From assembly GCF_001874145.1 (NCBI RefSeq), contig NZ_MPCX01000002.1:62001-126000 (forward strand): a stretch of 64,000 nucleotides of DNA. Reading direction: 5' to 3'. This document shows positions 1 through 64,000 of the stretch, one piece after another; the first letter of the stretch is position 1; each line of letters starts with the position of its first letter. The stretch is from Lacinutrix sp. MedPE-SW (GTDB lineage Bacteria; Bacteroidota; Bacteroidia; Flavobacteriales; Flavobacteriaceae). A program made the position numbers and the translations under genes. The notes beneath the pieces are model-generated. The model searched no databases and was not told the DNA's origin. It saw only the letters and a list, made by a program, of their open reading frames with translations.

Positions 1-2
1 GG

Positions 3-1562
3 CACGTAGATTTCTCATACGAAGTTTCTAGATCTATTGCTGCTTGTGAAGGTGCTTTATTAATTGTAGATGCAGCTCAAAGTATTCAAGCACAAACTAT
101 ATCTAATCTCTATTTAGCGCTAGAAAATGATTTAGAAATTATTCCAGTACTTAATAAAGTCGATTTACCAAGTGCTAATCCTGAAGAAGTAACAGATGAT
201 ATTGTAGACCTTTTAGGTTGTGATCCAGAAGAAGTTATTCATGCCAGTGGAAAAACTGGTTTTGGTGTAGAAAATATTTTAAAAGCAATTATTGAGCGTA
301 TTCCAGCTCCAAAAGGTGATCCAGAAGCGCCTTTACAAGCCTTAATTTTTGATTCGGTTTACAATACTTTTAGAGGTATAGAAACGTACTTTAGAGTGTT
401 TAATGGTGAAATTAAAAAAGGACAAAAAATTAAATTCGTAGCAACAGATAAAGAATATTTTGCAGACGAAGTTGGTACTCTAAAACTTAATCAAGTTGCA
501 AAACAAAGTGTAAAAACTGGAGATGTTGGATACTTAATAACAGGTATTAAAGCGGCTAAAGAAGTAAAAGTAGGAGATACTATTACAGACTTTGCAAACC
601 CAACTACAAATGTAATTGAAGGTTTTGAAGATGTAAAACCAATGGTTTTTGCTGGTATTTATCCAGTAGACACAGAAGATTATGAAGAGTTAAGAAACTC
701 TATGGAAAAGCTACAATTAAATGATGCTTCATTGGTTTTCCAGCCAGAAAGCTCTGCGGCTTTAGGTTTTGGTTTCCGTTGTGGGTTTTTAGGTATGTTA
801 CACATGGAAATTATACAAGAACGTTTAGAGCGTGAGTTTGACATGACAGTTATTACTACGGTACCTAACGTATCATACTACGCATACACAAATAAAGAAC
901 CAGATGTGCCTTTAATTGTAAACAATCCTAGTGATTTACCAGAAACTACTATGATTAATAGGGTTGAAGAGCCTTATATTAAAGCAACAATAATCACAAA
1001 GTCAGATTTTGTAGGTAATGTAATGAGCCTGTGTATAGAAAAACGTGGTATGATTACTAATCAAACCTATTTAACACCAGAACGTGTTGAACTAACTTTC
1101 GATATGCCTTTAGCAGAAATTGTTTTCGATTTTTACGATAGATTAAAAACTGTTTCTAAAGGTTATGCTTCTTTCGATTATTCTCCAATAGGTATGAAAA
1201 CATCAAAATTAGTACGTTTAGATGTGTTACTAAATGCACAACCAGTAGATGCGCTTTCTGCATTAATTCACGCAGATAATGCACACACTATTGGTAAAAA
1301 AATGACAGAAAAATTGAAGGAATTAATTCCACGTCAGCAATTCGATATTCCAATTCAAGCTGCTATTGGTGCAAAAATTATTGCTCGTGAAACTGTAAAA
1401 GCACTACGTAAAGATGTAACAGCAAAATGTTATGGTGGTGATATTTCACGTAAACGTAAACTGTTAGAAAAGCAGAAAAAAGGTAAAAAGCGTATGCGCC
1501 AAGTTGGTAATGTAGAAATACCTCAACAAGCGTTTATGGCTGTTTTAAAACTTAACGACTAG
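3..1562 (+). CDS. lepA: Elongation factor 4 (LepA), 5'-truncated by window edge
   Basis: Translational GTPase that back-translocates or remodels stalled ribosomes. The open frame runs from the first bases of the window (reading [19 protein letters not shown], the G3-motif region of the GTPase domain), so the real start lies upstream. About 519 residues are visible, against a usual length near 600. The internal ATG at 396 is not the start. NKVDLP (G4) and the SGKTG G5-like segment follow, then domain II, the LepA-type [14 protein letters not shown] segment of domain III, and the basic LepA C-terminal domain ending near [23 protein letters not shown]. It is followed directly by a strong hairpin terminator. 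Confidence 0.97.
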
Positions 1563-1578
1563 TAGTTTAATACATATT

Positions 1579-1617
1579 AAAAAAGCACTTTCTAAAAGTT
1601 AGAAAGTGCTTTTTTTA
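1579..1617 (+). terminator. Rho-independent terminator after lepA
   Basis: Near-perfect hairpin: arms AAAGCACTTTCTAA and TTAGAAAGTGCTTT with a 3-4 nt loop, preceded by A's and followed by a T run. It lies between convergent lepA and the antiporter gene, so it can serve both strands. Confidence 0.85.
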
Positions 1618-1657
1618 TTGACTAAAAATTTTAGCCAAAAACTAAAAGTTTATTGTT

Positions 1658-3502
1658 TTAATTTGCTTCTACAACTTCAACATCAAAAGGTTTTCCTAAG
1701 TATACCAATTGAGAACCTTCATCAAATTTTTCTATATCTTTATTATACGATGAGATAATACTTAATTCGCCATCTCCATTTTTAATAAATAATGGGATTA
1801 TTTCTTTATCGTTATTAGAAATCTCAATTAAACTATCGTAATGTTCTTTATCCTTCAATTCAATTTCTTGAATACTTGGGTATTTTCTGGTTACATTACT
1901 AAGTGTATTATAATCATCTGTATGACTAAAAAGCCCTTCTTTTGGGTTGTTTGACACATCTTTCATTTCATCTGTAGTCACTAACCTAAAAGACCCATTT
2001 TCACCAAATTGCTTACTAAATTTATTTATTGCATACTTATTTATATCTGAGCTTCCTGTTAATGCCATTAAATAGCCAACATCATTTAATTCTATGTTAT
2101 CTAATAATGTGTCTGAATAAATGTTTGTAGAAATAGCTTCCAATCCTAAATCTTTAGCTTTAGCAATATTGCTTTGATTACTATCTATTAAAACAACATG
2201 TCTTCCGTTAGACTCTAAATAGTGGCCAAGTAATCGAGACACTTTAGAGGCTCCTACAATTAAAATACCATTAGATTGTGTTAAAAATACGCCTACAATT
2301 TTAGCAAATAATCTAGCGGTAGTAGCATTTAATAAAACAGTTCCTAGAACAATCATAAAAACTAACGGTGTAATATATTCTGCACCAACAACGCCTTCTT
2401 TTGCTAATTTTAAACCAAATAATGAAGCAATACCTGCTGCTACAATACCTCGAGGTCCAACCCAACTTATAAAAAGCTTTTCGTTAAATTTTAAACTAGA
2501 ACCATAAGTGCTTAAAAATACACCTAATGGTCTAACAACAAATACAATTATAGCAAATAGTGCAACCGTTTTCCAGCTGTAAATTAAATACAACTCTTCC
2601 ATATTAATATTTGCTGCCAATAATATAAATAAGATAGAAATTAATAATACACTTAAAGACTCTTTAAAATATAGAATATCTTTAAGGTGTGGTGATTTAG
2701 AGTTACCTAAAACCATTCCCATAACAACTACTGCTAATAACCCAGACTCGTGTGCAAATACATCAGACAATACAAAAACACCAAGGACAGTAGCAAGTGT
2801 AAACACATTCATTAAATAATGTGGTACTAATTTTTTATTTAAAATATAATTAAGCCCATGCGCAAAGGTGAAACCAAAAGTAGCACCAAAAAGTACAATT
2901 TTACCAAACTCTATAAATGCAGTTTTTGTAAATTCTCCACCAGCATCAACGCTAATAAATTCAAAAACCAAAACGGCAACTAAAGCACCTATTGGGTCTA
3001 TTAAAATACCTTCCCATTTTAGTACTGCCGAGACGTCTTTTTTTAACGGGATATTTCTTAAAATTGGTGTTATAACAGTAGGACCAGTAACAATTATTAA
3101 AGCAGAAAATAAATAAGCAATTTTCCAGCTCAAATTAAAAATATAATGTGCTGCAACTGCTGCAGCAAAAAAGGTTACTATAGATCCTATAGAAATTAAT
3201 TTGGTAATTACAGGACCAACATTTTTTATTTCTCCCATTTTTAAGGTCAATCCACCTTCAAAAAGAATAATACTTATGGCAAGAGATACAAAGTAAAAGA
3301 GACTTTGTCCAGGAAATAAACCTTCATCACCATTCCATATAGGTTCTATCCACTTTGTGCCATCTTCGCTTAAAAACTCTGCTGCAATTGGTCCAACTAA
3401 AAGCCCTATAAGTATAAGTGGTAAAATAGCTGGGATTTTAAATTTCCAAGCAACCCATTGTGCCAATATTCCTAAAATAATTATTCCTCCTAATTCTACC
3501 AT
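1658..3502 (-). CDS. CPA1-type Na+/H+ antiporter with RCK/TrkA-N-like C-terminal domain
   Basis: Predicted inner-membrane cation:proton antiporter of 614 residues. The first roughly 400 residues form about 12 hydrophobic segments, with family-typical patches such as FEGGLTLKMGEI and WVGPRGIVAAGIASLFGLKL. From about residue 410 a soluble domain begins with a Rossmann-like ILIVGASKVSRLLG strand-turn-helix and HVVLIDSN, resembling the nucleotide-binding RCK/TrkA-N domains that gate K+/Na+ transporters. A role in pH or Na+ homeostasis is inferred from the family; ion specificity cannot be read from sequence. It is a single-gene unit, convergent with lepA. Confidence 0.88.
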   Translation of the reverse strand: MVELGGIIILGILAQWVAWKFKIPAILPLILIGLLVGPIAAEFLSEDGTKWIEPIWNGDEGLFPGQSLFYFVSLAISIILFEGGLTLKMGEIKNVGPVITKLISIGSIVTFFAAAVAAHYIFNLSWKIAYLFSALIIVTGPTVITPILRNIPLKKDVSAVLKWEGILIDPIGALVAVLVFEFISVDAGGEFTKTAFIEFGKIVLFGATFGFTFAHGLNYILNKKLVPHYLMNVFTLATVLGVFVLSDVFAHESGLLAVVVMGMVLGNSKSPHLKDILYFKESLSVLLISILFILLAANINMEELYLIYSWKTVALFAIIVFVVRPLGVFLSTYGSSLKFNEKLFISWVGPRGIVAAGIASLFGLKLAKEGVVGAEYITPLVFMIVLGTVLLNATTARLFAKIVGVFLTQSNGILIVGASKVSRLLGHYLESNGRHVVLIDSNQSNIAKAKDLGLEAISTNIYSDTLLDNIELNDVGYLMALTGSSDINKYAINKFSKQFGENGSFRLVTTDEMKDVSNNPKEGLFSHTDDYNTLSNVTRKYPSIQEIELKDKEHYDSLIEISNNDKEIIPLFIKNGDGELSIISSYNKDIEKFDEGSQLVYLGKPFDVEVVEAN

Positions 3503-3639
3503 ATTATAATCTGTTGGTTTTTTAAAAATGTTAAAGTTAAATATAATAAAACAATTTTATGGTCAATTAACATTACTACAACGTTTGTAAGGTTATTTTA
3601 AAACAATATCTTCATTGTTTTAGAATAAAAACCCTAAGT

Positions 3640-4101
3640 GACTCATAAACCATTTAAAACAATTGGCATTTGCGTAGCCTTTACTTCAAACCTTAAAGCA
3701 AATTTATACGAAGCCACGTGATTAGCAGTGTTTTTTGAGGCTAAACTAATTTTAATTCATATTGGAATTGAATTTGAAGACAAAATAAAAACCTTAGAAA
3801 TTATTCTAAATACGCTTAGAAAATACATTAAAACTACGAGGCAATTTTTAAAGCTTCAACAGAACAAAATAAATCTTTTAATAAATTGAAACCACCAAAA
3901 GAGAAAAGCTTTTTACTTATTATGTAGGTTCAAAATTAAACTCTGAAAAAATTAAGCAAATTGAAACAACAATAAAGGTTAATGTTAATAAAACACTTAG
4001 AAAAACACAAATTGTAAATGAAAGACTAATAAACCTTGAGCGGACAAGAATAGACAACATCATTGATAATATACCAAAAGCCTTTACTAAAATATTGTAA
4101 T
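3640..4101 (+). pseudogene. Decayed gene remnant, possibly a universal-stress-protein (UspA) fragment
   Basis: The 699-bp gap between the antiporter and the MBL gene contains broken coding sequence. From about 3650 a frame reads KPFKTIGICVAFTSNLKANL, then YEAT, an in-frame TGA at 3719-3721, then LAVFFEAKLILIHIG. This is the beta-alpha-beta start typical of UspA domains, and the TGA is one base from a CGA (Arg) codon. The similarity then fades. In another frame, EKLFTYYVGS (about 3900-3930) resembles the YYVGSIAR segment later in flavobacterial Usp proteins, followed by about 50 open codons ending with TAA near 4101. I infer a frameshifted, stop-containing relic. The Usp identity is tentative, and the rest of the gap shows nothing recognisable. 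Confidence 0.45.
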
Positions 4102-4201
4102 AAAAGCACTTTACGATTTTGGAAAACGCTTGCAAAAAGTGGTTTCTTAATAAAAACTTAACGTTTACCTTCAATCCTTACATTTTTCATAATTTGCAGC
4201 T

Positions 4202-5071
4202 ATGAAATTATATCCTATAAACGCAGGTAATTTTAAACTCGATGGTGGCGCAATGTTTGGCGTTGTACCTAAGTCTTTATGGACAAGAACCAATCCTGCA
4301 GACTCCAATAACATGATAGATATTGCTGCGCGATGCCTATTAATTGAAGATGGTAATCGTCTAATATTAATAGACACAGGAATGGGTAACAAACAAAGTG
4401 AAAAGTTTTTTGGTTACTATCATCTTTGGGGAAACGATTCTATAGATAAATCTTTAGCAAAATATGGATTTCATCGTGATGATATTACAGATGTTTTTAT
4501 GACTCATCTACATTTTGATCACTGTGGAGGTTCTATACAATACAATAAAGACAGAACACTTTTAGAACCTGCTTTTAAAAACGCACATTTTTGGAGTAAT
4601 CAAAATCATTGGCAGTGGGCAACACAACCTAATCGCAGAGAAGTCGCATCGTTTTTAAAAGAAAATATTCTACCAATGGAAGAAAGCGGGCATTTAAAGT
4701 TCACTAAAATCCCAGAAAATCAAGAAGATATTTTAAAAAAATCGGCATTAGGATTCGATATTTTTTTTGCTAATGGACATACCGAAAAACAAATGATTCC
4801 AATGATTAATTACAAAGGAAAAACCATTTGTTTTATGGCAGATTTATTACCAACAGTTGGTCATTTACCAATACCATTTGTAATGGGTTACGATACTAGA
4901 CCATTACTTACATTAGATGAAAAAGAAAAATTCCTCAATTTAGCGGCAGATAATAATTATTACTTATTTTTGGAACACGATGCACATAACGAACTTATTA
5001 CTGTGCAACACACAGATAAAGGTGTGCGATTAAAAGAAACTTTCACAAGCAACGATATTTTTAACCTATAA
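4202..5071 (+). CDS. MBL-fold metallo-hydrolase
   Basis: A 289-residue cytoplasmic metallo-beta-lactamase-fold hydrolase. The dinuclear metal site is complete: HLHFDH (H102, H104, D106, H107), then H193 in NGHTEKQM, D214 in MADLLP and H259 in EHDAH. There is no signal peptide. The family includes lactonases and other hydrolases, and the substrate cannot be assigned. It starts at ATG 4202 and is followed 19 bp later by the S8 peptidase gene on the same strand, so the two may be cotranscribed. Confidence 0.9.
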   Translation: MKLYPINAGNFKLDGGAMFGVVPKSLWTRTNPADSNNMIDIAARCLLIEDGNRLILIDTGMGNKQSEKFFGYYHLWGNDSIDKSLAKYGFHRDDITDVFMTHLHFDHCGGSIQYNKDRTLLEPAFKNAHFWSNQNHWQWATQPNRREVASFLKENILPMEESGHLKFTKIPENQEDILKKSALGFDIFFANGHTEKQMIPMINYKGKTICFMADLLPTVGHLPIPFVMGYDTRPLLTLDEKEKFLNLAADNNYYLFLEHDAHNELITVQHTDKGVRLKETFTSNDIFNL

Positions 5072-5090
5072 CAAACTAAATAATTTAAAA

Positions 5091-6710
5091 ATGAAACTAA
5101 TAAATAAAACTGTTTTATTCTCAGTATTTTCTGCAGCTATACTTTCTAGTTGTGGTGGTGGCGCACCAATTATTTCAACGCCAATTGAAAACATAGATAC
5201 AACACCAATTAAAGAAGCGCCTTTAACAGAAGCCGAAGCTCAAAATTGGGGACACTTAGACCTAGTAAAAGATACTATTCCTGGTATGAGTGTAGATAAA
5301 GCTTACGCTGAAATTATAAAAGGTAACAAAGGACAAAAAATAATAGTAGCAGTTATAGATTCTGGTATTGATATTGAACACGAAGATTTAGATGGTGTAC
5401 TTTGGACTAATAAAGGAGAAATTGCAGGAAATGGAATTGATGATGACAAAAACGGATATGTAGACGATATTCATGGCTGGAACTTTTTAGGAGATGCATA
5501 CGATGAGCAATTAGAATACATTCGTTTAGTAGCTAGTGGTAACACAACAGCTCCTAGATACGATGAAGCTAAAGCTAAATACGATGCAGACTACAATAGT
5601 GCTCTTGCAGGAAAGGAACGTTACGAAGGTATTTACAATAGAGTAAATACTGCTCACCAAACACTTAAAACCCACTTTAAAAAAGATAATTATACTGCTA
5701 AAGAAGTAAACGCATTAGAAATTACAGATGCAGAGTCAGATTTAGGTAAAGCTGTAGAAACTGCTAAATTTATGTACGCTAATGGAATGTCTTCTTTACA
5801 AGATGGCTTAAAACAAATTAAAGCTGGAGTAGATTATTTTTCAGATCAAGTAAACTTTAATCTAAACAAAGATTTTAAAGGAAGAACTACAGGAGATAAT
5901 CCAGACGATTTTAATGACAAACCAGGTTATGGTAACGCTAATGTAATGCCAGTAAAAAAATCTGAAAGTCATGGAACTCACGTTGCTGGAATTATTGCTG
6001 CAGAGCGTAACAATGGTTTAGGAGCAAATGGTGTTGCTAATAATGTTGAAATTATGAGTATTCGTGCAGTACCTAATGGTGATGAGTACGATAAAGATGT
6101 TGCAAAAGCGATACGCTATGCTGTAGATAATGGTGCAAAAGTAATTAATGGAAGTTTTGGTAAAAGCTTTTCTCCTCATGCTGATTGGGTAAGAGATGCT
6201 ATTAAATATGCAAGTGATAATAATGTAATATTTGTTCACGCAGCAGGAAACTCAAGTGAAGATGTAGATACAGCTCCTAACTTTCCAGATGATAATGTAA
6301 ATTACGTAGAAGTTGGTAACACATACATACGTGTTGGTGCATTAGCGCCTAGCTACGGTACAAAAATGGTAGCTAATTTTTCTAACTATGGTAAGAAAAA
6401 TGTAGATGTTTTTGCTCCAGGTGCAAAAATATACTCTACTACACCAGAAAATGAGTACGATACTAAAGGTGGTACATCTATGGCTGCTCCTGCAGTTGCT
6501 GGTGTTGCTGCGTTAGTTTGGTCTCAATATCCAAAATTAACAGCTGCACAAGTAAAACAAATTATTTTAGATTCTGGATTAGCAGTAAATACTAAGGTAA
6601 TTGTTGGTGGTAACGGTGAAGATATTAGAGATTTTAGTAGTTTAACAAAATCTGGTAAAATGGTTAATGCCTACAATGCATTAATTATGGCAGCTCAGTT
6701 GTCTAAGTAA
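5091..6710 (+). CDS. S8 family serine peptidase (subtilase), lipoprotein
   Basis: Exported subtilisin-like protease of 539 residues. A lipoprotein signal ends at the lipobox LSSC (C21), so the mature protein is probably lipid-anchored in the envelope. The triad is intact: D90 in VIDSGID, H294 in SHGTHVAG and S463 in GGTSMAAP, with the oxyanion-hole Asn in AAGNS (N387). About 200 residues separate Asp and His, much more than in subtilisin. They form an insertion of charged, probably helical sequence (about residues 130-290), a feature of many Bacteroidetes S8 lipoproteins. A strong terminator follows. Confidence 0.93.
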   Translation: MKLINKTVLFSVFSAAILSSCGGGAPIISTPIENIDTTPIKEAPLTEAEAQNWGHLDLVKDTIPGMSVDKAYAEIIKGNKGQKIIVAVIDSGIDIEHEDLDGVLWTNKGEIAGNGIDDDKNGYVDDIHGWNFLGDAYDEQLEYIRLVASGNTTAPRYDEAKAKYDADYNSALAGKERYEGIYNRVNTAHQTLKTHFKKDNYTAKEVNALEITDAESDLGKAVETAKFMYANGMSSLQDGLKQIKAGVDYFSDQVNFNLNKDFKGRTTGDNPDDFNDKPGYGNANVMPVKKSESHGTHVAGIIAAERNNGLGANGVANNVEIMSIRAVPNGDEYDKDVAKAIRYAVDNGAKVINGSFGKSFSPHADWVRDAIKYASDNNVIFVHAAGNSSEDVDTAPNFPDDNVNYVEVGNTYIRVGALAPSYGTKMVANFSNYGKKNVDVFAPGAKIYSTTPENEYDTKGGTSMAAPAVAGVAALVWSQYPKLTAAQVKQIILDSGLAVNTKVIVGGNGEDIRDFSSLTKSGKMVNAYNALIMAAQLSK

Positions 6711-6721
6711 TTATACAAACC

Positions 6722-6760
6722 AAAAAAGCCTCAGTGATTTAAAATTACTGAGGCTTTTTT
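6722..6760 (+). terminator. Rho-independent terminator after the S8 peptidase
   Basis: Arms AAAAAAGCCTCAGT and ACTGAGGCTTTTTT around an A/T-rich loop, ending in a T run. Confidence 0.85.
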
Positions 6761-6776
6761 CTTTAAAATAAATAAT

Positions 6777-8627
6777 ATGAAAAAAAGTTTTTTTTTAAGT
6801 GTTGCAACTTCTTTATTTTTAATGGGTTGTGGTACTACAAAAAGTGTTTCTAACACTGCATCCACATCTCAAAACAGTCCAATGGCTGTAACTGCATCTT
6901 CAGCAAAATCTACCTATTGGCAACAACATGTAGACTATAAAATGGAGATTGACATGGATGTTAATAATTACCAATATCAAGGTAAACAAACACTAGTATA
7001 CACAAATAACTCTCCAGATGTATTAAATAAAGTATTCTACCATTTATACTTTAATGCTTTTCAACCAGGAAGTGAAATGGACGCCAGATTACAGTCTATT
7101 AAAGATCCAGACGGAAGAATGATGGAAGAAGTAAATGGAGAAAAAGTAAGTAGAATAAGCAGTTTAAAACCTAACGAAATTGGTTACATAAAAGTTAATA
7201 CTCTTAAGCAAAATGGAAAAAATGTAAAACATGAAACCGTTGGAACAATTTTAGAAGTTACACTAAACAATCCAATTCAACCAGGAGAAAGTGTAACATT
7301 CGATATGGATTTTAACGCACAAGTACCTGTACAAATTCGTCGTTCTGGTAGAAATAATAAAGAAGGTGTTGCATTATCAATGACGCAATGGTACCCAAAA
7401 CTATCTGAGTATGATTTTGAAGGTTGGCATGCCTACCCATATATAGGAAGAGAATTTCATGGTGTTTGGGGAGATTTTGATTTAAAATTAACTATAGATA
7501 AAGATTATGTTGTTGGTGGTACGGGATACCTTCAGCCAAATCCTAAAATAAAAGGAAACAAAAAAACGCTTCACTTTAAAGCTCCAAATGTTCATGATTT
7601 TACTTGGGCAGCAGATCCAGACTATATTCATGATACAATGCAAGTCCCTAATGGACCAATGCTTCATTTTTACTATAAAAAAGATTTACCTGCAGAAAAC
7701 TTACAATTCTGGAAAGATCTTCAGCCTAAAACAGTAGAAATGATGCAATATTTTAGTGAGCATATTGGTAAATATCCTTACGAGCAATACTCTGTTATTC
7801 AAGGTGGTGATGGCGGTATGGAATATGCTATGTGTACTTTAATAACAGGTAAACGTAAATTTGGTAGCTTAATGGGTGTAACCGCGCATGAGTTAGCACA
7901 TACTTGGTTTCAGTTTTTATTAGCTACTAACGAAGGGAAACACGAATGGATGGACGAAGGTTTTACTAGTTACATAAGTGATCATGCAATGGATTATATA
8001 AACAAAAAAAATGCAGATAATCCTGCTGCAAGTGCATATAGAGGTTATACTTATTTAGCAACAAAAGAAGGCTTAGAAAAACCACAAACAACACATGCAG
8101 ATCGTTACGAAACTAACACTGCTTATGGCATTACAGCTTATAATAAAGGTTCGGTTTTCTTATCTCAATTAGGTTATGTTATTGGAGAAAATAATTTAAA
8201 ACAAACTTTAAAACAGTATTTTAACGATTGGGCTTTTAAACACCCAACACCAAACGATTTTATTCGCGTTGCCGAAAAAGTTTCTGGTTTAGAATTAGAA
8301 TGGTATTTAACAGACTGGACACAAACAACTAACACAATAGATTATGGTGTAAAATCTGTAAACGGAAACACAGTAACATTAGAACGTATTGGTTTAATGC
8401 CAATGCCTATAGACCTTGAAGTAACTTATATAGATGGAAGTACAGAGGCTATTTACATTCCATTAGCCAGTATGCGTGGAGAAAAGCCAACAACAGCTAC
8501 AACAATAAAAGATTGGGCCTGGGCATACCCAACCTATACTTTTGAAACCAAAAAAGCTGTAAAAACTATACAAATAGATCCAAAAAATCTAATGGCAGAT
8601 ATAGATAAAACTAACAATAAAAACTAA
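6777..8627 (+). CDS. M1 family metallopeptidase, lipoprotein
   Basis: Zinc aminopeptidase-like protein of 616 residues with a lipoprotein signal (lipobox LMGC, C18). The gluzincin site is HELAH (H371, E372, H375) plus E394 in WMDEGF, 18 residues after the second His, as in M1. The substrate-recognition GAMEN loop appears as GGMEY (about residues 346-350). The N-terminal half (residues about 50-240) is the beta-sandwich that precedes M1 catalytic domains. It is likely envelope-anchored and involved in peptide scavenging. It starts 17 bp after the preceding terminator, so it needs its own promoter or readthrough. Confidence 0.92.
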   Translation: MKKSFFLSVATSLFLMGCGTTKSVSNTASTSQNSPMAVTASSAKSTYWQQHVDYKMEIDMDVNNYQYQGKQTLVYTNNSPDVLNKVFYHLYFNAFQPGSEMDARLQSIKDPDGRMMEEVNGEKVSRISSLKPNEIGYIKVNTLKQNGKNVKHETVGTILEVTLNNPIQPGESVTFDMDFNAQVPVQIRRSGRNNKEGVALSMTQWYPKLSEYDFEGWHAYPYIGREFHGVWGDFDLKLTIDKDYVVGGTGYLQPNPKIKGNKKTLHFKAPNVHDFTWAADPDYIHDTMQVPNGPMLHFYYKKDLPAENLQFWKDLQPKTVEMMQYFSEHIGKYPYEQYSVIQGGDGGMEYAMCTLITGKRKFGSLMGVTAHELAHTWFQFLLATNEGKHEWMDEGFTSYISDHAMDYINKKNADNPAASAYRGYTYLATKEGLEKPQTTHADRYETNTAYGITAYNKGSVFLSQLGYVIGENNLKQTLKQYFNDWAFKHPTPNDFIRVAEKVSGLELEWYLTDWTQTTNTIDYGVKSVNGNTVTLERIGLMPMPIDLEVTYIDGSTEAIYIPLASMRGEKPTTATTIKDWAWAYPTYTFETKKAVKTIQIDPKNLMADIDKTNNKN

Positions 8628-8649
8628 AGTATAGTTTTATAATACATTT

Positions 8650-8679
8650 AAACGGTGGCCTTGTGCTACCGTTTTTTTT
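8650..8679 (+). terminator. Rho-independent terminator after the M1 peptidase
   Basis: AAACGGTGGC / GCTACCGTTT arms (one G-U pair), short loop CTTGT, then a run of T. Confidence 0.75.
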
Positions 8680-8693
8680 ATACTACAATTTAT

Positions 8694-8725
8694 TTTGGGC
8701 TTCCCACTACTCTGCTCTATCTTTG
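8694..8725 (+). promoter_or_regulatory. Bacteroidetes-type promoter for gltX
   Basis: TTTG (8694-8697) and TATCTTTG (8718-8725) are separated by 20 bp and match the Bacteroidetes consensus -33 TTTG / -7 TAnnTTTG. Transcription would start about 8730, giving a leader of roughly 15 nt before ATG 8745. Confidence 0.75.
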
Positions 8726-8744
8726 CAGTCTTAAACTTAAAAAA

Positions 8745-10253
8745 ATGTCAAAACAAGTTCGTGTGCGTTTTGCACCAAGTCCAACAGGACCTTTACATAT
8801 AGGTGGTGTTCGTACTGCCCTATTTAATTATCTATTTGCTAAAAAACATAACGGTACTTTTGTACTTAGAATAGAAGATACAGACCAAAACCGTTATGTA
8901 GAAGGTGCTGAACAATATATAATAGATGCTTTAAATTGGTGTAATATTCCTTTTGATGAAGGACCAGGTAAAAACGAAAAATTTGGACCTTACAGACAAA
9001 GCGAACGCAAGCATTTATATAAAGATTATGCCGAGCAACTTATAGCATCTGGTAATGCATATTATGCTTTTGATACAGCCGATAGTTTAGATGCACACCG
9101 TAAAGATCACGAAGCTAATGGTAAAACATTTATTTACAACTGGCATAACCGTTTAAAATTAGATAATTCTTTAGCACTTTCTCAAGAAGAAGTACAAGCA
9201 AAATTAGATAATGGTGATGATTATGTTATTCGTTTTAAGTCGCCTCAAGACCAAACATTACATTTAAAAGATATTATTCGTGGAGATATAAAAATTGATA
9301 CTAATATTTTAGATGATAAAGTATTATTTAAAAGTGATGGTATGCCAACCTACCATTTAGCAAATATTGTAGACGACCATTTAATGGAAATCTCTCATGT
9401 TATTCGTGGTGAAGAATGGTTACCATCTTTAGCATTACACATGCAATTATATACTGCTTTTGGTTGGGATGCACCAGAGTTTGCACATTTACCTTTAATT
9501 TTAAAACCTACTGGTAAAGGAAAATTAAGTAAACGTGATGGAGATAAATTAGGCTTTCCAGTGTTTCCTTTAGAGTATACATCGCCAAATGGTGACATTT
9601 CTAAAGGTTATAAAGAAGAAGGATATTTTGCAGATGCTGTTATTAATTTCCTGTCCTTTTTAGGTTGGAATCCAGGTACAGAACAAGAAATTTTTAGTTT
9701 AGAAGAGCTTATTGAAGCTTTCGATTTAAGTCGTGTAAATAAAGCAGGAGCGCGTTTTGATCCAGATAAAACAAAATGGTTTAACCACCATTACATGCAA
9801 GAACAAAATAATGATGAGTTAGCCGAAGCTTTTAAAAATAATCATGAAGCATTAAAAGATATCGATGTTAATTACATTGCTATGGTTGTTAACTTAGTTA
9901 AAGAACGTGCAACGTTTGTAAACGATTTTTGGGACTTAAGTAGCTTCTTCTTTGTAGCGCCAGAAAACTTTGATGAAAAAGCATCTAAAAAAGCTTTTAA
10001 AGAAGAAACCAAAGAACTTATGACAACGCTTGTTTCAATTATATCTAATATTGAATATTTTGAGGTAGAAACACTTCAAAAAGAAATAAAAGGTTGGATT
10101 ACTAAAAATGAAATTGGTTTTGGTAAAATAATGATGCCTTTACGTTTAGCTCTTGTTGGAGCTTTAAAAGGACCAGACGTTTTTGATATTATGTATATGA
10201 TTGGAAAAGCTGAAACTGTAAAACGTATTGAAAAGGTCATTTCGGTTTTATAA
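8745..10253 (+). CDS. gltX: Glutamate--tRNA ligase
   Basis: Class I aminoacyl-tRNA synthetase, 502 residues, charging tRNA-Glu. The HIGH motif is HIGG (residues 18-21, in PSPTGPLHIGG) and KMSKS is KLSKR (residues 260-264). The open frame extends upstream to a GTG at 8655, but those 30 extra residues overlap the terminator and the promoter. The ATG at 8745, directly before SKQVRVRFAPSPTG, is therefore the start. Because a glutaminyl-tRNA synthetase is also present (15.5-17.5 kb), this enzyme is expected to charge tRNA-Glu only; that is inference. Confidence 0.97.
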   Translation: MSKQVRVRFAPSPTGPLHIGGVRTALFNYLFAKKHNGTFVLRIEDTDQNRYVEGAEQYIIDALNWCNIPFDEGPGKNEKFGPYRQSERKHLYKDYAEQLIASGNAYYAFDTADSLDAHRKDHEANGKTFIYNWHNRLKLDNSLALSQEEVQAKLDNGDDYVIRFKSPQDQTLHLKDIIRGDIKIDTNILDDKVLFKSDGMPTYHLANIVDDHLMEISHVIRGEEWLPSLALHMQLYTAFGWDAPEFAHLPLILKPTGKGKLSKRDGDKLGFPVFPLEYTSPNGDISKGYKEEGYFADAVINFLSFLGWNPGTEQEIFSLEELIEAFDLSRVNKAGARFDPDKTKWFNHHYMQEQNNDELAEAFKNNHEALKDIDVNYIAMVVNLVKERATFVNDFWDLSSFFFVAPENFDEKASKKAFKEETKELMTTLVSIISNIEYFEVETLQKEIKGWITKNEIGFGKIMMPLRLALVGALKGPDVFDIMYMIGKAETVKRIEKVISVL

Positions 10254-10273
10254 AAAAATAGATTAAATAGATT

Positions 10274-10303
10274 AAAAAAAGCGAGCCATCTGGCTCGCTT
10301 TTT
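10274..10303. terminator. Bidirectional terminator between gltX and the gluzincin protease gene
   Basis: AAAAAGCGAGCCA / TGGCTCGCTTTTT hairpin with A and T runs on the two sides, between convergent genes. Confidence 0.85.
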
Positions 10304-10324
10304 ATGTATAAAATAACTTACAAA

Positions 10325-12154
10325 TTACTCTTTAATAAATTTCAACACAGCACCTACTCCATTAAATTTAATAAAGTATGTACCTGTTGCTAAGCTCGAA
10401 ACATCTATTGAATTTGTTGTACTATTAACAGATTGGGTTTTTACTTTTTGTCCTAACATATTATAGATGGTCGCAACCTGTTCCTCTTTAAGGTTTTTAA
10501 AAGATATTAAACCATTTGTTGGGTTTGGATATATTGCAACCGTATTTAAATTAAACTCATCTACACTTAAATTACAGTTGTAAGCTGGCATATTATAGCC
10601 TTGAGCAGTAAACCTATTTGTCATGGCTTGAATATCTGCACAAGTATAACCATGAGCTGTTCCCATATCTATAGCAGCTTGTCTTACTGCTATTGCAGCG
10701 TTTTGTTGGTTTGTACCACTATTTGTCATGGCTAAACCTTCTAAAAAAGCTTTGTCTGTTTTTTCACGACCTATATCTTCCCAAATTTCCATTAAAGTTG
10801 TTGCCCACATTTGTCCATCTGTATGAATTTGACCAATTAAACCACTTGGATATTGTGCACCATAATTAGTTACTCTACCATTCCAGCAAGTATTATGGCC
10901 ATCCCAACCAAAAACATAATAGTAAGACGCGTCTGTAGTATTCCATTGCCCTAAACTTCTTTTATAAGAGTTTGCCCAATAATCTCCACAACCTTCACTT
11001 AATCCATTTACTTGAGATAATCCACCGTTTGTTAACCAATCGTGCAAACCATGACCTAATTCGTGTAAAACCACATCTGCATCTTCTGCATCATCTACAC
11101 AACCTTCTCCAAAAGACAAACTACCAGAACCACCTAAATAATGTGAATTATCGCTTCCGTTTAATCCAGAAGGATCTACTTTTACACCAGTAGTATATTG
11201 GTATGGCATTAAATTAATACCCAATGTTTCATTTATGTAACGCATACTTTTATCTATGTGGTAATAAACATTTACAGCTTCAAAGCCGTCTTGTTGTCTA
11301 TTAAAATTAAATACACTTGAGGCTTGATTAAATAAGCCTTTACTTGGCGATTCGAAATCTACAACCTCAGCATAAGGTCCTTCTAAATAATATTGGCCAC
11401 CTGTTTGTGTAATATCTAATAAAGTTACATTTGTTCTAGCCGCATCTAACGCTGCATTAGTCGCATCATTATTATCTACATATTGGCCACCATAAACATT
11501 ATTTGTTGCTGTTAAAGGATCGGTTTCAAAAACAAAACCACTTCCATTTACTAACATCATCATGTTACTACTTTTTGCTTTTGGTTCTTCCTTTTTCTTG
11601 TTCTTGTCTTTATGGTTTAATGCTTTATTTTCAACATTAATAACTGTTCCTGTTTCTGCGTTTACAATTATTTCCCAACTACCAATGGGTGTTTGTTTAG
11701 GTTCTAATCTAACAATATATGCTAGTATTGTAGTTTCTCTTTTATTGTAGATAAATAGTTCTTCCTTTTTAAAAGCAATTTCTCCTGCATTAATTTCATT
11801 TTTGGCTATCTCGAAAGCTTCGTTTTGGGTGATTTGTGGTATTGTATTTATTGTTTCTACACTAGCATCGTAAGTACTAGCGTAATAAGTAACGACATTG
11901 TTATTTGAGACATGAATAGTAATTTCTGCATCAAAAACCTGAACACCATTTTGCATTTGGTAATATCTAAATGTCTCGCCAGATAGTCCAACTTTACTAA
12001 ATAACATTTCCAATGTGTGAGCATCTTGTATTTGTAATATCTCACGATTTTGGATTAACCAATTTGTTGCTACAGTCTGTTTACTGTTTTGGGCTATTGC
12101 AAATTGAGAAGTTGCAAAACAAAATGCAATTATAAAAAGTAGATTGTGTTTCAT
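10325..12154 (-). CDS. Secreted gluzincin metalloprotease (FTP/PepSY prodomain) with T9SS sorting domain
   Basis: Exported zinc protease of 609 residues. The start is taken at MKHNLLFIIAFCF (12154), which gives a clean signal peptide; the frame also contains a further upstream ATG at 12196 that adds 14 unlikely residues. After the signal come an FTP/PepSY-type propeptide (about residues 20-180), a KDKNKKKEEPKAK linker, and the catalytic domain with HELGH (H364, E365, H368) and a downstream Glu (E387, in LSEGCGDYW). The layout resembles M4/M36 fungalysin-like proteases. The last about 70 residues (VAIYPNPTNG ... GTYFIKF ... LKFIKE) are a type A T9SS C-terminal sorting domain, so the protein is predicted to leave the cell through the type IX system. 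Confidence 0.9.
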   Translation of the reverse strand: MKHNLLFIIAFCFATSQFAIAQNSKQTVATNWLIQNREILQIQDAHTLEMLFSKVGLSGETFRYYQMQNGVQVFDAEITIHVSNNNVVTYYASTYDASVETINTIPQITQNEAFEIAKNEINAGEIAFKKEELFIYNKRETTILAYIVRLEPKQTPIGSWEIIVNAETGTVINVENKALNHKDKNKKKEEPKAKSSNMMMLVNGSGFVFETDPLTATNNVYGGQYVDNNDATNAALDAARTNVTLLDITQTGGQYYLEGPYAEVVDFESPSKGLFNQASSVFNFNRQQDGFEAVNVYYHIDKSMRYINETLGINLMPYQYTTGVKVDPSGLNGSDNSHYLGGSGSLSFGEGCVDDAEDADVVLHELGHGLHDWLTNGGLSQVNGLSEGCGDYWANSYKRSLGQWNTTDASYYYVFGWDGHNTCWNGRVTNYGAQYPSGLIGQIHTDGQMWATTLMEIWEDIGREKTDKAFLEGLAMTNSGTNQQNAAIAVRQAAIDMGTAHGYTCADIQAMTNRFTAQGYNMPAYNCNLSVDEFNLNTVAIYPNPTNGLISFKNLKEEQVATIYNMLGQKVKTQSVNSTTNSIDVSSLATGTYFIKFNGVGAVLKFIKE

Positions 12155-12218
12155 AGTATTGGTATTTAGTAAACTAGCTAAAACCCAAATGTACAAATTA
12201 CAATCTATTTATTTATTA

Positions 12219-12902
12219 TTAAAACGTTACTTGCGCGGTTAAAACTACCATGGATTGATTTCCTTTAAAGTTAGTACGATTAAGCTCGTTAAAAGCCTCG
12301 TCGTTTAATTTATTTAAAGTATTTAAAAAACCGTAAATATATTGGGCTTTTAATTTAAAGTGACTAAATCCTGCACTTAAACCTACTGCTCCATTTACAT
12401 TAAATCTAGAAATTGGGGTAATATCTTGTGCGGTTACAGTTTCAAAATTATTTATTAAATAATTCTCTTGATTTTCATCTTTTAATTCTAAATCTGCATT
12501 GTATTGTAACATTGGTCCAAGATCAAAAGTTACATAGCTTTCTATTAATTTAACGTGTAATAAAAAAGAAAGTTGTGCAGTAAGTAGCTTGTATTCTATA
12601 TCTTCAGTCGTATTAAAAACGTTAGATTGTCTACCTTCAACACTAAAATTATTTTCTGCTAATTGCATACTGTAACTAACACCATACCATTTGTGAGGTA
12701 GCATTACAGAAGCTGTTAAACCTGCGGCCCAACCATTTCCTTTTTTTGTATTAAAGTTATCTGTTATAATATCATATTGAGTTAAGCCACCAGAAATACC
12801 TATACCGTTTTTTATATCGTAATTTCTTTTTTGCGAATAAGAAAGTGTAACAAAACCTATAGTAAATACTACTAATATAATGTGTTGAATATTTTTAATC
12901 AT
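12219..12902 (-). CDS. Outer-membrane beta-barrel protein, function unknown
   Basis: A 227-residue exported protein whose mature part alternates aromatic and glycine-rich strands (KNGIGISGGLTQYDI, LKAQYIYGFLN) and ends with a beta-strand terminating in Phe (MVVLTAQVTF), as in small outer-membrane barrels. The start is placed at ATG 12902 (MIKNIQHIILVVF..., a signal peptide). An in-frame ATG at 12947 is upstream of the likely promoter box and is disfavoured. It may be cotranscribed with the downstream protease gene 65 bp away. No specific family function can be assigned. Confidence 0.7.
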   Translation of the reverse strand: MIKNIQHIILVVFTIGFVTLSYSQKRNYDIKNGIGISGGLTQYDIITDNFNTKKGNGWAAGLTASVMLPHKWYGVSYSMQLAENNFSVEGRQSNVFNTTEDIEYKLLTAQLSFLLHVKLIESYVTFDLGPMLQYNADLELKDENQENYLINNFETVTAQDITPISRFNVNGAVGLSAGFSHFKLKAQYIYGFLNTLNKLNDEAFNELNRTNFKGNQSMVVLTAQVTF

Positions 12903-12921
12903 AAATTTGGGTATAAAAGCA

Positions 12922-12929
12922 CAAATATA
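12922..12929 (-). promoter_or_regulatory. -7 box TATATTTG for the beta-barrel gene
   Basis: Read on the minus strand, TATATTTG matches TAnnTTTG exactly, about 20 nt before ATG 12902. No clear TTTG -33 element is visible. The box position supports the shorter start. Confidence 0.5.
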
Positions 12930-12976
12930 ACCTAAATTAGTAATCATTAACTAACCATAAAAAACAGTTATCTATC

Positions 12977-13906
12977 ATGGGACAATTTATTCTTATTCCG
13001 ATTATATTTTTCGGACTTATTATTTTAATATCTGCTTTCTTCGTAGTAAAGCAACAAACCGCTGTTATTGTAGAGCGCTTTGGTAAATTTCATAGCATAC
13101 GTCAATCTGGCTTACATTTAAAAATACCTTTAGTAGACCGTATTGCAGGACGTTTAAGTTTAAAAATACAACAATTAGATGTTATTATAGAGACAAAAAC
13201 GTTAGATGATGTGTTTGTACGTTTAAAAGTTTCTGTACAGTATAAAGTAATAAAAGACAAAGTGTATGATGCGTTTTATAAACTAGATTACCCACATGAT
13301 CAAATAACATCTTATGTATTTGATGTTGTACGTGCCGAAGTACCAAAAATGAAATTAGACGATGTTTTTGTTAGAAAAGATGATATTGCCTTAGCTGTAA
13401 AAGCAGAATTAAATGATGCTATGATGGATTACGGATTTGATATTATTAAAACCTTAGTTACAGATATCGATCCAGATGCACAGGTAAAAGCTGCCATGAA
13501 CCGCATTAACGCATCTGAACGTGAAAAAACTGCTGCACAATATGAAGGTGATGCTGCACGTATTTTAATTGTAGAAAAAGCAAAAGCCGAAGCAGAAAGT
13601 AAACGTTTACAAGGTCAAGGTATTGCAGACCAACGTCGAGAAATTGCTCGTGGTCTTGAAGAAAGTGTAGAGGTTTTAAATAAAGTTGGTATTAATTCTC
13701 AAGAAGCATCTGCTTTAATTGTTGTGACACAGCATTACGATACTTTACAATCTATAGGTCAAGAAACAAACAGTAATTTAATTTTACTACCTAATTCACC
13801 ACAAGCGGGAAGTAATATGTTAAACGATATGGTTGCTAGTTTTACTGCTAGTAATCAAATTGGAGAAGCTATGAAAAATGCAAAAAAGAAAAAGGAATTA
13901 GAATAA
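12977..13906 (+). CDS. SPFH/band-7 domain membrane protein (stomatin/QmcA-like)
   Basis: A 309-residue protein with one N-terminal transmembrane helix (residues about 4-24) followed by a band-7 domain (VVKQQTAVIVERFGKFHSI ... GLHLKIPLVDRI) and a helical, Ala/Glu-rich coiled-coil region (about residues 170-230, SEREKTAAQYEGDAARI). This is the architecture of prokaryotic stomatin-like proteins that form oligomers in membrane microdomains. No NfeD partner gene is adjacent. It is monocistronic, followed by its own terminator. Confidence 0.9.
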   Translation: MGQFILIPIIFFGLIILISAFFVVKQQTAVIVERFGKFHSIRQSGLHLKIPLVDRIAGRLSLKIQQLDVIIETKTLDDVFVRLKVSVQYKVIKDKVYDAFYKLDYPHDQITSYVFDVVRAEVPKMKLDDVFVRKDDIALAVKAELNDAMMDYGFDIIKTLVTDIDPDAQVKAAMNRINASEREKTAAQYEGDAARILIVEKAKAEAESKRLQGQGIADQRREIARGLEESVEVLNKVGINSQEASALIVVTQHYDTLQSIGQETNSNLILLPNSPQAGSNMLNDMVASFTASNQIGEAMKNAKKKKELE

Positions 13907-13926
13907 CAAATTACTCTCAAATAAAT

Positions 13927-13958
13927 AAAAAAGCCTCTAAAAATTAGAGGCTTTTTTT
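13927..13958. terminator. Bidirectional terminator after the SPFH gene
   Basis: AAAAAAGCCTCTAA / TTAGAGGCTTTTTT hairpin with a 3-nt loop between convergent genes. Confidence 0.85.
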
Positions 13959-13961
13959 ATG

Positions 13962-14162
13962 CTATTTTTTATAACGTTCTTTAAGTTCTACTAGCGTATT
14001 TCTATAATTCTCTAAAGACTCTTTGTCTAAAGTTGCTTCATCGCCATGAGGTAATGTGTCTCTGGTTTCTTTTAGATATTTTTGTAGTTCTGGATAATTT
14101 TCCTCAATATCTCTAGTAATTTGACTAATTTCTGTTAAAATTTGTTGTGCTTCTTTATCCAT
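13962..14162 (-). CDS. Small conserved-looking helical protein, unknown function
   Basis: A 66-residue, highly charged, predicted all-helical protein (MDKEAQQILTEISQITRDIE ... ELKERYKK) with no signal peptide and no cysteine. It ends 3 bp from the terminator hairpin and lies 78 bp downstream of the GNAT-like gene on the same strand, so it may be the last gene of that transcript. Heptad-like spacing of Ile/Leu suggests a short coiled coil. I do not recognise the family. Confidence 0.7.
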   Translation of the reverse strand: MDKEAQQILTEISQITRDIEENYPELQKYLKETRDTLPHGDEATLDKESLENYRNTLVELKERYKK

Positions 14163-14240
14163 AATTTCTTGGTTTTACTCTAAAATTAATAGTAAAATTG
14201 AAGAAATTAAAATTTTTGATGCTAATTGATTGTTAAAAAC

Positions 14241-15398
14241 CTACTTAAAAGGATGACGCTCAACCCAATCTCGTGCAGGATTTAAGTACTTAACAATAAA
14301 TCTTAATAGCATATTTGAAGGAAACGTATTAGTATGTTTCATATAAACATCCATAGCTTTTGCTTTTGCTCCTATAGAACTTTTTATTTCCATTGCAGTA
14401 CGTGCGTATATAATAGTATTAAAATTATTTTCTATACCAAAAACAGCCATATCATAAAGCATATTAAGATATATTTGATGCTTTTTCTGTAAACTATTAT
14501 TATAGCCTAAAAAGTAAGTTTCTAGTTTTCTTTCGTTTATTATTAGACTAAAAAAACCTACTAATTCTTGATTTATAAAATAGCCAAAAACTTTAAAATT
14601 ATCTTTTAGAGCTGTTTTTAAATCTATAAAATGACAAGAGTTTAATATAAATGAATTTACCCTAGCATTATCTGAAACATTCTTATAAAGCTGAAATATT
14701 TGTGGTTTTAATTTAATAAGTTCGTTTAAATCAAGCTCTTTTTTTTCAATTACCTTTCCTTTTTTTAATGCCGATTTATAACGGTCACGATATTTTTTAT
14801 TTAAAGCACTACTATAATCCTGTTTTGTTTTCCACACTTCTGGAATTGTAAAAACCATATTGGGTTGTACTTGCACTTTATATAGTTTTTCTCTTTTAAA
14901 AATATGCCCATATTTGTGTATAGCATCAGCTTTAAAATAATCTTTAAAAGCTATAATTCTAACGTTTTTTTTATTTGTGTTTTTTATTTGTTGTGCAATG
15001 CTTTTTAAAGCTTTAAAAACTTCATTTAAAAATTGAGTATACTCAATTTCATGTCTATTAAAATACAAACCATGTTGTCCTGTATGCATTATATTACCTA
15101 CAATTAAAGCATTACCTCTTACTATTTTTGAAATTACTTGTTTAGATTTTCTAATTAAATAGTTATCGTTTGTATTTCTAAAAATATCATCAAGATACAT
15201 TTCTACACGTTGAACAATAGCTATTGCTACAAGTTTTTCAGCTTTAAAGACACCAATATAATATGGCGTAACATTATTTGGGCATGAATTTTCTAAGGCT
15301 TTAAGAAACTGTTGTTTTAAAAAAATATCATTATGATTTAAACAATCCCAAGATTTTGGGAGCGCGTTTGATGTATGATAAATTTTATAAGTAATCAA
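14241..15398 (-). CDS. GNAT/FemAB-like acyltransferase domain protein
   Basis: A 385-residue soluble protein whose C-terminal half looks like a GNAT fold of the FemAB/BioF2 type (NKKYRDRYKSALKKGKVI, then FKVFGYFINQELVGFFSLII and LETYFLGYNN). Such proteins transfer acyl or aminoacyl groups in peptidoglycan or envelope biosynthesis, or act on unknown substrates. No signal peptide is present. The substrate is unknown and the family assignment rests on the fold-like pattern only. Confidence 0.65.
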   Translation of the reverse strand: MITYKIYHTSNALPKSWDCLNHNDIFLKQQFLKALENSCPNNVTPYYIGVFKAEKLVAIAIVQRVEMYLDDIFRNTNDNYLIRKSKQVISKIVRGNALIVGNIMHTGQHGLYFNRHEIEYTQFLNEVFKALKSIAQQIKNTNKKNVRIIAFKDYFKADAIHKYGHIFKREKLYKVQVQPNMVFTIPEVWKTKQDYSSALNKKYRDRYKSALKKGKVIEKKELDLNELIKLKPQIFQLYKNVSDNARVNSFILNSCHFIDLKTALKDNFKVFGYFINQELVGFFSLIINERKLETYFLGYNNSLQKKHQIYLNMLYDMAVFGIENNFNTIIYARTAMEIKSSIGAKAKAMDVYMKHTNTFPSNMLLRFIVKYLNPARDWVERHPFK

Positions 15399-15408
15399 TG
15401 TTTGTAAA

Positions 15409-15446
15409 AAAAGAAAAAGACTGAAACTATTATAATTTCAGCCTTT
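15409..15446 (-). terminator. Terminator downstream of glnS
   Basis: On the minus strand, AAAGGCTGAAATTA pairs with the segment TAGTTTCAGTCTTT, and a T-rich tract follows (15409-15420 region). It lies directly after the glnS stop. Confidence 0.65.
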
Positions 15447-15472
15447 GTAAAGTTATGTTTTTAATTGGTTAA

Positions 15473-17476
15473 TTACAAGGCTTTTGCCTCTGTTACTAAC
15501 AATTGATTTTTATCGTCTAAAGCTTTAGTGATAAATGCATTTATAGCTTCGTTTTTTTCTAATCCATTTTTTAATAAAACACCTAAACTAATCATGGTAA
15601 TTATTCGCGTTCCACTTTTTTTAACCGATGTGCCAAATAATGGTTCTAGATCTTCGTAAGTGATGCTTTTTGCTAATTCTTGAATCTCTGCTTTCGCTTT
15701 TGCTTGCTTATCTTCTGGCATACGATCGTACTTTTTACCATAAGATTTTATTTGCTCTATAGCTGGACGGTTATTTTGTTGTGGTTGTTTTTGTTGGTTG
15801 TTATTACTTGCTTTAGGTTTTGCTTTTGCCCAAGAGTCGCGTAATCCAACCGTTTTATTAAAAACTAAATTATTTGCAGTAGAATCGTTATCTACATTAA
15901 AATAACCTAAACGTTGAAACTGGAATTGTTCACCAACTTTAGCATTAGCTAAACTTGGTTCTACAAATGCTTCTATAACTTTTAAAGAGTTTGGGTTTAT
16001 AAACTCCATAAAATCTTTTTCTGCATGGCTATCTGGCGCTTCGTTTGTAAATAATCTATCATATTCTCTAACTTCTGCTTTTAAAGCATGTTTTATAGAT
16101 ACCCAATGTAATGTTCCTTTTACTTTCTTTTCGGTATCTGTAGAATACGTACAATTTATTTGTATAACATTACCATTTGCATCCTTTTCTACATTTTCTG
16201 CCTTAATAATGTATGCATTTTTAAGTCTTACTTCTCCTCCTAATTTTAACCTAAAAAACTTGTTTCCAGCTTCTTCTTTAAAATCTTCTTTTTCAATGTA
16301 TAATTCACGAGAAAATGGTACTTTTCTAAATCCTGCAGTTTTATCTTCCTGGTTATTTTCGGCTTCAAGCCATTCTTCTTTATCTTCAGGATAGTTTGTA
16401 ATTACAACTTTTACAGGATCTAAAACAGCCATTACTCTATCGGCTTTTTTATTTAAATCTTCACGAATACAAAATTCTAAAAGTGATACATCTATAACAT
16501 TTTCACGCTTTGCAACACCAACAGTTTCTACAAATTTTCTAATAGATTGTGGTGTATAACCGCGACGACGCAAACCAGAAATAGTTGGCATTCTTGGGTC
16601 ATCCCAACCGTTTACAATACCTTCTTCTACTAATTTAAGTAACTTACGTTTACTCATAATTGTGTAGCTTAAGTTTAAACGTGCGAATTCTCGCTGTTTA
16701 GGCTGCATTGGGTACTTGTCTTTAGCAAAGTTATATACTTGCTCCTTAAACCAATTATAAAGCTCTCTATGCGGTTTAAATTCTAGTGAGCATAATGAAT
16801 GTGATATTTGCTCTATGTAATCACTTTCACCGTGTGTCCAGTCGTACATTGGGTATATACACCAATTACTACCGGTACGGTGATGATCTTTTTTTAAAAC
16901 ACGATACATAATAGGATCTCGCATAAGCATATTAGGATGCTGCATGTCTATTTTTGCACGTAAAATATGCTCTCCTTCTTTGCAATCTCCAGCTTTCATT
17001 TTTGCAAAAAGTTCAAGATTTTCGTCTACAGTTCTATTTCTAAAAGGACCATCTACTCCTGGTTGTGTTGGTGTTCCTTTTTGTTCTGCCATGGCTTCAC
17101 TAGATTGAGAATCTACGTAAGCTTTACCGCCTTTTATTAGTAAAATTGCCCAATCGTAAAGTTCTTGAAAATAGTCTGATGAGTAACACTCTTCTGCCCA
17201 TTTATAGCCTAACCAAGATACATCTTCTTTAATAGCGTCTACATATTCCTGCTCTTCTTTAGCAGGATTTGTATCGTCAAAACGTAAGTTAACAGGTGCA
17301 TTATATCTTTCTCCTAAACCAAAACTAATACCAATGGCTTTAGTGTGCCCAATGTGTAAATAGCCATTAGGTTCTGGCGGAAAACGAAAACGTAACTTAT
17401 TTTTTTCTAATCCGTTTGCTAAATCTTCTTCTATAATATGCTCTAAAAAATTGAGCGATTTTGTTTCTGTAGACAT
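15473..17476 (-). CDS. glnS: Glutamine--tRNA ligase with C-terminal extension
   Basis: Class I synthetase charging tRNA-Gln directly; 667 residues compared with about 550 in E. coli. The HIGH motif is HIGH (residues 41-44, in PPEPNGYLHIGHTKAI) and KMSKS is MSKRK (residues 274-278). The anticodon-binding beta-barrels occupy about residues 340-550. After a Gln/Asn-rich linker (about 553-572) comes an additional helical domain to residue 667, with a basic loop (TSVKKSGTRIITMISLG). I recognise this as a lineage-typical appendage, possibly related to YqeY/GatB-tail domains; that relation is unproven. Its presence predicts that a GatCAB amidotransferase route is not needed for Gln-tRNA. Confidence 0.96.
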   Translation of the reverse strand: MSTETKSLNFLEHIIEEDLANGLEKNKLRFRFPPEPNGYLHIGHTKAIGISFGLGERYNAPVNLRFDDTNPAKEEQEYVDAIKEDVSWLGYKWAEECYSSDYFQELYDWAILLIKGGKAYVDSQSSEAMAEQKGTPTQPGVDGPFRNRTVDENLELFAKMKAGDCKEGEHILRAKIDMQHPNMLMRDPIMYRVLKKDHHRTGSNWCIYPMYDWTHGESDYIEQISHSLCSLEFKPHRELYNWFKEQVYNFAKDKYPMQPKQREFARLNLSYTIMSKRKLLKLVEEGIVNGWDDPRMPTISGLRRRGYTPQSIRKFVETVGVAKRENVIDVSLLEFCIREDLNKKADRVMAVLDPVKVVITNYPEDKEEWLEAENNQEDKTAGFRKVPFSRELYIEKEDFKEEAGNKFFRLKLGGEVRLKNAYIIKAENVEKDANGNVIQINCTYSTDTEKKVKGTLHWVSIKHALKAEVREYDRLFTNEAPDSHAEKDFMEFINPNSLKVIEAFVEPSLANAKVGEQFQFQRLGYFNVDNDSTANNLVFNKTVGLRDSWAKAKPKASNNNQQKQPQQNNRPAIEQIKSYGKKYDRMPEDKQAKAKAEIQELAKSITYEDLEPLFGTSVKKSGTRIITMISLGVLLKNGLEKNEAINAFITKALDDKNQLLVTEAKAL

Positions 17477-17613
17477 ACTTGTATTCTTGATTTTAATTGA
17501 TTATTTGCTATTAAATCAACTTAAAAATAGTTTGTAAAATTAATGAAAATACGTAACAAAATAACCGTTTATTATACATATACTTTATAACATTAATTAA
17601 AACAATAAAACTT

Positions 17614-17814
17614 ATGAGTTATAGCTGCCCAAAATGTAATAATACTACATACGAAACAGGACAAATGCGTGCTACTGGCGGTACATTATCTAAAATTTTT
17701 GATGTACAAAACAAAAAATTTACATCTGTAACTTGCAAAAATTGTACTTATACAGAGTTTTATAAAACTAAAACTAGTGCAATAAGTAATGTTTTTGATT
17801 TTTTTACAAGCTAA
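17614..17814 (+). CDS. Small zinc-ribbon protein
   Basis: A 66-residue protein with two Cys pairs, CPKC (residues 5-8) and CKNC (40-43), forming a predicted zinc ribbon around the segment GQMRATGGTLSKIFDVQNKK. It resembles the short zinc-ribbon nucleic-acid-binding proteins found widely in bacteria. It lies 66 bp upstream of folB on the same strand, but folB appears to have its own promoter. Function unknown. Confidence 0.8.
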   Translation: MSYSCPKCNNTTYETGQMRATGGTLSKIFDVQNKKFTSVTCKNCTYTEFYKTKTSAISNVFDFFTS

Positions 17815-17868
17815 AATAGCTTTGAAAATTTATTTTAAAAATAATAGCTAAACTGAAAAAACTCGCAT

Positions 17869-17876
17869 TACATTTG
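17869..17876 (+). promoter_or_regulatory. -7 box TACATTTG immediately upstream of folB
   Basis: Exact TAnnTTTG match ending 4 nt before the folB ATG (17881). Transcription would start at or within a few bases of the ATG, implying a leaderless or nearly leaderless mRNA. No convincing -33 TTTG is seen. Confidence 0.55.
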
Positions 17877-17880
17877 CGCT

Positions 17881-18252
17881 ATGGGAATAATTAAAGTTGA
17901 AAACATACGTGTTTATGCACATCATGGTTGTTTAAAAGAAGAAACAGCAATAGGTAGTGATTATCGTGTAGATTTAAAGGTAAAAGCCGATTTACAAAAA
18001 AGTGCAAGTTCTGATGCTTTAAAAGATACTGTAGATTATGTACTTTTAAATAAAATTGTAGTTGAAGAAATGGCTACGCCAAGTGCACTTTTAGAACATG
18101 TTGCTAAGCGTATTTTAGATAGAATTTTTGCTGAAGATAAGCTAGTTACTGTTGTAACTGTTGCAGTAAGCAAAATAAATCCTCCAATTGGTGGTGATGT
18201 TGAGATGGTTACCATAGAAATAACCGAAAAAAGAAAAACAGGAAGTAAATAG
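17881..18252 (+). CDS. folB: Dihydroneopterin aldolase
   Basis: Folate biosynthesis: cleaves 7,8-dihydroneopterin to 6-hydroxymethyl-7,8-dihydropterin and glycolaldehyde. At 123 residues it is the normal length for FolB. Family landmarks are the start IIKVENIRVYAHHGCLKEE, the conserved Glu/Tyr region TVDYVLLNKIVVEEM, LLEHVAKRI, and the SKINPPIGGDVEMVTIEI end. It is a single copy, followed by tRNA-Cys on the same strand. Confidence 0.95.
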   Translation: MGIIKVENIRVYAHHGCLKEETAIGSDYRVDLKVKADLQKSASSDALKDTVDYVLLNKIVVEEMATPSALLEHVAKRILDRIFAEDKLVTVVTVAVSKINPPIGGDVEMVTIEITEKRKTGSK

Positions 18253-18272
18253 TGTAAAAAGGGAATTATTTT

Positions 18273-18280
18273 TATATTTG
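18273..18280 (+). promoter_or_regulatory. -7 box TATATTTG upstream of tRNA-Cys
   Basis: Exact TAnnTTTG match about 46 nt before the mature tRNA 5' end. It would give a short 5' leader to be removed by RNase P. Confidence 0.45.
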
Positions 18281-18326
18281 CCTTCTCGTTATAATTAATG
18301 AGTCTCCTATTTTTTTAGGAAATTAG

Positions 18327-18397
18327 GGTGTCGTGGCCGAGTGGCTAGGCAGTGGTCTGCAACACCATCTACAGCGGTTCGAATCCGCTCGACACCT
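18327..18397 (+). tRNA. tRNA-Cys (anticodon GCA)
   Basis: A 71-nt cloverleaf: acceptor GGTGTCG/CGACACC with discriminator T (U73, the cysteine identity base), short D stem GCC/GGC, anticodon stem GTGGT/ACCAT around loop CTGCAAC (GCA), and T arm AGCGG/CCGCT with TTCGAAT. No CCA is encoded, so it must be added post-transcriptionally. It is followed at once by a terminator hairpin. Confidence 0.97.
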
Positions 18398-18399
18398 CG

Positions 18400-18433
18400 A
18401 AAAAAGCGTTACTTTTTAGTAGCGCTTTTTTTA
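18400..18433 (+). terminator. Terminator of tRNA-Cys
   Basis: AAAAAGCGTTACT / AGTAGCGCTTTTT hairpin (one G-U pair), TTTT loop, T-rich tail. Confidence 0.85.
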
Positions 18434-18466
18434 TTTTAAATTTTAAAAAAATTTATAGTAAGAGGT

Positions 18467-18533
18467 TTATAGCGGTTCTAATTCTGCTTAACACCTAAAA
18501 ACAAGCATTACTCTTTTATTAGCGCTTCTCTTA
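18467..18533 (+). repeat. Decayed tandem copy of the tRNA-Cys 3' half plus terminator
   Basis: AGCGGTTCTAATTCTGCTTA followed by ACACCT matches the T-arm and acceptor 3' strand of tRNA-Cys (18373-18397) with a few mostly C-to-T or G-to-A changes. The next bases (AAGCATTACTC...TTAGCGCTTCTC) match the tRNA terminator. The offset is 98 bp. The copy lacks the 5' half of a tRNA and cannot be functional. Confidence 0.8.
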
Positions 18534-18569
18534 TTTTATTATTTAATTTAGTGACAGCTTATTTAAGCT

Positions 18570-18920
18570 TTAATTAAACCAAACAGCGTAACGCTTTTTA
18601 CGTAACTGTAAAGCTAATGCTTTTTCCATTTTTAATGCTTCGGCTCTTGTTGCTAATGGTTTTATATGGTTATATAAACTTGGCCTTAAGTAAGACCCAT
18701 ATTTTTCTACAATGTTTGAAGATAACTTATAGCCTTTTGCATTTCTATATCCTGTTTTATGCTGTAGAAAACGCTCTTTTGGTGTCTTGCTTGTCATACC
18801 TACATATAAACATTCTAAAACGCCGTTAAATTGTGGATTTGCAGCTCTAAACTTAGCGTTTTCTGTAAATACCTTTTTACGTAATTCTATAACGTAAATA
18901 TGGTATTGTGTTTTAGACAT
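18570..18920 (-). CDS. GIY-YIG-like domain protein
   Basis: A 116-residue protein. HIYVIEL (near residue 7) followed by CLYVGMTSKTPKERFLQHKTG resembles the two beta strands and the catalytic Arg helix of GIY-YIG endonucleases, with about 25 residues inserted between the motifs. A conserved Glu (in MEKALALQL) could be the metal ligand. Whether it is an active nuclease is unknown. It starts 6 bp after the LysE gene stop on the same strand and could be cotranscribed with it. Confidence 0.65.
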   Translation of the reverse strand: MSKTQYHIYVIELRKKVFTENAKFRAANPQFNGVLECLYVGMTSKTPKERFLQHKTGYRNAKGYKLSSNIVEKYGSYLRPSLYNHIKPLATRAEALKMEKALALQLRKKRYAVWFN

Positions 18921-18926
18921 GTGTAT

Positions 18927-19607
18927 TTAATTGGTTTGGTGTTCTATTTTATCAATTATTTGCTGCGGATTTAATTGATCTTTTGGTAAAAAGCCTTTTA
19001 CTATTAATACAGTACCACAAACTACTAAAATTAAACCTAATAATCGCTTTATTTTTATAATTCTAGTTGGTGTTAGCTTACTTTTAAGTTGCTTGGCAAG
19101 TAGTATTTTTATAACATCGGTTACAAAGTAAGCACCAATCATGGCACCAAAAAATATAAAAAACCTATTGGTATCTCCATCTAAATTTGGTCCAACAACT
19201 ATTATTATTCCTAACCAGAAAACTAAAACACCAATATTTATAAAGTTTAGAAAAAAGCCTTTTGCAAAAAGTGCTAAGTAATTTGTTTTAGGAGAGGCAA
19301 TTTCGGCAGTGGTTTCTAATCCTTTTTTAGATTTTTTAAAGTAGATTATAAAACCGTATATGGTTAATATTGTACCACCAAAAACATATAATCCAGGATG
19401 GTTGCTTAAGTTTTCTAATAATTGAAAACTAGAAAAATAGGCAACAGCAATAAATAAAGCATCTGCTACTATTACACCTAAATCGAAGGCTACTGCTGCA
19501 CGAAAACCTTTTAAAACACTGGTTTCTAACAATACAAAAAAAACAGGACCAATCATGAAAGCTAAAAAAAAGCCTAGTGGTATCGCTGCCTGAATGTCTT
19601 CTATCAT
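18927..19607 (-). CDS. LysE/RhtB family transporter
   Basis: A 226-residue integral membrane protein with about six hydrophobic helices. The N-terminus has the family signature PLGFFLAFMIGPVFFVLLETS and GFRAAVAFDLGVIVADALF. LysE-family members export amino acids or related small molecules; the substrate here is unknown. A cytoplasmic Lys-rich loop (about residues 90-105) separates the helical halves. Confidence 0.85.
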   Translation of the reverse strand: MIEDIQAAIPLGFFLAFMIGPVFFVLLETSVLKGFRAAVAFDLGVIVADALFIAVAYFSSFQLLENLSNHPGLYVFGGTILTIYGFIIYFKKSKKGLETTAEIASPKTNYLALFAKGFFLNFINIGVLVFWLGIIIVVGPNLDGDTNRFFIFFGAMIGAYFVTDVIKILLAKQLKSKLTPTRIIKIKRLLGLILVVCGTVLIVKGFLPKDQLNPQQIIDKIEHQTN

Positions 19608-19682
19608 ATAGTATATTGTGTTTAATACAAAAGTAAAGAAATTATACTATTAAAGTAAAATAAAAGGTTTAAGCATTTTAAT

Positions 19683-19718
19683 AAAAAAAAGCTTTAGCGC
19701 GGTTACTAAAGCTTTTTT
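19683..19718 (-). terminator. Terminator of the DUF2807 gene (minus strand)
   Basis: AAAAAAGCTTTAG / CTAAAGCTTTTTT hairpin with an 8-nt loop, located just past the DUF2807 stop codon in its direction of transcription. Confidence 0.75.
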
Positions 19719-19739
19719 AAAATATTATTTAAAGTGGTT

Positions 19740-20417
19740 TTAGTTGTTATGTACTTTAATTCTACCACCAAAAGTTTGTTTTTTATTTACAGTATTTGGG
19801 TTACCATAAATATCTATATCACCACCAGCAGTAATTCTAGCGTCTACAAATTCACTTGCGTTAACTTCTGCTTCTCCAGCAGCTCTAACTTTTACATTGG
19901 TGTTTTTAGTTAAAAATGTTCTGCCGTTATAAATACCACCTGTATTTAAGGTAATATCTTGATTTTTTGCTTTTCCTTTAGTTTCTACAATGCCTCCAGA
20001 TACGGCTCTAACTTCTAGTTTTTTTACATCTAAACCTATTTTTAAAACAGCACCTTCTTGAGCTCTTAATTCTATATTGTCTTGAACAATGAGTTCGTTT
20101 CCTATAATTTTTGCTCCTTCATTACCATCAATTACATCTAAATTTTTATAGTGTACTGCTACAAAAGTTTTAGTACCATCAAAAATACGTTCAAATTTCA
20201 TTTTCACTTTTAATGTTCCGTTTTTACTTATAACTTCTACATCTTGAGCATCTTCACCAGAAATAATAACTTTATTTTCGTTTGCTTTTACTAAGCTAAT
20301 ATGTATTAAATCGAAGACTTTAACGGTTGTAAAATCGTCAACTTTTTGTTCTATTGGGTTTTGAGAAAATAAAGAAATTGATATAAAAAATAAGAATACT
20401 GTTGCTAATTTTTTCAT
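19740..20417 (-). CDS. Head-GIN domain (DUF2807) exported protein
   Basis: A 225-residue protein with a Sec signal peptide (MKKLATVFLFFISISLFSQN) and a repetitive beta-helix-like body (DVISKNGTLKVKM, AQEGAVLKIGLDV, RAAGEAEVNASEFVDARITA). This matches the DUF2807 / putative auto-transporter adhesin head-GIN family, which is very common in Bacteroidetes. It is periplasmic or surface located; molecular role unknown. It has its own terminator. Confidence 0.85.
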   Translation of the reverse strand: MKKLATVFLFFISISLFSQNPIEQKVDDFTTVKVFDLIHISLVKANENKVIISGEDAQDVEVISKNGTLKVKMKFERIFDGTKTFVAVHYKNLDVIDGNEGAKIIGNELIVQDNIELRAQEGAVLKIGLDVKKLEVRAVSGGIVETKGKAKNQDITLNTGGIYNGRTFLTKNTNVKVRAAGEAEVNASEFVDARITAGGDIDIYGNPNTVNKKQTFGGRIKVHNN

Positions 20418-20475
20418 TGTAAATAGTGTTTCTTTAAAGAGTACTAAAAAATAAAAGTGTTACAGTTTTACAAAT

Positions 20476-20778
20476 TTATTTTTCTGGAACTACATGTACT
20501 GCGGTTCCTATGGCATTTACAAAAAAAGAAGTACCGTTTACTGTTTCTAAATCTATTGATATGCCAACTACTGCATTTGCATTTAGATTTTTAGCATTTT
20601 CTTTTAATTTTTGAAAAGCGATTTCATTGGCTTCATCTAAAACATCATTTGTAATGGCTTTACTTTTTTCTACTTTAAAAGAGAATTTTGTTTTATACTC
20701 AAAACTACTGCCGGCTACAATGCCTTTATAATCTATTATTTTGAAACCTTCAATAGAGTTTGTTGTTGTTAAAATCAT
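20476..20778 (-). CDS. YbjQ/UPF0145 heavy-metal-binding-domain protein
   Basis: A 100-residue protein matching the YbjQ (DUF74) family from its first residues (MILTTTNSIEGFKIIDYKGI) through the Asn-rich ANAVVGISIDLETV segment. Family members form pentameric rings; their function is not established. It is 48 bp downstream of rnr on the same strand. Confidence 0.85.
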   Translation of the reverse strand: MILTTTNSIEGFKIIDYKGIVAGSSFEYKTKFSFKVEKSKAITNDVLDEANEIAFQKLKENAKNLNANAVVGISIDLETVNGTSFFVNAIGTAVHVVPEK

Positions 20779-20825
20779 TAGTTATATAGTTTTTAATTGA
20801 TTGTTATAACCATGAATTATAAAGT

Positions 20826-23030
20826 TTAAGCTTCAGTTTTAGCTTTTCCTATTAATTCAAAATCTAGGTGACGTTTTACTAAATCGGCTTGTTTTACTTT
20901 TACAATAACCTCGTCTCCAAGTTGATACATTATTTTTGTTTCGCGACCTATTAATGCAAATTGGTCTTGATCAAACTCATAATAATCGCCTTTTATATCT
21001 CTGGTTCTTACCATGCCTTCACATTTATTTGAAATAATTTCTACATAAATTCCCCAATCTGTTACGCCAGAAATTACACCTCTAAATTCTTCATCTTGAT
21101 GGTCTTGCATGAAACGAATTTGCATGTATTTTATAGAATCTCTTTCGGCTTTTGTTGCTAGATATTCCATAGTACTAGAATGTTTACATTTTTCTTCGTA
21201 AACTTCTTCATTTGCCGATTTTTCTCCATCTAAATACCTTTGTAATAAACGGTGTGCCATGACATCTGGATAACGACGTATTGGCGAAGTGAAATGGCTA
21301 TAATAGTCGAAAGCTAAACCATAATGTCCAATATTATGTGTTGTATACTCTGCTTTAGACATGGTTCTAATGGCTAAAGTATCTACTAAATTTTGCTCTT
21401 TTTTACCTTGTACATCAACCAATAATTTATTTAATGATTGCGATACATTGCCTTTATTAAAGTTTAATTTATGACCAAATTTTGCGACAACACCTTGTAA
21501 TGCTGCTAGTTTACTTTCGTCTGGTTCATCGTGTACACGATATACAAATGTTTTTTCTGGTTTTTGTTTTCCAACAAATTCTGAAACTTTTCTATTTGCT
21601 AATAACATAAATTCTTCAATTAATTTATTAGCATCTTTACTGGTTTTAAAAAATACACCTACTGGATTTGCATCTTCGTCTAAATTAAATTTTACTTCAA
21701 CTTTATCAAAAGAAATAGCTCCAGAACGCATACGTTTACTACGCATAATTTTTGCAAGTTCGTCCATTTTTAAAACAGCATCTGCAATGGCTTGATCTGT
21801 TTTATATTCTTTTCCTGTTAAAGAGACTTTGGCTAGAATGGTATTGTTTTTATTTTCTATAATGGCTTGTGCTTCTTCGTAAGCAAAACGCGCATCAGAG
21901 TAAGTTACTGTTCTACCAAACCACTCGTTTTTAATTTGTGCTTTATTATCTAATTCAAAAACAGCTGAGAATGTATATTTTTCTTCATGCGGACGTAATG
22001 AACATGCACCATTACTTAAAATTTCTGGTAACATTGGTACAACTCTATCTACTAAATAAACAGAGGTTGCACGCTCGTAAGCTTCATCGTCTAAAACGGT
22101 TCCTTCTTGTAAATAATGTGAAACGTCTGCAATATGTATTCCTATTTCGTAATTTCCGTTTTCTAAAACTGTAAAAGATAAAGCATCATCAAAATCTTTA
22201 GCATCTTTAGGGTCTATGGTAAAGGTTAAATCTTTACGCATATCTCGACGCTTTTTAATTTCTTCAGGTTGTATTTTTAAGTCTATATTATTTGCATAAT
22301 CTTCAACTTCTTTAGGAAAATCGTATGGTAAACCATAATCTGCTAAAATGGCGTGAATTTCGGTATTATGTTCTCCAGCTTTACCTAAAACTTTTAAAAC
22401 TTTTCCGTTAGGAGAATCGGCTTTTTCTGGCCAATCTTCTAGTGTTACTAATACTTTATCACCATCTTCGGCTTTTAATGTTTTGTTGATAGGTACAAAA
22501 ATGTCTTTGTTCATTTTATTACCATCAACCACTACAAAAGCATAGTTATTTTTTGGGTGTATTTGTATTATACCAACGTAATCTGTTTTCGCACGCTCAA
22601 TAATATTTGTTATTTCACCTTCAAGTTTACCGCGTTTCCTTCTTTTGTAAACATATAATTCTACTTCATCGCCGTTTAGCGCTTTGTTTACATTATTTGA
22701 AGCTATGTATATATCTTCATCAAAATCATCGCAAATAACGTATCCAGATCCTCTTGAAGAGGCATCAAAAATTCCTGTATGATATTCTGTATTGTTTATA
22801 ATTTGAAATTTACCGCGATCTATCTCCTTTATTTCTTCTTTAGCTTTAAGTTGTGCTAATTTTTTTATTATCTGGTTACGGCTACTAGCATCGTTAACGC
22901 CTAGTTTAGCAGCAATTTGTTTATAATTAAAGGTTTTATTTCTATCTTTTTTTAAAATACTTAGAATTGTATTTGTTAGGTTGGAAATCTTGTTATGACT
23001 TGGTTTCCTTTTCTTTTTATTTTTTGTCAT
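20826..23030 (-). CDS. rnr: Ribonuclease R
   Basis: Processive 3'-5' exoribonuclease of the RNase II/R family that degrades structured RNA; 734 residues. N-terminal winged-helix region (about 10-75), two cold-shock domains, and the RNB catalytic domain with the metal-binding motif DPKDAKDFDDALSF (about residues 272-285) and HYGLAFDYYSHFTSPIRRYPD. A C-terminal S1 domain follows (GVISGVTDWGIYVEI). The lysine-rich N-terminus is family-typical. It is the first gene of a leftward set and starts at the edge of the 822-bp gene-free region. Confidence 0.96.
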   Translation of the reverse strand: MTKNKKKRKPSHNKISNLTNTILSILKKDRNKTFNYKQIAAKLGVNDASSRNQIIKKLAQLKAKEEIKEIDRGKFQIINNTEYHTGIFDASSRGSGYVICDDFDEDIYIASNNVNKALNGDEVELYVYKRRKRGKLEGEITNIIERAKTDYVGIIQIHPKNNYAFVVVDGNKMNKDIFVPINKTLKAEDGDKVLVTLEDWPEKADSPNGKVLKVLGKAGEHNTEIHAILADYGLPYDFPKEVEDYANNIDLKIQPEEIKKRRDMRKDLTFTIDPKDAKDFDDALSFTVLENGNYEIGIHIADVSHYLQEGTVLDDEAYERATSVYLVDRVVPMLPEILSNGACSLRPHEEKYTFSAVFELDNKAQIKNEWFGRTVTYSDARFAYEEAQAIIENKNNTILAKVSLTGKEYKTDQAIADAVLKMDELAKIMRSKRMRSGAISFDKVEVKFNLDEDANPVGVFFKTSKDANKLIEEFMLLANRKVSEFVGKQKPEKTFVYRVHDEPDESKLAALQGVVAKFGHKLNFNKGNVSQSLNKLLVDVQGKKEQNLVDTLAIRTMSKAEYTTHNIGHYGLAFDYYSHFTSPIRRYPDVMAHRLLQRYLDGEKSANEEVYEEKCKHSSTMEYLATKAERDSIKYMQIRFMQDHQDEEFRGVISGVTDWGIYVEIISNKCEGMVRTRDIKGDYYEFDQDQFALIGRETKIMYQLGDEVIVKVKQADLVKRHLDFELIGKAKTEA

Positions 23031-23326
23031 TTAATTTGTAATCTATTGAATTTCTAAGTTACGAAGTAAAAGTTTGAAATTCGGTTATTTTTTAACTTAA
23101 TAGCGAGGAGTGAAGTAATTAAGTTTATACAAAGCTACGTTTTTATTATTAAATGTATGTGTCTTTAAGTTTAAGTTAACTAAAACAGTTATGCACATTT
23201 ATATTATATACTATTATTCTTTCTTTTAAAATTTAAAAAAAAAATACTGATTATTATTGCTTGTTAATAGCGGTATAACTTTTTTATTATTTTGTTTGGT
23301 ATGTTACTTTTCTGTTTCTACTAACA

Positions 23327-23394
23327 GGTTATAAACAATATAAAGTGTTGGTTTTTATTATATTTATATATTCTATTAACAACTGTTTATAACC
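23327..23394. repeat. 11-bp inverted repeat in the AT-rich region
   Basis: GGTTATAAACA (23327-23337) and TGTTTATAACC (23384-23394) are exact inverted copies 46 bp apart. Each arm contains a one-mismatch DnaA-box-like TTATAAACA. Confidence 0.7.
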
Positions 23395-23572
23395 AATGTT
23401 GACAGCTTATTTTTAATAAGTATTTTTATTTTTTGTGTTGGTATATGAAAATTTAATAGTGATAAATAAGCCAAAAATAATTGCTAACTTTTTTGGTAGT
23501 GTAGTTTTAATTCTTGTTTTAAAAATTTATTTAATAATCCTAATAAAAGTTTTCAAAAACTATGAGTAGATA

Positions 23573-23609
23573 TTAACAAGTAGTTATAATTAATTTACCT
23601 AGTTGTTAA
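23573..23609. repeat. 7-bp inverted repeat TTAACAA/TTGTTAA
   Basis: Exact 7-bp arms with a 23-nt spacer in the same gene-free region. Short enough to be chance in AT-rich DNA. Confidence 0.35.
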
Positions 23610-23852
23610 CATCGTATAAATATTTTAAAAAAAACAGATTAATTTTATGTGTAAAGTAGCTTATTAAGTACAGTAAAAATAGGAGCTAAGCTATATTTTT
23701 AAATGGGCTAAATTTTAATTTTTTAAATGTAGTTTATTTGAATAAGTTAGTACTTATTACTTATTAATAGTTGCGAGCAATTATTAACTTTACACCTTTA
23801 ATAAACAAACAACTATTTTTTCGCTTACGCGGAAATAAAAACTACTACTATA

Positions 23853-24281
23853 ATGACTATATCAATTGGAAATGACCACGCTGGAACAGATTATAAATTT
23901 GAAATTGTAAAACATCTTGAAAATAAAGGATATACAGTTATAAACCATGGTACCGATACTTTAGAAAGTGTTGATTATCCAGATTTTGTACATCCTGTTG
24001 CTAAAGATGTAGAATATAATAAAGCCACATTTGGTATTTTAATATGTGGTAGTGCAAATGGTGTTGCAATGACTGCTAATAAGCATACCCATATTAGAGC
24101 AGGAATTTGTTGGACTAAAGAAATTACAGAGCTAACAAGACAACACAATAATGCTAACGTTATTTGTATTCCTGCACGTTATACTGCAGTACAACAAGCT
24201 ATAGCGATGGTAGATACCTTTTTAGAAACTAAATTTGAAGGCGGAAGACACCAAAACCGTGTTGATAAAATACCTTGCTAA
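23853..24281 (+). CDS. rpiB: Ribose-5-phosphate isomerase B
   Basis: Interconverts ribose-5-phosphate and ribulose-5-phosphate in the pentose phosphate pathway. 142 residues, normal for RpiB/LacAB. Landmarks: SIGNDHAGTDYKFEIVKHL at the N-terminus, GILICGSANGVAMTANKH with the catalytic Cys, and HNNANVICIPAR. The next gene starts directly after its stop codon, so the two are probably cotranscribed. Confidence 0.95.
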   Translation: MTISIGNDHAGTDYKFEIVKHLENKGYTVINHGTDTLESVDYPDFVHPVAKDVEYNKATFGILICGSANGVAMTANKHTHIRAGICWTKEITELTRQHNNANVICIPARYTAVQQAIAMVDTFLETKFEGGRHQNRVDKIPC

Positions 24282-25199
24282 TTGGCAAATGCTAGTTTAC
24301 ATAATCACTCCCACAACCATAACGACTTAAAAGGCCGTAACCTTTTAATATCTATTTTTTTAAATATTTTAATTACTGCTGCACAGGTTGTTGGTGGATT
24401 ATTATCTGGAAGTTTAGCTTTATTAAGTGATGCTTTACATAATTTTAGCGATGTTATTTCATTAATAATTAGTTATATAGCTAATAAATTATCTAAAAAA
24501 GAGGCATCATTACAAAGAACATTTGGATATAAACGTGCAGAAATTTTAGCGGCTTTTATTAATGCTTCTACCTTAATTATTGTTGCAGTATTATTAATTA
24601 TTGAAGCTGTAAAACGATTTCAAAATCCAGAAAATATAGAAAGTAAACTAGTAATATGGCTTTCTATAATAGCAATATTAGGTAATGGTTTTAGTGTTTT
24701 ATTATTAAAAAAAGATAGTAATTATAATATGAATATGCGTAGTGCATATTTACATTTATTAACAGATTTAATGGCAAGTATTGCTGTTTTAATTGGTGGT
24801 TTATTAATGTATTATTACCAGTTTTTTTGGGTTGATAGTGCACTTACTTTTATAATTGCTTTATACTTAATCTGGATGGGTTTCGATTTGCTAAAAAGTT
24901 CTACAAAAGTACTTATGCTTTTTACTCCAGATACTATTCCTGTTGAAGAGATTGTAAAAGAAATTAATACCTTTAAAAGTATTAAAAATGTACACCATAT
25001 TCATGTATGGCAATTAAATGAAGATGAAACACATTTTGAAGCTCATGTAGATTTTGAGCAAAATATTACATTAACCGAATTTGATGTTATTCTTTCTAAA
25101 ATAGAAAAACTATTATTCGAAAAATTTAAAATAAATCATGTTAATATCCAGCCAGAATTTGGGAAAGATGATATAAAGGATGTGATTGTACAAGATTAG
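24282..25199 (+). CDS. Cation diffusion facilitator (CDF) transporter
   Basis: A 305-residue divalent-metal (Zn/Co/Cd-type) proton antiporter. It has a His-rich N-terminus (SLHNHSHNHNDLKG), six hydrophobic helices including the metal-site motif SDALHNFSDVIS in helix 2 and HLLTDLMAS in helix 5, and a cytoplasmic C-terminal domain (HHIHVWQLNEDETHFEAHVDF). The only workable start is TTG at 24282: the preceding codon is the in-frame rpiB stop and no ATG occurs before the first helices. Zero spacing to rpiB suggests translational coupling. Confidence 0.93.
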   Translation: MANASLHNHSHNHNDLKGRNLLISIFLNILITAAQVVGGLLSGSLALLSDALHNFSDVISLIISYIANKLSKKEASLQRTFGYKRAEILAAFINASTLIIVAVLLIIEAVKRFQNPENIESKLVIWLSIIAILGNGFSVLLLKKDSNYNMNMRSAYLHLLTDLMASIAVLIGGLLMYYYQFFWVDSALTFIIALYLIWMGFDLLKSSTKVLMLFTPDTIPVEEIVKEINTFKSIKNVHHIHVWQLNEDETHFEAHVDFEQNITLTEFDVILSKIEKLLFEKFKINHVNIQPEFGKDDIKDVIVQD

Positions 25200-25202
25200 A
25201 GT

Positions 25203-25649
25203 ATGTTAAAAATAAAAGTAAAAAAATTTAGTGAATTAAACATAGAAGAATTGTACCAATTATTACAACTACGTAGTGAAGTTTTTGTTGTAGAACAAGA
25301 TTGTGTATATCAAGATATAGATGGTAAAGATAAAAACGCTTTACATGTAATAGGTTATAAACAAAATAGAGTAGTGGCTTATACTCGTATTTTTAAGCCT
25401 GGCGATTATTTTAATTTTGCTAGTATTGGTAGAGTAGTAGTTGCTAAAAACGAAAGACAATTTAAATATGGTTACGATATAATGAATGCTTCTATAAAAG
25501 CTATTGAAACTAATTATAACACTACAGAAATTAAAATATCTGCACAGTGTTATTTAAAGCGTTTTTATAATAATTTACAATTTTTTGAAGTAGGAGATGA
25601 GTACTTAGAAGATGGTATACCACATATTGGTATGCTTAGAAAAGTTTAA
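25203..25649 (+). CDS. ElaA-type GNAT N-acetyltransferase
   Basis: A 148-residue acetyltransferase-fold protein close to the ElaA family: LYQLLQLRSEVFVVEQDCVY, DGKDKNALHVIGY, then the acetyl-CoA region SIGRVVVAKNERQFKYGYDI. Substrate unknown. It starts 3 bp after the CDF gene, making rpiB-CDF-elaA a probable operon. Its stop overlaps the convergent OmpA-family gene by 4 bp. Confidence 0.88.
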   Translation: MLKIKVKKFSELNIEELYQLLQLRSEVFVVEQDCVYQDIDGKDKNALHVIGYKQNRVVAYTRIFKPGDYFNFASIGRVVVAKNERQFKYGYDIMNASIKAIETNYNTTEIKISAQCYLKRFYNNLQFFEVGDEYLEDGIPHIGMLRKV

Positions 25650-26512
25650 TTTTCTTTACCCACATAGGTTACTAAAATTTCTACACGTCTATCGTATTTT
25701 GGGTCACCACCAAGTGGAAATTTTCTACGCATTCCAACATATTTCATTCGTTTTTTATCTACGCCTTTTCTAGCAAGATAATCGTAAATATATTTTGCTC
25801 TAGATACAGATAAGTTTCGTTTTTTCGTTTTTTTATCTACAGCATCTCTACTGTTTTGTGTACAGCATACATGACCTTGAATAGTGAAATATAAATTATC
25901 TTTTTCTACTAGTATTTTGGCTAATGCTTCTAGTGTTTTTTTAGAATCTGATGTTACGTAACTGTAACTGGTTTTAAAATAAATTTTATCTAATCTTATT
26001 TTATCTCCTTTTTTTACACTGCCAGATTTTATGTCTTCAGTTGTTTTTTCTTTATTATCGTCTGTATTTACAACTATAGTTTCTTTTTCTTTTTTAGTAG
26101 TTTTTTTAGGTGGTAATTGCTCGTTTACTATAATTTCTACTTTACGGTTTAGGCCACGAATTTGGTGTACTTCTTCTTCATTTAAAACTTTTAAAAGTAT
26201 TTCGCCTTTGCCGTTTACATTGGTTATTAAATTGGGATCTACACCATATCCAGAAAATAACTCTTTTATAGTATTTGCTCTGTTTTGAGATAGCTCTAAA
26301 TTATATTCGTTTGTACCACGATCGTCTGTAAAACCATAAATTGAAACTTTATCTATTTTTACAGAATCTAAGCTTGATATAAACAGTAATAATCTATTTT
26401 CTTCAGTTAATGGTACGTTATACTCATCGGTATCAAAATAAACATCGTGTGTGTAAGTATTTTGAGCAAAAATACTTGTTGAAATAATAAATAATAGAAG
26501 AAATGACTTCAT
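25646..26512 (-). CDS. Protein with two OmpA-like peptidoglycan-binding domains
   Basis: A 288-residue exported protein (signal peptide MKSFLLLFIISTSIFAQN). The first OmpA-like domain (about residues 20-130) has YGFTDDRGTNEYNLELSQNR and ends NRKVEIIV; the second (about 175-288) has IQGHVCCTQNSRD and ends DRRVEILV. They are joined by a Lys/Glu/Thr-rich linker (KKTTKKEKETIVV). There is no barrel domain, so it is probably periplasmic and cell-wall-associated. It is the last gene of the S24 regulator-rnpA-ctpA operon, 3 bp after ctpA. Confidence 0.85.
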   Translation of the reverse strand: MKSFLLLFIISTSIFAQNTYTHDVYFDTDEYNVPLTEENRLLLFISSLDSVKIDKVSIYGFTDDRGTNEYNLELSQNRANTIKELFSGYGVDPNLITNVNGKGEILLKVLNEEEVHQIRGLNRKVEIIVNEQLPPKKTTKKEKETIVVNTDDNKEKTTEDIKSGSVKKGDKIRLDKIYFKTSYSYVTSDSKKTLEALAKILVEKDNLYFTIQGHVCCTQNSRDAVDKKTKKRNLSVSRAKYIYDYLARKGVDKKRMKYVGMRRKFPLGGDPKYDRRVEILVTYVGKEN

Positions 26513-26515
26513 AAT

Positions 26516-28165
26516 TTAGTTAAGGTATTTTCTATATTTTGAAGGATTATTAAGTATTTCGGTAGCTTTTTTAATTTCTGCATTATGTATTTTGTAATAA
26601 TCATATAGACCTTCTCTATACACATAACGCTTAATAATCTCGTCGCTTAATAGACTCATTAATTGCGATTTATTTTCATCTATTGCTTTTAATTTTGAAT
26701 TATTTAAATTTTCAATTAAAGCATTGTAATCTCTTTTTATATCTTCATCTAAATTTTCGGTTTTAGCAATTTCTGCAGCTTTAGCGAAAGATTTTTCGGT
26801 TTCGGTTTCAAAAGAAAAACCTGTTTTCTTTAAATAGTTTTTAAAGTTTTCAAAATCTGAATCTGTAAATTTCCATTTGTTAATATCTTCAATATTTTGA
26901 TGAGAGTAATAATATTTTGTAGCATAATCAAACACACTTTGGTTGTTTAATATAGCTGTTGTTATAGCAGAATTTTTAGAATATTCTAAAGCTTCGTCTG
27001 GTACAACGCCACCACCATCAAATACTTTTCTTCCATTTCTGGTTTTAAAGGCGTTATAGTCTTTTTGTTTTACTCTTACTGCATTTCCTTTTTCGTCTTT
27101 ATTCCAGTAATCTAATGCTTGTATACAGCGCCCAGAAGGTGTATAGTATCTAGATATAGTAACTTTTAATTGTGTACCATAGGTTAGTTTTTTTGGGCGT
27201 TGTACTAAGCCTTTACCAAAACTTCTTGCTCCTACAATTACACCTCGATCTAAATCTTGTATAGTTCCAGATACAATTTCACTGGCCGATGCACTACGAC
27301 CATTTATTAGCACAACAACAGGAATTTCTGTATCTATTGGATCTCTTTTTGTATAATATGTACGGTTGTATTTTTTTACTTTAGATTTTGTAGTTACTAC
27401 TAATTGACCTTTTGGTACAAATAAGTTAACAACATTTACGGCTTCGCTTAATAAACCTCCAGGATTACTGCGTAAGTCTAAAATTATACTTTTTGCGCCT
27501 TGTGCTTTTAAGTCTTTTAAAGCATAACCAGTTTGTTGTGAGGCTTTTTCGTTGAATTTTTTTAATACAATATAACCTGTAGTTTCATTAACCATTGAAA
27601 AATGTGGTACTGCATCAATTTCTATTTCACTTCTTTTTAATGTAGTTGTTTTAGTTTTACCTTGTCTAACGTATGTAATTGTAGTGGATGAGTTTGGTGT
27701 ACCTTTTAATAAATTTCCTGCATCGTCTTTATAATCTATAACAGTTTGTCCATCTACTTTAATTATTTCATCTCCTGCTTTTAATCCCGCTTTATCTGCT
27801 GGATAACCTTTATAAGGTTCTATAACTAATAGTTTATCTTTAAGTGTTTTTATTCTTGCACCAATACCAGTGTAATCTCCTGTACGCTTTATACGTTCTG
27901 CTTCAACATCTTGCTCATTATAAAATTGTGTATAAGGATCTAATTCATTTAGCATATTTTTAATGGCATTATCCATTAAATCTGCAGGATTAGTTTCATC
28001 TACATAATTCATATTTAACTCTTTAAAAAGCGTAGTAAATATTTCTATTTGCTTAGCAATTTCAAAAAAGTTATTGTTTGCTGTTTTAAAAGCTGTTCCT
28101 GTAAATAGTATAGCAATAGCAAATATTGGTATTAATATTTTGCGTTTTAAAATGGTCTTCATCAT
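26516..28165 (-). CDS. S41 family C-terminal processing peptidase (CtpA/Prc type)
   Basis: Periplasmic tail-specific protease of 549 residues. N-terminal signal or anchor helix (residues 8-26), helical region, PDZ domain (about 90-170, TGIGARIKTLKDKLLVIEPY ... ADKAGLKAGDEII), then the S41 core with S293 in SASASEI and K318 in RSFGKGLVQ, spaced 25 residues apart as in Prc/CtpA. A helical C-terminal domain follows. Its start overlaps the rnpA stop by 4 bp (ATGA), indicating coupling. Confidence 0.93.
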   Translation of the reverse strand: MMKTILKRKILIPIFAIAILFTGTAFKTANNNFFEIAKQIEIFTTLFKELNMNYVDETNPADLMDNAIKNMLNELDPYTQFYNEQDVEAERIKRTGDYTGIGARIKTLKDKLLVIEPYKGYPADKAGLKAGDEIIKVDGQTVIDYKDDAGNLLKGTPNSSTTITYVRQGKTKTTTLKRSEIEIDAVPHFSMVNETTGYIVLKKFNEKASQQTGYALKDLKAQGAKSIILDLRSNPGGLLSEAVNVVNLFVPKGQLVVTTKSKVKKYNRTYYTKRDPIDTEIPVVVLINGRSASASEIVSGTIQDLDRGVIVGARSFGKGLVQRPKKLTYGTQLKVTISRYYTPSGRCIQALDYWNKDEKGNAVRVKQKDYNAFKTRNGRKVFDGGGVVPDEALEYSKNSAITTAILNNQSVFDYATKYYYSHQNIEDINKWKFTDSDFENFKNYLKKTGFSFETETEKSFAKAAEIAKTENLDEDIKRDYNALIENLNNSKLKAIDENKSQLMSLLSDEIIKRYVYREGLYDYYKIHNAEIKKATEILNNPSKYRKYLN

Positions 28166-28533
28166 TCTTTTACTTTAGAATTTTGGTCATTAAATTTAGT
28201 AAAAAGCGTTTTAACTTTAGAGTTAATAAGGTTAAAATCTGGCATTTCCTTATTATTATATAATATCATAAACGAAAAACCTTCTATGTTGTTGTTTTTT
28301 AAAAATGGTTTGTTTAGCCTATAGGCTTCACGTAATAAGCGTTTAATTCTTATTCTATCTACGGCAAGTTTAAAATTTCTTTTACTTACAGATACGCCTA
28401 CTTTATTTGTTTTTTCGTTTTTTAAATAAACCAAACGCAAAGGCCATGCCGAAACACTTTTTCCTTTAAGGAAAAGGGCTTCAATCTCTTTTTTACTTTT
28501 TAGTTTTTCGGTTTTATTATAAGTAAGCTTCAT
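28162..28533 (-). CDS. rnpA: Ribonuclease P protein component
   Basis: Protein subunit of RNase P, which removes 5' leaders of pre-tRNAs; 123 residues. The RNR-motif region reads DRIRIKRLLREAYRL (about residues 74-88), preceded by KVGVSVSKRNFKLAV. In most bacteria rnpA follows rpmH; here the upstream gene is an S24-type regulator whose stop overlaps the rnpA start by 1 bp, and no rpmH is in view. rnpA is often near oriC. Confidence 0.95.
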   Translation of the reverse strand: MKLTYNKTEKLKSKKEIEALFLKGKSVSAWPLRLVYLKNEKTNKVGVSVSKRNFKLAVDRIRIKRLLREAYRLNKPFLKNNNIEGFSFMILYNNKEMPDFNLINSKVKTLFTKFNDQNSKVKE

Positions 28534-29345
28534 TAATTTTTATTAGCTTTATTAGTAACCGAAGTTTTTAATTCGTGTAATTGATTTTCTAAATCTTCTA
28601 AACGATTGTGAATATCTACTGGTTCTTGCATTTGTTTAGAGGCATACATGGTTACGTACCAAACCTCCATTATTTCTTCTGTATTTATATTATAATCTGG
28701 GTAATTTCCGTCTTTATTATCACTTTTTAAAACCAGTTTATTATCCTGTTTTATTTGTTTTAATATGCGTTTTAAAACTATACCATCATTTTTACTAACT
28801 ATAACATAAACGTGACCATCTTTAATATCGTTTAGGTTTTCTACGTATTTACCAAAAACCAAATCACCATCATAAAAAGTACGTAACATAGAGTTACCTT
28901 GAACTTCAAAACATCTAAAAGTCCCGTTTGTAAGTTGTGGCATGTAGAACGAAGGTAATTTTTCTATATACTCTGTATCGCCATAGCCATCAAGATATCC
29001 GGCTCTTGCTTTTACAGGAACATATATTACATTTTCTTGGTCGTTATTATTAACCGCTATAACTTGTGGTACTCCAGTATATGTTTGAATTTTTGGTGTT
29101 TCACTTTTTAGCATAGTATGACTTTTACCAAATAAATAATCTGGATTTATGTCAAACTCGTCTATAATTGCTTTAAGCACATCGTACCCAGGTTTTGTTT
29201 TTTTACGTGAACCATCATTTTGCGGTCTGCCGTTAACAATACTATCTATAGTAGTTCCTGTAACACCTATGCGTTTTGAAAAAGCATAATTATTAAGATT
29301 AAAATGGTTAATTATAGCTGTTATTTTTTCAGCAATGTCAATCAT
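28533..29345 (-). CDS. LexA-like transcriptional regulator (HTH + S24 peptidase-like domain)
   Basis: A 270-residue DNA-binding protein: N-terminal XRE-type helix-turn-helix (about residues 5-70), then an S24 domain with the Ser-Lys pair S152 (EVQGNSML) and K192 (GIVLKRI), and an ARAG segment (A115-G116) at the position of a LexA-type self-cleavage site. A short C-terminal coiled coil (RLEDLENQLHELK) may mediate oligomerisation. The layout is that of phage-CI/LexA-like repressors. It heads an operon with rnpA, ctpA and the OmpA-like gene. Target genes are unknown; autoregulation is likely by analogy. Confidence 0.88.
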   Translation of the reverse strand: MIDIAEKITAIINHFNLNNYAFSKRIGVTGTTIDSIVNGRPQNDGSRKKTKPGYDVLKAIIDEFDINPDYLFGKSHTMLKSETPKIQTYTGVPQVIAVNNNDQENVIYVPVKARAGYLDGYGDTEYIEKLPSFYMPQLTNGTFRCFEVQGNSMLRTFYDGDLVFGKYVENLNDIKDGHVYVIVSKNDGIVLKRILKQIKQDNKLVLKSDNKDGNYPDYNINTEEIMEVWYVTMYASKQMQEPVDIHNRLEDLENQLHELKTSVTNKANKN

Positions 29346-29417
29346 AAAAATACTTTTGTAGAAAATAATAAGCTAATATATAAATTTAATTAACAATCAA
29401 ACATTTGTTTTAATAAG

Positions 29418-29447
29418 AATAGCTTGAAATTAAACACCTTAGCTATT
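29418..29447. promoter_or_regulatory. Inverted repeat between divergent S24-regulator and DUF4175 genes
   Basis: AATAGCT (29418-29424) and AGCTATT (29441-29447), 16-nt spacer, in the 198-bp divergent promoter region. It could be an operator for the neighbouring regulator; the arms are short and the assignment is speculative. Confidence 0.25.
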
Positions 29448-29543
29448 AATCATTATTAACATTTTGCAGTTAACTATAAATAAAATAAAACTGTATTTTA
29501 GTGAGTTATAAACGATAAGTAACAATTTATACCATTTTAAACT

Positions 29544-32500
29544 TTGAATAATTTTAAAACCATACAATCTAAACTCGAACAGTTTATTAGAAAATATTAT
29601 ACTAACGAGCTTATTAAAGGTGCTATTTTATTTTTTAGTATTGGTTTATTATACTTTTTAATAACACTTTTAATAGAACATTTTTTATGGTTAAACTCTA
29701 CAGCTAGAACCATTTTATTTTGGTTATTTATTGCTGTAGAATTTGGTTTGTTTGTTAAATTTATAGTGCTACCATTAGCTAAATTATTTAAATTACAACA
29801 AGGCATTAACTATGAAAAAGCTTCAACTTTAATTGGTAATCATTTTCCAGAAGTAAGTGATAAATTACTTAATGTTTTACAGTTAAATGCGTCACAGTCT
29901 AATTCCGAATTACTTCTAGCCAGTATAAACCAAAAATCACAGGAGCTTACACCAATACCTTTTAAACTTGCTATAAATTTTAAAAAGAATATTAAATATT
30001 TAAAATATGCAGCTATACCAATAGCCATAATTGCTTTAGTAGCTATTTCTGGAAAATTAAACTGGTTTAGTGATAGCTACGAGCGCGTTGTAAATTATAA
30101 AACAGCTTACGAACCGCCAGCACCATTTCAATTTTTTGTTTTAAACTATAATCTTCAGGCAGTAGAAAATAAAAGTTTTAGATTAATTGTAAAAACCGCT
30201 GGAGACATGACTCCAGAAAATGCGCAAATTACTTATAATAACGAAACATACTTTTTACAACAACGTGGTCCAGGAGCTTTTGAGTATGTTTTCGAACAAC
30301 CAAAAAACAATATAACTTTTAATTTACTAGCAAATAACGTAAACTCTAAACCCTATACTTTAAATGTAGCTCAAGTGCCATCACTATTAAGTTTTGATAT
30401 GGTTTTAGACTATCCTTCCTATACAAAAAAGAAAGACGAAACTTTAAAAAGTACAGGTAATGCTGTTGTACCAATGGGTACAAATATTACATGGAAATTA
30501 AAAACCAAAGCAACAGAAGAAGTAAAGCTATACGCTAAAGACACTACCATTTTTACAAAAGAAAATAATGATAGTTTTTATACAACAAAACGCGTATATA
30601 ATACATTAGATTATAACATAAGTACCAGCAACACTAAATTACAAGATTACGAGAATTTAGCTTTTAATATTCAGGTAGTTAGAGATCAATATCCAGAATT
30701 AAAAATCCAGAGTAAAGTAGACTCTCTCGACTTACAAACACTATACTTTTTTGGTCAAGCTACAGATGATTATGGTTTAAAAAAATTACAATTAGTATAT
30801 TATCCTAGCGGAAAAGAAAACAATAAAAAGATTAAAAATATACCAATTTCTGGAAGTAATTATACCGAGTTTATTACTGCATTTCCTAATGCCTTAGAAA
30901 TAACCGAAGGTATAAGCTACGATTTGTATTTTGAAGTAATAGATAACGATGCTGTAGCAAAAAATAAAAGCACAAAAAGTAATGTATTTACTTATAGAAA
31001 AAGAACACAAAATGAAGAAGAGCAAAAACAATTACAAGAGCAAAACGAAACCATTCAAGATTTAAACAAATCATTAGATAAGTTTGATGAGCAACAAAAA
31101 GAATTAGAAGAACTATCTAAAACACAAAAAGAAAAATCTCAATTAAATTTTAACGATAAAAAGAAATTTGAAAGTTTTATTAAACGCCAACAGCAGCAAG
31201 AAAAAATGATGGAAAAGTTTAATAAAAAACTTCAAGATAATTTAGAAGATTTTCAAAAAGAAAACAAAGATAAAGATCAATTTAAAGAAGATTTAAAAAA
31301 GCGTTTAAAACAAAACGAAGAACAACTTAAAAAAGATGAAAAATTACTCGAAGAACTTGAAAAGTTACGAGAGAAAATGAGTAAAGAAGAATTTTCAGAG
31401 AAAATAGACAAATTAGCCAAGCAAGCAAAAAGTCAAAAAAGAAGCTTAGAACAAATGTTAGAGCTTACCAAAAGATATTACATTTTTAAAAAAATGGAAA
31501 AAATTGGTAATGAGTTAGACAAGCTTGCTAAAAAACAAGACAGCTTAGCAAATAAAAAACCACAAGAAAACACTAAAGAAAAACAAGATGCTTTAAATAA
31601 AGAATTCGAAGATATTTTAAAAGATTTAGAAGCAATTGAAAAAGAAAACAAACAATTAAAGCAACCTTTAAAACTTCCTAGAAACGAAAATAAAGAAGAA
31701 AACGTAAAAGAGGATCAAGAAAAAGCATCTGATGAATTAAAGAAAAAAGAAGAAAGTCAATCTCAAGAAGAAAAACAATCACAAAATAGTAAAGCACAAA
31801 AAAAGCAAAAATCTGCAGCTCAAAAAATGAAACAAATGAGTATGCAAATGCAATCACAAATGCAACAATCTGGTCAAGAAGCTATGCAAGAAGACATAGA
31901 AATGTTGCGTCAAATTCTAGATAATTTAGTTTTATTTTCTTTTGATGAAGAAGCGTTAATGAATAAATTTGAAAGTATAGAAGTTAACCACAATGAGTAT
32001 GCTACTTATTTAAAAAAACAAAAAAACTTACGTACACATTTTGAACATGTAGACGATAGTTTATTTGCATTATCCTTACGTCAACCCAAAATATCTGAAG
32101 ACGTAAATAAAGAAATTTCCAATGTTTATTTTAGTATAGATAAAGCATTAGCACAATTAGCCGAAAATAATTTATATCAAGGTACAGCCGCACAACAATA
32201 TACAGTTACCTCTGCAAATAATTTAGCTAATATGTTAAGCGATACCTTAGATAATTTACAAAATGCTATGGCTATGCCATCTCCAGGATCTGGTTCTGGA
32301 GAAGGCGGAATGCCACTTCCAGATATAATCATGAGTCAACAAGAACTTAATGAAATGATGAAAAAAGGAATGCAAAAAGGACAAGATGGTGAGCCACAAA
32401 GTGGAGAAGGTAATAAACCAGGAGAAAAGCCTGGAGAAAAACCAGGGCAAGGAAAAAAACCAGGTGAACAAGGAGAAAATGGAGAAGAAGGAGAAAATGG

Positions 32501-33107
32501 AAGTAAAGGAGATAAAGGCGGAAAAGGTGGAGAAAATGGAGATAGTGGAGCCAATGGTAATAATGGTAATTCTGGAAAAGGTAGTAAAGAAGGTAAAAAT
32601 GGAAAAGATGGAGAAAATGGTGATGGAAACGGAAACGGAAAAAACGGAAAAAACGAAGGTTTAAATGGATTTAGTGAAGATGTAAATGGAGAATTATTTA
32701 AAATTTACCAACAACAACAGCAATTACGTCAAGCTTTAGAAGATAAATTATTACAAGATAAAATTAGCGGAAAAGGAGAAAGTGCACAAGCAAAGCAACT
32801 TGTAAAACAAATGGAAGATGTAGAAGATAATTTAATAAATAAAGGGTTTACAAATGAAACTTTAAATAAAATGATGAATATTCAACATCAATTATTAAAA
32901 CTAGAAAAAGCAACATTACAACAAGGGCAAGATAATAAGCGTAAATCTCAAACTAATAAAAAAGAATTTAGCAATACTACAAGTAACCAAATACCAACAG
33001 CAAAAGAATATTTTAATACAACCGAAATATTGAATAAGCAAGCACTACCTTTGCAACCAGTTTACAAACAAAAAGTACAAGACTATTTTAAGCAAAATAA
33101 TGATTAG
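29544..33107 (+). CDS. Large DUF4175-type membrane protein with coiled coil and collagen-like tract
   Basis: A 1187-residue protein. Two or three N-terminal transmembrane helices (about residues 20-75 and 150-170) precede a beta-rich extracytoplasmic region (about 180-480). Next comes a long Lys/Glu/Gln-rich coiled coil (about 485-780) ending in a Met/Gln-rich stretch, and a Gly-X-Y-like tract (about 945-1038: GEQGENGEEGENGSKGDKGG and similar) before a helical C-terminus. I recognise the pattern of DUF4175-family Bacteroidetes proteins; function unknown. The start is TTG 29544: a stop lies two codons upstream and no early ATG exists. It overlaps ybeY by 8 bp. Confidence 0.8.
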   Translation: MNNFKTIQSKLEQFIRKYYTNELIKGAILFFSIGLLYFLITLLIEHFLWLNSTARTILFWLFIAVEFGLFVKFIVLPLAKLFKLQQGINYEKASTLIGNHFPEVSDKLLNVLQLNASQSNSELLLASINQKSQELTPIPFKLAINFKKNIKYLKYAAIPIAIIALVAISGKLNWFSDSYERVVNYKTAYEPPAPFQFFVLNYNLQAVENKSFRLIVKTAGDMTPENAQITYNNETYFLQQRGPGAFEYVFEQPKNNITFNLLANNVNSKPYTLNVAQVPSLLSFDMVLDYPSYTKKKDETLKSTGNAVVPMGTNITWKLKTKATEEVKLYAKDTTIFTKENNDSFYTTKRVYNTLDYNISTSNTKLQDYENLAFNIQVVRDQYPELKIQSKVDSLDLQTLYFFGQATDDYGLKKLQLVYYPSGKENNKKIKNIPISGSNYTEFITAFPNALEITEGISYDLYFEVIDNDAVAKNKSTKSNVFTYRKRTQNEEEQKQLQEQNETIQDLNKSLDKFDEQQKELEELSKTQKEKSQLNFNDKKKFESFIKRQQQQEKMMEKFNKKLQDNLEDFQKENKDKDQFKEDLKKRLKQNEEQLKKDEKLLEELEKLREKMSKEEFSEKIDKLAKQAKSQKRSLEQMLELTKRYYIFKKMEKIGNELDKLAKKQDSLANKKPQENTKEKQDALNKEFEDILKDLEAIEKENKQLKQPLKLPRNENKEENVKEDQEKASDELKKKEESQSQEEKQSQNSKAQKKQKSAAQKMKQMSMQMQSQMQQSGQEAMQEDIEMLRQILDNLVLFSFDEEALMNKFESIEVNHNEYATYLKKQKNLRTHFEHVDDSLFALSLRQPKISEDVNKEISNVYFSIDKALAQLAENNLYQGTAAQQYTVTSANNLANMLSDTLDNLQNAMAMPSPGSGSGEGGMPLPDIIMSQQELNEMMKKGMQKGQDGEPQSGEGNKPGEKPGEKPGQGKKPGEQGENGEEGENGSKGDKGGKGGENGDSGANGNNGNSGKGSKEGKNGKDGENGDGNGNGKNGKNEGLNGFSEDVNGELFKIYQQQQQLRQALEDKLLQDKISGKGESAQAKQLVKQMEDVEDNLINKGFTNETLNKMMNIQHQLLKLEKATLQQGQDNKRKSQTNKKEFSNTTSNQIPTAKEYFNTTEILNKQALPLQPVYKQKVQDYFKQNND

Positions 33108-33510
33108 TTTTAATTACGAAAATAACTTTAAGCTTCCTAATGAAGCAAAAATTAGCACATGGATTTCTTCTGTAATTTTACAAGAAAACTGTGTTGAAGA
33201 AGAAATAAATTATGTTTTTTGTGATGATGAATATCTTCATAAATTAAATGTAGAATTTTTAAATCACGACACTTTAACAGACATTATTAGCTTTGATTAT
33301 TCAGTAGGAAAAAACCTACAAGGAGATATATTTATTTCAACGGAAAGAGTAGAGGATAACGCGAAAGATTTTAATGTTTCTTTTGAAACAGAATTACAGC
33401 GTGTACTCGTTCATGGTATTTTACACTATTGTGGTTATAAAGATAAATCTGATAGTGAAGCAAAACTAATGCGAGAAAAAGAAAACTTCTACCTTAATCT
33501 GCTTAAATAG
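33100..33510 (+). CDS. ybeY: rRNA maturation endoribonuclease YbeY
   Basis: Single-strand RNase involved in 16S rRNA 3' maturation and ribosome quality control; 136 residues, slightly shorter than E. coli YbeY (155). The metal motif reads HGILHYCGYKDKS: H105 and H109 are kept, but the position of the third canonical His (HGxLHxxGYDH) is D115. Upstream, LNHDTLTDIISFDY and GDIFISTERV are typical. It starts inside the 3' end of the DUF4175 gene, so translation is probably coupled. Confidence 0.93.
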   Translation: MISFNYENNFKLPNEAKISTWISSVILQENCVEEEINYVFCDDEYLHKLNVEFLNHDTLTDIISFDYSVGKNLQGDIFISTERVEDNAKDFNVSFETELQRVLVHGILHYCGYKDKSDSEAKLMREKENFYLNLLK

Positions 33511-33527
33511 AATTAACTAATTCGTTG

Positions 33528-33535
33528 TATATTTG
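33528..33535 (+). promoter_or_regulatory. -7 box TATATTTG, likely promoter of mnmG
   Basis: Exact TAnnTTTG match just after the ybeY stop. The resulting leader to ATG 33719 (about 180 nt) would contain both upstream parS sites. Confidence 0.45.
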
Positions 33536-33561
33536 CAAACTGAATTTTTTTAAAAGCAATT

Positions 33562-33577
33562 TGTTCCACGTGGAACA
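33562..33577. promoter_or_regulatory. parS site 1 (ParB-binding centromere site)
   Basis: TGTTCCACGTGGAACA, a perfect 16-bp palindrome fitting the bacterial parS consensus TGTTNCACGTGNAACA at every defined position. Confidence 0.85.
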
Positions 33578-33582
33578 GTATG

Positions 33583-33594
33583 TTCAATATTGAA
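33583..33594. repeat. 12-bp palindrome between parS sites
   Basis: TTCAATATTGAA, a perfect palindrome 6 bp after parS site 1. It could be incidental in AT-rich DNA or a binding site. Confidence 0.3.
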
Positions 33595-33626
33595 TAAATT
33601 TGTTTTTTATGTGAAATGTTTTTAAA

Positions 33627-33642
33627 TGTTTCACGTGGAACA
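33627..33642. promoter_or_regulatory. parS site 2
   Basis: TGTTTCACGTGGAACA fits the consensus TGTTNCACGTGNAACA at all defined positions, 65 bp from site 1. A GTGAAA (33611-33616) upstream also forms a partial inverted repeat with its left half. Confidence 0.85.
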
Positions 33643-33718
33643 TGTAAAATAATTAATAAAAATCATTTAATCTATTAACTATATTGTAGATTAAATTTAA
33701 TATAAAGTATTTAAAATT

Positions 33719-35590
33719 ATGTTTAACGAAGTATACGATGTTATAGTAGTTGGAGCAGGACATGCAGGAAGTGAAGCTGCTGCTGCTGCTGCAAATATGG
33801 GTTCTAAAACATTGCTTATAACAATGAATTTACAAAACATTGCGCAAATGTCTTGTAATCCTGCTATGGGCGGAATTGCTAAAGGACAAATAGTTCGCGA
33901 GATTGATGCGCTTGGTGGATACTCTGGTATTGTAAGTGATACTTCTGCTATACAATTTAAAATGCTTAATAAATCTAAAGGTCCTGCAATGTGGTCACCA
34001 AGAGTACAAAGTGACCGTATGCGTTTTGCAGAAGATTGGAGATTGCTTTTAGAGCAAACTCAAAATCTTGATTTTTATCAAGAAATGGTATCTGGCTTGG
34101 TGGTTGAAAATGGTAAGGTTGTAGGTGTAAAAACCTCTTTAGGAATCACAGTAAAAGCTAAATCTGTAGTATTAACTAATGGTACTTTTTTAAATGGTTT
34201 AATACATATTGGAGATAAAAATTTTGGTGGAGGTAGAGCAGGAGAAAGAGCAGCTACAGGAATTACAGAACAACTTATAGAGTTAGGTTTTGAATCTGGT
34301 AGAATGAAAACAGGAACACCACCAAGAGTAGATGGTCGTTCTCTAGATTATTCTAAAATGATTGAACAACCTGGAGATTTAAATCCAGAAAAGTTTTCTT
34401 ATTTAGATACTACAAAACCATTAGAGAATCAGCGTTCTTGTTTTATGACTTATACAAGCGAAAAAGTTCACGATTTATTACGTGAAGGTTTCGATCGCTC
34501 ACCAATGTTTAATGGTAGAATTAAAAGTTTAGGACCAAGATATTGTCCTTCGATAGAAGATAAAATTAACCGTTTTGCAGATAAAGATAGACATCAATTG
34601 TTTGTAGAACCAGAAGGTTGGAATACTGTAGAAATGTATATAAATGGATTTTCAACTTCATTGCCAGAAGATGTTCAATTTAATGCATTACGATCTGTAG
34701 CAGGATTTGAGAATGTAAAATTCTTTAGACCTGGTTATGCGATAGAGTACGATTATTTTCCACCAACGCAATTAAAACATACTCTAGAAACTAAGTTAGT
34801 TGATGGTTTATATTTTGCAGGTCAAATTAATGGTACTACTGGTTATGAAGAAGCAGCTTCTCAAGGGTTAATGGCTGGTATAAATGCAGCTTTAAAAGTG
34901 CAAGAAAAAGATTCTTTTATATTACAACGTAATGAAGCTTATATAGGTGTTCTTATAGACGATTTAATTACTAAAGGTACAGAAGAACCTTATAGAATGT
35001 TTACTTCACGTGCAGAATATAGAACGCTTTTAAGGCAAGATAATGCAGATATTAGATTAACACCAAGAGGTTACGCTTTAGGTTTAGCTAGTGAAAAACG
35101 TTTAAAAAGAATGGAGGAGAAGCTTAATGCTTCAAATCAATTTGTACAGTTTTTTAAAGACACTAGTGTAACGGCTAATGATGCTAATGTGGTTTTAGAA
35201 TCTAAAAATTCTGCATCAGTTAAACAGCAAGGTAAGATGTTTAAATTGTTTGCAAGGCCAAATATTGATATGGATGATATGCGTAAATTTGAAAAAGTTG
35301 AAACATATATTCAAGAAAATAATCTTGACAGAGAAGTTTTAGAACAAGCAGAAATTCAAGTTAAATATGCTGGTTATATTTCTAAAGAAAAAAACAATGC
35401 TGATAAATTAAACCGACTTGAGAATATTAAAATACCACCTAATTTTAATTACTCACAGTTAAAATCTATGAGTTTAGAAGCAAGAGAAAAATTAAATAAA
35501 ATTCAACCAGTTACTATTTCTCAAGCATCAAGAATTAGTGGTGTATCACCTGCAGATATTTCTGTGCTTTTAGTTTTTATGGGAAGATAA
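33719..35590 (+). CDS. mnmG: tRNA uridine-5-carboxymethylaminomethyl modification enzyme MnmG (GidA)
   Basis: FAD-dependent partner of MnmE that modifies U34 of several tRNAs; 623 residues, normal length. FAD-binding GAGHAGSEAA near the N-terminus, the MnmG motif CNPAMGGIAKG (about residues 47-57), GTPPRVDGRS, FAGQINGTTGYEEAASQG, and the C-terminal helical ISGVSPADISVLL. In many bacteria this gene sits at the replication origin, and here it is flanked by parS sites on both sides. It probably has its own promoter. Confidence 0.97.
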   Translation: MFNEVYDVIVVGAGHAGSEAAAAAANMGSKTLLITMNLQNIAQMSCNPAMGGIAKGQIVREIDALGGYSGIVSDTSAIQFKMLNKSKGPAMWSPRVQSDRMRFAEDWRLLLEQTQNLDFYQEMVSGLVVENGKVVGVKTSLGITVKAKSVVLTNGTFLNGLIHIGDKNFGGGRAGERAATGITEQLIELGFESGRMKTGTPPRVDGRSLDYSKMIEQPGDLNPEKFSYLDTTKPLENQRSCFMTYTSEKVHDLLREGFDRSPMFNGRIKSLGPRYCPSIEDKINRFADKDRHQLFVEPEGWNTVEMYINGFSTSLPEDVQFNALRSVAGFENVKFFRPGYAIEYDYFPPTQLKHTLETKLVDGLYFAGQINGTTGYEEAASQGLMAGINAALKVQEKDSFILQRNEAYIGVLIDDLITKGTEEPYRMFTSRAEYRTLLRQDNADIRLTPRGYALGLASEKRLKRMEEKLNASNQFVQFFKDTSVTANDANVVLESKNSASVKQQGKMFKLFARPNIDMDDMRKFEKVETYIQENNLDREVLEQAEIQVKYAGYISKEKNNADKLNRLENIKIPPNFNYSQLKSMSLEAREKLNKIQPVTISQASRISGVSPADISVLLVFMGR

Positions 35591-35597
35591 ATTTAAG

Positions 35598-35613
35598 TGT
35601 TCCACGTGGAACG
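35598..35613. promoter_or_regulatory. parS site 3
   Basis: TGTTCCACGTGGAACG: 15 of 16 positions fit the parS palindrome, with only the last base departing. It lies 7 bp after the mnmG stop codon. Confidence 0.75.
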
Positions 35614-35664
35614 TGTTTTAAATTTTAAATAAATTAAAGCGTAAAATCAATTCAATTTTAACTT

Positions 35665-36519
35665 GTGCAAAATTCAAAAAAAATAAACTTTAAAGTAAAA
35701 GATTATTCTGTTTCTGGAGAAACATTTACTTTAATACACAATAATGAATTCGATTATTTAGAAACCGTACCTAAACCGTCTTTAAACAAACTACCTGAAT
35801 ATTATAAAAGCGAAGATTATATTTCTCACACAAATGCTAAACGAAATTTGTTTGAAAATGTATACCATCAAGTAAGAGCATATTCCTTAAAGAAAAAAGT
35901 AAAACTTATAAACTCATTTAATACTGAGAGCAAAAATATTTTAGATTTTGGTTGTGGTACAGGTGCTTTTTTAAATGAAGCACAAAATCAAGGTTGGAAT
36001 ATTACAGGAATAGAACCAGATGAAAAAGCAAGAATTCTAGCCAATACTCAAACTAATAATGCTGTTTTACCTAGTCAAGATTTTAATACTTTACCAGAAA
36101 AAAGTTTTGATGTTATTACACTTTGGCATGTATTAGAACATATACCAGATTTACAAGAAAAAATATCTCAATTAAAAAAACTATTAAAAGAAAATGGTAC
36201 TTTAATTATTGCTGTACCTAATTATAATAGTTTTGATGCAAAACACTATAAATCGTTTTGGGCTGCTTTTGATGTTCCTAGACATTTATGGCATTTTTCA
36301 AAAAAATCTATAACTACACTTTTTGCTAGAGAAAAAATGAAAGTTGTAAAAATAAAACCAATGCTATTTGATGCATTTTATGTAAGCTTACTTTCAGAAA
36401 AATATAAAACATCAAAAATGAATCCTATTAAATCTTTTTATACAGGATTGCTTTCAAATTTTAAAGCTATACGCTCTGGAGAGTATTCTTCTCTAATTTA
36501 TGTAATAAAAAACATGTAA
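35665..36519 (+). CDS. Class I SAM-dependent methyltransferase
   Basis: A 284-residue cytoplasmic protein with motif I ILDFGCGTGAFLNEA (about residues 92-106), an acidic motif II (GIEPDEKA) and FDVITLWHVLEHIPD, as in UbiE/Coq5-like methyltransferases. Its C-terminal part (PRHLWHFSKKSITTLF) is like that of methyltransferases acting on lipids or sugars. Substrate unknown. The open frame begins with GTG at 35665, 75 bp after mnmG; no ATG occurs nearby in frame. A likely terminator follows at about 36.6 kb. Confidence 0.85.
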   Translation: MQNSKKINFKVKDYSVSGETFTLIHNNEFDYLETVPKPSLNKLPEYYKSEDYISHTNAKRNLFENVYHQVRAYSLKKKVKLINSFNTESKNILDFGCGTGAFLNEAQNQGWNITGIEPDEKARILANTQTNNAVLPSQDFNTLPEKSFDVITLWHVLEHIPDLQEKISQLKKLLKENGTLIIAVPNYNSFDAKHYKSFWAAFDVPRHLWHFSKKSITTLFAREKMKVVKIKPMLFDAFYVSLLSEKYKTSKMNPIKSFYTGLLSNFKAIRSGEYSSLIYVIKNM

Positions 36520-36595
36520 AATCTATTTTAGATTATTCTTTTGTGTTTTTATTAGCTGTTATGTAAATATACCTAAGGATTTTGTAAAAGTGTCT

Positions 36596-36624
36596 TAAAA
36601 CGGCTTATTTGAAGCTGTTTTTTA
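36596..36624 (+). terminator. Probable terminator after the methyltransferase gene
   Basis: AAAACGGCTT / AAGCTGTTTT hairpin (one G-U pair), short loop, T run. Moderate stability. Confidence 0.55.
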
Positions 36625-36718
36625 TAAAAGTCATCTATTTATTCTATAGTTTCTATAAATTTTCTATATACTGTGTTTTTTACCATAAAAAATATAAATG
36701 CTACATATTTCTTTTTTC

Positions 36719-36726
36719 TACATTTG
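36719..36726 (+). promoter_or_regulatory. -7 box TACATTTG for the OmpH-like gene
   Basis: Exact TAnnTTTG match 21 nt before ATG 36748, with the usual short leader. No clear -33 element. Confidence 0.5.
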
Positions 36727-36747
36727 CTCTAAATCAAAATTTAAAAA

Positions 36748-37260
36748 ATGAAAAAATTAGTTTTAGTATTTGTAGCAATAATATTTTTATCTGCTTGTGA
36801 GCAACAAAAAATTGGATATGTTGATAACGGAAAAGTTATTAATGAAATTCAAGAGAAAAAAGATATAGAATCTAAATACACACTTTTAGATGAATCTTTC
36901 AAAAAAAGAGCAGATAGTATTGGAAATGTTTATAGAACAGAATTTCAAGCATTGCAAACTAAATATGCAAGAGCTTCTCAACAAAAGCAGCAAGAGATGA
37001 TGATGCCTTTGCAAGCTAAAGCACAAAAATTTCAACAGGAAATGCAAAACGAACAAACGCAAATGCAAACTGCTTATCAAACAGAAATTGATTCTGTAAT
37101 TTCAAAAATGAAACTGTATGTTAAAGATTATGCTAAAAACAACGGTTATAACTACATTTTTGGTACTAATGAGTCTGTAGGAACAGTATTATATGGAGAT
37201 GAAGGATCAGATATTTCTCAAAATATTATTGATGGATTAAACGATAGTTATAAAAAATAA
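36748..37260 (+). CDS. OmpH/Skp-like periplasmic lipoprotein
   Basis: A 170-residue protein resembling the periplasmic chaperone Skp/OmpH: an N-terminal KIGYVDNGKVI strand, then a long Gln/Lys/Met-rich helical arm (KKRADSIGNVYRTEFQALQT ... KAQKFQQEMQNEQTQMQ) and a final beta element (NYIFGTNESVGTVLYGDEG). It has a lipobox LSAC (C17), so it is likely lipid-anchored, unlike soluble Skp. Monocistronic, with its own promoter and terminator. Confidence 0.88.
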   Translation: MKKLVLVFVAIIFLSACEQQKIGYVDNGKVINEIQEKKDIESKYTLLDESFKKRADSIGNVYRTEFQALQTKYARASQQKQQEMMMPLQAKAQKFQQEMQNEQTQMQTAYQTEIDSVISKMKLYVKDYAKNNGYNYIFGTNESVGTVLYGDEGSDISQNIIDGLNDSYKK

Positions 37261-37278
37261 TAACTTTTAAAACATTTT

Positions 37279-37314
37279 TAAAAAGACGCTAAGCATTTTC
37301 TTAGCGTCTTTTTT
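37279..37314 (+). terminator. Terminator after the OmpH-like gene
   Basis: AAAAGACGCTAAG / CTTAGCGTCTTTT arms around CATTTT-type loop, T-run tail. Confidence 0.85.
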
Positions 37315-37408
37315 TATTTATCTAATTAATTACTTATCAATGCATTTGAAATAAATACCTATATTTATATTCGAAATAATTTACCGCTATTAATTATTCT
37401 AATTTATT

Positions 37409-39244
37409 ATGAAAAACCACTTTCTGGTACTTTTCATAGCTATTATCATTGTTGGAACACTTACAGCTCAAGAAGCTGTGCCGTTTAAAACCGAAAACGA
37501 GTTCTATATTTATGGTGACGCAGTTGTGATTGGTAACAACATCCTTAGCAAGCATGCTAACGAACCGTTTAATGATTTAAACTTTGTTAATGACGATATC
37601 GATATGAAATATGTTGATATTGATAATGATGAAACTACATTTAGTTCCAGTGCTGCACAATTAAATATTCCTTCTAACCATACAAAAATTAAGTATGCCG
37701 CTTTATATTGGAGTGCTACCTATAGTTATGAACAAGGCTACAGGCAAGAATCTACAGGCCAGTTTTTATTTCAAGGTAAACGTGCTATAGACCGTAAACA
37801 CATAAATAAAGTAAAATTTAAACTGCCTAATCAAGCATATAAAAATATTTCTGGAAAAGTAATATTTGATGGTGCAGATAACAGTAATTTTACCCTTAAT
37901 TCGCCTTATGTATGTATGGCAGATGTTACAAAACTTTTAAAATCTGCAAAGCAAGTAAATGGAAATTATACAATAGCGAACATAAAGGCTACAAAAGGCT
38001 TTATTTCTGGAGGTAGTGCTGCAGGATGGCTACTTTATGTGGTTTATGAAGCGCCTACTAAAAACCCAAAATACATAACAACATATAATGGTTTTGCACC
38101 GGTTAGCGGAAAACCTGTAAAGCTTAATTTCTCAAATTTTAAAGCGCTTGAAAAAGGAGATATAAACACTTCTATTACTTTAGCAGCATTAGAAGGAGAT
38201 ACAGCAATTACTGAAGATGAATGTATAATTGTAAATCCGCAACTAAAAAAAGTGGCGTTTTTAACAACAAAAAATAGACCACGAGATAATGTTTTTAATA
38301 GTAAAATAACAGTAGATGACACTGTATTTACAAACAGAACACCTAATAGTGAAAATACATTAGGGTTTGATATTATAACAAAAAACATATCTAATGCAAA
38401 TAAACCTGTAATAGATAATAATACTACAGAAATTGAATTGGCATTAAATACAGAATCTGATAGATTTTATTTGTTTTTTACAGCATTTCAAACCGAAATT
38501 ACTAAAGCAAACTACGAAGAAAATAAGGTCGAAGAATTAGTACAAAATAATGGAGAAAAAACAAAAAAAATTACTCAAATAAAAAACACACAAAATGCTG
38601 AAAAAGAAGATTTTAAGTTAAAAAAAAATAAAGATGTAACTATAATTAATAAAGAAAAAATTAAATTAAAAAAACCAGCTATCTTTACTTCTAAAACAAA
38701 TCCAGAAAACCAAATATTAAATTCTACTAAAACTTATAAGCCAAATAGGGAAGACAAACCTTTACCTATATGGTTGCAGAAAAAAGATAATATTACACAA
38801 ACACCAATAAACGATAATATTTACAGACCTAAATCTATTGATTTTCAAGAACTTAAACCTGATAATTCCTTAGTTTTAAATAGAGAAAATTACGAAAAGG
38901 TATTAACTCCAGAAGATTATGTTTATGAAACCCAGTCTTTTAAAAGAATATTAAATCAAGATGCAACCTATATTCAAGGTTTAGATAAAGGTTATTATAT
39001 TATTGCCTCTTTAAATAGTGATTTAGATGAGTCTATAGCTTACCAAAATGAATTAAAAGAAAAAGGAGTAAACTCAAAAATGTTTAAAGATATTCCTAAT
39101 AATAAGTACTATTTATATCTTTTTAATTCTGAAAATTTTTACGATGTTTTTATGCTTAGAAAAGCTTTTATAAAAAGTCCTTTTTTAGAAAATGTGTGGA
39201 TTCTTAATATAAATATAGATTCTAAAATTATTAAAAAACTATAG
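37409..39244 (+). CDS. Exported adhesin-head-like protein with SPOR-like C-terminus (paralog A)
   Basis: A 611-residue exported protein (signal peptide MKNHFLVLFIAIIIVGTLTAQ). Residues about 25-370 form a beta-rich domain (EFYIYGDAVVIGNNILS, YVDIDNDETTFSSSAAQLNI, YAALYWSATYS) that also occurs as the head region of large flavobacterial T9SS-secreted surface proteins. Here it is followed by a Lys/Asn-rich linker and a C-terminal region (about 525-611, GYYIIASLNSDLDESIAYQN ... VWILNI) resembling a SPOR peptidoglycan-binding fold. No T9SS sorting domain is present. Closely related to the gene at 41.5 kb. Envelope localisation is inferred; function unknown. Confidence 0.7.
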   Translation: MKNHFLVLFIAIIIVGTLTAQEAVPFKTENEFYIYGDAVVIGNNILSKHANEPFNDLNFVNDDIDMKYVDIDNDETTFSSSAAQLNIPSNHTKIKYAALYWSATYSYEQGYRQESTGQFLFQGKRAIDRKHINKVKFKLPNQAYKNISGKVIFDGADNSNFTLNSPYVCMADVTKLLKSAKQVNGNYTIANIKATKGFISGGSAAGWLLYVVYEAPTKNPKYITTYNGFAPVSGKPVKLNFSNFKALEKGDINTSITLAALEGDTAITEDECIIVNPQLKKVAFLTTKNRPRDNVFNSKITVDDTVFTNRTPNSENTLGFDIITKNISNANKPVIDNNTTEIELALNTESDRFYLFFTAFQTEITKANYEENKVEELVQNNGEKTKKITQIKNTQNAEKEDFKLKKNKDVTIINKEKIKLKKPAIFTSKTNPENQILNSTKTYKPNREDKPLPIWLQKKDNITQTPINDNIYRPKSIDFQELKPDNSLVLNRENYEKVLTPEDYVYETQSFKRILNQDATYIQGLDKGYYIIASLNSDLDESIAYQNELKEKGVNSKMFKDIPNNKYYLYLFNSENFYDVFMLRKAFIKSPFLENVWILNINIDSKIIKKL

Positions 39245-40165
39245 TTAGCAATAGAAATTAAATACGTTTTTTTCAATTGAAATATAAATGTTTTCTGCTT
39301 TAAAAACCTCACCATCTGCTTGAATAAAAAGGTTTTTAGTATTAGGTATGTCTATTAAAATAGATTCACTTTTAAACATTTTAATTTTTTTTACTTTATG
39401 TAAATTACCTGTATATAGTTTACTAATGTGTTTTATAATTTCCCATTTACTAACATTTTCAATTATAGATATATCAAACAAACCATCTTTAGGGTCTGGT
39501 GAATTTGTAAGTTTCATTTTTCCTCCTGAGTATTCACATAATCCTATTAATGTCATTAGAGATTTAGACACTATTGTTTTATTAGGTGTTACCACCTTAA
39601 TGTTAAAGTTTTTAAATTTAAACATACCTAATAAAGCAGAAATTATATAAGAAAAAGCTCCAAAACGCTTTAGTTTTTGTGTGCTTTTTGCTACAAAAGC
39701 ATCAAAACCTATTCCTGCAATATTTACAAAAAATTCAGGTGCGTTTTTAGTATTTAAAAACGTTATTTTACCAATATCTTGTGTTAGTATATGGTTTCTT
39801 TTAATAGTTGAAATGGCAAGACTAATTTTGGTTGGTATATTATAATGTTTTGCCCAATCATTACCTGTACCAATAGGTATAATTCCAACCTTAATAAGGT
39901 TAGGACTTATAATTTTTTGTTTCATAATAGCATTTACCACTTGATGTAAAGTGCCATCGCCACCAATAGAAATAAATTTTGTAAAACCTTTTTTTATAGC
40001 ATTTTCAATTATTGTATTATTCTGGTTAGTTATTTCGGTTAAACTAAATTCAAAATTAAAACCTTGCTCTTTTAGTTGGTTTTGTATACTTGGCCACTGT
40101 TTTAAAGCTTTACCGCTTCCTGCCTCTGGATTAATAATTACAAACCATGATTTTAAATCTGGCAT
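39245..40165 (-). CDS. Diacylglycerol/lipid kinase family protein
   Basis: A 306-residue soluble kinase of the DAGK/sphingosine-kinase superfamily. It shows the N-terminal NPEAGSGKALKQW, the catalytic-domain motif SIGGDGTLHQVVNAIM (about residues 71-86) and GIIPIGTGNDWAKHYNIP. The family phosphorylates lipids such as diacylglycerol; the actual substrate is unknown. It follows holB with a 1-bp overlap on the same strand. Its stop directly abuts the convergent paralog A gene. Confidence 0.9.
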   Translation of the reverse strand: MPDLKSWFVIINPEAGSGKALKQWPSIQNQLKEQGFNFEFSLTEITNQNNTIIENAIKKGFTKFISIGGDGTLHQVVNAIMKQKIISPNLIKVGIIPIGTGNDWAKHYNIPTKISLAISTIKRNHILTQDIGKITFLNTKNAPEFFVNIAGIGFDAFVAKSTQKLKRFGAFSYIISALLGMFKFKNFNIKVVTPNKTIVSKSLMTLIGLCEYSGGKMKLTNSPDPKDGLFDISIIENVSKWEIIKHISKLYTGNLHKVKKIKMFKSESILIDIPNTKNLFIQADGEVFKAENIYISIEKNVFNFYC

Positions 40166-41319
40166 TATAAAGATTTTTTATGCAATAACCGTGTTAATTT
40201 AATAGACAAATCGGTTAAAATAATTTTAGAATTTCCATTACGTTCTATGTGATAAATTGCGTCTTGTAGCTCGTTTGAAATGTCTAAAATATTATTGTTA
40301 TGTACAAAAGGAGCGAAGTTTTCTAGTTTAAATTTTTCGGTTTTAATATCCATATAAACTAAAGACTCAGCATTATAATTTAATAATAAAGCTTGCCTAA
40401 AAAAGTCTAAACAAAAATTTAAAAATTGTTTTTGTGTTTCTCTGCCTGTTTTTGCAATTTCTTCACTCCATTTAATTAAATCGTGAATAGCAGCTTTATT
40501 ACCTTTTGCTTTAAATGCTGATCGTACCCAAAGTATAAACCAAGTTTCAAATTGTAAGTCTTCACTATCTTGATATACTAAATCACAGGCTTTATTGTAA
40601 TTCCCATTCGCTTGATGTGCTAACTTTATTGCTTCAGCTTCGTTTAAACTAAAGTTTTTTATAAGTGCATTTTTTATATCTACTTCGGCTAATGGTGGAA
40701 AATGTAAAATTTGGCAACGCGATCTTATAGTATTTATAATACTTTCTTCGTCTTCGGTAACTAGAATAAAAACGGTTTTACTTGGTGGTTCTTCAATTAA
40801 TTTAAGAAGTTTATTTGCGGCTTGAGTGTTCATTTTCTCTGCCATCCAAATAAGCATTACCTTATAACCACCTTCGTAAGATTTTAAAGTAAGAGACTTT
40901 ACAATATCATGAGCTTCGTCTACACCAATTTGACCTTGTTTATTATCAACACCAAGTAATTTATACCAGTCAAACAAATTACCATAAGGTTGTTTGGTTA
41001 ATAGGTCACGCCATTCTTCTAAAAAATGATTAGAAACTGGGTGCCTTTTAACCTTATCGTTTGTGGTTACAGGAAATGCAAAATGCAAATCGGGATGAGA
41101 AAAGTTTTTAAACTTTAAATTACAAGAATCATTACCATTATTGTTTTCTGCGTTACTATTACTGCATAAAATGTATTGAGCATATGCAATAGCCATTGGC
41201 AACGTTCCGCTACCTTCTGGACCTACAAAAAGTTGAGCATGAGGAATCCGCCCATAATCTGCACTCTTTGTAAGGTGGTTTTTTATATGTTGTTGTCCTA
41301 TTATATCACTAAAAAGCAT
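40165..41319 (-). CDS. holB: DNA polymerase III subunit delta'
   Basis: Clamp-loader subunit, 384 residues. AAA+ fold with a degenerate P-loop (GPEGSGTLPMAIA, lacking the Walker A Lys), as expected for the non-ATP-hydrolysing delta'. The sensor-1/SRC region is IRSRCQILHFPPL, and KMLKLIEEPP-type sequence appears as NKLLKLIEEPPSKTVFIL. A Cys/Asn-rich insertion (about residues 52-70) sits where the zinc module lies in other clamp loaders. The C-terminal helical domain mediates assembly. Confidence 0.93.
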   Translation of the reverse strand: MLFSDIIGQQHIKNHLTKSADYGRIPHAQLFVGPEGSGTLPMAIAYAQYILCSNSNAENNNGNDSCNLKFKNFSHPDLHFAFPVTTNDKVKRHPVSNHFLEEWRDLLTKQPYGNLFDWYKLLGVDNKQGQIGVDEAHDIVKSLTLKSYEGGYKVMLIWMAEKMNTQAANKLLKLIEEPPSKTVFILVTEDEESIINTIRSRCQILHFPPLAEVDIKNALIKNFSLNEAEAIKLAHQANGNYNKACDLVYQDSEDLQFETWFILWVRSAFKAKGNKAAIHDLIKWSEEIAKTGRETQKQFLNFCLDFFRQALLLNYNAESLVYMDIKTEKFKLENFAPFVHNNNILDISNELQDAIYHIERNGNSKIILTDLSIKLTRLLHKKSL

Positions 41320-41474
41320 AAAGCAAATATAGTTTATACGGGTTATATTTTAATTAACTCAATAGAAAATAAAGAATCATATAATAAATTATTTATCTTG
41401 TTTAATTAATTGTTATCGTTTAGCTCTTATTTTATACATATTATCGTTTATTGGTATAACACAATTTGTATATC

Positions 41475-41505
41475 TTTGGTTCTATTACGTAATACGCTAA
41501 ATTTG
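41475..41505 (+). promoter_or_regulatory. Bacteroidetes-type promoter for paralog B
   Basis: TTTG (41475-41478) and TAAATTTG (41498-41505) with a 19-bp spacer fit -33 TTTG / -7 TAnnTTTG. ATG 41528 lies 22 nt downstream. TATCTTTG (41471-41478) overlapping the -33 element is itself a second -7-like match. Confidence 0.7.
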
Positions 41506-41527
41506 CGCTATACTAACCCAAATAATA

Positions 41528-43090
41528 ATGAAACAGTTTTTTACACTTTGTTTTTGTCTAATAGTACAAAACATCGTTTTTTCACAAGATCAAATAGCCG
41601 TTAAAGATACGTTATCTTATGATGGTGCAAATTTTAAATCTGTAAATGAATATTACATTTATGGAGATTCTAAAGTTATTGGTAATACTATTTTAAGTAA
41701 CCATAAAACAAAAGCTTATAACGATTTAAGTAGCTCTAACGACAATATTAAAATGAAATATATTGATATTGACGATGATAAAACTACATTTAGCTCAAGT
41801 GCAGCTAAGTTAACGCTTCCAGAAAATCTTAAAAAAGTAACATATGCAGGATTGTATTGGTCTGCAACCTATAGTTTAGAAGAAGGAAAGCGTAGAAAAG
41901 TAAAAGATAGTTACGAATATAAAGGTGATTTTAGGCTACAAACAGCAATAGATTCTATTCTATTTAAAACTCCAAACGGTGAATACGAACCTATTGAAGG
42001 AGAAATTATTTACGACGGTGCATCAAACCCAACACATGCAATAAACTCTCCATATGTTTGTTATGCAGAAGTAACAGATATTGTAAAAAATGCACAAGAA
42101 CAAAATGGATTTTATACAGTAGCTAATATTAAAGCGTCTCAAGGTTATATATCTGGAGGAAGTGCCGGAGGATGGATGCTTTATGTAATTTACCAATCGC
42201 CAACAGACAACCCTAAATATATCTCTACTTACAATGGTTTTGGTCTAGTTAACAATCTACCTGTAGATATTAATTTTAAAAATTTTAAGTCTATAGATCA
42301 AGGTGCTGTAAAAACCTCATTAACAGTATCTGCGTTAGAAGGAGATAAAACATTATTGCAAGACGAGTGTGCTATTATAACAAGAACAGGAAAATTTCAA
42401 TCTCTAAGTAATGGCGTAAGATTTCAACAAAACTTTTTTAATAGTAGTATTACAAATAATAGTTTAGTAAATACAGATAGAATTCCAGCTAGTAAAAACA
42501 CATTGGGTTTTGATATTGCAGAACTACAAATACCTAATTATTATAACGAGATTATAGATAATAATACTAGCGAAACGACCTTGAGATTAAAAACAAAGTC
42601 AGATAGGTTTTATTTGTTTTTTGCTGCATTTCAAACCGAAATAAGTCAGGATTTCTTCAATGAAATTATAGAAGATAAACAACCAGTAAGTAATGTTTCT
42701 CAAGTAGAACCAGAAGTAATTAGAACAACCGAAAAAGAGGTTCAAAAAACAAAACCAAAGTATGTGTGGAAACCACCAGGAAAATTAGGGTTTAATTCTA
42801 GATCATATAGACGTACCATTTCAAAACCATCTACAATAATTTCAGACGTCGAATCTGGATATTATGTAATTACTAATGTGTTTTCTAGTGAACAAAGAGC
42901 CAGAAAATGGGAAAGTTATTTAATAAAACGAGGCTACACACCAATAACATTTAAAAACCCAAAAAACAATTGGGATTATGTAGCAATAATGCAAACAGAA
43001 GACTCTAAAAAAGCATTTACAAAACAACAAGAAATGAGGCAAGAGTATCGATTTAGAGACACTTGGATTTTAAAAGTAAACTTAGATTAA
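41528..43090 (+). CDS. Exported adhesin-head-like protein with SPOR-like C-terminus (paralog B)
   Basis: A 520-residue paralog of the gene at 37.4 kb. It has a signal peptide (MKQFFTLCFCLIVQNIVFSQ), then a matching head domain (EYYIYGDSKVIGNTILSNHK, YIDIDDDKTTFSSSAAKL, YAGLYWSATYS; by eye well over half identical in these blocks) to about residue 375. A shorter linker (KPKYVWKPPGKLG) leads to a SPOR-like C-terminus (about 440-520, SGYYVITNVFSSEQRARKWE ... RDTWILKV). It is preceded by a good promoter and lies 11 bp before pgk, so it may be cotranscribed with it. Function unknown. Confidence 0.7.
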   Translation: MKQFFTLCFCLIVQNIVFSQDQIAVKDTLSYDGANFKSVNEYYIYGDSKVIGNTILSNHKTKAYNDLSSSNDNIKMKYIDIDDDKTTFSSSAAKLTLPENLKKVTYAGLYWSATYSLEEGKRRKVKDSYEYKGDFRLQTAIDSILFKTPNGEYEPIEGEIIYDGASNPTHAINSPYVCYAEVTDIVKNAQEQNGFYTVANIKASQGYISGGSAGGWMLYVIYQSPTDNPKYISTYNGFGLVNNLPVDINFKNFKSIDQGAVKTSLTVSALEGDKTLLQDECAIITRTGKFQSLSNGVRFQQNFFNSSITNNSLVNTDRIPASKNTLGFDIAELQIPNYYNEIIDNNTSETTLRLKTKSDRFYLFFAAFQTEISQDFFNEIIEDKQPVSNVSQVEPEVIRTTEKEVQKTKPKYVWKPPGKLGFNSRSYRRTISKPSTIISDVESGYYVITNVFSSEQRARKWESYLIKRGYTPITFKNPKNNWDYVAIMQTEDSKKAFTKQQEMRQEYRFRDTWILKVNLD

Positions 43091-43101
43091 TAGTATAGAT
43101 T

Positions 43102-44289
43102 ATGAAAACAATTGAAAATTTCAATTTTAAAAATAAAAAAGCACTAATAAGAGTAGATTTTAATGTGCCTTTAGATAGTGATTTTAATGTAACAGATGCT
43201 ACAAGAATTTCTGCAGCAAAACAAACTATTATTAAAATTCTTGAAGATGGTGGAAGTTGCATTTTAATGTCGCATTTAGGAAGGCCAAAAGGAATTCAAG
43301 AGGAATTCTCACTAAAACATATTGTTAATAAGGTTGAAGATATAATTGGAGTAGAAACAAAATTTGTTTCAACATCTACCGGTGAAGCAGCAGAACAGGC
43401 AGCTAGTAATTTAAAACCAGGAGAGATTTTAATTCTAGAAAATTTAAGGTTTAACGCTGAAGAAACTAAAGGAGATAAAGATTTTGCTCAAGCACTTGCT
43501 AAGCTTGGTGATATTTATGTAAATGATGCTTTTGGTACAGCACATAGAGCGCACGCATCTACAACAGTAGTTGCAGAGTTTTTTCCAGAAAACAAATGCT
43601 TTGGTAGCTTATTAGCACAAGAAATTAAAAGTATAGATAAAGTTTTAAAAACAGGAGAAAAGCCTGTATTAGCAATTTTAGGAGGCGCAAAAGTATCTTC
43701 TAAAATAACTATTATAGAAAATATTTTAGATGCCGTAGACCACTTAATAATTGGTGGCGGTATGGCTTTTACTTTTGTTAAAGCACAAGGAGGAAGTATA
43801 GGAAACTCGCTTGTAGAAGACGATAAAATGGAGTTAGCATTAAGCATTTTAAAACAAGCTGAAGCTAAAAATGTAACCATTCATTTACCTACAGACTCTG
43901 TAATAGCAGACGATTTTAATAACAATGCAAACACAAAAATTTGCGATATTAAAAACATTCCAGATGGTTGGATGGGATTAGATGCCGGACCAGAATCTAG
44001 AAAGCAATTTCATGAGGTTGTAATGCAATGTAAAACCATTTTATGGAATGGACCATTAGGTGTTTTTGAAATGGAAAACTTTGCAAACGCAACAATAGCT
44101 TTAGGTAACTCTATAGCCGAAGCTACAGAACATGGAGCATTTTCTTTAGTTGGAGGAGGAGACTCTGTAGCTGCAGTAAAACAATTTGGTTTCGAGAAAA
44201 AAGTAAGTTATGTAAGTACTGGTGGTGGTGCAATGTTAGAAAGTTTAGAAGGAAAAACTTTACCAGGAATCGCTGCAATACTAGAATAA
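43102..44289 (+). CDS. pgk: Phosphoglycerate kinase
   Basis: Glycolytic enzyme transferring phosphate between 1,3-bisphosphoglycerate and ADP; 395 residues, normal length. RVDFNVPLD at the N-terminus, SHLGRPKG, LENLRFNAEE, VNDAFGTAHRAHAS, and the nucleotide-binding VGGGDSVAAV with STGGGAMLE near the C-terminus. Confidence 0.97.
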   Translation: MKTIENFNFKNKKALIRVDFNVPLDSDFNVTDATRISAAKQTIIKILEDGGSCILMSHLGRPKGIQEEFSLKHIVNKVEDIIGVETKFVSTSTGEAAEQAASNLKPGEILILENLRFNAEETKGDKDFAQALAKLGDIYVNDAFGTAHRAHASTTVVAEFFPENKCFGSLLAQEIKSIDKVLKTGEKPVLAILGGAKVSSKITIIENILDAVDHLIIGGGMAFTFVKAQGGSIGNSLVEDDKMELALSILKQAEAKNVTIHLPTDSVIADDFNNNANTKICDIKNIPDGWMGLDAGPESRKQFHEVVMQCKTILWNGPLGVFEMENFANATIALGNSIAEATEHGAFSLVGGGDSVAAVKQFGFEKKVSYVSTGGGAMLESLEGKTLPGIAAILE

Positions 44290-44352
44290 TAAATCGTGTT
44301 TAAATACCATACAGTAGTATTAAACGTTAGTTTTAAACACAAGTTTTTTTAA

Positions 44353-45942
44353 ATGAAAATTTATTATCAATATTCAATATTATTTGTATTATTCTCTTTT
44401 TTAAATGTGAGTAATGCTCAGGATTCTACACAATTAAATAAAAAAAGATTGTCAGAATCTCAATTAGTAGCAGGAGAAAAATATGTAATAGACACCATTA
44501 TAGATGGCAAAGCATTATTTAAGCAATCTATAGAACCTGTTGAACCTGTTGACTTAACAAAAGAGTTACAAGATCACGAGTTAGCATCAGAGATTGATAA
44601 AAAATGGATGGAAGAACTTTATAGTACGTCCTTATTCGATACTATTTATCGTGAAGTAACAAACCTTAAATACGAAGCTGTATATTACCCAGAACTTACA
44701 ACAGATACTTTAAAAGCAAGATTAGAGAGGTTAAATGCAAGAACACCATTTAATGTAGAATACAATCCGCAATTAGAAAATTTAATAAAACGTTGGCTAA
44801 AAACTAGACATCAATCTATGGAGCGATTAATGGGTTTAAGCAAGTATTACTTTCCAATGTTTGAGCGGGAACTAGATAACTATAACATTCCTTTAGAGAT
44901 GAAATATCTCTCAATAGTAGAGTCTGCACTAAAACCAAGAGCAAAATCTAGAGTTGGCGCAACAGGATTGTGGCAATTTATGTTTGCAACCGGGAAGCAA
45001 TATGGTTTAGATGTTAGTAGTTATGTAGACGAGCGTAGCGACCCAATAAAATCTACAGAATCTGCTGCAAAATACTTAGCAAAATTATATGAGATTTTTG
45101 GAGATTGGGATTTAGCGTTAGCAGCATATAACTCTGGTCCAGGCAATGTAAGCAAAGCAATAAGACGTTCTGGCGGTTATAAAAATTATTGGAATATTCG
45201 TTCTAATTTACCACGTGAAACAGCAGGTTATGTTCCTGCGTTTTTAGCAACAATGTATATTTTTGAATACGCAAAAGAACACGGTTTTATACAGCATAAA
45301 CCAAAGTTTAATTATGTAGAGACAGATACTATAAGAGTAAAGCAAATGATTACTCTAGATCAAGTATCAGAGTTTACAGGTGTAAATATTGAAACACTTC
45401 AGTTTTTAAATCCATCATATAAATTAGATATCATTCCATATATAAAAGGAAAAAATTATACATTAAGACTACCTAGAACTATAGTTGGTGCTTTTGTAAA
45501 TAATGAAGCACAAATGTATGCTTTTGCAAAAGCTGAATTCGATAAACGAGAAAAACCACTACCTCAATTAGTACAATCAGACACCAAAACTAGATATCGC
45601 GTTAAGCAAGGAGATTATTTAGGTAAAATAGCAAGAAAGTTTGGAGTAAGAGTGAGTCAAATAAAACGATGGAATGGTTTAAGAAGTAATAATTTAAAAA
45701 TAGGACAAAGGTTAACTATTTTTCCAAGAAACCCATCAGCAGTAACCAAAAAAGCAGTAAAAGCAAACACTTCAAACCTTTCAAATTATACAGGAAAAAC
45801 ATACAAAGTAAAAAGTGGCGACTCTTTATGGAGTATTTCTCAAAAATTTCCAGGAATTTCTGTTGAAAATATTAAAGAATGGAACGATATTAGTGGTACT
45901 AAATTAAAACCAGGTATGACCTTGAAAATTTCAAAAGGTTAA
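44353..45942 (+). CDS. Lytic transglycosylase with two LysM domains (MltD-like)
   Basis: A 529-residue exported murein hydrolase. Signal peptide (cleavage near NAQDS). SLT catalytic domain (about residues 170-300) with catalytic E190 in SIVESALKPRAKSR and the motif VGATGLWQFM, then AAYNSGPGN. Two C-terminal LysM repeats (about 413-457, YRVKQGDYLGKIARKFGV; about 485-528, YKVKSGDSLWSISQKF) bind peptidoglycan. It cleaves the glycan strand to 1,6-anhydro products. It is followed 22 bp later by the DUF4837 gene. Confidence 0.93.
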   Translation: MKIYYQYSILFVLFSFLNVSNAQDSTQLNKKRLSESQLVAGEKYVIDTIIDGKALFKQSIEPVEPVDLTKELQDHELASEIDKKWMEELYSTSLFDTIYREVTNLKYEAVYYPELTTDTLKARLERLNARTPFNVEYNPQLENLIKRWLKTRHQSMERLMGLSKYYFPMFERELDNYNIPLEMKYLSIVESALKPRAKSRVGATGLWQFMFATGKQYGLDVSSYVDERSDPIKSTESAAKYLAKLYEIFGDWDLALAAYNSGPGNVSKAIRRSGGYKNYWNIRSNLPRETAGYVPAFLATMYIFEYAKEHGFIQHKPKFNYVETDTIRVKQMITLDQVSEFTGVNIETLQFLNPSYKLDIIPYIKGKNYTLRLPRTIVGAFVNNEAQMYAFAKAEFDKREKPLPQLVQSDTKTRYRVKQGDYLGKIARKFGVRVSQIKRWNGLRSNNLKIGQRLTIFPRNPSAVTKKAVKANTSNLSNYTGKTYKVKSGDSLWSISQKFPGISVENIKEWNDISGTKLKPGMTLKISKG

Positions 45943-45964
45943 TTCCAAAAAAACAAAAAATATT

Positions 45965-46945
45965 ATGCGAAAAATTTTGATGTTGGCCTTAGTTTTAATG
46001 TCTGTATTATCATGCGACAACAAAAAAGGTGTTAGAATTTTACCAGAGTCTGCAGGACCAATTAATAACATTGCTATTGTAATAGACAATGAATATTGGG
46101 CAAATACGACAGGAGAAACTTTAAGAAACATTTTAGCAGCGCCAATAGATGGCTTGCCTCAACAAGAACCATTATTTTCTTTAAGACAAATACCACCAGA
46201 AGTTTTTACTGGCTTTGCAAAAGAAAATAGGAACGTTTTAAAAATAGAGCAAGGCGAAGCAGATTTTAAAATAACAAGAGATGTATATGCTAGACCTCAA
46301 AAAGTTATTGTAGTAAGCGGAAAGGATATTGCAGAAATTAAATCGCAAATCAATGATAATGCAGATAAAATTATTGCAGGATTTAAAGCCGAAGATATTA
46401 GAGAAAAGCAACGCCAATCTAGAAAATCGTTGTATAATGCAACAGAAATTGAAGAGAATTTACGTTTAAAAATAGAATTTCCTTCGCCATATAAAATAAG
46501 TAACACAATAGCTAAACCAGAAGATAAATTTTATTGGATTAAAAAAGATATTCCTACCGGTTATACAAACGTATTGTTGTATGAATTACCATTAAATGCC
46601 ATTAAAAAGGAAGATAGCTTAATCACGCAAATTATAAAAATTAGAGACTCTATTGGCCAAAAGTATATTGGAGGACCAACAGATGGTAGCTTCATGTCTA
46701 CAGAAAAAGCCTATGCACCACACTTGTACGAAACAATTTTAGATAATAAACCAACAATAGAAGTAAAAGGTATTTGGGATGTTGCTGGAGCATTTATGTC
46801 TGGACCTTTTATAACCTATTTTATAGAAGATAAAATTAACAATAGATATATTGTTGCAGAAGGTTTTGCTTACGCACCATCGGTATCAAAAAGAGATCAA
46901 GTTTTTGAGTTAGAATCAATTATCAAATCAATTAAACTCAACTAA
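45965..46945 (+). CDS. DUF4837 family lipoprotein
   Basis: A 326-residue Bacteroidetes-specific protein with lipobox VLSC (C17, MRKILMLALVLMSVLSC). The body contains IAIVIDNEYWANTTGETLRN near the N-terminus, a DIREKQRQSRKSLYNATEIE segment, and KPTIEVKGIWDVAGAFMSGP, which I associate with DUF4837. Function unknown. Its position directly downstream of the lytic transglycosylase suggests an envelope role. Confidence 0.8.
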   Translation: MRKILMLALVLMSVLSCDNKKGVRILPESAGPINNIAIVIDNEYWANTTGETLRNILAAPIDGLPQQEPLFSLRQIPPEVFTGFAKENRNVLKIEQGEADFKITRDVYARPQKVIVVSGKDIAEIKSQINDNADKIIAGFKAEDIREKQRQSRKSLYNATEIEENLRLKIEFPSPYKISNTIAKPEDKFYWIKKDIPTGYTNVLLYELPLNAIKKEDSLITQIIKIRDSIGQKYIGGPTDGSFMSTEKAYAPHLYETILDNKPTIEVKGIWDVAGAFMSGPFITYFIEDKINNRYIVAEGFAYAPSVSKRDQVFELESIIKSIKLN

Positions 46946-46971
46946 AGTTTAAAGTAGATAGATATATAACA

Positions 46972-47004
46972 TAAAAAAACCATCACATTGTGATGGTTTT
47001 TTTA
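46972..47004. terminator. Bidirectional terminator between the DUF4837 gene and tatA
   Basis: AAAAAAACCATCACA / TGTGATGGTTTTTTT palindromic hairpin with A and T runs on the two sides, between convergent genes. Confidence 0.85.
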
Positions 47005-47020
47005 TGTTATAATTAGTAAT

Positions 47021-47203
47021 TTACTTTTTTTCTTCTGCTTTATTTTCGTCCTCTTTGCTAGCGTCTTTAAATTCTTTTATACCGCTACCAAGACCTTTCA
47101 TTAATTCTGGAATTTTTTTACCTCCAAAAAGTAATAAAATAGCCAAAACAATTAATCCTATTTGCCATGGGCCAGGTGCTAAAAATATGCTTAATGATAT
47201 CAT
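47021..47203 (-). CDS. tatA: Sec-independent translocase protein TatA/TatE
   Basis: A 60-residue pore-forming subunit of the twin-arginine translocase: short N-terminal membrane helix ([23 protein letters not shown]), the FGGKKIPEL hinge, an amphipathic helix ([14 protein letters not shown]) and an acidic/lysine tail. TatC is not in the window. Single-gene unit. Confidence 0.92.
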
Positions 47204-47305
47204 AATTATTCTATTTAGGTTGCAAAGTTAATAATTAAACTTTAATAATAACGTTTTAAACTTAACTTTAGCATATTGTAAAACAGCTAAAGTTATATTT
47301 TTATT

Positions 47306-47313
47306 TACATTTG
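47306..47313 (+). promoter_or_regulatory. -7 box TACATTTG for the M23 peptidase gene
   Basis: Exact TAnnTTTG match 17 nt before ATG 47331. Confidence 0.5.
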
Positions 47314-47330
47314 TTTTAATATAAATTTCA

Positions 47331-48203
47331 ATGGCAAAAAAAACAAAAAAGACAAAAAAGATCTCTAAAAAATTACTACACAAGTATCGTTTAGTAATTT
47401 TAAACGAAGATACCTTTGAAGAGAAATTAGCCTTTAAATTAACAAGGCTTAATGTCTTTGTTCTATTGTCTTTATCAACCTTTTTTCTAATAATATTCAC
47501 AATATTATTAATTGCTTTTACGCCTTTACGTGAATATATACCAGGTTATTCATCAACAGCACTTAAAAAGAAAGCTGTAGAATTAAATTTTAAAACAGAC
47601 TCTTTACAACAAGTCATAACACTTAACGAAAAGTATTATGCTTCAATAAAACAGGTTTTAAAAGGAGAAGTAAATACAGTAGAATTTAATAGAGATTCAA
47701 TAATAGAAGCAGCGAGTTTAGACCCAAGTGAAATTGATTTGTCTCCATCTCAAGCAGATTCTATATTAAGAGCTAAAGTTGATAAAGAAGATAAATACAA
47801 TTTGTTTGAAACAGCAAAATCAAGAACAAACTTTGTATTATTTCCTCCTGTAAATGGAGAAATAAGCGAGCCTTATAATGCAGAAGAAAAACATTATGCA
47901 GTAGATATTGTAGTAGCAAAGGATACTCCTGTAAAAGCAGCTGCAGATGGTACTGTTATATTTTCAGAATGGACTTCAGAAACTGGTTTTGTTATCATAA
48001 TAGAACATAGTTACGGTTTAATATCAGTTTATAAGCACAATGAAACCTTAACAAAAAATCAAGGCGAATTAGTAAAATCTGGAGAAGTAATAGCTACAGC
48101 CGGTAATACAGGTGAATTAACTACAGGACCACATTTACATTTCGAGTTATGGAGTGATGGCTATCCGGTAAATCCAACAAATTTTATAGATTTCAAAAAA
48201 TAA
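47331..48203 (+). CDS. M23 family metallopeptidase (LytM domain)
   Basis: A 290-residue inner-membrane-anchored murein endopeptidase-like protein. Basic cytoplasmic N-terminus (AKKTKKTKKISKK), one membrane helix (about residues 43-63), a coiled-coil-like stretch, then a LytM domain with zinc ligands H188 and D192 (HYAVD) and H270 (GPHLHFELW) plus H236 (YKHNE). All catalytic positions are present, so activity is plausible. The next gene starts immediately after its stop. Confidence 0.92.
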   Translation: MAKKTKKTKKISKKLLHKYRLVILNEDTFEEKLAFKLTRLNVFVLLSLSTFFLIIFTILLIAFTPLREYIPGYSSTALKKKAVELNFKTDSLQQVITLNEKYYASIKQVLKGEVNTVEFNRDSIIEAASLDPSEIDLSPSQADSILRAKVDKEDKYNLFETAKSRTNFVLFPPVNGEISEPYNAEEKHYAVDIVVAKDTPVKAAADGTVIFSEWTSETGFVIIIEHSYGLISVYKHNETLTKNQGELVKSGEVIATAGNTGELTTGPHLHFELWSDGYPVNPTNFIDFKK

Positions 48204-49703
48204 ATGTCAATAAAATCTTTTTTAGCAAAACCTTTTGCAGCAATCGTATATAAATCTGTTTCTAAATGGGCAAATAACCCAATTAAGACACAAGATAAAG
48301 TATTTCAAAATTTAATAACTAAAGCAGCAAACACACAATTTGGTAAAGATCACGATTTTATAAGTATAAATAACCATCACGATTTTGTAAAACGTGTTCC
48401 AATTAGAGACTATGAAGCTTTAAAACCCTATGTAGAAAAAGTAGTTGCTGGCGAAGAAAATGTTTTATGGAGCGGCAAACCTCTATACTTTGCAAAAACC
48501 TCTGGTACAACTTCTGGAGCTAAATACATACCAATAACAGCAGAAAGCATGCCTAATCATGTAAATGCTGCAAGAAACGCCATACTACTTTATATTCATG
48601 AAACAGGAAACTCTAAGTTTGTAGATGGTAAAATGATATTTTTACAAGGTAGCCCAATTTTAAAAGAAAAAAATGGAATACAATTAGGGAGACTTTCTGG
48701 CATTGTTGCACACTTTGTGCCAAAATACCTTCAAAAAAACAGATTACCATCGTGGGAAACCAATTGTATTGAAGATTGGGAAACTAAAGTTGATGCGATA
48801 GTTAAAGAAACATTACCAGAAAATATGACCATAATTTCTGGCATACCATCTTGGGTACAAATGTATTTTGAAAAATTACAACAAAAAACAGGAAAACAAG
48901 TAGGTGATATTTTTAAAAACTTCAATCTATTTATATTTGGAGGCGTAAATTACGAACCCTATCGTGCAAAATTTGAAAACCTAATAGGCAGAAAAGTTGA
49001 TAGTATAGAACTGTATCCTGCAAGTGAAGGTTTTTTTGCTTTTCAAGATAAACAGAATGAAAAAGGCATGCTATTACAACTAAACTCTGGTATGTTTTAT
49101 GAGTTTGTATTAGCCGAAGAGTTTTTTGAAGAAAACCCAAAACGCATAACCATAAAAGATGTAGAATTAGGAAAAAATTATGTCATGATAATTTCTACAA
49201 ATGCAGGATTATGGGCTTATAATGTAGGAGACACAGTAATGTTTACAAGTTTAAAGCCATATCGTGTAATTGTATCTGGCCGTATTAAACATTTTATATC
49301 TGCTTTTGGAGAACACGTTATAGGAAAAGAAGTAGAACAAGCTTTAAAAATAGCTACACAAAACGCTAATATTAGTATAAATGAGTTTACAGTAGCACCA
49401 GAAATAAACCCTAAATCTGGATTACCATTTCATGAATGGTTTATAGAGTTTGAAAAAACACCTGAAAATATACAAGAATTAGCACAAAAAATAGATGCTG
49501 CAATGCAGCAGCAAAACAGCTATTATTTAGATTTAATTAACGGCAAAGTTTTACAGCCTTTAAAAATAACAATAGTACCAAAAAATGGTTTTAAAAATTA
49601 TATGAAATCTATTGGAAAGCTAGGTGGACAAAACAAAATTCCACGTTTAGCTAACAATCGTAAAATTGCAGATACTTTAAAAAGCCAAATTATTAGTAAA
49701 TAA
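48204..49703 (+). CDS. GH3 auxin-responsive-promoter-family protein (acyl-adenylate-forming)
   Basis: A 499-residue protein of the GH3 family, in the ANL superfamily. The ATP/phosphate loop is AKTSGTTSGAKYIPIT (about residues 93-108). Further family landmarks are LYPASEGFFAFQ, YNVGDTVMFTSLKPYRVIVS and the C-terminal HEWFIEF. Plant members conjugate amino acids to acyl acids; the bacterial substrate is unknown. Zero spacing to the M23 gene suggests coupled expression. Confidence 0.9.
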   Translation: MSIKSFLAKPFAAIVYKSVSKWANNPIKTQDKVFQNLITKAANTQFGKDHDFISINNHHDFVKRVPIRDYEALKPYVEKVVAGEENVLWSGKPLYFAKTSGTTSGAKYIPITAESMPNHVNAARNAILLYIHETGNSKFVDGKMIFLQGSPILKEKNGIQLGRLSGIVAHFVPKYLQKNRLPSWETNCIEDWETKVDAIVKETLPENMTIISGIPSWVQMYFEKLQQKTGKQVGDIFKNFNLFIFGGVNYEPYRAKFENLIGRKVDSIELYPASEGFFAFQDKQNEKGMLLQLNSGMFYEFVLAEEFFEENPKRITIKDVELGKNYVMIISTNAGLWAYNVGDTVMFTSLKPYRVIVSGRIKHFISAFGEHVIGKEVEQALKIATQNANISINEFTVAPEINPKSGLPFHEWFIEFEKTPENIQELAQKIDAAMQQQNSYYLDLINGKVLQPLKITIVPKNGFKNYMKSIGKLGGQNKIPRLANNRKIADTLKSQIISK

Positions 49704-49706
49704 TAG

Positions 49707-49714
49707 TATCTTTG
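49707..49714 (+). promoter_or_regulatory. -7 box TATCTTTG for the nucleosidase-like gene
   Basis: Exact TAnnTTTG match 17 nt before ATG 49732, straddling the end of the GH3 gene region. Confidence 0.5.
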
Positions 49715-49731
49715 ACCGTTAAATAGCGCAA

Positions 49732-51417
49732 ATGAGTAAGATAAAAAAACACGAAAGAACTAGAGCCCAAGAAAGTTCTAACGCCATTGAAAGAATGTAT
49801 ATAACCATGAGGCATTTATTCAATCGTGGGTTTTATAAACCTATGGGTATATCTGGCGAAACGCTTAGAGAAGCACTATTAGTATTAAGACCAGAAATTT
49901 ATGGTTCTATTGCAGATGAAAAAGCAGAATTAGAAGGACTTTTATACGTAATAGATAGATTACCTATAGGTATAGAGCAATGTAGATTTATTAACCTAAC
50001 AAGTGACGAAGGTTATGCAGATTCTCATTTCGAACCAATAATACCACCAAAAAGGAGACGTAATTGCTACCGTATAGACGAGGAGCAAATGAATATTGAA
50101 ATCACTCGTGGTCGAAGTGAAATTTACGATATTCTAACACACCTAACCTTTTTGTTTGTAGAATCTCATAAAATTGCTAAACGTATAATTATAGACGAAA
50201 AAGGAGCAACAACTAGAGATTGGATAAAACTAGAAAATGCAGTTTTAAGTAAAAAGAAACTTACAAAACAAGAAAGAGAAATTGCTATTACGCATACTGC
50301 AAATATTTTAGGGCGAACATTTAAAGAACTGTCTGATGTTTTTCCTGTTTTTGCAACCAAAAAACACCCAGAAAGATTACTAGAAATAGTATATTGGTTA
50401 GGTAAATTAGCAGTAGATGAGGTTGTAAATAACAACAAACGCACAATCACATTTAGTCCAGTACTTCGCGAGAGATTAGGACACCATATTCACGGTGAGC
50501 GTTGGGCAAACACTATAAAAGAAACGCTTGATAAACATAATTTATTATCAAGACCAATACATATTATAAGTGCAAATTTACACAGTGTAATGAATACACT
50601 TTATGCACCACAAGCGTTAAAAAGTAAAAAAGATATTTTTGAGGTTTATGAAGATTTAAGTAGCTCAGAGAATGAAACCTTACGTAATAAAGTAACTCAA
50701 AAAGCCTTACAACAAGGCATGATTTATATAAAAGACAGTTCTGGAACAAACATAAATGTTCAAATTTTTGATACCGCTAAACTAAATTTAAATTTAACAG
50801 ATTTAGGTATTAAAGAGGTTAGCGATAATAAAGAAAAACCAGTGCTTTTTGTAATGGATTATGCTTTTGGAGAGCAAGCATACGAAACCATAGATGAGCT
50901 TTTAAAACCTTATGGCGAAAAAGATAATAAAACCCATTTAAATATAGAATCTATATCTATTATGGGTAAAGCTGGAATTTTAGAAGGAGGAAAAGGAGAT
51001 ATTATGATTCCGTCTGCTCATATTTTTGAAGGCACAGCAGATAATTATCCGTTTAAAAATGAGCTAACAAAAGAAGATTTAGACAACCAAGGTGTTACAG
51101 TATTTGAAGGGAGTATGATTACCGTCCTGGGAACATCACTTCAAAACAAAGACATTTTAAAATTCTTTTATAATTCAACATGGAATGTTATTGGCCTTGA
51201 AATGGAAGGAGCGCATTACCAAAAAGCAATTCAAGCAGCTTCTAAAGTTAGAGGAAGTATAAATCCAGATGTTAAGGTAAGATACGCATATTATGCAAGT
51301 GATAATCCATTAGAAACAGGAAGTACACTAGCCTCGGGAGGTTTAGGAACCTCTGGCGTAAAACCTACATATTTAATTACAAGAAAAATTTTACAACAAA
51401 TATTTAATAATCAGTAA
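49732..51417 (+). CDS. Conserved Bacteroidetes protein with nucleoside-phosphorylase-like C-terminus
   Basis: A 561-residue soluble protein. The N-terminal about 330 residues (HLFNRGFYKPMGISGETLRE, EEQMNIEITRGRSEIYDILT) are helical and I know them only as a Bacteroidetes-specific region of unknown function. The C-terminal part looks like the nucleoside phosphorylase/nucleosidase fold: SIMGKAGILEGGKGDIMIPS, a strand-rich middle, and VIGLEMEGAHYQKAI, which mirrors the ME(x)E substrate-binding motif of MTA/AMP nucleosidases. No signal peptide. A nucleosidase activity is a hypothesis; substrate unknown. Confidence 0.7.
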   Translation: MSKIKKHERTRAQESSNAIERMYITMRHLFNRGFYKPMGISGETLREALLVLRPEIYGSIADEKAELEGLLYVIDRLPIGIEQCRFINLTSDEGYADSHFEPIIPPKRRRNCYRIDEEQMNIEITRGRSEIYDILTHLTFLFVESHKIAKRIIIDEKGATTRDWIKLENAVLSKKKLTKQEREIAITHTANILGRTFKELSDVFPVFATKKHPERLLEIVYWLGKLAVDEVVNNNKRTITFSPVLRERLGHHIHGERWANTIKETLDKHNLLSRPIHIISANLHSVMNTLYAPQALKSKKDIFEVYEDLSSSENETLRNKVTQKALQQGMIYIKDSSGTNINVQIFDTAKLNLNLTDLGIKEVSDNKEKPVLFVMDYAFGEQAYETIDELLKPYGEKDNKTHLNIESISIMGKAGILEGGKGDIMIPSAHIFEGTADNYPFKNELTKEDLDNQGVTVFEGSMITVLGTSLQNKDILKFFYNSTWNVIGLEMEGAHYQKAIQAASKVRGSINPDVKVRYAYYASDNPLETGSTLASGGLGTSGVKPTYLITRKILQQIFNNQ

Positions 51418-51426
51418 TTTTTAAAA

Positions 51427-52482
51427 ATGAATCAAGAACAACCATCAAACAAAAACACAAATGAAGAAGTAGATTTAATTGTGTTTTTTAATTTAATTGG
51501 TAATGCTTTAAATAAATTATTAAATTTTGTAAAATCAATTTTTATAGGTCTTTACCGTTTATTTATATTTACAATAAGAGAAATATTTCTAAATATAAAA
51601 ATAATCGCTGCAGTTACTATTATGGCTATAATAATAGGTTATGTATTAGATTCTCAAAAACAAAAAGTATATTACTCTGAAATGTTTGTAGCGCCTAAAT
51701 TTCAGTCTAAATATGAACTTATTAATAATATTAGTTATTACAATTCTTTAATTAGAGTACGTGATGTTGAAGAGTTATCAAATCAATTTAATATAAATGA
51801 AGAAGAAGCTAAATCATTAGTGAATTTTGAAATTGAAATTGGTCCAGAATCTAAAAATGAACAATTAGAAAGTTTTAATGGTTTTTTAAAGACTTTAGAT
51901 AGCACTACAAAAACCAAAATTACATTTGAAGATTACCTTGATAATAGAAATATTTATACAGCAAATATATTTTTATTAAGAGCACGTTCTTTAAATTATA
52001 AAATTTTCAAAAAATTAGAGCAAGGGCTTTCAAAATCAATAAGTAATGAATTTTCAGATATAGAAAAGAAAAAAAGAGACTCTGTTCTAATGCTAGAAAA
52101 AGAAAATTTAGAACAATCTTTGGTTGAGGTTAGAAAATTAAAAGATGCCTATTTAGATGTTTTACAAAAAGAATCTGAAAAAAATGTAGTGTCATCAAAT
52201 TTAGGAAGTTCTTTAGGCCTTCAGGTAGAAAAAACAGAAACTAAGGAAGACCAATTATTAACTAGAGAGATAGAAATTTTAAATAAATTAAACGCTATTA
52301 AAAAAGAACTTGTTGTTAACGATGAGGTTTTTGAAAAAATATCATCATTTAAAGAAAAAGGATTACTTGAAGATGTTTGGTATAAAAATTATAAAATAAT
52401 CTTACCTCTTTTGGCGTTATTTCTATTAACCCTATTAGGATCTTTTATTAAGTTTTATAAACATGTAATAAACTATAAATAG
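51427..52482 (+). CDS. Wzz-like polysaccharide chain-length/co-polymerase protein (copy 1)
   Basis: A 351-residue protein with two membrane helices (about residues 57-74 and 325-343) flanking a periplasmic coiled-coil-rich domain, the topology of PCP-type Wzz proteins. It lacks a C-terminal kinase. The N-terminus carries EEVDLIVFFNLIG, shared exactly with the next gene. It is the first gene of the surface-polysaccharide locus. Copy 2 follows 25 bp later. Confidence 0.75.
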   Translation: MNQEQPSNKNTNEEVDLIVFFNLIGNALNKLLNFVKSIFIGLYRLFIFTIREIFLNIKIIAAVTIMAIIIGYVLDSQKQKVYYSEMFVAPKFQSKYELINNISYYNSLIRVRDVEELSNQFNINEEEAKSLVNFEIEIGPESKNEQLESFNGFLKTLDSTTKTKITFEDYLDNRNIYTANIFLLRARSLNYKIFKKLEQGLSKSISNEFSDIEKKKRDSVLMLEKENLEQSLVEVRKLKDAYLDVLQKESEKNVVSSNLGSSLGLQVEKTETKEDQLLTREIEILNKLNAIKKELVVNDEVFEKISSFKEKGLLEDVWYKNYKIILPLLALFLLTLLGSFIKFYKHVINYK

Positions 52483-52507
52483 ATTTAAAAAAACTTAGAA
52501 TATTATT

Positions 52508-53575
52508 ATGAGCGAAATCAACAAGCATGAGCCAAAATCTAAAAACGAAGAGGTTGATTTAATTGTTTTTTTTAATTTAATCGGGAAAGCTTTAAATAAA
52601 GTTTTCGTTTTTATAGCATCATTATTAAAAGCTATATTTTCTGTAATTATTGGTATTATAAAGGTAATTATTGCAAGCTGGAAAATTATATTAGCTATAC
52701 TAATTATTGCAGGAGTATTGGGTTATGCTCTTGAAAAAACAAAACCTATCACCTATAGCTCAGAGATGCTGGTCGAGCCTTATTTTGATTCAAAATACCA
52801 ATTAGTAACTAATATTAATTATTTTAATGCTTTAATCGCTTCGGGCGATACACAGGCGCTAAATGCTATATTTAGTTCAGATACTTCAGATTTAGATATT
52901 AGAGATATAAAAGGGTTTAAAATTGAACCAGGTCCAGAAACAGAAAATGATAGAATTTTACAATATCAAAATTTTTCAAGACGATTAGACTCTGTAAGAA
53001 AAGAAGAAATTAATTTTGAAGAATATATAGAGAATAGAAGCATATACTCAGGACGTTTATTTTTAATTACCGCCTATTCAAGTAAAAGAGACATCTTTAA
53101 AAATCTTGAAAAAGGTGTTCTATCTGCTTTCACAAATCAATATTCTGAAGAAGAGTTTTTCAAAAAAGAACAATTAAGAGAAATTCAAAGACAAAACTTA
53201 TTAACCCAACTTCAAGAAATAGATAGTTTAAAAACCTTTTATCTTAGAGTAAGAGAAGACGAATCTAAAAAAACAAATAAACAGTTAAAGTTGGGAGACA
53301 TTTCTTTATCTAGTGACAGTAAGTCTACCACTCGAGAATTTGAATTATTAGAAAAAGAAAACAACGTAAGAAACCAATTAAATGCTTTAGAAGAGCAAAA
53401 AATAGAACAAGACAAAGTGTTTGATGTAATCTCTAGTTTTCAACGAGTTGGAAACCAAAACATATCTATTTTAGATAGGTACTCACTTATATTTCCAATT
53501 TTAGCTTTTATGTTATTATGTCTTTTTTATATAATAAAAAGAGTTATAATTTTTGCTAAAAACTATGAAGAATAA
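52508..53575 (+). CDS. Wzz-like polysaccharide chain-length/co-polymerase protein (copy 2)
   Basis: A 355-residue tandem paralog of the preceding gene, with the same EEVDLIVFFNLIG N-terminus, two helices (about 57-73 and 330-347) and a similar periplasmic block (YSSEMLVEPYFDSKYQLVTN; copy 1 has YSEMFVAPKFQSKYELINN). Overall they look divergent, so the duplication is not recent. Overlaps the rfbB start by 11 bp. Confidence 0.75.
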   Translation: MSEINKHEPKSKNEEVDLIVFFNLIGKALNKVFVFIASLLKAIFSVIIGIIKVIIASWKIILAILIIAGVLGYALEKTKPITYSSEMLVEPYFDSKYQLVTNINYFNALIASGDTQALNAIFSSDTSDLDIRDIKGFKIEPGPETENDRILQYQNFSRRLDSVRKEEINFEEYIENRSIYSGRLFLITAYSSKRDIFKNLEKGVLSAFTNQYSEEEFFKKEQLREIQRQNLLTQLQEIDSLKTFYLRVREDESKKTNKQLKLGDISLSSDSKSTTREFELLEKENNVRNQLNALEEQKIEQDKVFDVISSFQRVGNQNISILDRYSLIFPILAFMLLCLFYIIKRVIIFAKNYEE

Positions 53576-54581
53576 TACAGTTTTAATTACTGGTGGCGCA
53601 GGTTTTATAGGATCTAACTTTATACCTTTTTTTTTAGAAAGCAATCCTAATACAAGAGTTGTAAACCTAGACAAATTAACCTATGCAGGAGACCTTTCTA
53701 ATATACAAGAACTAGAGGGTAACAAAAGATACATTTTTGTAAAAGGAGATATTTGTAATAGGCAACTAATAGAAAATCTATTTAACGAATATGAATTTTC
53801 TGGAGTTATACATTTTGCAGCAGAATCTCACGTAGATAATTCTATAAAAAATCCTAGTGCATTTATAGACACTAATATTACAGGAACATTTAATTTAATA
53901 GATGTTGCAAAAAAGTTTTGGATGCACGGTCCGCAAGACTATAAACAAGAGTATCTTGGTGCAAGATTTCATCATATATCAACAGATGAGGTTTATGGTA
54001 CATTAGAAAAAACAGGTTTGTTTACAGAGCAAACGCCATATGCTCCAAATAGCCCATATAGTGCCTCTAAAGCATCATCAGATTTTATTGTAAGAAGCTA
54101 TTTTCACACTTATGGTATGAATGTAGTAACTACAAATTGTTCTAATAATTATGGACCAAAACAACATGACGAAAAGTTAATTCCAACAATAATTAGAAAA
54201 GCCATTTCAGGAGAACACATTCCAATTTATGGAGACGGTAAAAACATTAGAGATTGGTTATATGTTTTAGACCATTGTAAAGGAATTGAATTAGCTTATA
54301 AAAAAGGCAAAGCAGGAGAAACCTATAATATTGGAGGTAGAAATGAAAGAGACAATTTGTATATTGTAAATACAATTTGTGAAATTTTAGACCAAATTAT
54401 ACCTGCAAACCATTCCTATAAAAAACAAATTAGCTTTGTTAAAGATAGACCTGGACACGATTTTAGATATGCTATAGACGCTTCTAAAATAGAAGAAGAA
54501 CTAGGATGGAAAGCAAATGAAAATTTTGAATCAGGAATTAAAAAAACTGTAAATTGGTATTTAAATAAATACAAAGCATAA
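53565..54581 (+). CDS. rfbB: dTDP-glucose 4,6-dehydratase
   Basis: Second step of dTDP-L-rhamnose synthesis; 338 residues, an SDR enzyme. NAD-binding [10 protein letters not shown], the active-site THDEVYG-type segment [12 protein letters not shown], and YSASK (catalytic Tyr-Lys). The start is placed at ATG 53565 ([11 protein letters not shown]); the frame opens 12 bp earlier at a TTG, which is less likely. It overlaps the end of Wzz copy 2. First of rfbBACD. Confidence 0.96.
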
Positions 54582-54588
54582 ATACATT

Positions 54589-55452
54589 ATGAAAGGAATA
54601 ATATTGGCAGGTGGATCAGGAACCCGTTTACACCCATTAACTTTAGCGGTAAGTAAGCAATTGATGCCAATATATGATAAGCCTATGATATATTATCCTT
54701 TATCAACCTTAATGTGGTCTGGTATAAAAGATATTTTAATAATCTCTACACCTAAAGATTTACCATTATTTGAAGCGCTTTTAGGAGATGGAAAAAAATA
54801 TGGTTGTACATTTCAATATGCAGTACAAGAAGAACCAAACGGCCTAGCCGAAGCTTTTATAATTGGAGAAGATTTTATAGGAAATGATAAAGTAGCCTTA
54901 ATATTAGGAGATAATATTTTTTATGGTACCGGTTTAGAAAACTTATTACAACAAAATAACAATCCTCAAGGCGGAATAATATATGCTTATCATGTTCATG
55001 ACCCAGAGCGTTATGGTGTTGCAGAGTTTGATGAAAACGGAACTGTTATTTCTATAGAAGAAAAACCAAAGCAGCCTAAGTCTAATTACGCCATACCAGG
55101 TATATATTTTTATGATAATGATGTTGTAGAAATTGCTAAAAACATAAAACCAAGCCATAGAGGAGAATTAGAAATAACCGATGTAAATAAAGCCTATTTA
55201 AAACAAGGTAAACTACAAGTAAGTGTACTAGATAAGGGAACCGCATGGCTAGATACAGGAACATTTAAATCTCTTATGCAGGCTTCTCAATTTGTTCAAG
55301 TTATAGAAGAGCGTCAAGGTTTAAAAATTGGAGCAATAGAAGAAGTTGCGTACAAAATGGGATACATTTCAAAACAACAGTTACAAAACCTTATACAACC
55401 ACTTATAAAAAGTGGTTACGGTAAACACTTGTTAAGCATTTTAGAACAATAA
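54589..55452 (+). CDS. rfbA: Glucose-1-phosphate thymidylyltransferase
   Basis: Forms dTDP-glucose from dTTP and glucose-1-phosphate, the first step of dTDP-L-rhamnose synthesis; 287 residues. Nucleotidyl-transferase motif [20 protein letters not shown] at the N-terminus, [24 protein letters not shown], and GTAWLDTGT. Seven bp from rfbB. Confidence 0.97.
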
Positions 55453-55470
55453 ATCCTAATTTTATAATTA

Positions 55471-56019
55471 ATGGACGTTATCCAAACCAAATTAAAAGAC
55501 TGCTTTATTTTACAACCTAAAATTTTTGAAGACAAAAGAGGCTATTTTTTTGAAAGCTTTAATGAGAACACATTTCATCAATTAACAGGATCAAATACAA
55601 CATTTGTTCAAGATAATGAATCTTTTTCTACAAAAGGCGTGTTAAGAGGTTTGCATTACCAAACAGGAAAACATGCTCAAGCCAAATTAGTTCGTGTAAT
55701 AAAAGGAAGCGTTTTAGATGTTGCTGTAGACTTAAGAAAAGAGTCTAATACATTTGGTCAGCACATTTCAGTTGAGCTAACAGAATCCAATAAAAAGCAG
55801 TTGTTTGTACCTAGAGGGTTTGCACATGGGTTTATTGTTTTAAGTGACACAGCTATATTTTCTTATAAATGTGATAACTATTACAATAAAGCATCCGAAG
55901 CCGGAATTATTTATAATGATAAAGATTTAAATATAGATTGGAAATTAAATGAAAATCAATTTTTAGTTTCAGAAAAAGATGAAATACTTCCATCATTTAA
56001 AAATGCAATATTATCATGA
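55471..56019 (+). CDS. rfbC: dTDP-4-dehydrorhamnose 3,5-epimerase
   Basis: Third step of dTDP-L-rhamnose synthesis; a 182-residue cupin-fold epimerase. RGYFFESFNENTF, the catalytic His region GVLRGLHYQTGKHAQAKLVR, and FVPRGFAHGFIVLSD. Its stop overlaps the rfbD start (ATGA). Confidence 0.96.
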   Translation: MDVIQTKLKDCFILQPKIFEDKRGYFFESFNENTFHQLTGSNTTFVQDNESFSTKGVLRGLHYQTGKHAQAKLVRVIKGSVLDVAVDLRKESNTFGQHISVELTESNKKQLFVPRGFAHGFIVLSDTAIFSYKCDNYYNKASEAGIIYNDKDLNIDWKLNENQFLVSEKDEILPSFKNAILS

Positions 56020-56873
56020 TTACTAACGTATTAGTAACAGGCGGAAACGGTCAATTAGCACAAACTATAAAAGAACATTATTTTAAAAACAATAATAATA
56101 TACATTTTACATTTGTAACTAAAGCAGATTTAGATTTAACAAAATATAATCAAGTTGAAAACCTATTTGCTTCAAATAAATTTAACTACTGTATAAATTG
56201 TGCTGCATATACTAATGTAGAGCAAGCTGAAGATTTTAAAGAATTAGCATTTCATGTAAACGCAGAAGCAGTTAAATATTTAGCTATTATATGTAATAAA
56301 AACAACACGAAACTAATTCATGTATCTACAGACTATGTATTTAATGGCGAAAAAAAAGAACCTTATTTAGAAATAGATACAACAAATCCTATAAACAATT
56401 ACGGCGCTTCAAAACTAAAAGGTGAAGTTTATATAGCTGAAAATATTCAGGATTATTTTATTATTAGAACCTCTTGGTTATATTCTAAATTTGGCAAAAA
56501 CTTTTATAAAACGATAAAAGAAAAAATAGAAAACAATGCCGATTTAAAAATTACGGTAGCAGAAACTGGTACACCAACCAGTTGTGTAGATTTAGCCCAA
56601 GCTATTTATTTTTTAATAACATCTAAAAACATAAATTATGGCTTGTATCACTTTAGTAATAACGGTCAAGCAACTTGGTATGATTTTACCATAGAAATTG
56701 CGAAATTAATTGGTAATTATAATATAGATAAAATTCAACCAGTGCCATTTTTTAAAACAAAAGCTAAACGCCCAAAATTTAGTGTGTTAGATAAAAATAA
56801 AATAAGTACCATTTTACCACAAGAGATTCCTCACTGGAAAGATGCTTTAAAAGTATTAATAAATACTAAATAA
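56016..56873 (+). CDS. rfbD: dTDP-4-dehydrorhamnose reductase
   Basis: Last step of dTDP-L-rhamnose synthesis; a 285-residue SDR-type reductase. Nucleotide-binding VTGGNGQLAQ, CAAYTNVEQAE, STDYVFNG and the catalytic YGASKLKGE. With rfbB, rfbA and rfbC it completes the four-gene pathway in this operon. Confidence 0.95.
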   Translation: MITNVLVTGGNGQLAQTIKEHYFKNNNNIHFTFVTKADLDLTKYNQVENLFASNKFNYCINCAAYTNVEQAEDFKELAFHVNAEAVKYLAIICNKNNTKLIHVSTDYVFNGEKKEPYLEIDTTNPINNYGASKLKGEVYIAENIQDYFIIRTSWLYSKFGKNFYKTIKEKIENNADLKITVAETGTPTSCVDLAQAIYFLITSKNINYGLYHFSNNGQATWYDFTIEIAKLIGNYNIDKIQPVPFFKTKAKRPKFSVLDKNKISTILPQEIPHWKDALKVLINTK

Positions 56874-56874
56874 A

Positions 56875-58131
56875 ATGAATGACAAAATTGCTATTATAGG
56901 CTTAGGCTACGTGGGTTTACCATTAGCTATTGCGTTTACAAATAAAGGGTTTAATGTTATTGGTTTCGATATTAGTCTTTCAAGAGTAAAAGAACTTAAA
57001 AAAAATAAAGATCACACCTTAGAGGTGTCTGAAGAGGCATTAAAACAGGCAAAAACTTTAAAATTCACAAATACAATTAACGATTTAAGTGTTGCTAATA
57101 TATTTATAGTTACCGTACCAACACCAATAACAAAACACAAGTTTCCAGATTTAACACCTATTATAAAAGCTAGTGAGACTATTGCTAAGGTTTTAAAAAA
57201 AGGAAATATAGTAATTTATGAATCTACAGTTTATCCTGGGTGTACCGAAGAGGTTTGTGCACCAATACTAGAAAACAATAGTGGTTTAAAATTTAATAAA
57301 GATTTCTATTGTGGTTATTCTCCAGAGCGTATTAATCCGGGAGATAAAACACATACAATTAATAATATTATTAAAGTAACCTCTGGAAGCACACCAGATA
57401 CAGCAACAAAAGTAGATGAGTTATATAAAAAAATTATAGACGCAGGAACTCATAAAACAAGCTCAATTAAAATTGCAGAAGCAGCTAAAGTAATAGAAAA
57501 CACGCAACGCGATTTAAACATAGCTTTTATAAATGAATTAGCTATTATTTTTGATAAACTAAATATAGACACAACACAGGTTTTAGCAGCAGCGGGTACA
57601 AAATGGAATTTTTTACCTTTTACACCAGGCTTGGTTGGTGGTCATTGCATTGGTGTGGACCCATATTATTTAACCTACAAGGCAGAGTCTGTAGGCTATC
57701 ATCCAGAAGTAATACTTGCAGGAAGACGAATTAATGCTAATATGGGAATATTTGTAGTTAATAAACTTATAAAACAATTAGCATTAAGAGGACATGAAAT
57801 TAAATCATCGAAAGTTTTAATTCTTGGTATTACTTTTAAAGAAAACTGTCCAGATATTAGAAACACAGGAGTTATAGATGTAATTAAGGAGCTAAAAGAG
57901 TTTGGTATGGAAGTAGATGTTTATGATTCTTTTGCAAATAAAAATGAAGTGCTAAAAGAATATAAACTAGAATTAATAACAGAATTGAATAAAAAATATA
58001 GTGCTGTAATTCTAGCAGTAAAACATGAGAAGTTCAAAAAACTAAGTTGGCAGAATTTTACAGATAAAGAAACTGTAGTGTTTGACCTAAAGGGCTTTCT
58101 GCCAGACAATATAGCTACCATTAGATTGTAA
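56875..58131 (+). CDS. Nucleotide-sugar dehydrogenase (UDP-GlcNAc/GalNAc 6-dehydrogenase type)
   Basis: A 418-residue UDP-glucose/UDP-mannose dehydrogenase-family enzyme that would oxidise the C6 of a UDP-sugar to the uronic acid. N-terminal Rossmann motif GLGYVGLPLAIAF, the YSPERINPGDK motif, and catalytic Cys in GGHCIGVDPYYL. The closest pattern is TviB/WbpA-like rather than UDP-glucose dehydrogenase, but the substrate is not certain from sequence. One bp after rfbD. Confidence 0.9.
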   Translation: MNDKIAIIGLGYVGLPLAIAFTNKGFNVIGFDISLSRVKELKKNKDHTLEVSEEALKQAKTLKFTNTINDLSVANIFIVTVPTPITKHKFPDLTPIIKASETIAKVLKKGNIVIYESTVYPGCTEEVCAPILENNSGLKFNKDFYCGYSPERINPGDKTHTINNIIKVTSGSTPDTATKVDELYKKIIDAGTHKTSSIKIAEAAKVIENTQRDLNIAFINELAIIFDKLNIDTTQVLAAAGTKWNFLPFTPGLVGGHCIGVDPYYLTYKAESVGYHPEVILAGRRINANMGIFVVNKLIKQLALRGHEIKSSKVLILGITFKENCPDIRNTGVIDVIKELKEFGMEVDVYDSFANKNEVLKEYKLELITELNKKYSAVILAVKHEKFKKLSWQNFTDKETVVFDLKGFLPDNIATIRL

Positions 58132-58256
58132 TGATTAATAAATTTTAAATCAAATTTTATAAAATAACGAGAGATTATTGTTTAAAATTATGTGATATCA
58201 TCGTTCAAAAATACACTTAACCGATAAAAATTTGGATTATAAATTATTATTCAAAA

Positions 58257-58282
58257 AAAGTAAGTTTAAATATATTACTTTT
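58257..58282. repeat. Inverted repeat in the wecB upstream region
   Basis: AAAGTAA and TTACTTT arms in the 202-bp gap that splits the polysaccharide locus. It may be an operator or part of a weak attenuator hairpin; chance is possible. Nothing else is recognised in this gap. Confidence 0.3.
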
Positions 58283-58333
58283 ACAGTCGCAAAAAGCGTC
58301 TAAATATAAAGTCTAATAGACCTCAGTAATTAA

Positions 58334-59458
58334 ATGAAAAAAAATCTTATTATTTTCGGTACAAGGCCAGAAGCTATTAAAATGGCACCTTTAGTAAAAG
58401 AGTTTCTAAATAGTGAAAAAGAGTTTGAAACTAAAGTGTGTATAACAGCACAACATAGAGAAATGTTAGATCAAGTACTCTCTTTTTTCGAAATCACACC
58501 AGATTACGATTTAGATTTAATGAAACCAAATCAAAACCTATACTCACTTACCGCAGATATTATAACTAATTTAAAGCCAATTTTAGAAGAGTTTAAGCCA
58601 GACTATGTATATGTTCATGGTGACACAACTACTACTATGGCGGCAAGTATAGCTGCATTTTATTCTGGAGCAAAAGTGTGTCATGTAGAAGCAGGATTAA
58701 GAACATTTAATAAACGTTCACCTTTTCCCGAAGAAGTAAATAGAAGTATTGCAGGAAGTGTATCAGACTATCATTTTGCACCAACAACAACATCAAAGCA
58801 AAATTTATTAAACGAAAATATTTCAGAAAATAATATTTTAGTTACAGGAAATACTGTAATTGATGCTCTAGACTTTAGTTCGGGTAAAGTAACCTCTTCT
58901 AAATATTCAGATGATGAGGTTGATACTTTAAAGAGTGTAGTAGATAATTCTAAAAAGCTAATATTAGTAACAGGACACAGGCGTGAAAATCATGGTCAAG
59001 GTTTTATTAATATTTGTAGCGCCCTAAAAGAAATTGCAGAGCAAAATAACGATGTTCAAATTATATATCCGGTACATTTAAACCCAAATGTACAAAAACC
59101 AGTATATGAGTTGTTAGCAGATATTGATAATGTGAAGTTAATAGATCCGTTATCATATCCAGCATTTGTATGGTTAATGAATAAATCATATTTAATTATA
59201 ACAGATAGTGGTGGTGTTCAAGAAGAAGCACCAAGCTTAGGAAAACCTGTTTTAGTAATGCGAGATACTACAGAAAGACCAGAAGCAGTAGATGCAGGAA
59301 CTGTTTTTTTAGTAGGAACAAACAAAGAAAAAATAGTAAAAGAAACAAACAACTTATTAAATAACGAAGAGGCTTACCTAAAAATGAGCAAGTTGCACAA
59401 TCCTTATGGCGATGGTACTGCTTGTAGTAAAATAGTAAATTTTATTTCTAAATTGTAA
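58334..59458 (+). CDS. wecB: UDP-N-acetylglucosamine 2-epimerase (non-hydrolysing)
   Basis: Interconverts UDP-GlcNAc and UDP-ManNAc; 374 residues, normal length. [55 protein letters not shown], and [18 protein letters not shown]. Its stop overlaps the wecC start by 1 bp (TAATG), giving coupled synthesis of UDP-ManNAcA enzymes. Confidence 0.96.
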
Positions 59459-60666
59459 TGATAAATAATAAACCAACTGTTGTTATGGTAGGATTAGGCT
59501 ATATTGGCCTGCCTACTGCAGCATTAATCGCTAGTAGAAACATTAAAGTTACAGGTGTAGATATTCATCAACACGTTGTAGATACAATCAATAAAGGAGA
59601 AATACATATAGTCGAGCCAGATTTAGATGGTTTAGTACATCATGTTGTAAAAGATAAATACCTTACTGCAAGTACAACACCTGTTGAGGCAGATGTATAT
59701 CTTATTGCTGTACCAACACCATTTAAAGGCGATCATGAGCCAGACATATCTTATGTAGAATCTGCCGTAAGAGCTATACTACCAACATTAAAAGAAGGTG
59801 CTTTAGTTATTATAGAATCTACTAGTCCAGTTGGTACAACAGAAAAAATGGAAAAAGTTATTTTTTCTGAAAGACCAGAGTTAGAAGGAAAAATTTTCAT
59901 GGCGTATTGTCCAGAGCGTGTGTTACCAGGTAATGTTATACACGAATTAGAACATAATGATAGAGCAATAGGTGGAATAAATGATGCTTCAACAGAAAAA
60001 GCCGTAGCATTTTACAAGCATTTTGTAAAAGGTCAATTACACAAAACAAACTCTAAAACAGCAGAGATGTGTAAGCTAGTAGAAAACTCATCTAGAGACG
60101 CTCAAATTGCCTTTGCAAATGAGTTGTCTATGATATGTGATGAAGCAGGAATTAATGTTTGGGAACTAATTAGATTAGCAAACAAACATCCAAGAGTAAA
60201 TATTTTACAACCAGGAACAGGAGTTGGAGGTCACTGTATAGCAGTAGATCCTTGGTTTATAGTAAGCGAATTTCCAGAACAAGCAAAAATTATTCGAGCT
60301 TCAAGAGAAATTAACAACTATAAAACAGAATGGGTTATAGAAAAAATTAAAAGTACAGCGCTGCAGTTTGAATTAGATAATGGTAAAAAACCAAAAATTG
60401 CGGCAATGGGATTAGCGTTTAAGCCAAATATAGACGATTTAAGAGAATCTCCTGCTTTAAATGTAGTTGAAGCTTTAATAAATGAGAACTTCAATATTAT
60501 GGCGGTTGAGCCTAATATAGAGTCTCATAAAACTCTAGAAATACATAACGCAAAAAATGCTATAGACACAGCAGATATCATTGTGTATTTAGTAGCTCAT
60601 AACGAGTTTAAAACTTTAGAATCTAATAATATAACTTTGGATTTTTGCAATGTAACTAATCAGTAG
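59458..60666 (+). CDS. wecC: UDP-N-acetyl-D-mannosamine dehydrogenase
   Basis: Oxidises UDP-ManNAc to UDP-ManNAcA; 402 residues. Rossmann motif GLGYIGLPTAALIA, AYCPERVLPGNVIHELEHND, and catalytic Cys in GGHCIAVDPWFI. The pairing with wecB identifies the substrate with good confidence. It is the second nucleotide-sugar dehydrogenase of the locus and clearly distinct from the one at 56.9 kb. Confidence 0.94.
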   Translation: MINNKPTVVMVGLGYIGLPTAALIASRNIKVTGVDIHQHVVDTINKGEIHIVEPDLDGLVHHVVKDKYLTASTTPVEADVYLIAVPTPFKGDHEPDISYVESAVRAILPTLKEGALVIIESTSPVGTTEKMEKVIFSERPELEGKIFMAYCPERVLPGNVIHELEHNDRAIGGINDASTEKAVAFYKHFVKGQLHKTNSKTAEMCKLVENSSRDAQIAFANELSMICDEAGINVWELIRLANKHPRVNILQPGTGVGGHCIAVDPWFIVSEFPEQAKIIRASREINNYKTEWVIEKIKSTALQFELDNGKKPKIAAMGLAFKPNIDDLRESPALNVVEALINENFNIMAVEPNIESHKTLEIHNAKNAIDTADIIVYLVAHNEFKTLESNNITLDFCNVTNQ

Positions 60667-60683
60667 AGTAATTTCTAATATTG

Positions 60684-60691
60684 TATATTTG
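60684..60691 (+). promoter_or_regulatory. -7 box TATATTTG upstream of the lipoprotein gene
   Basis: Exact TAnnTTTG match 28 nt before ATG 60720, suggesting this gene also has its own transcript. Confidence 0.45.
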
Positions 60692-60719
60692 AGTTATAAT
60701 TAAAAATAAATATTTCGAA

Positions 60720-61259
60720 ATGAGAATTTTTGTATTAATGATACTTTTTTTTACAGCAGTAGCATGCAAAGAAGAAAAGAAAGAAACTGTTGAATTAGAA
60801 ACTGTTGAGACTCCAGAAGTTGTTGAAGAAACATTAGATTTCCCTAAATTAGAAGGTGTTCCACAATCTGTTAATTATATCTTTGAAGATGGTTATTTGT
60901 ATTCGCCAACAATTCAAATAGACGAAATAGCTTCGTATCAAACGGAAGATAATACTTTTAATTTTGTAATTTATTTAAATAAAGATACAGATTTAGAAGA
61001 GTTACAAAAGCTTACTTTAGGTTTAATTTTATACCCAAAAGACTTATCAGTTTTAAAAACGGCCAAACAGAAAAAAACAAAAAGTATTGGTAAAGGTTAT
61101 AGTACAGAAATTTATATTTTAGACAATAGTCCTGTAATTTCTGTTAAAGATTTTAAAGTTGCTACTAACGATTTCAATTTAATGAAAGTGTATTTTTATT
61201 CTAAGGAAGCAGGTGTTTTAAATGACAAAACATTAAGAATAAGTAATTTTACTTTATAG
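60720..61259 (+). CDS. Predicted lipoprotein, unknown function
   Basis: A 179-residue protein with lipobox AVAC (C16) and an acidic Glu/Val/Thr-rich linker (residues 20-42) before a beta-rich domain (PQSVNYIFEDGYLYSPTIQI ... SNFTL). I do not recognise the family. It sits between wecC and the polymerase gene and has a probable own promoter, so its link to polysaccharide export is positional only. Confidence 0.65.
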   Translation: MRIFVLMILFFTAVACKEEKKETVELETVETPEVVEETLDFPKLEGVPQSVNYIFEDGYLYSPTIQIDEIASYQTEDNTFNFVIYLNKDTDLEELQKLTLGLILYPKDLSVLKTAKQKKTKSIGKGYSTEIYILDNSPVISVKDFKVATNDFNLMKVYFYSKEAGVLNDKTLRISNFTL

Positions 61260-61322
61260 CCTTATTATTAAAATTTAAGTATTTATTTTACATGTTTTAA
61301 TAAGCATTACAAATAATTAATT

Positions 61323-62690
61323 TTGACAGCAAGACAAACTAATAAATACATTGTATTATTTTTAATAGGTATTATTTCTATAATACCTATTTTCTTATCC
61401 AATAATATTGCGGCTCAATATGAGTTTTCTAATTACGCAATACTTCAATCTTGCTTGTTTTGGTTGCTGTTTAAATTTAAAGAAGACCGCTTTAAATTTT
61501 TATTATCACCAAGTTTTCTTGCAGTAAGTTATTTAAATATAAATTTTTTAATAGGTTCTTGGGTGTTTAAAAACGATTTGGTTTTTACAAGGCTGCTTCC
61601 AGACTATAAATTGTGGGAGTATGCAGCATCAAGAATGTTTCTATTTAATACTATAAATTTTGTAATAATTATATCTTACTTTTTACGCTTAAATTTAAGG
61701 TTTAATTTTAAAGAGCAAGTAAACCTTAATACTATTAATCAGCGCTTTTTATTTCAAATTACATTAGTTTCCTTTTTTGCAGTACTAATCGCTGCTCCAT
61801 ATTTAGAGTTTATTGGTTTTTATATTACAATTCTTAAAACAGTTCTTGCTTTAATTCTAATAACTTATGCTTTTAAAACATTTAAATTTGCAAAGCGATC
61901 ATTTTTCTATTTATTAATCATATTCATTTTTGTTTTATTTTCAGTAGATAGTAAAAGGGAAGCCATATTTTTAGTACTTCCAATAATTTTATTAGAATCT
62001 TCTAAGTATAAATTAAGCATTAATTTTAAGCAAATTATTATATTTTCTGGACTTATATTCAGTATTTTTTATTTTATTATAATTATGTCTATACTAAGAA
62101 ATTATGGTGGTTTTAAAGCTGATAATTTTCTCGAGGCAACAACATATGTTGATGATTATATAAAATCTAAAAATTTTGTTGCTGGGTTTATGAATAATTT
62201 AGAAATTTCTTCTACATATCTGCATTCTAACAATGTTATAGAATATATTAAAAAAGATAAAATAGACTTTGCATTGGGAGAAACAATTATAAAACCACTT
62301 TTTATAATACTACCAAGAAAGTATTTTGTTTTTAAACCGCGTAGTGCAATTGATATATATACAACTAAACATGATGATAAATTTAGAAATCGTGGAGGAT
62401 CATTTCCTGTTAGTGTACAATCAGAACTTTATTTAAACTTCGGGTATTTAAGTTATATTTTCGCCCTTATATTTTTTACTTTTTTTAATGGTGTCTATAA
62501 AAATGTATTAAACTTAATAAAAGAAAATAGAATATTAAATTATGTTTATTTATTATATACCTATGAAATATTCTTAGCTCTAATTAGAGGATCTGGTTTA
62601 GATATATTTACAGTTTATACTATAATTTTTATAATATTTTTCTTCATCTACAAGTTGTTTTTAAAACTTAGTTATGTATTTATTAAGTAA
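61323..62690 (+). CDS. Wzy-like O-antigen/oligosaccharide repeat-unit polymerase
   Basis: A 455-residue integral membrane protein with about 10-12 hydrophobic helices and a long periplasmic loop (about residues 255-370) ending in RGGSFPVSVQSELYLNFGYL, a pattern of Wzy/oligosaccharide repeat-unit polymerases. These join lipid-linked repeat units in the periplasm. The only usable start is TTG 61323; no ATG occurs early in frame. It overlaps the next gene by 17 bp. The family call is by topology and context. Confidence 0.7.
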   Translation: MTARQTNKYIVLFLIGIISIIPIFLSNNIAAQYEFSNYAILQSCLFWLLFKFKEDRFKFLLSPSFLAVSYLNINFLIGSWVFKNDLVFTRLLPDYKLWEYAASRMFLFNTINFVIIISYFLRLNLRFNFKEQVNLNTINQRFLFQITLVSFFAVLIAAPYLEFIGFYITILKTVLALILITYAFKTFKFAKRSFFYLLIIFIFVLFSVDSKREAIFLVLPIILLESSKYKLSINFKQIIIFSGLIFSIFYFIIIMSILRNYGGFKADNFLEATTYVDDYIKSKNFVAGFMNNLEISSTYLHSNNVIEYIKKDKIDFALGETIIKPLFIILPRKYFVFKPRSAIDIYTTKHDDKFRNRGGSFPVSVQSELYLNFGYLSYIFALIFFTFFNGVYKNVLNLIKENRILNYVYLLYTYEIFLALIRGSGLDIFTVYTIIFIIFFFIYKLFLKLSYVFIK

Positions 62691-63822
62691 AAAAATATTA
62701 AAAAACTCAAATACGCTTTTGCTAGCTTTATTTGGTTTTTTTTTGCCGCTTAGCCTTTTTTTTAATGGTAACACTATTGTTATGATATTGCTACTATTAA
62801 ATGTTGGTTACGACTTGCTAAAAAGAAAGAGTTTTATTTTTGATAAAAGCATCTTCCTTTTGGTTTACTTCTTAATACTATGCTTGACCTTTTTTTATAG
62901 TGAAGAACTAAATTTAGGTGTTAAAATGATAGTTAAGAGTCTTCCGTTTTTATTAATACCTTTAGGTTTATTGACAACATCAAAAGTATCTAATAGACAA
63001 CTAAACATATTGTCTATAGGTTTTTTTTTAGGGAATATAACAACCATAATAATTTCATTTATTTATGGAGTAGTAGTTTTTAAAAACAATCCATTACCTT
63101 TAAAAAATGGTTTTTCATACTTTACAAGCTACGTAGATATTCATCCGTCATATTTTTCAATTTTTATTCTCTATTCTGTATTACTTTTATTTTGGAATAA
63201 TAGAAATAATAAAGATTTTACAAATTTTAAAAAATTAATAATTTTCATATCGTTAATAGCTATTCAATTGTATTTAAAGAGTAGGGCAGGATTATTAGCT
63301 ACTACAATTATATTTTTAGTTTATAGTTTTTTACATTTAAAAAAAAGAGGCTTATATTTAATTTTATTAATTCCAATTGTTTTAATAACTGTATTTAAAA
63401 AAGACGATTTTTTAAATAGAAATACTTCTGGATCAATTGAAGATAGAGTGAGGATATGGGAAAGCTCAATAGAGGTTATTGAAAACAATTTACTTTTAGG
63501 AGTTGGGATTGGCGATTATCAATTTGAATTAGATAAACAATATTATTTAAATTCTTTTGATCATGGAATTAATGATAGATTAAACTGTCATAATCAATAT
63601 TTACAAACCTTTGTAACATCTGGAATATTAGGAATTTTATCACTATTAAGTGTTTTTACAGCTTTGTTATATCGTGCAATAAAAAATAAAAATGAAATTA
63701 TTTTATATTTTTTAATTTCAGTTTCAATTTTAATGTTTTTTGATTCTGTTTTAGTGAGGCAACATGGTATATTATTTTTCACCTTTTTCTCAACAATCTT
63801 ACTTAAATATAAAAGCGAATGA
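62674..63822 (+). CDS. O-antigen ligase family (WaaL/Wzy_C-like) membrane protein
   Basis: A 382-residue integral membrane protein with about 10 helices. The large C-terminal loop has RVRIWESSIEVIENNLLLGV and DRLNCHNQYLQTFVTSGILG; the HNQYLQ motif with an upstream Arg-rich segment is the signature of O-antigen ligase/polymerase (Wzy_C) proteins. It is the second polymerase/ligase-class protein in a row. It may transfer polymer to a lipid or be the true polymerase. Confidence 0.75.
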   Translation: MYLLSKKILKNSNTLLLALFGFFLPLSLFFNGNTIVMILLLLNVGYDLLKRKSFIFDKSIFLLVYFLILCLTFFYSEELNLGVKMIVKSLPFLLIPLGLLTTSKVSNRQLNILSIGFFLGNITTIIISFIYGVVVFKNNPLPLKNGFSYFTSYVDIHPSYFSIFILYSVLLLFWNNRNNKDFTNFKKLIIFISLIAIQLYLKSRAGLLATTIIFLVYSFLHLKKRGLYLILLIPIVLITVFKKDDFLNRNTSGSIEDRVRIWESSIEVIENNLLLGVGIGDYQFELDKQYYLNSFDHGINDRLNCHNQYLQTFVTSGILGILSLLSVFTALLYRAIKNKNEIILYFLISVSILMFFDSVLVRQHGILFFTFFSTILLKYKSE

Positions 63823-64000
63823 AAAAAAATATTTTTTTATATTTAAGTATATTTTGTTTTACTATAGTTAATTCGCAAATTGATTTGAACCGTTGTAACG
63901 TAAAACAGAAACAGAGCTTTACTGTTAACAATATTCAATTTACAGATTCACTATTTATCCAGCAATCGTATACAATTAGTACATTATATGTTTCTAGAAA
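63819..64000 (+). CDS. Exported protein, 3'-truncated by window edge
   Basis: Starts at ATG 63819, overlapping the preceding stop (ATGA). The visible 60 residues begin with a Sec signal peptide (MKKNIFLYLSIFCFTIVNSQ) followed by IDLNRCNVKQKQSFTVNNIQ. It continues past the window. Function unknown; position suggests the end of, or a next gene in, the polysaccharide locus. Confidence 0.7.
   Translation, partial: MKKNIFLYLSIFCFTIVNSQIDLNRCNVKQKQSFTVNNIQFTDSLFIQQSYTISTLYVSR

Follow-up and report, generated by a model that had tools for sequence, protein, structure and literature searches.

Chromosomal ParABS systems such as those of Bacillus subtilis and Caulobacter crescentus are characterized by the parS palindrome, by adjacent parA and parB genes, and by a clustering of the parS sites near the replication origin. 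The origin neighborhood of Proteobacteria and Firmicutes holds rnpA, mnmG, and parAB, and rnpA is a common neighbor of oriC in phyla other than Bacteroidota. For Bacteroidetes, oriC is described in an extract of PMC4755523 as commonly lying far from dnaA, and in gut species, origins placed from GC skew and parS match read coverage and do not always coincide with dnaA (PMC10197239, in the text consulted). Within the Flavobacteriaceae, the oriC of Mariniflexile litorale was predicted beside mnmG by Ori-Finder in agreement with GC skew, with dnaA out of line with the skew (PMC11278836, in part), and for an Algorimicrobium strain, Ori-Finder and GC skew likewise gave mnmG as the origin (PMC12843772, in part).

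The window analyzed here is a stretch of 64,000 nucleotides, G000:C12:62001-126000, from a draft genome of 3.04 Mb in 22 contigs. A motif scan of the window located three parS-like sites around mnmG, two of them identical to the palindrome TGTTNCACGTGNAACA and the third with a single, terminal mismatch (Table 1). The arrangement described in the initial annotation, with two sites in the mnmG leader and one just after the stop codon, was reproduced in its coordinates: sites 1 and 2 end 141 bp and 76 bp ahead of the mnmG ATG, and site 3 starts 7 bp after the stop. With up to three mismatches allowed, the window contains 13 matches to parS, compared to a mean of 2.86 and a maximum of 9 in 100 shuffles. 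These three palindromes are very probably docking sites for ParB. A site with two mismatches at 45207-45222, 9.6 kb after mnmG, was considered as a fourth conserved parS and rejected. It sits in a LysM/SLT gene, and counterparts with one to three mismatches are found in 13 of the 36 relatives in which this gene was found; because every counterpart overlies the conserved peptide LPRET, its recurrence is explained by coding.

Table 1. Positions of the parS sites, mnmG, and neighboring features in the window
Feature	Position	Strand	Description or evidence
parS site 1	33562..33577		perfect palindrome TGTTCCACGTGGAACA; motif scans of window and genome
parS site 2	33627..33642		TGTTTCACGTGGAACA; motif scans of window and genome
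parS site 3	35598..35613		TGTTCCACGTGGAACG, one terminal mismatch; 7 bp past the mnmG stop
mnmG (gidA), bracketed by parS sites	33719..35590	+	PF01134, E 5.4e-164; TIGR00136 above cut-off
mnmG leader	33511..33718		208 bp, 81% A+T, contains parS sites 1 and 2; sequence composition
ybeY, upstream neighbor	33100..33510	+	PF02130, E 2.2e-30
Methyltransferase-family protein, downstream neighbor	35665..36519	+	PF13489, E 4.6e-31
OmpH-like protein	36748..37260	+	PF03938, E 3.5e-23
rnpA	28162..28533	-	PF00825, E 5.6e-21
Candidate origin zone	29346..33718		divergent intergenic gap 29346-29543, skew minimum at about 30746, mnmG leader

Elsewhere in the window, the stretch 53553-58131 encodes enzymes for the synthesis of dTDP-rhamnose-type sugars along with a UDP-sugar dehydrogenase (PF16363, PF00483, PF00908, PF04321, PF03721), and these genes are possibly part of a surface-polysaccharide cluster.

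The check originally proposed for the cluster was that most matches in the genome should fall in it, and this is what a genome scan returned. Four parS sites were found with at most one mismatch, of which three, including both exact ones, lie within 2.05 kb at mnmG, and the fourth, TGTTGCACTTGCAACA, is on contig C19. At the same threshold, the reversed pattern used as a control gave one match in the genome. Based on the composition of contig C12, 0.008 exact and 0.39 one-mismatch sites are expected per genome; the count outside mnmG is thus at chance level, and the C19 site was rejected as a further parS, whereas the mnmG cluster, with two exact sites 65 bp apart, is not at chance level. The sites around mnmG are therefore rare in the genome and clustered, as are chromosomal parS sites.

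One ParA-ParB operon is encoded, on another contig. The genome contains a single ParB_N match, on contig C17, with a ParA-like ATPase gene directly upstream, and the ParB sequence matches solved ParB/Spo0J chains (7bnk, E 2.8e-53; 1vz0, E 1.8e-50). When its GERR, GKKR, and GHGR stretches are placed by eye on the numbering of PMC7383237, of which parts were consulted, they read R173 and G201, the parS-type residues, and not the Q and R of the Noc type. Position 184, by the same placement, is K as in Noc proteins; this position is variable among ParB and nearly invariant in Noc (PMC7383237, same parts). Proteins with a ParB_N domain are encoded in addition to the chromosomal ParB in G089, G094, and G016 (about 600 amino acids) and in G026 (336 amino acids). 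A search for ScpA (PF02616, E 0.001) gave no match in 22 of 22 genomes, G000 among them, although a diverged kleisin is possible; the control search was positive in B. subtilis and eight others. By this search, no ScpA of an SMC-ScpAB partner is found. According to an extract of PMC10197239, no known condensin was found in the two Bacteroidetes studied there.

The initial annotation also stated that parS normally lies near oriC. By GC skew this holds for the present sites, within a wide interval, and by gene markers it does not, given that dnaA (contig C10) and parAB (C17) are both off the mnmG contig C12. Along C12, the cumulative GC skew is lowest near position 30746 of the window, between mnmG and rnpA, which lies about 5 kb ahead of mnmG, both genes falling within about 7.5 kb. 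The change-point of the skew is at about 31 kb in the window, with a strength equaled or exceeded in 4 of 2000 block permutations and a 90% interval of 9 to 68 kb, which extends beyond the end of the window. The gene rnpA may be left over from an ancestral origin neighborhood.

A closed genome of the same genus, G069, was profiled in 20 sampled stretches. Its skew is negative in each of the six windows sampled between 165 and 1010 kb and positive in each of the eight sampled between 1320 and 2495 kb; in between, at 1155-1175 kb, it is 0.000, and the start of mnmG (1174 kb) falls in this stretch. The sign of this change is that of an origin and not of a terminus; one figure legend of PMC11278836 labels mnmG as ter, contrary to that paper's own text, as far as the parts consulted go. 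In G069, dnaA is at base 427, so that the turn at mnmG is 1.17 Mb away from it. Among four further genera, the skew switches cleanly around parS in G011 and rises in G016 and G045, where some windows keep their sign.

These profiles bear on the strongest alternative, namely that the parS cluster lies away from the origin and that replication starts near dnaA or elsewhere. Such a separation would suit the large distance between dnaA and mnmG in 17 of 17 single-contig genomes, and E. coli-type DnaA boxes give no support to mnmG: the 317-kb contig C12 has no cluster of at least three within 400 bp when one mismatch is allowed, nor is there any concentration near mnmG in 63 relatives and the window, and these boxes, with the E. 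coli consensus as the only one used, were rejected as a locator of oriC. The window at dnaA in G069 is positive (+0.022), but it is a single one flanked by values of -0.019 and -0.081, and no lasting switch from negative to positive is seen at dnaA in G069, nor any such switch in the sampled windows of G011, G016, and G045. G019 is ambiguous, as the skew sign changes 60 to 200 kb before parS and a slow rise also crosses dnaA. An origin elsewhere is disfavored by the skew, which turns at mnmG or close to it in three genomes (G000, G069, and G011) and rises in two more (G016 and G045). The published work cited above, in the parts consulted, points the same way: oriC is often far from dnaA in Bacteroidetes (PMC4755523), in gut species, read coverage bears out origins placed from skew and parS, which are not always at dnaA (PMC10197239), and oriC is predicted at mnmG in two Flavobacteriaceae (PMC11278836, PMC12843772). 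We consider an origin distant from the parS cluster improbable.

The relative positions of the genes were compared in 17 of 22 genomes, with G017 (mnmG displaced), G099 (sequence partly N), and G018, G063, and G085 (several contigs) left out. Eight of the genome lengths are exact and nine rounded; for G077, whose mnmG lies past the rounded value, 4.05 Mb was used. As fractions of genome length, the distances are 0.21-0.47 for mnmG-dnaA (sd 0.068), 0.21-0.41 for mnmG-parB (sd 0.054), and 0.02-0.45 for dnaA-parB (sd 0.141). The two distances involving mnmG are thus less variable than dnaA-parB (Levene p 0.0008 and 0.0001, respectively, kinship being ignored), a pattern to be expected from inversions whose axis of symmetry passes through mnmG. 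The window probably holds the replication origin as well as the parS sites, with the position of oriC inferred to within tens of kilobases. This placement at mnmG is an independent confirmation of what is already in print for two Flavobacteriaceae.

The association of parS with mnmG is widely conserved. Exact parS sites are present in 93 of 100 family genomes, including G000, and the reversed control gave none in each of them; among the matches listed, which cover 47 of these 93 genomes, an exact site lies at most 500 bp from mnmG in 46. In six of the seven family genomes without an exact site, mnmG is flanked on both sides by sites with one or two mismatches. The seventh, G099, was dropped because its sequence is partly N; no mnmG, ybeY, or exact parS is listed for it, and one site with one mismatch. 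In the 22 single- or few-contig genomes, a site with at most one mismatch adjoins mnmG in 20.

A second set consisted of 80 named relatives, the best 80 of at least 592 candidates, several of them metagenome-assembled genomes (MAGs) and some with doubtful labels. Within 1 kb of mnmG, a site with at most one mismatch is present upstream in 75 of the 80, downstream in 68, and on both sides in 67, in a set where some loci stop short of 1 kb on one side. Relatives with sites range from Olleya, Winogradskyella, and Algibacter to Chryseobacterium, and Algoriphagus and Emticicia have upstream sites only. By the same threshold and distance, there is no upstream site in L098, L099, L100, L110, and L126 and no downstream site in 12 relatives. 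When 63 full-length loci and the window are compared outside the mnmG bins, the six 9-mers shared most widely are pieces of parS and its edge.

In a sample of the phylum, exact parS occurs in 44 of 60 genomes, the other 16 being judged on exact sites alone. Among the matches listed, covering 41 of the 44, an exact site is at most 10 kb from mnmG in 40 and at most 500 bp in 37; outside the family of G000, the 10-kb figure is 36 of 36 among the matches listed. Exact sites within 1 kb flank mnmG on both sides in 12 of these 41 genomes and on one side in 26, again by exact sites among the matches listed. All of these counts over genomes ignore kinship.

Individual loci depart from the common form. 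The mnmG leaders of L068, a Kordia MAG, and L093, an uncultured member of the Flavobacteriaceae, contain two copies of the variant TGTTCCACATGGAACA, in which the central CG is replaced by CA, indicating a possible shift in ParB specificity; L097, another Kordia MAG, has a canonical parS site. In the Flavobacterium loci L064, L067, and L070, a stretch of about 1.2 kb upstream of mnmG carries an array of 6 to 10 parS-like sites (at most one mismatch).

Such closeness to mnmG in most of the 80 relatives, together with two sites in the leader and one directly past the stop, might be expected if the palindromes were operators or other regulatory elements of mnmG, bound by a transcription factor or by ParB as a local repressor, with no centromere involved. 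An exceptional genome, G017, argues against this. Its mnmG is at 1277 kb, and its three exact parS sites are at 997-999 kb, about 280 kb away. Two of the sites bracket a relative of the methyltransferase-family protein encoded downstream of mnmG in the window (51% identity), a relative of the OmpH-like protein (40% identity) is also by parS, and a relative of the window's RNase R (61% identity) is about 3 kb from the nearest site. No parS-like site with two or fewer mismatches is present in 20 kb around the displaced mnmG. The skew profile of G017 is noisy and not decisive. Because parS stayed with its old neighbors in G017, the sites belong to a chromosomal place more than to mnmG. An operator of mnmG is also at odds with the location of one site 3' of the mnmG stop and with the fit of the sites to the ParB consensus in a genome that encodes ParB. 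We therefore regard a purely regulatory role as even less probable than a distant origin, while a local effect on mnmG besides the centromere role is possible. Chance palindromes, for which the shortness of the motif might speak, are in effect refuted by the genome scan, with two exact sites 65 bp apart where 0.008 are expected, and by the recurrence of the same sites at mnmG across genera in the 80 named relatives.

The suggestion of the initial annotation that this window contains the chromosomal centromere is thus supported by the rarity of the sites, the ParA-ParB operon, the skew, and the conservation. We are highly confident that the palindromes are the chromosomal parS sites of a ParABS system, clustered near the origin defined by skew, with dnaA and parAB elsewhere. 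By analogy with the known family, ParB-CTP dimers would load at the parS sites and slide outward over mnmG and its neighbors, and the partition complex formed by ParB would be moved by ParA, so that the newly replicated origin region would be segregated first. In Flavobacteriaceae, the origin zone and the centromere would both be located at mnmG, with dnaA and parAB elsewhere.

More broadly, we lean toward the view that the centromere of Bacteroidota is a conserved set of parS sites at mnmG, often on both of its sides, at an origin that dnaA and parAB have left, and that it operates without SMC-ScpAB. If so, parS and mnmG together would be a usable landmark of the origin in a phylum where dnaA is a misleading guide, and mnmG and rnpA would be what is left of an ancestral origin neighborhood. 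The position of dnaA often sets the start of a genome and the position assigned to its origin, which is misleading in Flavobacteriaceae, and a 16-bp palindrome at mnmG offers an easy marker of both origin and centromere, and draft genomes can be scanned for it. It indicates, in addition, a ParABS system in genomes in which the usual partner ScpA was not found (PF02616, 22 genomes).

Compared to the chromosomal ParABS of B. subtilis (Spo0J-parS) and C. crescentus (ParB-parS), as described in the consulted parts of PMC7333895 and PMC7383237, the system reported here shares the 16-bp palindrome, the adjacent genes for ParA and ParB, and the clustering of sites near the origin. It differs in that parAB is on another contig, and 0.21-0.41 of the genome length away in 17 relatives, and in that there is no ScpA (PF02616) in 22 of 22 genomes including G000, the latter comparison being made on ScpA alone. 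As in the origin neighborhood of Proteobacteria and Firmicutes, mnmG and rnpA are within about 7.5 kb of each other; unlike there, dnaA and parAB are on other contigs. The parS clusters of gut Bacteroidetes, studied by Hi-C and GC skew, resemble the present case in that parS and skew mark an origin not always located at dnaA, but they concern other organisms, and mnmG is unmentioned in the text consulted (PMC10197239). Mariniflexile litorale and the Algorimicrobium strain are, like G000, Flavobacteriaceae with an origin at mnmG and not at dnaA in the parts of PMC11278836 and PMC12843772 consulted; the word parS is absent from both main texts, and no link to a centromere is made. Among literature titles and the openings of abstracts, we found no description of parS beside mnmG in Bacteroidota, and one may exist elsewhere, for example in the parS survey of Livny (2007). 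In conclusion, ParABS is a known kind of system and an origin at mnmG has been published for two flavobacteria, and the recurrent association of parS with mnmG across the phylum sample is the less familiar part of the findings presented here.
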